Source: an uncultured bacterium
GTDB lineage: Bacteria; Planctomycetota; Phycisphaerae; Phycisphaerales; SM1A02
Assembly: GCA_903891095.1 (NCBI GenBank)
Contig: CAITDI010000083.1
Span: 1 to 32,591 of the forward strand
Direction of reading: 5' to 3'
Length of the DNA stretch: 32,591 bases
This document shows, piece after piece, positions 1-32,591 of this stretch. Position 1 is the stretch's first letter. Each line of letters starts with the position of its first letter. A program made the position numbers and the translations under genes. The notes under the pieces are model-generated. The model saw nothing but the letters and a program-made list of their open reading frames with translations, did not search any database and was not told the origin of the DNA.

Positions 1-106
1 ATCCGAAGAGTCCTTCTTCGGATCCGTACATCCAAGGATCCGAAGAGTCCTTCTTCGGATCCGTACATCCAAGGATCCGAAGAGTCCTTCTTCGGATCCG
101 TACATC
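1..106. repeat. 37-bp tandem palindromic repeat array (three copies, open at the left edge)
   Basis: Units begin at 1, 38 and 75 and are identical as far as they run; the third diverges after about 106. Each unit junction contains an 11-bp perfect inverted repeat (GGATCCGAAGA pairs with TCTTCGGATCC) around a 5-nt GTCCT loop, followed by a short GTACATCCAAG-type linker. The last unit runs into the stop codon of the minus-strand cysteine desulfurase gene, so the array is the immediate 3' end of that transcript. No T-run follows the hairpins, so they are not textbook intrinsic terminators, but stacked hairpins could protect the mRNA end. More copies may lie left of the window. Confidence 0.9.
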
Positions 107-1343
107 AATGCGTTTGCCATTCGATCTTGCTGACGTCGATGCCTTCCTTGTGAAGGTCCCACAGCGGGCTCATCGTGCGGAGGTGGTTGACCGCCTTCAC
201 GATGCCTTCGATCGCGTAGTCGACTTCCTCCTCGGTCGACCAGCGGCCGAGCGAGAGACGGAGCGAGCTGTGCGCGAGTTCGTCGCCGATGCCGAGGCTC
301 TTGAGCACGTAGCTCGGCTCGAGGCTGGCGCTGGTGCACGCCGAACCCGACGAGCAGGCGATGTCCTTGATGCCCATGAGCAGCGACTCGCCCTCGACAA
401 AGCCGAAGCTGATGTTGAGGATGTGCGGAACGCGGCGGTCGGCGTGGCCATTGACCTGCGTGACCTCGAGGCGCGACGAAAGCTCGCGCTCGAACTTGCG
501 GCGCAGGTTCAGCAGGCGCTCGCGCTCGGTCTCCATCTCGTGCATCGCGAGCTCGCACGCCTTGCCCATGCCGACGATGCCCGTGACGTTGAGCGTGCCC
601 GAACGCATGCCGCGCTCGTGACCGCCGCCGTCCTGGATCGCCTCGAGGCGCACGCGCGGGTTGCGGCGGCGCACATAGAGGGCGCCGACGCCCTTGGGGC
701 CGTACATCTTGTGACCCGACCACGACATGAGGTCGATGTTGTCGCGCTCGACATTGGTCGGCATCTTGCCGACCCACTGCGTCGCGTCGGTGTGGAAGAT
801 CACGCCGCGCTCATGGCAGAGCGCGCCGATCTCGGGCACTTCGCTGATGGTGCCGATCTCGTTGTTCGTCCACATGATGGAGACGAGGATCGTGTCCTCG
901 CGCATCGCCTCGGCGACCATGGCGCGGGTGATCACGCCGTCGGCCGGGGGCTGCAGGAAGGTGACGTCGAAGCCCTCGTTCTGGAGGCGCTTGCACGGGT
1001 CGAGCACGGCCTTGTGCTCGTGGAGCGCGGTGATGATGTGGCCGCGGCCCTTCTGGCCTTCGGGAGCCTTGGCGTACATGCGCGCGGCGCCCTTGATGGC
1101 CAGGTTGTTCGACTCGGTCGAGCCGCTGGTCCACACGATCTCCTTGGCGGAGGCGCCGATCAGGGCGGCGGCCTGCTCGCGGGCGGTGTCGACGGCGTCC
1201 TCGCCCTCCCAGCCGAACTTGTGGTTCCGGCTGGCGGAGTTGCCGAACTTCTCGGTGAAGTACGGCAGCATGGCCTCGACGACGCGGGGGTCGGTGCGGG
1301 TCGTGGCAGCGTTGTCCATGTAGATGGGCAGTTTGACTGCCAT
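105..1343 (-). CDS. iscS: Cysteine desulfurase, IscS type (group I)
   Basis: PLP enzyme that takes sulfur from cysteine as an enzyme persulfide for Fe-S cluster assembly and tRNA thiolation. The 412-residue length is normal for IscS. Visible landmarks are the PLP lysine K212 in [10 protein letters not shown], the conserved histidine H110 in HEHKAVLD, the [12 protein letters not shown] segment, and the mobile-loop persulfide cysteine C336 in [18 protein letters not shown], which is nearly identical to group I IscS. The tail (KIEWQTH) resembles the IscS C-terminus that contacts IscU. The ATG at 1343 has GAGGAG 8 nt upstream (1352-1357 on the plus strand). No iscU, iscR or hscAB lies beside it. 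The gene is divergent from panC, has a structured leader (1372-1415), and ends in the palindrome array. Confidence 0.95.
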
Positions 1344-1371
1344 CGGAATCTCTCCTCAATCGGTGGTGATT

Positions 1372-1415
1372 GGTCGCGAGCGTTCGCTCGCCTCGGGCTA
1401 CAGCCCGTTGCGACC
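1372..1415 (-). promoter_or_regulatory. Predicted three-way-junction RNA fold at the 5' end of the iscS mRNA
   Basis: GGTCGC (1372-1377) pairs with GCGACC (1410-1415) and closes two internal hairpins: GAGC/GCTC (1378-1389) and CGGGC/GCCCG (1394-1407), each with a 4-nt loop. Every base of the 44 nt except about six junction nucleotides and the loops is paired. On the minus strand a -10 box TATGAT lies 7 nt upstream, so transcription would start at or next to the first G of the closing stem. The fold ends 28 nt before the iscS start codon. The structure is seen directly in the sequence; a regulatory role is inference. Confidence 0.55.
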
Positions 1416-1422
1416 GAGTCTC

Positions 1423-1428
1423 ATCATA
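1423..1428 (-). promoter_or_regulatory. -10 box (TATGAT) for iscS
   Basis: Five of six bases match TATAAT on the minus strand. A poor -35 (TTCTCG, 1446-1451) sits at 17-bp spacing. The predicted start is near 1415-1416. Confidence 0.5.
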
Positions 1429-1467
1429 GGGCTTCGTCGCCTGAACGAGAATGGACGCGGTCGCGGT

Positions 1468-1473
1468 TAGAAT
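1468..1473 (+). promoter_or_regulatory. Probable -10 box (TAGAAT) for panC
   Basis: Five of six bases match TATAAT, 33 nt before the panC ATG. No clear -35 is visible and no good Shine-Dalgarno precedes the start. Confidence 0.4.
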
Positions 1474-1506
1474 CGGTTTCCCAAGTTCCGCCGCTGCGAA
1501 ACGCAC

Positions 1507-2355
1507 ATGCGCATCATCGAAGACCCCGCCGACCTTGCTCTCCCCGCATTCCGCGACTGCGGCTTCGTGCCCACGATGGGCGCGCTCCATCGCGGGCATG
1601 GCTCGCTCGTCGAGCGCGCGAACCAAGATGGCCGGCCGGTGATCGTGAGCATCTTCGTGAACCCGACCCAGTTCGGGCCGAAGGAGGATTACGCCCGATA
1701 TCCCCGCACGCTCGACTCGGATTGCGCGCTGCTCGAGCCGCTTGGGGTTGCGGGCGTGTTCGTGCCGTCGGTCGAGGCGATCTATCCGCGCGGGCTCGAC
1801 GCGGCGCGGGTCGAAGCGGCCGCGCTCACGCTGCCCGATGTGGCGACCAAGCCCGGGCTCGAGGACGCCTGCCGCCCGACCCACTTTGGCGGGGTCGCGC
1901 TGGTGGTCGGACGGCTGTTCGACCTCGTCCGCCCATCCGCCGCCTACTTTGGCGAGAAGGACTACCAGCAGCTGCGGCTGATCGAGGACATGGTTGCCGC
2001 CGACCGTGCGCGGTACGGCGGACTGCGGATCGTTCCCTGCGCCACCATCCGCGAGCGCGACGGCCTGGCGATGTCGAGCCGCAACCGCTACCTCGCCGCC
2101 GACGAGCGCGACGCTGCCCTCGCGCTTTCCCGCGCGATGCAGGTGGCGCACTCGGCGCAGCGCGTCGAGACCGCGGAGCGGCTCATGCGCGACACGCTCG
2201 ATTCGTTCGGGCTCGCGACCGAATACGCCGTCGTGCGCGATGCCGAGACACTGATGCCTGTCCGCGGCTTCGAGCGGCCGACGCGCGCGCTGATCGCCGC
2301 GAAACTCGGCGCAACGAGGCTGATCGACAACACCGCGATGACCGTCTGGCGCTGA
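1507..2355 (+). CDS. panC: Pantothenate synthetase (pantoate--beta-alanine ligase)
   Basis: ATP-dependent joining of pantoate and beta-alanine to give pantothenate, the last step of vitamin B5 synthesis on the way to coenzyme A; cytosolic. The 282-residue product has the nucleotidyltransferase HIGH-type motif in PTMGALHRGHGSL (residues 22-34), the pantoate-binding stretch FVNPTQFGPKEDYARYPRTL, the YFGEKDYQQL segment and the KMSKS-like MSSRNRYL. Length and motif order match the family. It is divergent from iscS across a 163-bp gap; panB and panD are not in the window. The downstream gene starts about 100 nt later behind its own promoter-like box and a Shine-Dalgarno sequence, so panC is probably transcribed alone. 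Confidence 0.96.
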   Translation: MRIIEDPADLALPAFRDCGFVPTMGALHRGHGSLVERANQDGRPVIVSIFVNPTQFGPKEDYARYPRTLDSDCALLEPLGVAGVFVPSVEAIYPRGLDAARVEAAALTLPDVATKPGLEDACRPTHFGGVALVVGRLFDLVRPSAAYFGEKDYQQLRLIEDMVAADRARYGGLRIVPCATIRERDGLAMSSRNRYLAADERDAALALSRAMQVAHSAQRVETAERLMRDTLDSFGLATEYAVVRDAETLMPVRGFERPTRALIAAKLGATRLIDNTAMTVWR

Positions 2356-2413
2356 ATGCTGCGGATTGCGGCGGAATACTGCTGCGCGCGCAGGGTCGCT
2401 CCGCGTCGATCGG

Positions 2414-2419
2414 TACACT
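2414..2419 (+). promoter_or_regulatory. Probable -10 box (TACACT) for the thioredoxin-domain gene
   Basis: A TAnnnT box 39 nt upstream of the ATG at 2459, followed by TTCGACC, a flank that also follows the -10 candidates at 3815 and 31337 in similar form. No convincing -35. Confidence 0.35.
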
Positions 2420-2458
2420 TCGACCTCTTCGACTGCTTCGACAATTTGGAGACGAACC

Positions 2459-3748
2459 ATGCCCAGCACGAACCGCTCGCTCGCCGTCACCCTCTCGCTC
2501 GCCGCCATGCTTGCGCTGGCAGGACCGATCGTCATCGGATCGCCGCTCGCGTCGGCGCAGCAGGATGGCAGCAGCAACAGCAAGGACAACAGCAAGGACA
2601 ACAACAAGGACAACAGCAAGGGCGCCAAGCAGCGCGATGCCGCGAAGGACGCCGCGAAGGACGCGAAGGCCGAGAAGGAAGCCGCGAAGGCCAAGGCCCG
2701 CTGGTTCGAGCGCCTCGACAACGAGGACCGCGCCGCCGTCGAAGCCGCCGTCGGCTACGCCGCGCCTGAGATCCCCGAGAAGGCCGAGCGCCTCAACGTC
2801 AACTTCAAGGACCTCGCGGAGCTCCGCGGCAAGGTCGTCGTGCTGCAGACCTTCACCTCGAAGGTCGTCGGCGGCTTCGTCACCGTCGAGAAGACCAAGG
2901 CTGCGATCGACGCCGCCAAGGTCCCCGCGGATGACGTGGTGTTCGTCGCGATCCACACCCCCGAGGCCGCCGACAAGGCCAAGGCCGCGATCGACAAGCG
3001 CAAGCTCACCGCGCCGGTCGTGATCGACTCCGACGGCGTCCTGTGCGACGCGCTCGGCGCGTACCGCCGCGGCGTCGCGCTCGTGATCGACCGCCAGGGC
3101 AACATCCGCTACGGCGGCCTCAGCGAAGAAGGCGTCACCAACGCGGTCAAGGAGCTCGCGGCGATGCCGTTCGACGCCTCGGTGGCCGCGACCAAGCGCA
3201 GCGACAAGCCGGTCGCGGTCGCGGGCACGTTCCCCGAGTTCAAGGATCCGGTCAGCAGCGCCGCCGACATGCGCGGCAAGGCGCTGCCGGGAATTCCGAC
3301 CGCCAAGTGGTGGAACTTCGAGCCCAAGACAGCGAATCGCCTGCTCGTCGTCGACTTCTGGGCGACCTGGTGCGGCCCCTGCCGCGCGGCGATCCCGCAC
3401 ATGAACGAGATCGCCAAGGCCTACCCCAACGACGTCGCCTGCATGGGCATCTCCGACGAGAGCAACCGCAACTTCGACGAAGGCGTGGTCAAGCACGGCA
3501 TCAGCAAGAGCGACTTCGCCTACTCGGTCGGCAACGACGGCACCGCTGGCGCGAAGAACTTCTTCCGCATCACGGGCATCCCGCACGTCGCGATCATCTC
3601 GTCGGACGGCATCGTCCGCTGGCAGGGCCACCCGATGAGCCTCACGCCCGAGGTGATGAACAAGCTCGTGGCCGCCAACAAGTCGCTGCTTTCGGCGGGC
3701 AACGGCCCCGCCGGCGCCGCGAACCGCTGGTCGAAGACGCGCCGCTGA
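2459..3748 (+). CDS. Exported protein with two thioredoxin-like domains, TlpA/ResA-like C-terminal domain
   Basis: Predicted envelope thiol-disulfide protein of 429 residues. The ATG at 2459 is chosen because GGAG (2448-2451) precedes it by 7 nt and because it gives a clean signal peptide, with probable cleavage after ASA near residue 33. Residues 41-80 are a low-complexity Lys/Asp/Asn/Ala linker encoded partly by 12-bp DNA repeats. Domain 1 (about 105-235) has a thioredoxin-like fold pattern but no CxxC: the active-site position reads TFTSKVVGG. Domain 2 (about 275-410) has the classic FWATWCGPCRAAIP motif, with cysteines 305 and 308, and a cis-proline loop GIPH (P375). Domain 2 probably does the redox chemistry while domain 1 is structural or substrate-binding; the substrate is unknown. 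Confidence 0.85.
   Translation: MPSTNRSLAVTLSLAAMLALAGPIVIGSPLASAQQDGSSNSKDNSKDNNKDNSKGAKQRDAAKDAAKDAKAEKEAAKAKARWFERLDNEDRAAVEAAVGYAAPEIPEKAERLNVNFKDLAELRGKVVVLQTFTSKVVGGFVTVEKTKAAIDAAKVPADDVVFVAIHTPEAADKAKAAIDKRKLTAPVVIDSDGVLCDALGAYRRGVALVIDRQGNIRYGGLSEEGVTNAVKELAAMPFDASVAATKRSDKPVAVAGTFPEFKDPVSSAADMRGKALPGIPTAKWWNFEPKTANRLLVVDFWATWCGPCRAAIPHMNEIAKAYPNDVACMGISDESNRNFDEGVVKHGISKSDFAYSVGNDGTAGAKNFFRITGIPHVAIISSDGIVRWQGHPMSLTPEVMNKLVAANKSLLSAGNGPAGAANRWSKTRR
2582..2617 (+). repeat. 12-bp coding microrepeat (three units)
   Basis: Three tandem units of AAGGACAACAGC (the middle one with AAC for AGC) encode KDNS, KDNN and KDNS in the linker after the signal peptide of the thioredoxin-domain protein. 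Confidence 0.85.
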
Positions 3749-3789
3749 CGCGCGCTCTCCGACGAACGCCACAACCGATCGACCCCCTG

Positions 3790-3814
3790 CCGCCCGATGC
3801 ACCGCATCGGGCGG
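3790..3814 (+). terminator. Perfect 11-bp hairpin after the thioredoxin-domain gene
   Basis: CCGCCCGATGC pairs with GCATCGGGCGG around a 3-nt ACC loop. Only TATCTTT follows, so the T-tract is weak; it may work as a terminator or as mRNA end protection. It directly abuts the candidate -10 of the next gene. Confidence 0.5.
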
Positions 3815-3820
3815 TATCTT
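3815..3820 (+). promoter_or_regulatory. Candidate -10 box (TATCTT) for the methyltransferase operon
   Basis: A TAnnnT box 26 nt before the ATG at 3847, followed by TCGCGACC, a flank shared with the candidate at 31337. It overlaps the tail of the preceding hairpin, so one of the two readings may be wrong. Confidence 0.35.
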
Positions 3821-3846
3821 TCGCGACCTTCCGCAAGATCCAACGC

Positions 3847-4776
3847 ATGGCACGCTCCAACACCAAGTCCTCGCCGTCCTCCTCCTCCGCCTCCTCGTCG
3901 AGGAACAAGCCTGCAAAGAAGAAGGCTCCGCGCGCGCGCCGCACCGGCGTGTGGCGCACCGCCGCGAACAGCGACCGCCACGAGCTCTACGAGCTCGCCG
4001 TGCAGGAAGTCGTGAGCGAGTGCGACTTCATCGACAAGACCTGGCGCAAGATGCGCGGCCGGCTGGCTTCGACGCTGCGCGAGGACTTCTGCGGCACCGC
4101 GAAGGCCTGCACCGAGTGGGCGCGCCGCCGCAAGACCAACCACGCGATCGGCGTCGACCTCGACGAGTCGGTCATCCTGTGGGGCGAGCACCGCCACCGC
4201 GCGAACCTGCCCGAGCCGATCTCGTCGCGCATCACGATCCTCCAGGCCGACGTGATGACCGTCGAGACGCCCGCGGTCGAGACGATCGTGGCGATGAACT
4301 TCAGCTACTTCATCTTCAAGGAGCGCGCGACGCTCGTGCGGTACTTCCGCCGCGTGTGGGAGTCGCTGGCCGACGACGGGCTCTTCTTCTGCGACGCGTA
4401 CGGCGGCAGCGAGGCGCACTCGGAGGTCGAGGAGGAGCGCCACCTCGACGGCTTCACCTACGTGTGGGACCAGAACAAGTACAACCCGATCACGGGCGAT
4501 GTGCTCAACCACATCCACTTCCGCTTTCCCGACGGCAGCGAGATGAAGCGCGCGTTCACCTACGCGTGGCGCCTGTACAGCCTGCCCGAGATCCAGGACA
4601 TGCTGCGCGAGGCGGGATTCGCGAGCTCGACGATCTACTGGGAAGGCACCAACCACAAGAGCGGCGAGGGCAACGGGATCTTCCGTCCGTCGACGCGCGG
4701 CGAGGCGTGCGCAGGCTGGATCGCGTACATCGTTGCGGAAAAGCGGGCGCGAAAGACGAATCGCCGCGCCAAGTGA
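3847..4776 (+). CDS. Class I SAM-dependent methyltransferase, substrate unknown
   Basis: 309 residues. After a disordered basic/serine-rich N-terminus (about 1-38, SSPSSSSASSS followed by a Lys/Arg patch) comes a Rossmann methyltransferase core: motif I is the variant LREDFCGTAKACTEW, the acidic ribose-binding position is in GVDLDESVILWG, then ILQADVM and the motif IV region MNFSYFIFKE. The C-terminal part (YNPITGDVLNHIHFRFPDG) looks like a substrate lid. I cannot name the substrate. The ATG at 3847 is chosen because the conserved core follows it and the longer upstream frame would overlap the previous gene. Only 31 nt separate it from the polyprenyl synthase gene, so the two are probably cotranscribed. 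A role in prenylquinone methylation is possible, but the sequence does not look like MenG/UbiE. Confidence 0.85.
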   Translation: MARSNTKSSPSSSSASSSRNKPAKKKAPRARRTGVWRTAANSDRHELYELAVQEVVSECDFIDKTWRKMRGRLASTLREDFCGTAKACTEWARRRKTNHAIGVDLDESVILWGEHRHRANLPEPISSRITILQADVMTVETPAVETIVAMNFSYFIFKERATLVRYFRRVWESLADDGLFFCDAYGGSEAHSEVEEERHLDGFTYVWDQNKYNPITGDVLNHIHFRFPDGSEMKRAFTYAWRLYSLPEIQDMLREAGFASSTIYWEGTNHKSGEGNGIFRPSTRGEACAGWIAYIVAEKRARKTNRRAK

Positions 4777-4807
4777 GAGCGAACGCGCGAGGCATGAGGA
4801 ACTCCCG

Positions 4808-5791
4808 ATGACCCGAGCATTCCCCGACACGGCCTTGGCAGCGGACATTGCGGCGGGACTCGCACGCGTGGAGACGCTGTTCGAGTCGCAGCTGTCGAGC
4901 GACTTTCCGGCGGTCAACGACCTCTGCCGGCATGTCGAGCGCTACCGCGGCAAGATGCTGCGGCCGACGCTGGTGATCGTCGCGGGACTCGCGTTCACGC
5001 GCGACGGCGAGGCGCTGCGCAGCGAGCACGACATCATCGCGGCCACGGTCGAGATGATCCACATGGCCACGCTGGTGCACGACGACGTGCTCGACGAGGC
5101 CGAGATGCGCCGGCGCGGCGAGACGGTCAACTTCCTCCGCGGCAACGAGACCGCGGTGATGCTCGGCGACTACCTGATCTCGAACGCGTTCCACCTCTGC
5201 TCGCGCGCGGGCGATCCCGCGCTCAACCTCCGGCTCGGCGAGGTCACGAACACGCTCTGCGAAGGCGAGCTCGTGCAGCTCTCGCGGCGGCACGACATGT
5301 CGCTCGACGAGAACACCTACTTCGAGATCGTGCGGCGCAAGACGGCGGTGCTCGTCGGCGCGTCGTGCGAGCTCGGCACGCGGCTCGCGGGCGCGGATGC
5401 GTCGGCGGTGGCCGCGATGCGCAAGTTCGGCGAGAACCTCGGCGTCGCGTTCCAGATCCAGGACGACCTGCTCGACCTCCTCGGCGACGAGGCGACCGTC
5501 GGCAAGTCCATCGGCCGCGACCTCGAGAAGGGCAAGCTCACGCTGCCGATGATCCTGCACGTGGCCAACACCACGGGCGCCGAGCGCCAGGCCGCCCTGC
5601 GCGCGATCGAGTCGAAGGACGGCGCCGCGCTGCGTCGCGCGCTCGAGCGATCGGGCTCGATCGACGCCGCGCGCGCAAAGGCCGTCGAGATCGTCGAGGA
5701 CGCGAAGCGCGGGCTCCCCGCGACCAGGCGCGCGCACTCGCGCGAACTGCTGCTCGAGCTTGCCGACCGCGTGGTTGCGCGCGATTCGTGA
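4808..5791 (+). CDS. Trans-polyprenyl diphosphate synthase (IspB/HepT/GGPS family)
   Basis: Condenses isopentenyl diphosphate with allylic diphosphates to build the side chain of menaquinone or related isoprenoids. The 327 residues carry both aspartate-rich motifs: HDDVLDEAEMRRRGETVN (D92, D93, D96) and FQIQDDLLDLLGD (D219, D220, D223), plus GKMLRPTLV (IPP binding) and GDYLISNAF. The two-residue spacing in the first motif is typical of all-trans synthases of medium or long products; the exact chain length cannot be read by eye. The start at 4808 is fixed by GAGGA (4796-4800) 7 nt upstream. It sits 31 nt after the methyltransferase gene and converges with the dockerin protein gene, with 15 nt between the stops. 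Confidence 0.93.
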   Translation: MTRAFPDTALAADIAAGLARVETLFESQLSSDFPAVNDLCRHVERYRGKMLRPTLVIVAGLAFTRDGEALRSEHDIIAATVEMIHMATLVHDDVLDEAEMRRRGETVNFLRGNETAVMLGDYLISNAFHLCSRAGDPALNLRLGEVTNTLCEGELVQLSRRHDMSLDENTYFEIVRRKTAVLVGASCELGTRLAGADASAVAAMRKFGENLGVAFQIQDDLLDLLGDEATVGKSIGRDLEKGKLTLPMILHVANTTGAERQAALRAIESKDGAALRRALERSGSIDAARAKAVEIVEDAKRGLPATRRAHSRELLLELADRVVARDS

Positions 5792-5806
5792 CGCGCGCGA
5801 CGGCGC

Positions 5807-7495
5807 TCAGCCGGTCCACGCCGACAGCACCATCGAGAGATCGCCCGCGCCGACCGTGCCGTTGCCGTCGATGTCGCACGCGCCTCCCGCGTTGCCCCAC
5901 TGGTCGAGGATGAACGCGAGATCGACCGACGACACGCGGCCGTCGTGATCGATGTCGGCGGGCGCAAAGCACGCGGCGAGCGCTTCGGTCACGCAGGTCG
6001 CGTCCCACGCGCTGTCGCAGCAGAAGGCGTCGAGCGTGCACACAGGCACGCAGCATGCGGCGTCGGCGCACGCAGCCGTCGCATGCGCGGCCGTGCAGCT
6101 GCCCGCGGTCGGCGAGCCGCAGACCGCGAGGCCCGGGCAGCGCGCGTTGCAGTACACGGTCGCGAGCGCGACGCACACGTCGTCCCACGCGGTCTCGCAG
6201 CAGTACGCGTCGATCGCACACGTGCACGCGCTGGTCGCGGCGTCCTCGCACGACGGCCCGCCGGCCACGCAGCAGGCGTGCGGCGGATTGGCGATCTCCA
6301 CGAGCTCGATGTCGTCGAAGGTCGCGAGGTTCGACACGCTCGAGCCCGACGAGAAGCGGAACGACACCGACGGCGTTCCCGCGAGGGCCGACAGATCGAG
6401 CTGCACCTGCGCGCACGTTCCGCTGAACGCGACGGGCGCGGTCCACGCGCTCGCCCAGGTCGTGCCGTCGGTCGAGACCTCGATGCGCGGGCCGAGCGTC
6501 GCGTTCTGCTTGGAGTAGCTGAAGTTGAGCGCGGGCTTGGTGCGCGCGCCGAAGTTCACGCACTTGGTGACCATCGCGGAGTACGGGAATCCCGAGGAAA
6601 ACCGCATCGCCATGTCGGTCGAGCCCGCGCAGCCGAGGCTCGAGGTGAGGAACGGCGCAGTGCCTTCGCAGTGATCGATCACCGCGGGGAACTTGGTGCA
6701 GATGCTGCCGCCCGAGTAGACCGTGCCGAAATCAAGCGCAAGCGCGTCGAGGCATGCCGCGCCGCCGCCCGCGCAGTTGCCGCAGCCGTATTGCGCGACT
6801 TCGGCCACGCACTGCGCGTCCCACTGCGTGCTGCAGCAGAACGGATCGCGCGCGCACACGCACGCGGAGACCGCGTTGTCGGCGCATCCCGCGCCGCCGG
6901 CCTCGCAGCACGGATGCGCGCCCGTCGTGCAGCAGCCGACCCGGCGGAACTCGAGGTCGTCGATGGTGACGGCGTTGCCGTTCGCGCCGTGGTCGAAGCG
7001 AATGCACACGCCGTGCGCGCCGTTGAGCGGGATCGTCGCGGTGAACGCCGTGCACGCGCCGCCGGTCGCGGTGAGCGCGCCGAGCGTCGTCGGCGTCGCG
7101 GCGGCGCAGTTCACGGTGGTCGCGTTGGTCGTGCCGTACTTGACGAGCGTCTGCGACGCGGAGAACTGCGCGTACTTGAAGCTGACCTCGATCGCCGTGC
7201 AGCCCGCGGTGCCGACCGTCACGAGCACCACGGGATCATCGCCCGATGAATCGAGTTTGAACGCGTTGCCCGAGTTGCAGAAGTTCGACGCGGTGACCGA
7301 CGCCGTCGCCATGCACCAGTGCACGCCGAAGTCGCCGTCGACGAGATCGGCCGGGCCCGTGAAGGACGCGAAGTCGCTGAAGTAGAGCGGGCAGGATTGC
7401 GCGAAGACCGCATGCGACATCGCCGCCGCGAGTGCGCCGCCGACGGCCGCACGCAGGAATTTCCCGCCGAGTCTTTGGCTGAGAGCTGGCCTCAC
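5807..7495 (-). CDS. Secreted Cys-rich repeat protein with C-terminal dockerin segment
   Basis: 562 residues from a GTG start; signal peptide 1-33 (cleavage near FAQ). Two beta-sandwich-like domains (about 35-185 and 250-402), each ending in a IDDLEF/FDDIELVE strand typical of MAM/jelly-roll-type exported domains, alternate with three copies of a Cys-rich module at about 188-241, 407-453 and 467-510. The module pattern is C-x-C-x2-D-x-[FY]-C-C-x3-WD-x2-CV, for example CARDPFCCSTQWDAQCV. The end (513-562) holds two calcium-loop-like repeats (DIDHDGRV and DIDGNGTV, each followed by a DL...W helix), the dockerin type of Phycisphaerae. The product is probably a disulfide-stabilised surface or secreted protein; its ligand is unknown. 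It follows the M14 gene by 111 nt on the same strand and may be cotranscribed. Confidence 0.85.
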   Translation of the reverse strand: MRPALSQRLGGKFLRAAVGGALAAAMSHAVFAQSCPLYFSDFASFTGPADLVDGDFGVHWCMATASVTASNFCNSGNAFKLDSSGDDPVVLVTVGTAGCTAIEVSFKYAQFSASQTLVKYGTTNATTVNCAAATPTTLGALTATGGACTAFTATIPLNGAHGVCIRFDHGANGNAVTIDDLEFRRVGCCTTGAHPCCEAGGAGCADNAVSACVCARDPFCCSTQWDAQCVAEVAQYGCGNCAGGGAACLDALALDFGTVYSGGSICTKFPAVIDHCEGTAPFLTSSLGCAGSTDMAMRFSSGFPYSAMVTKCVNFGARTKPALNFSYSKQNATLGPRIEVSTDGTTWASAWTAPVAFSGTCAQVQLDLSALAGTPSVSFRFSSGSSVSNLATFDDIELVEIANPPHACCVAGGPSCEDAATSACTCAIDAYCCETAWDDVCVALATVYCNARCPGLAVCGSPTAGSCTAAHATAACADAACCVPVCTLDAFCCDSAWDATCVTEALAACFAPADIDHDGRVSSVDLAFILDQWGNAGGACDIDGNGTVGAGDLSMVLSAWTG

Positions 7496-7606
7496 GCGAG
7501 GAGCATGGCACCGACCGCGCGCGCCGCCACCGCCGCGCGCGGATCGCCGACGCGCGCAACCGCTACAGACGGAACAACCGCACCAACAGCGGGCCGCACG
7601 CCCCGC

Positions 7607-9922
7607 TCACCCCCACGCGTTCAGCACCGCCGCGAGGTCGAGCGCATCCACCACGCCGTCCGCGTTGACATCGCCCGCGCCCGCATTGCCCCAGTTGTTG
7701 AGCACGGTCGCGAGATCCATCGCGTCGACGACGCCATTGTGATCGAGGTCCGCGGGATTCGCCGGGCACGACGAGACGGTCACGCGCACATTGTCCACGC
7801 CCGCCTCGACCAGCGAGCCCGTGCCGAGATCGCGCGCCTGGAAGCGGATGCGCCCGTTCACGCTCGGCGCGATGAAGTCGGACACGCGGAAGCTCTTCTC
7901 GACCCACGCGTTCGCGTTCTCGCTCACATCCTCGAGCAGCACCCAGGTCGTGCCGCCGTCGCCCGAGATCGAGATCGGCATCGAATCGGCGTTGGGCGCG
8001 CCACCAAGATTGTTCGAGTACCAGCGGCGATAGGTGATCACGCTGCCCGGCGTGCTCAGGTCGAGCACGGGCGAGGTCAGCGTGGTCGTGCCGCCATCGA
8101 CATCGGCGTTGCCCGCCGCGCCGCCCACGACGCCCTGCCCCGTCACAAAGCAAATCGCGCCAGCGTCGTCCGAGTCGTTCTCAGGCTGCGCGGTGGTGCC
8201 GACGGGATCGACGCGCGTCCACAGTCCGCTCGTCGCATTGTCGCCCACAGCGCCCACGGTCCAACCGAGGTTCGTCTCGAACGTGTCGGCGAACTTGACG
8301 GTCGTCTGCGTGACAGCGCTCGCATACACCGCGCCGGGCGCGTGCGGCATCCGTCCCGTGCCGACCGTCGACGCGGCCTCGATGTACCACTGCATCGTCG
8401 ATCCGCACGGCGCGGCGGGGAAAGTCATCGAGAACGAACCGTTCCCAAGATCCGTCGCCGTCGTCGGCGTGAACGCGCCGCTCGCGCCGACGCGCGTGAA
8501 CAGCTTCACGCCGCCCGTCGCGATCGCGCCGCGGATCGCACGCACTTCGGCAACCAGCGGCTGCGGCGCCGCGAGATTGATCGACGCCGGCGCGCCACCG
8601 TTGAGGCGAATCACCGCGCCGTCGACGGTTCCGTCCGCAAGTTCGAGCGCGGCGGCGAAGTTCTCGCTCACGCAAGCCGCGATCTCCGAGACGGGCATCA
8701 CGAAGCCGTAGGTGCCCGTGTCGCGCACCTCGATCGTCCAGCTCGGCACGCCGCGCTGGCCGAACGCGTGGTCCACGCTGCTGCCGCTCGCGATGTACAG
8801 CGTCGACGCGATCGGCCCCGCGGTGTAGCTCGCGCCGGTCGTGCGCGCGATCGCATCCTTCATCTCGTTGCCGAGCTCGAGGAACGCCGCGGCATTCGGC
8901 GGCTGCGCGGTGGTGTAGCCCCACGGCGAGAGCACGAGCTGGCTGTACGAATGGAAATCGATGTGGCCGACGAGCTTGGTCTGCGCGACGAAGTAGTCGC
9001 GCATCGCCGCGCTCTCAGGCTCGCTGAACGCGAAGGGCCCGCGATAGGTGTCGTCGCTCGTGACCGTGCTCGCGCCGCCGCCGCCCCACTGGTACGCCCA
9101 GTTGCGGTTGAGGTCGACGCCGAAGGTTCCGTCGCCGTTGTTGCGGCGGTTCTTGCGCCACAGGCGGTTGACGCTCCAGGTGTACTCGTAGCCGTCGGGA
9201 TTCACGACGGGAATCACGTCGATCCACGCGCGGTCGAGCAGCGCGGTCACGCGCGCGTCGACGCCGTAGCGAGCGATCAGCTGGTCGGCGATGTACATCG
9301 TGGACATCGTCGACGCCCACTCGCGCGCATGCTGCGTGCCGTTGAACAGCACGCCCGGGCTGCCCGCAGGCGCCTTGGTGATGCGCACGCCCTTGATCGC
9401 GCGGCCTTCGAGCGAGGTACCGACGGTGAACACGCTCACCATGTCGGGATGCGCCGCGGCAAACGCGTCGAGCTTGGCGTTGATCTCGGTGTACGTGCGG
9501 AAATTCGTGAAGAAGTCGACGCCCGCGACGCCGCCGTCGCCCGCTCCACCGCCGGCGTTCTGCCGGTCCTCGCGCTCCTTGCGCTCGGCGCGAAGCACGG
9601 GTCCGAGGTCGGCGATGCGCACCTCGAACTCGACGCCGCTCTTCTTGAGCGCTTCAAGCCCGGCGTGATCGAAGAGAAAGTCCGCGGTGCCGTAGTCGAG
9701 GCGGTGCGTGAGCGTGTCCTTCGCAAGCGCGAGCAGCGTGCGCAGGTCGCGCGGCGAGCGAATGTTCGCCCGCACCATCGCGATGCCGTCGTGGAAGACC
9801 GGCGGCTCGCTTGCTGCCGCCTTCGCGCTATTGCCAGCAATCGCACCGAGCGCAAGCGCTCCCGTAAAGGCAACGGCTGCGGCGAGGAACGAACGCGAGA
9901 GGAGACCCTGAAGTTGGCGCAT
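7607..9922 (-). CDS. Secreted M14 zinc carboxypeptidase with C-terminal dockerin segment
   Basis: 771 residues. A signal peptide (about 1-37) and a propeptide-like region (40-130) precede the M14 domain (about 135-430). Zinc ligands are H198 and E201 (GTQHAREWAS) and H324 (IDFHSYSQL); the carboxylate-binding N272-R273 lie in GVDLNRNW; the tyrosine equivalent to Tyr248 of carboxypeptidase A is Y376; the catalytic glutamate is E398 in SWTIEVRDTGTYGF. The specificity position equivalent to residue 255 is V383, which suggests hydrophobic C-terminal substrates as in carboxypeptidase A (inference). Next come a linker domain and a beta-sandwich (about 535-715), then a two-repeat dockerin (about 720-771). 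It is probably secreted and degrades peptides. It is divergent from the ChaN-like gene. Confidence 0.93.
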   Translation of the reverse strand: MRQLQGLLSRSFLAAAVAFTGALALGAIAGNSAKAAASEPPVFHDGIAMVRANIRSPRDLRTLLALAKDTLTHRLDYGTADFLFDHAGLEALKKSGVEFEVRIADLGPVLRAERKEREDRQNAGGGAGDGGVAGVDFFTNFRTYTEINAKLDAFAAAHPDMVSVFTVGTSLEGRAIKGVRITKAPAGSPGVLFNGTQHAREWASTMSTMYIADQLIARYGVDARVTALLDRAWIDVIPVVNPDGYEYTWSVNRLWRKNRRNNGDGTFGVDLNRNWAYQWGGGGASTVTSDDTYRGPFAFSEPESAAMRDYFVAQTKLVGHIDFHSYSQLVLSPWGYTTAQPPNAAAFLELGNEMKDAIARTTGASYTAGPIASTLYIASGSSVDHAFGQRGVPSWTIEVRDTGTYGFVMPVSEIAACVSENFAAALELADGTVDGAVIRLNGGAPASINLAAPQPLVAEVRAIRGAIATGGVKLFTRVGASGAFTPTTATDLGNGSFSMTFPAAPCGSTMQWYIEAASTVGTGRMPHAPGAVYASAVTQTTVKFADTFETNLGWTVGAVGDNATSGLWTRVDPVGTTAQPENDSDDAGAICFVTGQGVVGGAAGNADVDGGTTTLTSPVLDLSTPGSVITYRRWYSNNLGGAPNADSMPISISGDGGTTWVLLEDVSENANAWVEKSFRVSDFIAPSVNGRIRFQARDLGTGSLVEAGVDNVRVTVSSCPANPADLDHNGVVDAMDLATVLNNWGNAGAGDVNADGVVDALDLAAVLNAWG

Positions 9923-10034
9923 TCCCGCATCTTCGCGAGTTGGCGATGCCGTTCAACCGCCAACCGCCAAGATTCGCTGTGCGAAATCGCGCGTGGCGTT
10001 TGACCTCGCTGCGCGAATCAGCGAAAGTCCTGCG

Positions 10035-11015
10035 ATGCACAGCATTTCGAGGTCTCTCGCCGCATTCGCCGCATCGCTCGCCGCGCTGGCCTTCGTCGGC
10101 TGCAGCGCTGCACCGAAAGCGCCCGTCGACGCGGCGCGCGCATCGCAGACGCGCGCGCTCCATCTCTTCGACGGCGAGAGCGGCAACGAGCTCAACTGGT
10201 CCGATCTCGTCAAGCGCTGCGATCGCGCCGACGCGATCTTCATCGGCGAGCGCCACGACGATCCCACCGCGCACCGCGTGCAGCTCGCGGTGTACGAGGA
10301 GGTGCTCGCGCGCCATCCCGGCACCGTGATCGGGCTCGAGCACCTCGAGCGCAACGAGCAGACGACGATCGACCGCTATCTGCGCGGGCAGATCACGCCC
10401 GACCAGTTCATCAACGAGACCGAGAGCCGCAACTGGGCGGGCAAGGACTCGTGGGTCGTGTTCTGGCAGCCGCTGGTCGATCGCGCGCGCGAGGACCACG
10501 CGCCCGTCGTCGGAGGCAACGCGCCGCGCGACTACGTGCGCCGCGCGCGCAGCGAGGGCCACGAAGCGATCGACAAGCTGCCGCAGCCGGAGCGCGCGTA
10601 CTTCGACGTGCCTGTGAAGCACCGCGACGACGCGACGTGGAACGCCGCGTGGGAGGCGTACAAGCGCCGCTTCCGGCAGTTCATGGCCTCGGACGGCGAG
10701 GACATCGACGGCGCGGAGCTGGTCGAGCGCAGCGAGAGCGTGTTCCTCTCGCAGTCGACGTGGGACGGCACGATGGGCGCCTCCGCGGCGAACGCGCTGG
10801 CGCAGGGCGCACCGAAGGTCGTGTTCTGCGCGGGGTGCTTCCACATCGAGCGCCTCGGTGGAACCGTGCTGCAATTCATGGCCCGCCGGCCGCAGGCGCG
10901 CGTGATCACGATCACCGTGATCGACGACGCGAGCGCCAGCCTCCGCAGCGACGATCGCAAGGCCGCGGACATCGTGATCTACGGCTCGCCCGTCGCGCGC
11001 AAGCGGGATTCCTGA
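10035..11015 (+). CDS. ChaN family lipoprotein (haem-binding-uptake/DUF399 domain)
   Basis: 326 residues. The second in-frame ATG (10035) is chosen because it starts directly before a lipoprotein signal, hydrophobic stretch then FVGC (lipobox Cys near 22). The core has the family signature IFIGERHDDPTAHRVQ followed by GLEHLERNEQTTIDRYL and the later CAGCFHIERLGG segment. Characterised ChaN proteins bind haem at the membrane and the wider fold is related to EreA/Tiki proteins; whether this one handles haem iron cannot be decided from the sequence. It is divergent from the carboxypeptidase across 112 bp and followed by the STAS gene after 86 bp containing short repeats. Confidence 0.85.
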   Translation: MHSISRSLAAFAASLAALAFVGCSAAPKAPVDAARASQTRALHLFDGESGNELNWSDLVKRCDRADAIFIGERHDDPTAHRVQLAVYEEVLARHPGTVIGLEHLERNEQTTIDRYLRGQITPDQFINETESRNWAGKDSWVVFWQPLVDRAREDHAPVVGGNAPRDYVRRARSEGHEAIDKLPQPERAYFDVPVKHRDDATWNAAWEAYKRRFRQFMASDGEDIDGAELVERSESVFLSQSTWDGTMGASAANALAQGAPKVVFCAGCFHIERLGGTVLQFMARRPQARVITITVIDDASASLRSDDRKAADIVIYGSPVARKRDS

Positions 11016-11030
11016 GCGGAACGCCCGTGC

Positions 11031-11062
11031 GCTCGCCGTTCGCTCGCCGTTCGCTCGAACGG
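11031..11062 (+). repeat. 11-bp tandem repeat running into a hairpin, between the ChaN-like gene and the STAS gene
   Basis: GCTCGCCGTTC occurs at 11031-11041 and 11042-11052, and a partial third copy begins at 11053. The end forms a hairpin CCGTTC/GAACGG (11047-11062) with GCTC loop, just before the candidate -10 of the STAS gene. Confidence 0.7.
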
Positions 11063-11063
11063 G

Positions 11064-11069
11064 TAGACT
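11064..11069 (+). promoter_or_regulatory. Candidate -10 box (TAGACT) for the STAS gene
   Basis: TAnnnT box 32 nt upstream of the ATG at 11102, immediately after the repeat hairpin. No clear -35. Confidence 0.35.
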
Positions 11070-11101
11070 GCCCCGCCCGCGCTCCAGAGCCGAGATCAAC
11101 C

Positions 11102-11482
11102 ATGGCCGACCTGCCCACCAAGAAGACCACCACCCTCGTCGACATCGAGGTTCGCAACAAGCTCCTCTACCTCAAGCTGCAAGGGCCGCAGGTTGGCCAG
11201 CGCGAATCGCCGATCATCAGCCAGGAAGTCGAGCCGTACCTCAAGGCGGCGGGCAAGGACCTCAAGCACTTCATCATCGACCTGCAGAACGTTACGTTCA
11301 TCTCGTCGATGGGGCTCGGCGTGTGCATCGCGCTGCGCAACAAGGCCGCGGCCGCGGGCGCGAAGCCGATCCTGTTCGGCACCTCGGCGGACCTGCTCAA
11401 GCTGCTCGCGATGATGAAGATCACGCAGATGTACAGCCTGGCGAAGAACCAGTCGGAACTCGACATGCTGCTGCGCAGCTGA
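11102..11482 (+). CDS. STAS-domain protein, anti-anti-sigma factor type
   Basis: 126 residues, a single STAS domain. In SpoIIAA/RsbV proteins the domain binds an anti-sigma kinase and is switched by phosphorylation of a serine. Here the conserved region reads IIDLQNVTFISSMGLGVCIALRNKA, given in two parts: IIDLQNVTFISS then MGLGVCIALRNKA; one of the two serines before MGLG is the expected phosphorylation site. The following AGAKPILFGTSADLLKLLAM fits the second half of the fold. No anti-sigma kinase, phosphatase or sigma factor gene is adjacent, so its partners are elsewhere. The upstream gene is on the same strand 86 nt away but a promoter-like box lies between. It converges with the SixA-like gene, 21 nt between stops. 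Confidence 0.85.
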   Translation: MADLPTKKTTTLVDIEVRNKLLYLKLQGPQVGQRESPIISQEVEPYLKAAGKDLKHFIIDLQNVTFISSMGLGVCIALRNKAAAAGAKPILFGTSADLLKLLAMMKITQMYSLAKNQSELDMLLRS

Positions 11483-11503
11483 GCGCGCGGATCACCGTTC
11501 TCG

Positions 11504-12031
11504 CTACTTCTTGCGGCGATCGCGCATGCGCGCGACGAGCCGCGGCGTGATCATCCACAGGAACTGCGCGTGCTGCCCCGGCGTGATCCGCAGCGCGAGC
11601 GCGGCGCCCTTCTTGAAGTCGATCGCGACGCCGTCGCCCTTGCCGGTGAGGAGCCGCGCCGCGAGCCGCGACAGCATCGGCTCGTGACCGACCCACGCGA
11701 CCGCGTCGATCCCGCGCATGCCGTCGAGCGCGCGGACGAGCGACTCGATGCGCACCGATTCCTCGGCCGCGGTCGGCGCCGATTCCAGCCGCTCGAGCCG
11801 CGACGGCGCGGGCCAGCCGCTTTCCTCCGCGAGGATCTGCGAGGTCTGCCACGCGCGCACGAAGCCGCTCGCCTCGAGGATCTCGACCGCGGGGGCGATC
11901 CGTCCGAGCCGCTTGGCAAGGCGCGCGAACTCCTCGCGGCCGCTCGCCGTGAGCGGACGGCGGGAATCATCGGGCCACGCGGCGGAATCGCGGTCAAACG
12001 CACGGGCGTGGCGGACGAGTATCAGGTCCAT
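11504..12031 (-). CDS. SixA-like histidine phosphatase
   Basis: 175 residues of the histidine phosphatase (phosphoglycerate mutase-like) superfamily. The phosphorylatable histidine is in the N-terminal LILVRHARAFDRD (RHA motif, His at about residue 8), PLTASGREEFARLAKRL follows, and the second catalytic histidine is in VAWVGHEPMLSRLAARLL. Size and the short form without insertions match SixA, which dephosphorylates phosphohistidine on a histidine-containing phosphotransfer domain in E. coli; the substrate here is unknown. The start at 12031 is preferred over an upstream ATG at 12100 because the family begins almost directly with the RHA strand. It is divergent from hutI. Confidence 0.82.
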   Translation of the reverse strand: MDLILVRHARAFDRDSAAWPDDSRRPLTASGREEFARLAKRLGRIAPAVEILEASGFVRAWQTSQILAEESGWPAPSRLERLESAPTAAEESVRIESLVRALDGMRGIDAVAWVGHEPMLSRLAARLLTGKGDGVAIDFKKGAALALRITPGQHAQFLWMITPRLVARMRDRRKK

Positions 12032-12109
12032 CGGATGAGGTCCGTCGCGAGACGGCTCCAGCTGCAAACCAACCACTCGCAGCAGCTGGGCATGACGCAC
12101 GCCCGACTT

Positions 12110-12127
12110 CCTGCGACACTTCGCAGG
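12110..12127 (+). other. Hairpin directly before the hutI start codon
   Basis: CCTGCGA (12110-12116) pairs with TCGCAGG (12121-12127) around a CACT loop, 2 nt before the ATG. It could hide the start region in the mRNA, if the mRNA includes it. A GACACT box (12115-12120) at the usual leaderless distance overlaps the hairpin, so it may be only the promoter. Confidence 0.4.
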
Positions 12128-12129
12128 CT

Positions 12130-13365
12130 ATGCATCGGCTGATCCTCGTCAACGCACGAATCCTCACACTCGCCTCGAAATCGCCCGGCGCGCGCCGCGG
12201 CGCCGCGATGCGCGATCTCGGCGTGATCGAGCATGGCTACGTCGTGATGAACGGCGACAAGATCGAGGCCGTCGGCGCGGGCGATGCGCCGACCTTCAAT
12301 GGCGACGAGGTCGATGTCGAGGGCCGGGTGGTCATGCCCGCGTTCACCGACTGCCACACGCACGCGTGCTTCGCGGGCGAGCGCTACGGCGAGGCCGCGA
12401 TGCGCCTCGCGGGCAAACCGTATCTTGACATCCTCGCGGCGGGCGGCGGCATCATGTCGACCGTGCGCGCGACGCGCGCCGCGAGCACCGACGAGCTCGT
12501 CGAGGGCATCCGCGCGCGCCTGCGCCAGATGCGCACCACGGGCACCGCCCACGTCGAGATCAAGTCGGGCTACGGGCTCGAGCAGGCGGCGGAATTCCGC
12601 ATGCTCGACGCGATCGAGGAAGTCGGCCGCCACGACCTCGGCCGCATCGTGCCGACGTTCCTCGGCGCGCACGCGATCGACGGCGACGAGGCCGCGTACT
12701 GCGCACGCGTGACCGACGAGATGCTCCCCGCGATGGTCGCGCGCTACGGCAAGCTCGCCTGCGACGCGTACTGCGAGAAAAACGCGTGGTCGCGCGCGGC
12801 CACGCGCCGGCTGCTCGAGCGCGCGAAGTCCCTCGGCTGCCCGCTGCGCGTGCACGTCGACCAGTTCAACGAGCTCGGGTTCCTCGACGACGCGCTCGAG
12901 CTCGGCGCGCGCACCGTCGACCACCTCGAGGCGAGCTCCGACGCCGCGATCGCGCGCGTGGCCAAGTCGAACGCGATCGCCGTGCTGCTGCCGGGCTGCG
13001 GGCTCACGCTCGACCTGCGCTTTGCCAACGCGCGCGCGCTGATCGACCAGGGCGGCGCGGTCGCGATCGCGACCAACCTCAACCCGGGCTCGAGCCCGAT
13101 GACCTCGATGCCGCTCGCGATCGCGCTTGCCGCGCGTTTCCTGCGGCTCACGCACGAGGAGGCGATCGTCGCCGCGTGCTGGAACTCCGCCTGCGCGCTG
13201 GGAATCGAGCGCGAGACCGGCTCGATCGAGCCAGGCAAGAACGCGGATCTCGTCGTCCTCCCCGGCAACGACGAGCGCGCGCTCGCCTACGAGTGGGGCG
13301 CGGCCGCGCCGATCTCGACGTACATCGGCGGAAATCTCCTCGACTGCTCCGACATCTGGTGCTGA
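12130..13365 (+). CDS. hutI: Imidazolonepropionase
   Basis: Third step of histidine degradation: hydrolysis of 4-imidazolone-5-propionate to N-formimino-glutamate. Amidohydrolase fold, 411 residues. Seen: the metal-binding DCHTHACFAGER (H76, H78), the family hallmark ILAAGGGIMSTVRATR, EIKSGYGLEQAAEF, FLGAHAIDGDE, histidine H242 in RVHVDQF, H265 in TVDHLEAS and LLPGCGLTL. At the position where characterised HutI has a metal-ligand aspartate (ATD-x-NPGSSP) this protein has asparagine, N316 in IATNLNPGSSP. No hutH, hutU, hutG or hutC is nearby, so it stands alone here. The map gene starts 34 nt later but has its own -10-like box. Confidence 0.92.
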   Translation: MHRLILVNARILTLASKSPGARRGAAMRDLGVIEHGYVVMNGDKIEAVGAGDAPTFNGDEVDVEGRVVMPAFTDCHTHACFAGERYGEAAMRLAGKPYLDILAAGGGIMSTVRATRAASTDELVEGIRARLRQMRTTGTAHVEIKSGYGLEQAAEFRMLDAIEEVGRHDLGRIVPTFLGAHAIDGDEAAYCARVTDEMLPAMVARYGKLACDAYCEKNAWSRAATRRLLERAKSLGCPLRVHVDQFNELGFLDDALELGARTVDHLEASSDAAIARVAKSNAIAVLLPGCGLTLDLRFANARALIDQGGAVAIATNLNPGSSPMTSMPLAIALAARFLRLTHEEAIVAACWNSACALGIERETGSIEPGKNADLVVLPGNDERALAYEWGAAAPISTYIGGNLLDCSDIWC

Positions 13366-13384
13366 GCGCACGCGCGCAATCCGC

Positions 13385-13390
13385 TACATT
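13385..13390 (+). promoter_or_regulatory. -10 box (TACATT) for a probably leaderless map mRNA
   Basis: TAnnnT box ending 9 nt before the ATG at 13400. With the usual 6-7 nt from -10 to start, transcription would begin at or within 3 nt of the ATG. No Shine-Dalgarno is present, consistent with a leaderless message. Confidence 0.45.
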
Positions 13391-13399
13391 TCGCCTCGA

Positions 13400-14212
13400 A
13401 TGCTCGTCACGAAACCAGCCGACATCGAAGGCGCCACGCGCGCCGCGGAGTGCGTCGTCAAGACCCACGAACGCCTCGTGGACTTCCTGCGCGAGGGCCT
13501 CACGCTCGCGGAGATCGACGCCTTCGTCGGCAGGACGCTCGCCGAGCTCGACGCGCCGAGCTGCTTCGTCGGCTACCGCATCCGCGGGCATCCGCCGTTT
13601 CCGTCGCACGCGTGCCTCTCGGTCAACGCGTGCGTCGTGCACGGCACGCACGACATGCGCGCGTCGCCGCTCCGCAAGGGCGACATCATCTCGGTCGACA
13701 TCGGCGTCCGCCACAACGGCTGGATCGGCGATGCCGCGTGGACCTACGCGATCAAGGAACGCGACCCGATGAGCGAGGCGCTCATGAAGTGCGGCGTCGA
13801 GAGCCTGCGCCGCGGCGTCGCCGCGCTCAAGCCGGGCCGCCCGCTGATCGACTTCGCAAAGGCCGTGCAGGGCTATGTCGAGGGCGAGTGCAAGTTCTGC
13901 CTCGTGCGCGGACTCGGCGGCCACGGCTACGGCCAGGAGCTGCACGCCCCGCCGTTCGTCGCGAACGTCGTGCCGTCGTATCCCGGCGAGTGGCCCGAGG
14001 CGTACAAGGCGATCAAGCCGGGCCTCCTGGTCGCGGTCGAGCCCATGATCGCGGTCTCGAGCTCGGAAACCCGCTCGAACGGCCGCGAATGGCCCGTGTT
14101 CACCGCCGACAACTCGATGAGCGTGCACTACGAGGCGGACGTCCTCGTGACCGCAGAAGGCCCGGTGAACCTCACCGAAGGCCTGTTCAAGTTGCCTGAA
14201 ATCGTCGGCTGA
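13400..14212 (+). CDS. map: Type I methionine aminopeptidase
   Basis: Removes the initiator methionine from new proteins; cytosolic dinuclear metalloenzyme. 270 residues, about the usual size for a type I enzyme. All five metal ligands are visible: D100 in SVDIGVRHNGWIGDAAW, D111 in the same stretch, H175 in GLGGHGYGQELHAPP, E214 in VAVEPMIAV and E245 in MSVHYEADVLV; the conserved H81 is in CVVHGTHD. The N-terminus has no zinc-finger extension. The start at 13400 is supported by the -10-like box 9 nt upstream and by the loss of homology above it. Confidence 0.96.
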   Translation: MLVTKPADIEGATRAAECVVKTHERLVDFLREGLTLAEIDAFVGRTLAELDAPSCFVGYRIRGHPPFPSHACLSVNACVVHGTHDMRASPLRKGDIISVDIGVRHNGWIGDAAWTYAIKERDPMSEALMKCGVESLRRGVAALKPGRPLIDFAKAVQGYVEGECKFCLVRGLGGHGYGQELHAPPFVANVVPSYPGEWPEAYKAIKPGLLVAVEPMIAVSSSETRSNGREWPVFTADNSMSVHYEADVLVTAEGPVNLTEGLFKLPEIVG

Positions 14213-14251
14213 GTGCGCGCCGCCGAGCGCCTGCCTCCGCCGACCAGCGCC

Positions 14252-14257
14252 TACCAT
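14252..14257 (+). promoter_or_regulatory. Candidate -10 box (TACCAT) for the prolyl oligopeptidase gene
   Basis: TAnnnT box 22 nt before the ATG at 14280, with GGAG (14271-14274) between. It overlaps an earlier in-frame ATG at 14256, which argues against that start being used. Confidence 0.4.
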
Positions 14258-14279
14258 GCGCGCCCTTCACGGAGCGCCC

Positions 14280-16376
14280 ATGCTGATCACCACGATTTCA
14301 CTCGCCACTGCGTTGTTCGCCGCTGTTCCTCCCACCAAGACCGAGCCGGTCAAGGACACCGTCCACGGCGTCGAGCTCGTCGACGACTACCGCTGGCTCG
14401 AGTCGCTTGAGAAGGACTCGCCCGACGTCGCCGCGTGGACGACCGCGCAGAACGACATGACGCGCGCAACGCTCGACGCGCTGCCCTGCCGCGAGAGCGT
14501 CGCGAAGTCCCTCGAGAAGTGGATGACGCTCGGCGCCGTGAGCGCGCCGCGCATGACCGACGGCGGCTACTTCTACTCCGAGCGCACGGGCACGCAGAAC
14601 CAGGGCGTGGTCAAGTTCCGCAAGACGCTCGCTGCCGAGCCGCGCACGCTGCTCGATGTGAACGCGCTCGACGCGAAGGGCCTGACCAGCCTCGACTGGT
14701 GGACGCCCAACGACCAAGGCACGCTGATGGCCTTCGGCACCTCGCGCCAAGGCAGCGAGATGAGCGAGCTGCACGTGCTCGACGTCGAGACCGGCAAGTG
14801 GCTCGACGACAAGATCGAGGGCAAGGTCAACCTTTCCGGCTGGATGCCCGACGGCAAGAGCTTCTTCTACTCGGGCCTGCGCGACATCAAGGACGCGTAC
14901 TCGCGCGAGACGCGCTACCACCGCCTCGGCTGGGACGCCGCGCAGGACAAGATCGTCGTCAAGCAGACGAATCCCAGCGAGATCCCCAGCGCAGGCCCGT
15001 CGCGCGACGGCAAGTGGCTCATCGGCTCGCTCTCGAAGGGCTGGCAGGCGAACGACCTCTGGATCGCGCCGCTCGAGCCGTGGTTCGAGCGCGGCGAGCT
15101 CGACAAGACCGTGCTCGCCGAAGGCCTCGACGGCAGCTTCTCGCCGATCGAAGTGATCGACGGCACGCTCTACATCATGACCACCTTCGGCACGCCGAAG
15201 GGCAGCGTGATGTCCATCGACCTCGCCAAGCCCGCGCGCGAGAACTGGCGCCTGATCCTCGCCGAGCGCAAGGACATGGTGCTCGAGGGCGTCTCGGTCG
15301 CGAAGGGCCTGTTCGTCACCACCTGGTCGAAGGACGTCTGCACGCAGTTCGAGCGCATGACGACGAGCGGCAAGGTCCTCGGCGCGATCACGCTGCCGGG
15401 CCTCGGCACCGCGTCGATCTCGACCGACGACAAGCGCACCGAGGCGTTCGTGAGCTACACCAGCTACGACGCGCCGCGCGCGATCTACTCGACCGAACTC
15501 GGCGACGGCACCAAGGAGCCGAAGCTCACGATGTGGGCCAAGACCGAGATCCCCGGCGATCTCTCGGGCTTTACCGTCGAGCAGAAGCGCGCCAAGTCCA
15601 AGGACGGCACCGAGGTGCCGATGTTCATCGTCCACAAGAAGGGCCTCAAGCTCGACGGCAACAACCCGACGCTGCTCTACGCCTACGGCGGCTTCAACGT
15701 GTCGCTCACGCCGGCGTTCAACCCGACGATCGTGCCGTGGCTCGAGGCGGGCGGCGTGTACGTCGTCGCAAACCTGCGCGGCGGCGGCGAGTTCGGCGAG
15801 TCGTGGCACAAGGACGGCATGCAGGCGCGCAAGCAGAACGTGTTCGACGACTTCTACGCGAGCGCCGAGTGGCTCATCGCCAACAAGTACACCAGCACCC
15901 CGCACCTCGCGATCGAAGGCGGCTCCAACGGCGGACTGCTCACGGGCGTCGCGACCACGCAGCGGCCCGATCTCTTCTCCGCGGCGCTGATCGAGGTGCC
16001 GCTGCTCGACATGGTGCGCTTCCAGAACTTCCTGATCGCGCGCTACTGGGTGCCCGAGTACGGCTCCAGCGAGGACCCGGCGCAGTTCAAGACGCTGCTC
16101 GCGTACTCCCCCTACCACAACATCAAGAAGGGCCAGAAGTACCCCGCGATGCTCGTGACCGCGGGCGAGAACGACTCGCGCGTCCATCCGCTGCACGCGC
16201 GCAAGTTCGTCGCGCGCATGCAGGCGCAGGCCGCGAACGACCAGGCCAAGGACCAGATCCTGCTCTGGGTCGACCGCGACGCCGGCCACGGCCAGGGCAA
16301 GCCGCTCGCGCTGCGCATCCGCGACGCGGCGGACCACTGGACGTTCGTGATGAGCCACACGGGCTGCTGCAAGTAA
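14280..16376 (+). CDS. Prolyl oligopeptidase family serine peptidase (S9A)
   Basis: Cuts short peptides after proline. 698 residues from the ATG at 14280, normal for the family: N-terminal segment DYRWLESLEKDSPDVAAWT, a seven-bladed propeller (about 75-415) and an alpha/beta-hydrolase domain. Catalytic triad: S549 in EGGSNGGLLTG, D632 in AGENDSRVHP, H670 in DRDAGHGQGK. The first 15 residues (LITTISLATALFAAV) are hydrophobic, so it is probably exported to the periplasm. I chose 14280 over 14256 because GGAG lies 5 nt upstream and the -10-like box overlaps 14256; the longer form would give the signal peptide a positive charge, so the choice is not certain. It ends before a strong terminator. 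Confidence 0.95.
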   Translation: MLITTISLATALFAAVPPTKTEPVKDTVHGVELVDDYRWLESLEKDSPDVAAWTTAQNDMTRATLDALPCRESVAKSLEKWMTLGAVSAPRMTDGGYFYSERTGTQNQGVVKFRKTLAAEPRTLLDVNALDAKGLTSLDWWTPNDQGTLMAFGTSRQGSEMSELHVLDVETGKWLDDKIEGKVNLSGWMPDGKSFFYSGLRDIKDAYSRETRYHRLGWDAAQDKIVVKQTNPSEIPSAGPSRDGKWLIGSLSKGWQANDLWIAPLEPWFERGELDKTVLAEGLDGSFSPIEVIDGTLYIMTTFGTPKGSVMSIDLAKPARENWRLILAERKDMVLEGVSVAKGLFVTTWSKDVCTQFERMTTSGKVLGAITLPGLGTASISTDDKRTEAFVSYTSYDAPRAIYSTELGDGTKEPKLTMWAKTEIPGDLSGFTVEQKRAKSKDGTEVPMFIVHKKGLKLDGNNPTLLYAYGGFNVSLTPAFNPTIVPWLEAGGVYVVANLRGGGEFGESWHKDGMQARKQNVFDDFYASAEWLIANKYTSTPHLAIEGGSNGGLLTGVATTQRPDLFSAALIEVPLLDMVRFQNFLIARYWVPEYGSSEDPAQFKTLLAYSPYHNIKKGQKYPAMLVTAGENDSRVHPLHARKFVARMQAQAANDQAKDQILLWVDRDAGHGQGKPLALRIRDAADHWTFVMSHTGCCK

Positions 16377-16419
16377 CCTCGAAGCACGCGCGGAAACCGC
16401 GCACCCACTCCAACCGCTC

Positions 16420-16460
16420 CCGCGGGCCACGCGATCTACCGCGTGGCCCGCGGTGTTTTT
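16420..16460 (+). terminator. Intrinsic terminator after the S9 peptidase gene
   Basis: A perfect 14-bp GC stem (CCGCGGGCCACGCG at 16420-16433 with CGCGTGGCCCGCGG at 16440-16453), a 6-nt loop, and TGTTTTT right after it. Confidence 0.93.
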
Positions 16461-16537
16461 GCCCCAATGCCGCGCACAACGCCCGAGAAACCGCGCCCGC
16501 GCTGAAGTCGCATGGGGCGCGTGCCGATGGCGGATCC

Positions 16538-17950
16538 GTGCGGTCCTACGACCTCATCTCCATTGGCTCGGGTCCCGCCGGCGAGAAAGCCGCGCTGGTT
16601 GCGGCGCAATACGGCCGTCGCGCGGCGATCGTCGAGATGGCCCCGCGCCCAGGCGGCGCGATGGTCAACACCGGCACCGTCGCGTCGAAGGTCCTGCGCG
16701 AGACTGCGCTCGTCGCGAGCGCGCTGCGCCGCCGACCCATCCCCGGCTTCGAGAACTCCGTGCCCAAGGGCATGTCGATGCAGCAGTTCATGGCGCGCCG
16801 CACGCTCGTCCAGATGGAGGAGCACGACCACATCGAGGAGCGTCTCGAGGGCTCGGGCGTCGAGATCATCCACGGTCGCGGCGAGATCGTCGACGAGCAC
16901 ACCGTGCGCGTCACCTGCGACGACGGCTCGTCGCATCTCCTCACCACCGAGTTCATCCTCGTCGCGACGGGTTCGTCGCCTGCGCGCGGAAAGAACGTCG
17001 ATTTCGGCCATCCCGCGATCGTCGACGCCGACGGCATCCTCGAGCTCGAGCGCATGCCGCACTCGCTCGTCGTCGTCGGCGCAGGCGTGATCGGCAGCGA
17101 GTACGCAAGCATCTTCGGCGAGCTCGGCGTCGATGTCACGCTGATCGAGCCGCGCAACGCGCTCATGCGCTTTCTCGACGAGGAAGTCCGCAACGTGCTC
17201 GTGCACGGCATGCAGGACGTCGGCATCGAGCTGCGCTTTGGCCACAGCGTCTCGAAGGTCGAAGGCCTCGCGAGCGGCGGCGCGCGCACGACGCTCGACG
17301 ACGGAAGCGTCATCGAGAGCGACTGCGTGCTCTGGTCGCTCGGCCGCAACGGCAACACGCGCGGCATCGGCCTCGACAAGATCGGCGTCGCCACCGACGA
17401 ACGCGGCAACATCAAGGTCGATTCGCACTACCGCACGACATGCGCGAGCGTGTTCGCCGCGGGCGACGTGATCGGATTCCCCGCGCTGGCTTCGACCAGC
17501 ATGGAGCAAGGTCGCGTGGCCGCGTGCCACATGTTCGGCATCCCGTTCCTGACCAAGATCGCCGACACGGTGCCGATGGGGATCTACACGATCCCCGCCA
17601 TCGGCGCCGTCGGACTCACCGAGGAAGAAGCCCGCACCGGCGCGCGCGACATCGTCGTGGGCCGCGCGTACTACCGCGACAACGCGCGCGGACGCATGCT
17701 CGGCGACGACCAAGGCCTGCTCAAGGCGGTGTTCGATCGCCGCACGCGCGCGCTGCTCGGCGTGTCGGTCGTGGGCCAGGACGCGACGGAACTGGTGCAC
17801 TTCGGCCAGCTCGCGATCCACAGCGGCCACGGCATGCAGCACCTCATCGAGATGTGCTTCAACTACCCGACGCTGAGCGAGCTCTACAAGGCCGCGGCGT
17901 TCGACGCGATGGCCGCGCTCGCGGCACCGGCCGCGCGCAGCGCTGCGTGA
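16538..17950 (+). CDS. sthA: Soluble pyridine nucleotide transhydrogenase (Si-specific)
   Basis: FAD enzyme that moves hydride between NADPH and NAD+, balancing the two pools in the cytosol. 470 residues from GTG. Seen: FAD-binding SIGSGPAGEKAAL (G10, G12, G15), NAD(P)-binding VVVGAGVIGSEYASIFGELG, FAD second site VFAAGDVIGFPALAST, and the SthA-like stretches MGIYTIPAIGAVGLTEEEA and CFNYPTLSELYKAAA. The redox disulfide of lipoamide dehydrogenase and related reductases is absent: the motif reads GGAMVNTGTVASK (M42 and T47 replace both cysteines), which favours transhydrogenase over dihydrolipoamide dehydrogenase. The GTG at 16538 is the first sensible start; no ATG occurs before the FAD motif in frame. 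Confidence 0.88.
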   Translation: MRSYDLISIGSGPAGEKAALVAAQYGRRAAIVEMAPRPGGAMVNTGTVASKVLRETALVASALRRRPIPGFENSVPKGMSMQQFMARRTLVQMEEHDHIEERLEGSGVEIIHGRGEIVDEHTVRVTCDDGSSHLLTTEFILVATGSSPARGKNVDFGHPAIVDADGILELERMPHSLVVVGAGVIGSEYASIFGELGVDVTLIEPRNALMRFLDEEVRNVLVHGMQDVGIELRFGHSVSKVEGLASGGARTTLDDGSVIESDCVLWSLGRNGNTRGIGLDKIGVATDERGNIKVDSHYRTTCASVFAAGDVIGFPALASTSMEQGRVAACHMFGIPFLTKIADTVPMGIYTIPAIGAVGLTEEEARTGARDIVVGRAYYRDNARGRMLGDDQGLLKAVFDRRTRALLGVSVVGQDATELVHFGQLAIHSGHGMQHLIEMCFNYPTLSELYKAAAFDAMAALAAPAARSAA

Positions 17951-18121
17951 GACTTCGATGGTTGGACTCCCACGCCCAGTGTTCCGCGGGCTTCCGCCCA
18001 CGGGCATTCGTGCAAGTTGTGACCGTCGACAAGCGTGAATACCCGTCAGGCGCAAGCCTGCGGAGCGGGTTGCGTGAGCCTTCGATGGTCGGACCCCCAT
18101 GCCCACGGGCATTCGTGCAAG
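17944..18121. repeat. Intergenic degenerate direct repeats with hairpins
   Basis: Two kinds of direct repeat lie between sthA and pcrA. TGCGTGAG-x-CTTCGATGGT with its flank occurs at 17944 and at 18071 (about 30 nt, a few mismatches). GCCCACGGGCATTCGTGCAA occurs at 17996 and 18101 without mismatch. Between them a hairpin (18041-18070) has an outer stem ACCCG/CGGGT and an inner stem CAGGC/GCCTG with a GCAA tetraloop. The start overlaps the sthA stop codon. Probably a degenerate repetitive element between convergent genes. Confidence 0.75.
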
Positions 18122-18139
18122 CGCGCGGCACACGCCGCA

Positions 18140-20416
18140 TCACGCACGACTCAGCTTCGCGTGCTCCACGATCAGCGTCTTCAGGCCGACCGAGCGGAAC
18201 GCGATGCGCGCGCGCGTGCCGCCGAAGCCGCGCGCGAGGAACTCGATCTTGCCCACGCCGAAGATCGGGTGGCGCACCATCGAGCCGATCGGGAACATCT
18301 CGCCGACGTCGCGGTCGCTGAACGCGTCGGGCTCGTCGTACTCGATGCGCCCGCCGGCGTAGCGCTCGGTGAGGTCCGTGCGCTGCACATTGGCCGAGGG
18401 AATCTCGCGCACGAACTCGCTCTCGATCGACGCCTGGCGCACGCCGCGTACGGTGCGCGCCGCGGCGGAACAGACCATGAGCGCACGCTCGGCACGCGTC
18501 ATTCCCACGAACAGCAGGCGGCGCTCCTCCTCGATGCCGTCCTCGCCTTCCGACGACGACCGGCTGTGCGGCAGCAGCCCGCTCTCGACGCCGATCACCG
18601 CGACGGTGTCGAACTCGAGGCCCTTCGCGGCGTGCAGCGTCATCAGCGTGACGCTGCCCTGCTCGGGATCGACGGCGTCGGCATCGGCCACGAGCGAGAC
18701 GTTCTCGAGCCAGAGGCGCAGCGCGTCGCCGAGCGTCGGCTGGGCGGGCAACTCATGCCCCAGCGAGGGCGCATCCAGCGGGCGCAAGCCTTCATCGGCA
18801 TCCGCGGTCGGATCGTCGTCCGGCAGCCGGTACTGCGCCGCGGCCGAGACAAGTTCCTCGAGGTTCGCGACGCGTTCGCGCTCGTCGATCGTCGAGTGCT
18901 CGTCGAGCTTGTCGAGGCCGCTCGTCTCGAGCACCTCCGAAACAAAGCTCGCGAGGTCGCCGGGCACGCGCTCGTCGAGCGCCTGCGCGAACCCGCGCAC
19001 CATCAGCACGAAGGCATCGACCGACTTGGCGATCTTGCCGCTCACGACGCCCGCGTTCGCAGCCTGCGCGAACGCCGAGATCAGCGGCAATCCGTTGGAG
19101 ACCGCGTACGCCTCGACCTTGCGCACCGTCGTGTCGCCGATGCCGCGCGTGGGCGTGTTCACGATGCGGCGCAGCGAGACCTCGTCGCGCGGATTCGCGC
19201 ACACGCGCAGGTACGCGAGCGCGTCCTTGATTTCCTTGCGGTCGTAGAAGGCCGTGCCGCGCGCGACCGTCGAGGGGATCAGCTTGCGGCGCAGCGCGTC
19301 CTCGATCACGCGCGAGAGCGCGTTCATGCGGTAGAGCACCGCCATCGAGCGCCACGGCACGCCGTCCTGCGCGCGCTCGGCAAAGAACTCGGCGACCTTG
19401 TCGGCCTCCTCGTGCTCGTCGTTGACCTTGAGCAGGCGCACGGGCATGCCGTCGCCGAGGCCGGTCGTGAGTTCCTTGAACTTGCGCTTGCGGTTGTGGG
19501 CGATGAGCCCCGCCGACGCCGCGACGATGTGGCCGGTCGAGCGGAAGTTCTCGCCGAGCGGAATCACGCGCGCGCCCGCGAAATGCTCCTCGAACTCGAG
19601 GATGTTGGAGATGTCCGCGCCGCGCCAGCCGTAGATCGACTGGTCGGGATCGCCGACGACGAAGAGGTTCTTCGAGCGCTCCGCCAGCGCATGCGCGATC
19701 ACGAACTGCGCGTGGTTGGTGTCCTGGTACTCGTCGACCAGCACCCAGCGGTGGCGGTTCTGCAGGAGTTCGCGCACCTCGGCGTCGTTGCGCAGCAGCA
19801 GCGCGACCTTGAGCAGCAGGTCGTCGAAGTCGACCGCGTTCGAGCGCGTGAGGACCTCCTCGTACGACTTGTAGGCCTTGGCGACCGAGCGCGTCCAGAA
19901 GTCGTTCGCCTCGGCGAGATACGCGGCGGCATCGCGCAGCTTGTTCTTCGCATCGCTGATCTCGCTCAGCACGCTGGCGGGAGTCCACTGCGTGCTCGAG
20001 AGCCCCGCTTCCTCGATCGCGGTCTTGATGACGTCCTTCTGGTCGCCCGCGTCGTAGATCGAGAAACCCGCCTGCAGCCCGATCCGGTCGCCAAAGCGCC
20101 GCAGGATCGCGCAGCAATGCGAGTGGAACGTCGACACCACGAGGCCCGTGCGCGAACCGTCCTCGCGCGCGACCAGCTGCGACACGCGCTCGCGCATCTC
20201 GCCCGCGGCCTTGTTGGTGAAGGTCAGCGCGAGGATCTGCCACGGCGGCACGCCGCGCGCGATGAGCGTCGCGATGCGGCGCGTGATGACGCGCGTCTTG
20301 CCCGAGCCCGGCCCCGCGAGCACCAGCGCCGGCCCCTCGCCATGGATCACCGCCTCGCGCTGCGCGGCGGTCAGTTTGGTGAGGAGGCTCTCGTCGAGTT
20401 CGCGGATGAAAGTCAC
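18140..20416 (-). CDS. pcrA: ATP-dependent 3'-5' DNA helicase, PcrA/UvrD family
   Basis: Superfamily 1 helicase for repair, recombination control and plasmid or replication restart. 758 residues from a GTG start at 20416. Helicase motifs are complete: Q-motif LTAAQREAV, Walker A AGPGSGKTR (about 34-42), Ia LTFTNKAAGEMRERV, II VDEYQDTNHAQF, III GDPDQSIYGWRGAD, IV LGENFRSTGHIV, V MTLHAAKGLEFD, VI EERRLLFVGMTRAE. The C-terminus (GSMVRHPIFGVGKIEFLARG) is the tudor-like domain of PcrA/UvrD that contacts RNA polymerase. The GTG is chosen because the family begins right there and a TAGGAT box lies 7 nt upstream. The frame stays open up to an ATG at 20557, but that extension has no family likeness. 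Confidence 0.94.
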   Translation of the reverse strand: MTFIRELDESLLTKLTAAQREAVIHGEGPALVLAGPGSGKTRVITRRIATLIARGVPPWQILALTFTNKAAGEMRERVSQLVAREDGSRTGLVVSTFHSHCCAILRRFGDRIGLQAGFSIYDAGDQKDVIKTAIEEAGLSSTQWTPASVLSEISDAKNKLRDAAAYLAEANDFWTRSVAKAYKSYEEVLTRSNAVDFDDLLLKVALLLRNDAEVRELLQNRHRWVLVDEYQDTNHAQFVIAHALAERSKNLFVVGDPDQSIYGWRGADISNILEFEEHFAGARVIPLGENFRSTGHIVAASAGLIAHNRKRKFKELTTGLGDGMPVRLLKVNDEHEEADKVAEFFAERAQDGVPWRSMAVLYRMNALSRVIEDALRRKLIPSTVARGTAFYDRKEIKDALAYLRVCANPRDEVSLRRIVNTPTRGIGDTTVRKVEAYAVSNGLPLISAFAQAANAGVVSGKIAKSVDAFVLMVRGFAQALDERVPGDLASFVSEVLETSGLDKLDEHSTIDERERVANLEELVSAAAQYRLPDDDPTADADEGLRPLDAPSLGHELPAQPTLGDALRLWLENVSLVADADAVDPEQGSVTLMTLHAAKGLEFDTVAVIGVESGLLPHSRSSSEGEDGIEEERRLLFVGMTRAERALMVCSAAARTVRGVRQASIESEFVREIPSANVQRTDLTERYAGGRIEYDEPDAFSDRDVGEMFPIGSMVRHPIFGVGKIEFLARGFGGTRARIAFRSVGLKTLIVEHAKLSRA

Positions 20417-20423
20417 AGGGGCG

Positions 20424-20429
20424 ATCCTA
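20424..20429 (-). promoter_or_regulatory. -10 box (TAGGAT) for a probably leaderless pcrA mRNA
   Basis: TAnnnT box on the minus strand ending 7 nt before the GTG at 20416; supports the GTG as start and a message with little or no leader. Confidence 0.45.
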
Positions 20430-20749
20430 CGGGCGAAGCACGCTTCTCCACGGAAGCGCACGCGCTCCCCCACAATCGACAGGCGGCGTCGCGCAGAGCG
20501 CGGGATGTTCGATGTTTGTTCGGTCTCACGCAAGTCCGCAGCGCGCGGAAAGCTCACCTTGGCGCGGCGTGGTCCGGCCGCGACACAGGTTTTCCACCAT
20601 GACGGCCGTCCCTGCTGTCGGTTGAAATCCTGCGGTAGCGTGCGCCTGGCAGGAAGCGCTTCGCCAGGGTCGTTCTGACGCCGTTTCGACCATTCCGAGT
20701 CAACTCAGAAAAAACCTGAAAAGAACAATCACTTGTGGCGCTTCTCTCT
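20430..20749. other. Gene-free stretch between pcrA and the dcd leader promoter
   Basis: No convincing gene on either strand. Two things stand out: a hairpin at 20645-20668 (CCTGGC/GCCAGG outer stem and GAAG/CTTC inner stem), and an AT-rich patch at about 20705-20735 (AGAAAAAACCTGAAAAGAAC) that is foreign to the GC-rich surroundings and lies upstream of the promoter at 20750, roughly where an UP element would be. Confidence 0.5.
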
Positions 20750-20777
20750 TGCGACCCCAATAGGTTGGGGTAGGATC
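20750..20777 (+). promoter_or_regulatory. Promoter with dyad operator for the dcd-nrdJ leader
   Basis: -35 TTGCGA (20750-20755) and -10 TAGGAT (20772-20777) with a 16-bp spacer. The spacer and its edges form a perfect dyad, ACCCCAATAGGTTGGGGT (20755-20772; 7-bp arms, 4-bp centre), a likely protein-binding operator. An AT-rich patch lies upstream. Transcription would start near 20784. Confidence 0.55.
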
Positions 20778-20783
20778 TCTTCG

Positions 20784-21181
20784 CAGACGACTGGTGGAGC
20801 TGTAAGCCGTCTGCGCCAACAACATATTTACTTCTCGGACGTTCACAGGGCGTAGAACGGCATAGACGTGGCATCAACCATGGCCTTCCAACCAAGGCTG
20901 CCAAGCCAAGTCGAGCCAAGTCAGTGTTCTCGCCAACAGTGAATCGAAGTCTTGCCGCCTGAGCGGATGACCGCGACGGAGGCGACTCCAACCGAGAACA
21001 GCGTGAGAGAGCCTGAGAGTTTGCGCCTGTCCAACAACAGGCGCCGTCGATCAGCGTGCGTAGGCGTGAGGCAACAGGTCTCAGGAAGAGACCTGCAACA
21101 AGAAAACTTCGTCTCGAAGCGCATGGTGGCGCGCGAGACGGGGACCGTGCGAGCCGGTGGGGTTCGCCTTCGGTGCGTTGC
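20784..21181 (+). ncRNA. Long structured leader (or separate RNA) upstream of dcd, family unknown
   Basis: About 400 nt without a convincing gene between the predicted start near 20784 and the dcd ATG. Hairpins in order: CGCAGACG/CGTCTGCG (20783-20816, 18-nt loop), CGTTC/GAACG (20840-20859), CCGC/GCGG (20955-20966), GGAG/CTCC with a GCGA tetraloop (20978-20989), GCGCCTGT/ACAGGCGC (21023-21044, 6-nt loop), CAGGTCTC/GAGACCTG (21075-21095, 5-nt loop). No T-run follows the last one, so the RNA probably reads into dcd. I looked for the cobalamin B12 box, glycine and TPP riboswitch cores, tmRNA, 6S, SRP RNA and RNase P signatures and found none. Confidence 0.45.
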
Positions 21182-21844
21182 ATGCCAGTATTGAGTGACA
21201 CCCAAATTCGCGAGCTCGTGTACATCGAGCCGTTCGCGTCGAACGAGAAGCGGCCAGGCGTGGTCAGCTTCGGAGTCTCGAGCTACGGCTACGACGTTCG
21301 CGTGGGCACCAAGTTCAAGATCTTCACCAACGCGACCAGCGGCGGCACCGCCGTGGTCGACCCGAAGAACTTCACCAACGACCTGTTCCTGACGATCGAC
21401 ACGGCCGAGACCGGCCGCGATCACATCATCATCCCGCCGAACTCCTTCGCTCTCGCCGAGACCGTCGAGGAGATCCGGGTCCCGCGCGACGTCCTTGCCA
21501 TCTGCGTCGGCAAGTCGACCTACGCGCGCTGCGGCATCATCGTGAACGTCACCCCGCTCGAGCCCGAGTGGCGCGGCAAGGTCACGATCGAGATCTCCAA
21601 CACCACTCCCCTGCCGGCCAAGATCTACGCCAACGAGGGCATCGCCCAGATGGTGTTCCTCAAGGCCGACCGCGTCTGCGCGACAAGCTACGCAGACAAG
21701 AAGGGCAAGTACCAGGACCAGGTGGGGCTCACCCTACCGATGGTTGATGGTCTTGGGGTTGACGGTCTTGGGGTTGACGGTCTTGGGGTGGATGGTCTTT
21801 CCGCTCCCAGCTCGCAGGCCCGAGTGCCCGCAGGCAGCCACTAA
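21182..21844 (+). CDS. dcd: dCTP deaminase with repeat-encoded C-terminal tail
   Basis: Deaminates dCTP to dUTP, the main source of dUMP for dTTP in many bacteria. 220 residues. Family landmarks: [18 protein letters not shown], the nucleotide-binding [11 protein letters not shown] (R116), [18 protein letters not shown] with the catalytic glutamate E137, and [11 protein letters not shown]. The normal domain ends at about residue 186 (DQVGLTLP). The last 34 residues begin with four VDGLG-type repeats encoded by a 15-bp minisatellite, then [14 protein letters not shown]. The ATG at 21182 is the only start matching the family N-terminus; no Shine-Dalgarno is seen. nrdJ begins 136 nt downstream on the same strand, so the two DNA-precursor enzymes are probably coexpressed. 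Confidence 0.93.
21742..21801 (+). repeat. 15-bp coding minisatellite at the 3' end of dcd
   Basis: Four tandem units of GGTTGACGGTCTTGG at 21742, 21757, 21772 and 21787; units 2 and 3 are identical, 1 and 4 differ by a few bases. The period keeps the reading frame and adds VDGLG per unit. Confidence 0.95.
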
Positions 21845-21980
21845 CTCCGTCTCAGACTCGTTACGGCGCGTGCACCCGCCGCCGTATCGCGCCCCGAAAT
21901 ACAGCAACAAACAGCCCGTCGTCCGTCATCACGAAACTCTCCCCACTCAGCTCGATCGATCGCGCAGGAAGCAATAGACA

Positions 21981-24900
21981 ATGAAGATCTCGCGACGCTT
22001 CACCAAGTCCGGCCAGAACGTTTACGACACCATGGAATGGGCCAAGCGGTCCAGCCGCATCTCGAACTCCGACGGCTCGACCGTCTTCGAGATGAAGGAC
22101 GCGGAGATCCCCGCGTCGTGGAGTCAGCTTGCGACCGACATCGTCGTCAGCAAGTACTTCCGCAAGGCCGGCGTGCCGCAGTTCGATGCGAACGGCGTGC
22201 CGATGGTCGACGACGCAGGCAAGCCGGTCACCGGTCCTGAGAAGTCGGTCAAGCAGGTCGTCCACCGCCTCGCAGGCTGCTGGACGCACTGGGCGGAGAA
22301 GTACGGCTACTTCTCGACCAAGCGCGACGCCGAGGCGTTCTACGACGAGCTCGCGTACATGCTGCTCACGCAGATGGCCGCGCCGAACAGCCCGCAGTGG
22401 TTCAACACCGGCCTCAACTACGCGTACGGCATCTCGGGTCCCGCACAGGGCCACTGGATCGCCGACCACAAGACCGGCGCGACCAAGCTCGCCGCCGACG
22501 CGTACACCCACCCGCAGCCGCACGCGTGCTTCATCCAGGCGGTGAAGGACGACCTCGTCGGCGAGGGCGGCATCATGGACCTGTGGACGCGCGAGGCGCG
22601 CCTGTTCAAGTACGGCTCGGGCACCGGCACCAACTTCTCGCAGTGCCGCGGTGAGAACGAGCCGCTCTCGGGCGGCGGCAAGAGCTCCGGCCTGATGAGC
22701 TTCCTCAAGATCGGCGACCGCGCTGCGGCCGCGATCAAGTCGGGCGGCACGACCCGTCGCGCGGCCAAGATGGTCTGCCTCGACCTCGACCACCCCGACA
22801 TCGAGAGCTTCGTGAACTGGAAGGTTCGCGAGGAGATCAAGGTCGCCGCGCTCGTCGAGGGCATGAAGGTCCTCAGCGACGACCAGAAGAAGCTCGCCGA
22901 GAAGTTCAAGCTCAAGCTCGACTACGACTTCAACGGCGAGAGCTACTACACCGTCAGCGGCCAGAACTCCAACAACTCGGTGCGCATCCCCGACGCGTTC
23001 TTCGACGCGCTCGACGCCAACGAGGACTGGAAGCTCATCCGCCGCACCGACGGCAAGGTCGCCAAGACCGTCAAGGCCAACGAGCTTTGGGAAGAGATCA
23101 ACTTCGCCGCGTGGCGCTGCGCCGACCCGGGCGTGCAGTACGACAGCACGATCAACGCGTGGCACACCTGCCCCGCCGGTGGCCGCATCAACGCGAGCAA
23201 CCCGTGCTCCGAGTACATGTTCCTCGACAACACGGCGTGCAACCTGGCGTCGATCAACCTCCTCAAGCTCTACGACCCGACCACGCGTCGCTTCGATCTC
23301 GAGGGCTACGAGCACGCGATCAACCTCTGGACGATCGTGCTCGAGGTCTCGGTGCTCATGGCTGCGTTCCCGTCGAAGGAGATCGCGGACCTCTCGTGGC
23401 GCTACCGCACGCTCGGCCTCGGCTACGCCAACCTCGGCGCCATGCTGATGCAGGCAGGCATCCCGTACGACAGCGAGGAAGGCCGCGCGGTGTGCGGCAT
23501 GCTCACCTCGATCCTCACCGGCCGTTCGTACGCGGAGAGCGCGCTGCTCGCCGCCGAGCACGGACCGTTCGCGGGCTACGCGGAGAACCGCGACAACATG
23601 CTCCGCGTCGTGCGCAATCACCGGCGCGCCGCCCTCGGCGTGTCGCGTGACAGCGACGAGTACGAGTCGCTCCGCATCCGCCCCGTGTCGATCGATCACT
23701 CGATCGTCAAGGCCGGCAAGGTCAACATCGCCAACGCCGACAAGATGCTCGAGCGCGCGGTCGCCTGCTGGGATGACGCGCTCAACTACGGCGAGAAGTT
23801 CGGCTTCCGCAACGCGCAGACCACCGTCATCGCGCCGACCGGCACGATCGGCCTGCTCATGGACTGCGACACGACGGGCGTCGAGCCCGACTTCGCGCTC
23901 GTCAAGTTCAAGAAGCTCGCCGGCGGCGGTTACTTCAAGATCGCCAACCAGTCGCTGCGCCCGGCCATCCGCGCGCTCGGCTACTCGACCGAGCAGGTCG
24001 AGGACATGGTGACCTACGTCATGGGCACGCTGAGCCTCGACGTGCCGGTTCCGGCCGCCGACGGCTCGGTTTCGGCCGGCAAGACCGCGAGCTTCCGCGA
24101 CTTCCTCCTCTCGAAGGGCTACACCCACGAGCAGCTGGTCGCCGTCGAGAACTCGCTGCCGACCGTCTTCGAGATCGCCTTCGCGTTCAGCGCGTGGTCG
24201 ATGCCGGAGAACGTGCTCAAGACCTGCGGCGTCGACGCTGCTGCGGCCAAGGCCGACATGACCTTCAACGGTCTCCGCGCCCTCGGCCTCAACAAGAAGC
24301 AGATCGACACCATCAACCGCACGATCTGCGGCACGCAGACGATCGAAGGCGCCCCGCACCTCAAGGACGAGCACCTCGCGGTGTTCGACTGCGCGAACCG
24401 CTGCGGTCCGCTCAGCACGCGCTTCATCAAGCCCGAGGGCCACATCCGCATGATGGCTGCGTCGCAGCCGTTCATCACGGGCGCGATCTCGAAGACCATC
24501 AACCTTCCGTCGGATGCGACCGTCGAGGACATCGGCGCCTGCTACCGCCTCAGCTGGGAGCTCGGCCTCAAGGCCAACGCGCTCTACCGCGACGGCTGCA
24601 AGCTCAGCCAGCCGCTCTCGACCAAGAGCGACAAGGAAGAGAAGGACGACGACAAGGCAGCTGAGGCAAAGTCCGATGCAAAGGTCGAAGAAGTCGTCAC
24701 CGACGCCGCCGAGCAGAAGGACCTCCTCACCGAGGCGCTCGTGATCGAGGCCGAGGCTGCGATCCCGACCGCGATGCCCTCCGAAGTCCGCGAGATCGTC
24801 ATCGAGCGCGTCGTCGAGCGGATCATCGAGCGTCCGATGCGCCGTCGCCTCAACGACACGCGTGAGTCGATCACCCACAAGTTCAACGTCGCTGGCCACG

Positions 24901-25673
24901 AGGGCTACCTCATCGCCGGCCTCTACGACGACGGTCGCCCCGGTGAGCTCTTCATCACCATGGCGAAGGAAGGCTCCACCATCGGCGGCCTGATGGACTC
25001 GCTCGGCACCGCGGTGTCGGTCGCGCTCCAGTACGGCGTTCCGATCGAGAGCCTGGTCACGAAGTTTGCGCACCAGCGCTTTGAGCCGCAGGGCATGACG
25101 ACGAACGCAGACATTCCGTTCGCGAAGAGCCTGGTCGACTACATCTTCCGCTGGCTGGGAATGCAGTTCATCCCGGGCTACCGCGAGCAGAACGCTCCGC
25201 GTCGCCCCGGCTCGTCGCCCGAGTCGGTGACCGCGATCAGCACCGAGACCACGCGCGTCGACACCCGCACCGACACCCGCAAGGAGGATCCCGCATGTGC
25301 CACTGGATCGGCAACTGCATCGAGCACGGGCTGGAGCGTTCGTCGCGAAGCGGCGATCGAGGCCGCGAAGGAGTCCATCAGGGAAACCACCCGCGCCACC
25401 GATTCGATCGCGGGCACCGCGACGACGTCGCGCATCAGCACGTCGCACTCGGTCACCGCGGTGAGCGAGACGCGTACGAAGGACAGCCGCACCATCGAAG
25501 CCGTTGCAGCAGTCGAGCGGACCGTGAAGACGGTCGCCGCGAATGCGCTGGACGCGTCGAACGCCGCCATGATGGGCGATGCGCCGGCGTGCGATGGCTG
25601 CGGTTCGATCACGGTTCGGAACGGCACCTGCTACCGCTGCCTCAACTGCGGCAACAGCATGGGATGCAGCTGA
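21981..25673 (+). CDS. nrdJ: Adenosylcobalamin-dependent ribonucleotide reductase (class II)
   Basis: Reduces ribonucleotides to deoxyribonucleotides with a radical made from coenzyme B12, without needing oxygen. 1230 residues. The catalytic core has C183 (HACFIQAV) and C420 (TACNLASINL) as the redox pair and C409 in NPCSEY as the radical cysteine; N407 and E411 flank it. The 11-residue spacing of C409 and C420 is that of B12-dependent NrdJ. Residues about 870-960 are a charged Lys/Glu-rich segment, then a conserved domain (ITHKFNVAGHEGYLIAGLYD to FIPGYREQ), a Ser/Thr-rich linker of some 120 residues, and a C-terminal zinc-ribbon-like CDGCGSITVRNGTCYRCLNC that probably shuttles electrons. No NrdR box or cobalamin riboswitch is seen upstream. 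No class I or III reductase gene is in the window. Confidence 0.96.
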   Translation: MKISRRFTKSGQNVYDTMEWAKRSSRISNSDGSTVFEMKDAEIPASWSQLATDIVVSKYFRKAGVPQFDANGVPMVDDAGKPVTGPEKSVKQVVHRLAGCWTHWAEKYGYFSTKRDAEAFYDELAYMLLTQMAAPNSPQWFNTGLNYAYGISGPAQGHWIADHKTGATKLAADAYTHPQPHACFIQAVKDDLVGEGGIMDLWTREARLFKYGSGTGTNFSQCRGENEPLSGGGKSSGLMSFLKIGDRAAAAIKSGGTTRRAAKMVCLDLDHPDIESFVNWKVREEIKVAALVEGMKVLSDDQKKLAEKFKLKLDYDFNGESYYTVSGQNSNNSVRIPDAFFDALDANEDWKLIRRTDGKVAKTVKANELWEEINFAAWRCADPGVQYDSTINAWHTCPAGGRINASNPCSEYMFLDNTACNLASINLLKLYDPTTRRFDLEGYEHAINLWTIVLEVSVLMAAFPSKEIADLSWRYRTLGLGYANLGAMLMQAGIPYDSEEGRAVCGMLTSILTGRSYAESALLAAEHGPFAGYAENRDNMLRVVRNHRRAALGVSRDSDEYESLRIRPVSIDHSIVKAGKVNIANADKMLERAVACWDDALNYGEKFGFRNAQTTVIAPTGTIGLLMDCDTTGVEPDFALVKFKKLAGGGYFKIANQSLRPAIRALGYSTEQVEDMVTYVMGTLSLDVPVPAADGSVSAGKTASFRDFLLSKGYTHEQLVAVENSLPTVFEIAFAFSAWSMPENVLKTCGVDAAAAKADMTFNGLRALGLNKKQIDTINRTICGTQTIEGAPHLKDEHLAVFDCANRCGPLSTRFIKPEGHIRMMAASQPFITGAISKTINLPSDATVEDIGACYRLSWELGLKANALYRDGCKLSQPLSTKSDKEEKDDDKAAEAKSDAKVEEVVTDAAEQKDLLTEALVIEAEAAIPTAMPSEVREIVIERVVERIIERPMRRRLNDTRESITHKFNVAGHEGYLIAGLYDDGRPGELFITMAKEGSTIGGLMDSLGTAVSVALQYGVPIESLVTKFAHQRFEPQGMTTNADIPFAKSLVDYIFRWLGMQFIPGYREQNAPRRPGSSPESVTAISTETTRVDTRTDTRKEDPACATGSATASSTGWSVRREAAIEAAKESIRETTRATDSIAGTATTSRISTSHSVTAVSETRTKDSRTIEAVAAVERTVKTVAANALDASNAAMMGDAPACDGCGSITVRNGTCYRCLNCGNSMGCS

Positions 25674-26360
25674 ACGGCAAGCTTCCCGCTCCCACCGGCC
25701 GCTTTGGTCGCTGGGAGCGGGAGTCGCAAGCCACGCCGAGCATGAACGCCCGCAAGCGCTTCGCTCGAACCTGGTGCGCGAGCCGCTGACAGACGACTGA
25801 GATACCGAATGAAATCACGGGCTTCGGCCCCGGTCACGCGCACCGCACTGCGCTGGCCGATCAAAGAAGTGTGCAACTGGAGACTGATGGCAGCGCGGAC
25901 GCAATCCCGCTGCGACGACTGACCGCGCGCCACAGGAGGTGGCAGATCTCGGATCCGCTCGAACGCGCATGTGCGAACGAGACCGGGTCCGAAAGGAACG
26001 GAAGCCGAAATTCATGCGCGGCCAATCGTCCGGGTGTTTGCTGAGGACTCCGACACACCCGGCGTAGTCATACGAACGTTCAAGAGAGACCGACCCGACT
26101 GCTGGATCGACCGAGGAAACTCGATCGCCCGGCCTCGGGTTTGGGAAGGTCAGCAAGCGGATGGACCCTACTTGCATCGATGAGGCGCGCAAGGAGTTCG
26201 CAGAGCCTCATCCCCGACGGCATGGCCTCACATGTGACGCGGGCGACCGACCCATCTCGACTGAACGCTTGTTCCAGAGCCACCATGTCGGGGCCAACCA
26301 CGCGACGGCCCCGGCTCAATGCCCCCCGCGGATCCCACCTCCGCGGGGGGCGATTTTTTT
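25674..26360 (+). ncRNA. Long structured non-coding region ending in an intrinsic terminator, family unknown
   Basis: About 690 nt between the nrdJ stop and the terminator hold no convincing gene but many strong stems: an 11-bp stem at 25684-25722 right after nrdJ, CCGGGTGT/ACACCCGG (26030-26062), CGAG/CTCG with a GAAA tetraloop extended by three more pairs (26108-26127), GCAAG/CTTGC (26153-26175), GATGAGGC/GCCTCATC (26179-26212), CGGGGCC/GGCCCCG (26289-26313), then the terminator. It is either a very long nrdJ 3' UTR or an independent RNA; I see no clear internal promoter. It matches no RNA family I can recognise. Confidence 0.45.
26322..26360 (+). terminator. Intrinsic terminator of the nrdJ transcript or 3' RNA
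   Basis: Perfect 11-bp stem CCCCCCGCGGA (26322-26332) with TCCGCGGGGGG (26340-26350), 7-nt loop, followed by CGATTTTTTT. Confidence 0.95.
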
Positions 26361-26379
26361 CGCCTGCGGCGTAGTTTTT

Positions 26380-26429
26380 CGCCTGCGACATTCGATCTGA
26401 GGCTGGCGCCTCAGATCTCTTCGCAGGCG
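26380..26429. repeat. Hairpin repeat element, copy 1
   Basis: Outer stem CGCCTGCGA (26380-26388) with TCGCAGGCG (26421-26429); inner stem GATCTGAGGC (26394-26403) with GCCTCAGATC (26408-26417); loop TGGC; 5-nt and 3-nt internal loop. The 3' flank TCTTCGCAGGCGGG is shared with copy 2. Confidence 0.8.
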
Positions 26430-26491
26430 GGCCGGGTGGAGAGCGGTTGAGCTTGGGGATGTGCGCTGTCGCGCAAACTGCGTCGGTCTTC

Positions 26492-26529
26492 GCGTCGCGG
26501 CTGGCGCCGCGGCGCTCTTCGCAGGCGGG
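26492..26529. repeat. Hairpin repeat element, copy 2 (covarying stem)
   Basis: Stem GCGTCGCGGC (26492-26501) with GCCGCGGCGC (26506-26515, one G-U pair); same TGGC loop and same 3' flank TCTTCGCAGGCGGG as copy 1, but a different stem sequence. No outer stem is evident. It ends 39 nt before the DUF1684 gene. Confidence 0.75.
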
Positions 26530-26556
26530 TGTGGGTTGCAGGCGGGGCGTGGGCGT

Positions 26557-26562
26557 TACGCT
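26557..26562 (+). promoter_or_regulatory. Candidate -10 box (TACGCT) for the DUF1684 gene
   Basis: TAnnnT box ending 6 nt before the ATG at 26569; implies a leaderless mRNA. No -35 is recognisable. Confidence 0.35.
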
Positions 26563-26568
26563 GCCTCG

Positions 26569-27483
26569 ATGACCTCGATGCCGATTGCGTTGTTGCTTGC
26601 GTTCGCGCTGGTTGCTTGTGCTTCGACGCCGGGGGCGGATCGGCCGCGGTTCGATGCGTCGGCGCGTGATGCCTGGCATGCGGCGCGCATCAAGGCGCTC
26701 GCGGCGGAGAACGGCTGGCTCACGCTCGTCGGACTCGACTTTCTCAAGGACGGCGAGACGACGATCGGCTCGGGGCCCGAGTGCGCGCTGCGTTACGAGC
26801 ATGCCACGGCCGCGCGCATTGGCGTGTTCCTCAAGAACGGCGAGTGCGTCGCCTTTCAGCCCGCGCAAGGCGCGGATGTGACGGTCGACGGCGTGCGTGT
26901 GACGAACGAGATCCAGCTCCTCGCCGACGATGCAGCGGCGCTCGCGAACGCCGCTCCGAAGATGCTCCGCAACGGCCCGCTCGCGATCATGCTCGTGCGG
27001 CGCAACGGCGCGCTCGCCCTGCGTGTGCGCGACAACGCGAGCCCCGTGCGCACGGGGTTCAAGGGCATTCCGCTGTATCCGTGCGACCCCGCGCTCGTGG
27101 TTGAGGCCGAGGTCGTGCCCGCCGCCGCAGGCGCGACGATCGCGATCACCAACGTCATGGGCTTTGTCGAGCAGCAGCCGCTCGCTGCGACGCTGCGCTT
27201 TGAGCTCGCGGGTCGCGCGTGCGCGCTCGCGGCCACCGAGGGCAGCAACGGCGGCTTCTCGATCGTGTTTGGAGACACCACCAACGGCGCCGAGACCTAC
27301 GGCGGTGGGCGGTTCCTCGAGGTCGGCGCGCCTGTCGGCGCAAGGGTTACGCTCGACTTCAACCGAGCCTACAACCCGCCTTGCTGCTTCACGCACTACG
27401 CGACGTGCCCGCTGCCGCCCGCGGACAACCGCCTCGACGCTCCGATCGCCGGTGGGGAGCGAATTCCCCATTCTCACGAATAG
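26569..27483 (+). CDS. DUF1684 domain lipoprotein
   Basis: 304 residues; function unknown. The ATG at 26569 gives a short lipoprotein signal, ALLLAFALVACAS (lipobox Cys near residue 17). The mature part has the DUF1684 pattern: WHAARIKALAAENGWLTLVGLDFLKDGETTIGS in two parts (WHAARIKALAAENGW then LTLVGLDFLKDGETTIGS), later VRTGFKGIPLYPCDP, a beta-rich middle, FSIVFGDTTNGAETYGGGRF, and the family end LDFNRAYNPPCCFTHYAT followed by CPLPPADNRLDAPI. DUF1684 proteins are common lipoproteins of no known activity. A longer frame upstream would run through hairpin copy 2 and is not used. The next gene follows after 89 nt with its own Shine-Dalgarno. Confidence 0.88.
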   Translation: MTSMPIALLLAFALVACASTPGADRPRFDASARDAWHAARIKALAAENGWLTLVGLDFLKDGETTIGSGPECALRYEHATAARIGVFLKNGECVAFQPAQGADVTVDGVRVTNEIQLLADDAAALANAAPKMLRNGPLAIMLVRRNGALALRVRDNASPVRTGFKGIPLYPCDPALVVEAEVVPAAAGATIAITNVMGFVEQQPLAATLRFELAGRACALAATEGSNGGFSIVFGDTTNGAETYGGGRFLEVGAPVGARVTLDFNRAYNPPCCFTHYATCPLPPADNRLDAPIAGGERIPHSHE

Positions 27484-27572
27484 TGGGGCAACTTGGAAAG
27501 CAGCTGAGAGACTTGGAGGATTCGCGCGGAGACTCTCTGAACGCCCACGTCTCGGGTGTTTGAGGAGTTTCC

Positions 27573-28673
27573 ATGCGGTCTGTCATCATTGGCGGTGGCG
27601 TTGCCGGCTTTGCCGTCGGCGCCGCCCTGCGCGATTCCAACCTGGGCAGTGCCAGCGTGCTCGTCGAGCGCCGCCCGTCGGGCTCGCCTGGCGGCATGGG
27701 CTTCATTCTGATGCCGAACGGCCTTCGTGCGCTGGACCAGATCGCACCCGAGATCGACTGGCGCGGCGCAGGCCGCGTGGTCGACGAGATCTCGCTGCGG
27801 TCGGCCGGAGGCGCCGTGCTCTCCCACCACCCGATCGCACCCGCGGTCTGCGTGGGGCGGATGAGCTTCCTCAACCTCCTCCGCAGCGCCGCCCGGACGA
27901 CGGCGCTGCGCGAGGGGCACGGGGTTGTCGAGCTTGAGCGGCGCGACGATGACGACGGCTCGACCGCCGCGGTGCGGCTCGAGGACGGCTCGTCGATCGA
28001 GGGCGACGCGTTCTTTGCCTGCGACGGCGCGGCATCGCGCGTGCGGAACATGATGTTTCCCGAGGCGCAGCTCTCGGAGGTCGTGGTCAAGGAGATCGTG
28101 TCGGTCGCGCATGCTCCGCAGCTGGCGGCGCGGCTCGGGTCGACGTTCTACAAGTTCCATGACGAGGAAGGCGGCCTCGCGGTCGGCATGCTCGCCGAGA
28201 GCGAGACGCGGGTCGTGTGGTTCATCCAGTTCGACGCGGCGCGCTGGGCGCTCGCGCACGGCGGCGCCGAACGGCTCGCGCACTTCGCGGCCGAGCGCAC
28301 GGCCGGCTGGTCGCCCGAGATCCGCGAGGCGCTGGAGCAGACCGACTTCACGCAGTCCCATCTCTGGCCGACGCGCGATCTGCCGCCGCTGGCCGAGCTC
28401 GCGCAGGAGAACCTCGCGCTCGTCGGCGACGCCGCGCACGCGTGCCTGCCGTTCACGAGCCAGGGTGCGAACGGCGCGCTCGTCGACGCGGCCGTGCTGC
28501 AGGACTTGCTCGGCGGCGCACGCACGCGTGCGGATGTCGCGCGCGCGTTCCGGCTGTACAGCGAGATCCGCCGCCCCCACCATCGCCGGATGTTCATGGA
28601 AGGCCGCAGGCTGCGCGCGGAGTTCCTCGCGCCGATGCCGAGCGGCGGACCGTGCGTGCCGCTGGTTGCGTGA
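27573..28673 (+). CDS. FAD-dependent monooxygenase (PHBH-like)
   Basis: 366 residues. N-terminal FAD-binding VIIGGGVAGFAVGAAL (G7, G9, G12 pattern), middle DG-type region FFACDGAASRVRNMMF, and the second FAD site LALVGDAAHACLPFTSQGAN, the signature of aromatic-ring or quinone hydroxylases and related oxidoreductases. The substrate cannot be told. The start is well set: GAGGAG (27562-27567) lies 5 nt before the ATG. Together with the following aminotransferase it could belong to a small secondary-metabolism or catabolic unit, but the aminotransferase has its own -10-like box, so this is weak inference. Confidence 0.88.
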   Translation: MRSVIIGGGVAGFAVGAALRDSNLGSASVLVERRPSGSPGGMGFILMPNGLRALDQIAPEIDWRGAGRVVDEISLRSAGGAVLSHHPIAPAVCVGRMSFLNLLRSAARTTALREGHGVVELERRDDDDGSTAAVRLEDGSSIEGDAFFACDGAASRVRNMMFPEAQLSEVVVKEIVSVAHAPQLAARLGSTFYKFHDEEGGLAVGMLAESETRVVWFIQFDAARWALAHGGAERLAHFAAERTAGWSPEIREALEQTDFTQSHLWPTRDLPPLAELAQENLALVGDAAHACLPFTSQGANGALVDAAVLQDLLGGARTRADVARAFRLYSEIRRPHHRRMFMEGRRLRAEFLAPMPSGGPCVPLVA

Positions 28674-28693
28674 TTGGCGCGAGCGGAACCGCG

Positions 28694-28699
28694 TACCTT
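28694..28699 (+). promoter_or_regulatory. Candidate -10 box (TACCTT) for the aminotransferase gene
   Basis: TAnnnT box ending 10 nt before the ATG at 28710; no Shine-Dalgarno is present, consistent with a leaderless mRNA. Confidence 0.38.
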
Positions 28700-28709
28700 G
28701 CATCCCCCC

Positions 28710-29888
28710 ATGCACGATCCATCGCACACGAATCCCGAGCCTGACTTTGCCGCGTTGCGCGAGCGTGCCTTCAACCTGCGCTGGGCGACGGTCGCGCCCG
28801 ATGTCATCCCGCTCACGGCGGCCTGCCCTGACCTGCCGGTCGCGCGCGCGGTGACCGATGCGATTGCGCACTACATCGCCAAGCCGCACCTCTGCTACGG
28901 GCCTGCTTGCGGATTGCCTGCGTTTCGCGAGGCGGTCGCGCAACACTTCGCGCGCGAGAAGTCAGCGGCCGTCGACGCCGCGCGCGTGATCGCGACCAAC
29001 TCCGCAGCGAGCGCGATCGCGCTTGTCGCGCGTCATCTCCTGCGCGCGGGCGACGAGGTCGTCGTGCAGGATCCGGTCGACTTCCTGGTCGCCGAGAGCG
29101 CGCGGCGCGCGGGTGCGACGCTGCGTTTCTGGAAACCCGACGCGAACGGGCGCTTCACGCTCGACGGCCTGCGCGCGGCGGTCACGCCGAACACGCGCGC
29201 GCTCAGCGTGTGCCACCCGCACAATCCGCTCGGCACGCTGTGGAGCGCGGAAGAAGTCGCGGAAATCGCGGGCTTCGCGCGCGAGCGCGGCATCGCGCTG
29301 ATCTCCGATGAAGTCTGGTCCGACGTGCTGCTCGACGGCGCGCGGCTCGCGAGCTTTGCCGGCGTGTCGCCCGCGGCATGGGTGGTGTACGGGCTCTCGA
29401 AGGGCTACGCGCTGGCCGGCCTCCGGATCGGCGCTGTGATCGCGCCCGACGCGCGCGCCGCCGAGGAATTCGCCGCGGCGCAGGGATTCGACCACACGAT
29501 CGAAGGCGCGGCGACGGTTTCGCAGATCGCGGCGACCGCAGCGCTCGACCATTGCGGCGCGTGGCGCGCGAACTTTCTCGCGCATTGCACCGCGCAGCGC
29601 GATCGCGCGATCGCGCATCTGCGCACGCTCGACGGGGTGCGCATCGAACGCGCGCCGCAGGCGACGTTCGTGCTCTTTGCGGACATCTCGCGCACTGGCA
29701 TCGCTGAGGACGTGCTTGCCGCGCGCATCGAGCAGCACGCGCGCGTGCGCGTCGTGCCCGGAAGCCCGCGCTGGTTCGGCGCCGGCGCCGCGGGCCATGT
29801 GCGGCTGAGCCTCGCGACCACGCGCGGAGTGCTCGACGAGGCGCTTGCGCGCATCGAGCGCGCGTGGCCGGCGGTCACCGCGCGCTAG
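28710..29888 (+). CDS. PLP-dependent aminotransferase, class I/II (MalY/PatB-like)
   Basis: 392 residues of fold type I. PLP lysine K231 in YGLSKGYALAGLRIG, the pyridoxal-nitrogen aspartate D200 in LISDEVWSDVLLDG, N172 in CHPHNPLGTLW, YGPACGLPAFREAVAQHF near the N-terminus, and the substrate-carboxylate arginine in HVRLSLATTRG near the end. HPHNPLG resembles the MalY/PatB cystathionine beta-lyase branch, but a transaminase is equally possible. The ATG at 28710 is preferred over a TTG at 28674 because of the promoter-like box between them. The stop codon overlaps the stop of the minus-strand Dabb gene. Confidence 0.88.
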   Translation: MHDPSHTNPEPDFAALRERAFNLRWATVAPDVIPLTAACPDLPVARAVTDAIAHYIAKPHLCYGPACGLPAFREAVAQHFAREKSAAVDAARVIATNSAASAIALVARHLLRAGDEVVVQDPVDFLVAESARRAGATLRFWKPDANGRFTLDGLRAAVTPNTRALSVCHPHNPLGTLWSAEEVAEIAGFARERGIALISDEVWSDVLLDGARLASFAGVSPAAWVVYGLSKGYALAGLRIGAVIAPDARAAEEFAAAQGFDHTIEGAATVSQIAATAALDHCGAWRANFLAHCTAQRDRAIAHLRTLDGVRIERAPQATFVLFADISRTGIAEDVLAARIEQHARVRVVPGSPRWFGAGAAGHVRLSLATTRGVLDEALARIERAWPAVTAR

Positions 29889-30295
29889 AGCCCGAAGTCG
29901 ACGATGTACGAACGCCGCCACTTGGGCCGCCACGTGGCGACGAGCTCCTTGTGCACGGGATGCTCGAGGTACGCCTTGTAGTCCTCGACCGAGTCGAACT
30001 GCACGACCAAGCCGATGTCGTAGTCCTTGGCAACATTGCCGCGGCCGATGTCGACGGGCGTGCCGCAGATGTAGCCCCTGACCATCGGAAGCGTCGGAAG
30101 CATGCGGTCGCTGTCGGCCTTCATCGCGGCGATCTCCGAGTCGTCGGTCAGGTCGACGAGCACGATGTGCTGGAGCCGGCCGGGCATCGCCGTCGAATGC
30201 ATCGCAACGGACCCGCCGGTCGGCGCGGTCGAGCAACCGCCGATTCCAGCCGAAAAAACGCCGAGAAACGCTGCCATGACGCGGATCGTGTTCAT
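29885..30295 (-). CDS. Dabb-domain (stress-responsive alpha/beta barrel) lipoprotein
   Basis: 136 residues. Lipoprotein signal with GIGGC (Cys about 21), then a single Dabb ferredoxin-like domain: LQHIVLVDLTDD, a middle with LPMVRGYICGTPVDIGRG, DYDIGLVVQFDSVEDYKAYL and EHPVHKELVATWRPKW, where the HPxH step is typical. These domains dimerise and occur in enzymes and stress proteins; a membrane-anchored version has no assigned role. A TAGCAT box (30302-30307) lies 6 nt upstream of the ATG. Its stop codon shares the CTAG tetranucleotide with the stop of the convergent aminotransferase gene. Confidence 0.85.
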   Translation of the reverse strand: MNTIRVMAAFLGVFSAGIGGCSTAPTGGSVAMHSTAMPGRLQHIVLVDLTDDSEIAAMKADSDRMLPTLPMVRGYICGTPVDIGRGNVAKDYDIGLVVQFDSVEDYKAYLEHPVHKELVATWRPKWRRSYIVDFGL

Positions 30296-30301
30296 CCCGC
30301 C

Positions 30302-30307
30302 ATGCTA
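30302..30307 (-). promoter_or_regulatory. Candidate -10 box (TAGCAT) for the Dabb lipoprotein gene
   Basis: TAnnnT box on the minus strand ending 6 nt before the ATG at 30295, again at a leaderless distance. Confidence 0.38.
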
Positions 30308-30465
30308 CAAAAAGCTCCCCAAATCGTCCGAGAACAGCCGCGGCGGCCGCGGCGAGACTGCGACCATCCTTCGCTCAGCGACGTCGTCCGCGCAATGTCA
30401 GCGACCGTTTCGGTCGACAACAGACGCACTCAATAGTTCGTCCTGCCCGCCGCGAGATCCCATCC

Positions 30466-31260
30466 ATGGCCATCGAGACTCGAATCCAACCGCGCCAGAC
30501 CCTGCAGAACGTCGCCTACGGCATCATCTGCCTCGCCCTCGGCATCTGGGGTTGGTACGACTACGCGATCAAGATTCCCGCGCAGGAAGCGGCGTTTGTC
30601 GAGTTCACCGCCGCGGAGAAGGTCAAGTCCGCGCTCGAGGAAACGGCGCGCACGACGCCCCTGAACGAGCAGCAGAAGGCTGAATACACCGTCGCCCGCG
30701 AGCTCCTCGAGTTCAAGTACAAGGAGAAGCCCGCGGAGCCGGCGGCCTACGACCGCGCCGTGCAGCTGTGGCTCTACATCGTCGGCTGCGGCGTTGCGGG
30801 CGTGCCTTGGTTCATCTGGGCGCAGTGGCAGCTCTCGCGCAAGCGCTTCAAGCTCAACGACGACGGCTCGTTCGTGAGCGCCGAGGGTACGTTCGCCGCG
30901 GACCAGATCGCGGGCATCGACATGTCGAAGTGGATGGCGAAGTCCATCGCGCGCGTCGAGACCGCCGACGGCCGCAAGATCGAGCTCGACGACTACAAGT
31001 ACAAGGGCGTCGAGGACATCGTCGCCACGCTCGCTGCGCGCTTTCACCCCGGCGAGTGGACCAGCGACGCGCGTCCGGTCGGCGATCCGAAGTCGCGCGA
31101 CACGATCAAGGCAAAGCAGGACGCCGAGGCTGCGGCTGCGGCGTCGCTCGCTGCTGAGGCGGAAGCCGAGAGGGCCGAAGCCGAGAAGGCCGAAGCCAGG
31201 AAGTCCGACGGATCGAACGCTTCCGCCGAGCCGACCGGCATGGCCAACCGCGCAGAATGA
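30466..31260 (+). CDS. Two-TM membrane protein of unknown function
   Basis: 264 residues, not recognised. Helix 1 is at about 15-35 (VAYGIICLALGIWGWYDYAI), a charged helical loop at 40-95, helix 2 at about 99-120 (LWLYIVGCGVAGVPWFIWAQ). Residues 124-195 form a beta-rich domain (FKLNDDGSFVSAEG, VETADGRKIELDDYKYKG) that looks like a small PH-like or YcxB-like module, probably on the cytoplasmic side. The tail (210-250) is an Ala/Glu/Lys-rich helix likely to form a coiled coil. It starts 170 bp from the divergent Dabb gene and is closed by a terminator, so it is probably monocistronic. Confidence 0.75.
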   Translation: MAIETRIQPRQTLQNVAYGIICLALGIWGWYDYAIKIPAQEAAFVEFTAAEKVKSALEETARTTPLNEQQKAEYTVARELLEFKYKEKPAEPAAYDRAVQLWLYIVGCGVAGVPWFIWAQWQLSRKRFKLNDDGSFVSAEGTFAADQIAGIDMSKWMAKSIARVETADGRKIELDDYKYKGVEDIVATLAARFHPGEWTSDARPVGDPKSRDTIKAKQDAEAAAAASLAAEAEAERAEAEKAEARKSDGSNASAEPTGMANRAE

Positions 31261-31308
31261 CCGCATAACGGGCGCATTCGCTGCGATCACGCAAGAGTGC
31301 TCCGCTCG

Positions 31309-31333
31309 AACGCCGCGCAAGACGCGGCGTTTT
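31309..31333 (+). terminator. Intrinsic terminator after the two-TM protein gene
   Basis: Perfect 9-bp stem AACGCCGCG with CGCGGCGTT, 5-nt CAAGA loop, ending in TTTT. Confidence 0.8.
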
Positions 31334-31336
31334 GGC

Positions 31337-31342
31337 TAATCT
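31337..31342 (+). promoter_or_regulatory. -10 box (TAATCT) for a probably leaderless B12/GTPase mRNA
   Basis: TAnnnT box right after the terminator and ending 9 nt before the ATG at 31352; flank TCGCGACCC resembles that at 3815. Confidence 0.45.
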
Positions 31343-31351
31343 TCGCGACCC

Positions 31352-32473
31352 ATGCGCGCGACCACCGAACCGACGACGGCCATCGAGAAGCAGGACCGCT
31401 GCAGCGACCTTCCGCACCGCCCGCGCGTGCTGCTCGGCAAGATGGGCCTCGACGGCCACGACCGCGGCGTGAAGCTCATCGCGCGCGTCATGCGCGACTC
31501 GGGCATCCACGTGATCTACTCGGGCCTCTGGCAGACGCCGCGCAGCCTCGCGATCAGCGCCCGCGACGAGGACGCCGACTGCATCGCCTGCTCGATGATG
31601 TCGAACTCGCACCTGGTGCTCGTGCCGCGCCTCCTCGAGGAGTGCGCCAAGGTCGGCCGCCCGGACATGATCGTCAACGTCGGCGGCATCATCCCGCAGG
31701 ACGACGTGCAGAAGCTCCTCGACGCGGGCGTCGCGCGGATCTACCACACGGGCACCGGCATGGACGAGATCGTCGGCAGCGTGCGCGACAGCGTGAAGCG
31801 CTACGCGCCGCTCGCCACGAGCGTGACGACGAATGCGGCCGCCCAGCTCGCGCGCAACCTTTCGCTCGCGCACGCGGGCACGAAGGTCACCGCGCCGCAC
31901 CGCCGCCCGAAGCAGGTCGTGGGCATCACCGGTTCGCCGGGCGCCGGCAAGAGCACGCTGGTCGCCGCGATGGCGAGCGAGGCCGTGCGCCGCGGCGAGA
32001 AGATCGCCGTCGTCGCGTTCGACCCAATGAGCCCGATCACAGGCGGCGCCCTGCTCGGCGATCGCCTGCGCGTGGATTTCAACGCGGTCGACGAGGGGAT
32101 CTTCTACCGCTCGCTGGCGATCGTCGGCGAGGACTACCGCACGCTCAACGAGATCATCGAGCTCATCGGCGGCGCCGGCTACGACAAGCTGATCGTCGAG
32201 ACGGTCGGCGCGGGCCAGAACGATGTCGCGATCCGCAGCTTCGTCGACCGCACCGCGGTCGTCGTCGTGCCGGGCATGGGCGACTCGGTGCAGATGGACA
32301 AGGCGGGCATCCTCGAGATCGCCGACCTGTTCGTCGTGAACAAGGCCGACCACGCGGGCGAGTCGAAGCTCGTGCGCGAGCTGCTGGACATCGCGGGAGG
32401 TCGCAAGATCTTCGAGACGATCGCGACGCAGGGCAAGGGCGTGCTGGAGCTGCTGGACGGGCTGTTCGCGTAA
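31352..32473 (+). CDS. B12-binding domain fused to a MeaB/ArgK-type GTPase (no mutase domain)
   Basis: 373 residues. Residues 24-152 are a cobalamin-binding domain of the methylmalonyl-CoA mutase type: DGHDRG (D34-x-H36-xx-G39, the base-off/His-on motif), YSGLWQTP, SMMSNSHLVLVP and VGGIIPQDD. Residues 186-373 are a G3E-family G-domain: Walker A GSPGAGKST (194-202), VAFDPMSPITGGALLGDRL, ETVGAGQND, guanine-specificity NKAD (330-333) and ATQGKG. MeaB proteins load and protect B12 in acyl-CoA mutases. The order matches the front half of IcmF, but a TAA at 32471 ends the protein where IcmF continues into its mutase domain, and the next 118 bp are repeats. Its mutase partner must be elsewhere. Confidence 0.9.
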   Translation: MRATTEPTTAIEKQDRCSDLPHRPRVLLGKMGLDGHDRGVKLIARVMRDSGIHVIYSGLWQTPRSLAISARDEDADCIACSMMSNSHLVLVPRLLEECAKVGRPDMIVNVGGIIPQDDVQKLLDAGVARIYHTGTGMDEIVGSVRDSVKRYAPLATSVTTNAAAQLARNLSLAHAGTKVTAPHRRPKQVVGITGSPGAGKSTLVAAMASEAVRRGEKIAVVAFDPMSPITGGALLGDRLRVDFNAVDEGIFYRSLAIVGEDYRTLNEIIELIGGAGYDKLIVETVGAGQNDVAIRSFVDRTAVVVVPGMGDSVQMDKAGILEIADLFVVNKADHAGESKLVRELLDIAGGRKIFETIATQGKGVLELLDGLFA

Positions 32474-32481
32474 CTCCGAAA

Positions 32482-32591
32482 CGGTGCCCGGCACGTGCCA
32501 TGCAGTGCCAGGCACTCGATGGCACGTGTCAGGCACGTCCGGCTCCAATCATGAGTGATTCCGGTGCACGGCACGTGCCGCGCAGTGCCAG
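32482..32591. repeat. Palindromic intergenic repeat, about 80-bp period, open at the right edge
   Basis: Two 30-nt copies at 32482-32511 and 32562-32591 match at 27 of 30 positions. Each contains short palindromes (GGCACGTGCC; GTGCC-x-GGCAC). The space between them has AGTGCC-A-GGCACT, partly overlapping copy 1, and a further GGCACGTG-type word. It starts 8 nt after the stop of the B12/GTPase gene and is cut by the window end. Confidence 0.8.

Follow-up and report, generated by a model that had tools for sequence, protein, structure and literature searches.

The nrdJ locus and its 3′ region

The window, that is the whole stretch of 32,591 nucleotides that was analysed, comes from an uncultured bacterium of the Phycisphaerales and contains the gene nrdJ, right past the stop codon of which a long RNA region begins (25674-26360). 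A first-pass annotation had taken this region for a non-coding, structured and undescribed RNA that follows nrdJ and ends in a terminator of its own, and this assignment is borne out. The fold of 25674-26365 (692 nt) is predicted at −328 kcal/mol as against −282 kcal/mol (sd 9.6) for 20 dinucleotide shuffles, giving a z score of −4.75, Pfam returned no match for the three ORFs that overlap the region (two on the forward strand and one on the reverse), and the homologues are conserved and show compensatory changes. A search of the whole window against Rfam gave no match in the RNA region at gathering scores. The terminator is formed of a hairpin at 26321-26351 and a T-run at 26354-26360, and the terminator scan of the window shows none between nrdJ and this terminator.

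Table 1. Features of nrdJ and of the downstream RNA region in the source genome, in positions of the window
Feature	Position	Strand	Basis
nrdJ, class II (B12-dependent) ribonucleotide reductase, 1230 aa; precedes the RNA	21981..25673	+	ORF, translation; Pfam PF02867, PF08471, PF12637
Whole RNA region, up to the terminator: nrdJ 3′ UTR and/or processed or separate sRNA	25674..26360	+	No Pfam match, fold z score, homologues
Strong 5′ hairpin of the source genome, sequence not conserved	25683..25723	+	Sequence, alignment
CGGGCUUCGGCCCCG hairpin, with which the genus-conserved part begins; several genus members lack it or have it replaced	25818..25832	+	Sequence, alignment
Long-range helix, 5′ strand; closes the ~420-nt genus-level domain	25868..25873	+	Genus RNAalifold (15 members), with some compensatory changes
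Covarying stem, 5′ strand; partner 26016-26028	25916..25928	+	Genus RNAalifold, columns 118-130 with 239-252
Hairpin GCCAC[AGGAG]GUGGC, AGGA in loop	25929..25943	+	Stem pairs each kept in at least 13/15
AGGAA[C/U]GGAAGCCGAA block with A-N-GGA motif, N variable	25994..26009	+	15/15 genus members
Hairpin CCGGGUGU...ACACCCGG containing GAGGA	26030..26062	+	Sequence, genus alignment, RNAalifold
Core hairpin P1, GCAAG C GG[AUGGAC]CC UA CUUGC, hexaloop ANGGAN; ANGGA site 1 at 26161-26165	26153..26175	+	Alignment, pair counts, own fold
Core hairpin P2, 9-nt consensus loop ANGGAGUUC; ANGGA site 2 at 26191-26195	26179..26212	+	Alignment, pair counts
Genus-level hairpin, loop of conserved GGCCUCAC type	26219..26235	+	Sequence, genus RNAalifold
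Long-range closing helix, 3′ strand (CCACCAC block)	26281..26287	+	Genus RNAalifold
Hairpin CGGGGCC[AACCACGCGAC]GGCCCCG	26289..26313	+	Sequence, genus RNAalifold
Intrinsic terminator, conserved C-rich loop (U/C)CCCACC	26321..26360	+	Alignment, genus RNAalifold, terminator-loop counts

Besides the source genome, the genus alignment comprises 14 of the 15 other genomes; G011, whose contig ends inside the RNA, was left out. The RNAalifold consensus obtained from this alignment contains 83 pairs, with one or more compensatory changes in 36, and forms a domain of about 420 nt closed by a long-range helix, the result being dominated by the folding term (−108 of −116 kcal/mol). The first pair of the closing helix is unformed in the source genome. 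The loop of the hairpin at 25929-25943 reads AGGAR in 13 of the 15 genus members and is broken in L002 and L003, and the GAGGA of the hairpin at 26030-26062 is absent from one of the 15 (L015) and has its GGA paired with UCC in the consensus structure. A hairpin with a GAAA tetraloop, singled out in the first-pass annotation, is indeed present at 26112-26123, but the stretch that holds it is unconserved in the 15-member alignment. On the 3′ side of the terminator, ahead of a DUF1684 gene, positions 26382-26530 contain inverted repeats (GATCTGAGG...CCTCAGATC, GCAGGCG).

Conservation and linkage to nrdJ

With the RNA stretch as the query, blastn finds the RNA in 17 of 60 relatives, comprising 15 of the 15 genomes of the same genus, two of 21 other genomes of the family and none of 24 other genomes of the order. 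The conservation in close relatives on which the earlier proposal had been made to depend is present, and covariation supports the structure. In all 17 relatives the C-terminus of nrdJ is encoded directly upstream on the same strand. A 22-base pattern of the core matches 32 stretches in named genome records, of which 27 carry Planctomycet- or Phycisphaer- names (13 of them Phycisphaer-), three are labelled uncultured bacterium, one is a Chitinophaga and one is Candidatus Kuenenia. The nrdJ gene is found upstream in 29 of the 32; for two of the other three (L030 and L035) the stretch extends upstream of the match by under 200 nt, and the third (L052) is cut.

Two covariance models extend this picture. 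The first, R1, was made from 17 sequences and matches in 101 of 181 family genomes; at 40 R1 loci, weak matches included, nrdJ lies upstream on the same strand every time, the alignment to nrdJ at one of them (L115) reaching residue 1075 only. The second, R2, describes the two hairpins of the 73-nt core and matches in 122 of the 181 genomes, spread over 36 of 45 genera. Its weakest matches, with E above 0.002, include several that lie away from nrdJ and are probably due to chance. The nrdJ gene itself is present in 174 of the 181 genomes and in 104 of the 104 good ones. When the R2 places are compared with those of nrdJ, 78 of 81 follow nrdJ on the same strand at a distance of 89-579 nt (median 143), the 81 being a subset of the 125 R2 places that was picked where the place of nrdJ is also known, with coordinates entered by hand. 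The three unpaired places are those of G193 and G194, in which nrdJ is on another contig, and a weak second match in G024, 1.9 Mb off nrdJ. Across 397 genomes of the class, R2 finds 26 members of the family and one weak match outside it (G525, E 0.0017); both this match and the weak second one in G024 are by eye unlike the RNA.

Within the family the length of the RNA ranges from roughly 290 to 790 nt. The likeness to large ornate bacterial RNAs that had been suggested applies in part: the RNA is structured and long, but the long form is an expansion at the genus level and the family-wide part is a core of about 73 nt with two hairpins of CsrA type. In other families of the order, a core-like GGCGAG(U/A)GG-ANGGA can be recognised by eye in f3, in f4 and in two of five f2 genomes. 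No ANGGA occurs before the terminator behind nrdJ in G037, G046 and G050 (f2, genus g23), G040 (f5) or G049 (f6), all of which have csrA. The RNA has been retained across the family and in parts of the order, and it is a conserved structured RNA of the Phycisphaerales that is linked to nrdJ. The first-pass annotation had also proposed that it brackets dcd-nrdJ together with a leader at 20784, as a candidate system; the linkage found here concerns nrdJ alone.

The core and its two A-N-GGA loops

Among 63 distinct cores, nine of the 73 columns never vary, namely C12, then A19, G21, G22 and A23, and finally A49, G51, G52 and A53, which amounts to one C and two A-N-GGA motifs, each placed in a consensus hairpin loop; this complete invariance comes from one alignment, and in an alternative alignment of the same cores (A4), where L089 is dropped and L099 and L042 are shifted at site 2, A49, G51 and A53 are only nearly invariant. 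The N column holds U in 49, A in seven and C in seven of the cores at site 1, and C in 33, A in 13, U in nine and G in eight at site 2. The two sites lie 28-32 nt apart. G54 and T55, which are invariant in the 17 training sequences, fall to 34 and 33 of the 63 in the wider set, and hence model selection alone does not create the pattern.

The loop at site 1 is a hexaloop closed by a GG/CC stem, and the source genome's own sequence folds likewise. At site 2, the lowest-energy fold of the source genome pairs the two A's before the GGA with UU, which leaves GGAG as the loop. Pairing is seen in 91.1% of the cells of the core helices and 96 cells are double-changed, against 32.1 (sd 4.8) in shuffles, a count that leans towards the 63 sequences because the structure counted was derived from them. 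The covariation score of the core is 0.344, compared with 0.110 and 0.167 when the partners are slid by one column, whilst double changes affect no more core pairs than in the slid versions (10 against 7-11, with 10 and 11 for slides by one column).

CsrA-type recognition involves contacts to the A and to the GGA and leaves N variable, as set out in an excerpt of PMC7652899, and a hexaloop ANGGAX placed directly on a stem is the proposed high-affinity CsrA/RsmE consensus in an excerpt of PMC4005645. At the level of sequence, the two invariant A-N-GGA loops of the core are this published CsrA/RsmA recognition element. One CsrA dimer could perhaps bridge both core sites.

Enrichment of ANGGA behind nrdJ

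Sequences chosen by the models or by the pattern contain ANGGA already, and a fairer set is provided by ten family genera without an R2 match behind nrdJ; nine of these are free of any R2 match, and the tenth (g59) includes one genome with a weak match, located on a different contig from nrdJ. The ten genera contain 2-6 ANGGA per 350 nt behind nrdJ, with a mean of 4.2 against 1.92 (sd 0.42) in shuffles, of which the highest of 500 sets reaches 3.30. In hairpin loops the motif occurs 1.5 times as against 0.31 in shuffles, and it is the most enriched of the 256 XNYZW patterns (42 versus 17.9). Sampling 41 family genera by one genome each gives a mean of 4.37, compared with 1.76 (sd 0.20) in shuffles, and 20 genomes of five other families of the order have a mean of 2.95 against 1.48 (sd 0.27). 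ANGGA is at background in the reverse complements (1.57 versus 1.48 in 42 rows, genus g17 being represented by two loci) and in windows 900-1250 nt downstream (0.96 versus 1.27 in 27 rows). A general excess of GGA is at most slight: among 18 elements, total GGA exceeds the mean of the shuffles in 16, at most by about 2.3 sd; A(N)GGA exceeds it in all 18, by between 0.4 and 3.3 sd.

In 30 longer stretches, the 350 nt behind nrdJ hold 4.07 ANGGA, the local mean being 1.09, and they fall within the local top 5% for 17 of the stretches and outside it for 13, the source locus being one of the latter. The first 350 nt behind nrdJ in the source genome contain only two ANGGA, and its whole RNA has nine A(N)GGA against 6.3 (sd 2.3) in shuffles. 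Loop A(N)GGA above chance is found for the RNA family and is weak for the RNA of the source genome alone.

Comparison with known RNAs

At the thresholds used, the RNA is without a counterpart in Rfam 15 (4227 families), since neither a search of the stretch at E up to 5 nor searches of 18 loci at permissive E-values gave anything that reaches a gathering score. The best sub-threshold match is to 6C RNA, at 26284-26358 (37.4 of 47 bits, E 0.004), and L002 shows one to sX13 (27.5 of 50 bits, E 0.15). Both are C-rich-loop sRNAs, and the likeness lies in the C-rich loops of the terminal hairpins, with scores under the gathering thresholds. OLE, GOLLD, ROOL and raiA, which had been named as candidate families, share with HEARO and the present RNA the character of a long structured bacterial RNA, but the Rfam search of the stretch returns none of the five, even with E-values up to 5 admitted.

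The CsrB, CsrC and Rsm families give no match to the source stretch at gathering scores or at E up to 5, and the RNA is thus not assigned to them. It is like CsrB/CsrC and RsmX/Y/Z of the Gammaproteobacteria in having hairpins with A(N)GGA loops, an intrinsic terminator and csrA in the genome. It is unlike them in its lack of an Rfam match, its Phycisphaerales host, its fixed place behind nrdJ and its compact core with two strictly conserved sites; moreover, the genome also has FliW. The Campylobacter jejuni flaA mRNA, as presented in an excerpt of PMC4894983, is alike in that an mRNA acts as CsrA antagonist in a genome with FliW, outside the Gammaproteobacteria, but its sites are in the leader whereas those of the nrdJ RNA are in a 3′ region that carries a separate terminator.

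Several other identities were considered and rejected. A misidentified RNase P was dismissed, as the source genome's own RNase P lies elsewhere. A phage origin finds no blastn match in the phage collection and no match of the core pattern in viral contigs. A short peptide (the MDPSCTG... reading of the core) is contradicted by the spacing of the anchors, which is not kept modulo 3, and by stops and frameshifts in genus members: the ANGGA spacing leaves remainders of 0, 1 and 2 in 32, 16 and 15 of the 63 sequences, a spread which means that no frame is kept. The decayed protein gene that had been raised as a possible refutation is not found either, the reading frame of the core not being kept in relatives and Pfam giving no match.

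Among open-licence literature, no title or beginning of an abstract names an nrdJ-linked RNA or a CsrA sponge of the Phycisphaerales. One Streptomyces paper (PMC8388888) is said to deal with nrdJ and structured RNA. In the literature on CsrA, antagonistic sRNAs are described for the Gammaproteobacteria and FliW for other bacteria (excerpts of PMC7652899 and PMC4894983), both FliW and the flaA mRNA are antagonists in Campylobacter (PMC4894983, in excerpt), and a candidate ncRNA of Leptospira is mentioned in an excerpt of PMC8668096. Given the Leptospira candidate and the flaA mRNA, control of CsrA by RNA outside the Gammaproteobacteria is not wholly unprecedented.

CsrA and FliW in the family

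The csrA gene is present in 177 of 181 family genomes and in 24 of 24 genomes of the order, and being nearly universal it cannot discriminate, by presence or absence, with respect to the presence of the RNA. The source genome has two csrA genes, the main one beside fliW (L157, C22:51895-52050) and a more divergent one (L158, C122:11725-11889) on a contig that differs from that of the only fliW match. The leaders of the main csrA contain ANGGA in all seven cases examined. That of the source genome has six within 100 nt, and one of the six falls within a predicted hairpin, GGGC-ACGGAA-GCCC, an arrangement such as self-control of csrA would need. The one leader of a divergent csrA that was examined has no ANGGA and carries a GAC-AGGAG-GUC sequence at the ribosome-binding site.

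Some family genera show only the divergent type. By a hand tally, the core is kept in 38 of the 45 family genomes of this kind (39 with a weak match off nrdJ) as against 83 of 136 others, with the types assigned by E-value and not by tree and with 27 of the 45 genomes coming from two genera. In family f5, five of six genomes are without the divergent type, and no core is seen by eye in the six regions. As the types rest on E-values and the 45 genomes are related, the divergent CsrA as the partner of the RNA is only a lead.

A possible role in the control of CsrA

The reading that we favour, and regard as probable, is a Csr/Rsm-like CsrA-binding RNA that is made as the nrdJ 3′ UTR, or cut from it, and titrates CsrA. 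The stretch would be transcribed as the nrdJ 3′ UTR at the very least, and its A-N-GGA motifs would be presented to CsrA in hairpin loops in the manner of CsrB/RsmZ. CsrA dimers, held at the two core sites and at more in the expanded forms, would then be titrated off their target mRNAs, and the activity of CsrA would thereby follow the expression of nrdJ. We infer the transcription with nrdJ, the binding of CsrA and titration rather than control of nrdJ.

This reading is favoured by the conservation, the structure, the linkage to nrdJ, the invariant ANGGA loops, the enrichment of ANGGA in the genera without an R2 match behind nrdJ, the presence of csrA in the genomes and the ANGGA of the main csrA leaders. 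Against it stand the modest A(N)GGA content of the source RNA, the partly paired site 2, the count of double-changed core pairs, which does not exceed that of the slid versions, the AGGAG loop broken in two of 15 genus members, the relatives that lack ANGGA before the terminator despite having csrA, and the C-rich terminator loop, which it does not explain. The presence of FliW, another known CsrA antagonist, beside csrA also counts against a CsrA sponge. The broader proposal, in which the 3′ region of the nrdJ transcript in much of the Phycisphaerales is a CsrA sponge that ties free CsrA to a DNA-precursor enzyme, alongside or in place of FliW, is a tentative one, to which we give slightly less than an even chance. 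If true, the range of RNA control of CsrA would be wider and would reach the Planctomycetota, much post-transcriptional control would be tied to the production of a DNA-precursor enzyme, and the CsrA of these bacteria would be opened to study, ribonucleotide reductase being connected with a global regulator in a way that can be tested.

The main rival is control in cis, with CsrA on the nrdJ 3′ UTR setting the stability or expression of the nrdJ mRNA and no sponge involved. Such control would fit the linkage to nrdJ in 78 of the 81 compared places, the strict family-wide conservation of only two sites, and the terminator scan, which places the RNA and nrdJ ahead of one and the same terminator. 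We nevertheless consider it unlikely, as the first 330 nt behind nrdJ contain three or more ANGGA in many family genomes (2-8 across 20 family regions), which gives them the look of a multi-site titrator, and CsrA acts mainly by binding the 5′ regions of mRNAs according to an excerpt of PMC4894983.

The C-rich terminator loop

Behind nrdJ, a CCACC with a T-run following within 28 nt occurs at 40 of 55 loci of the family and in 16 of the 20 genomes from other families, compared with one of 37 control windows further downstream. The C-rich loop of the terminator occurs as widely as the GGA loops do, is also found in the forms without ANGGA, and is not explained by the binding of CsrA. These counts, the ANGGA-less forms of some relatives and the sub-threshold resemblance to 6C RNA and sX13 would suit an RNA whose loops bind another protein, or which binds mRNAs via the terminator loop, its resemblance to CsrA targets being incidental. 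Set against the exact invariance of A-N-GGA, with a free N, in two different loops and the enrichment of ANGGA outside the model-selected set, a partner other than CsrA appears improbable. An ordinary long 3′ UTR and terminator without function, for which the variable length within the family might speak, or a decayed protein gene is hardly credible in view of the covariation, the persistence of the RNA across the family and in parts of the order, and an ANGGA spacing of 28-32 nt that keeps no frame.

The C-rich terminator loop resembles an anti-Shine-Dalgarno loop. A pseudoknot between its CCACC and a GGUGG in the RNA was considered and rejected, as by eye it is inconsistent between genera. 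In several genera (L159-L178) a 5′ hairpin with the loop CGCUCCG can be seen by eye right after the nrdJ stop; this loop is complementary to AGGAG-like stretches further on, with which it may form a pseudoknot.
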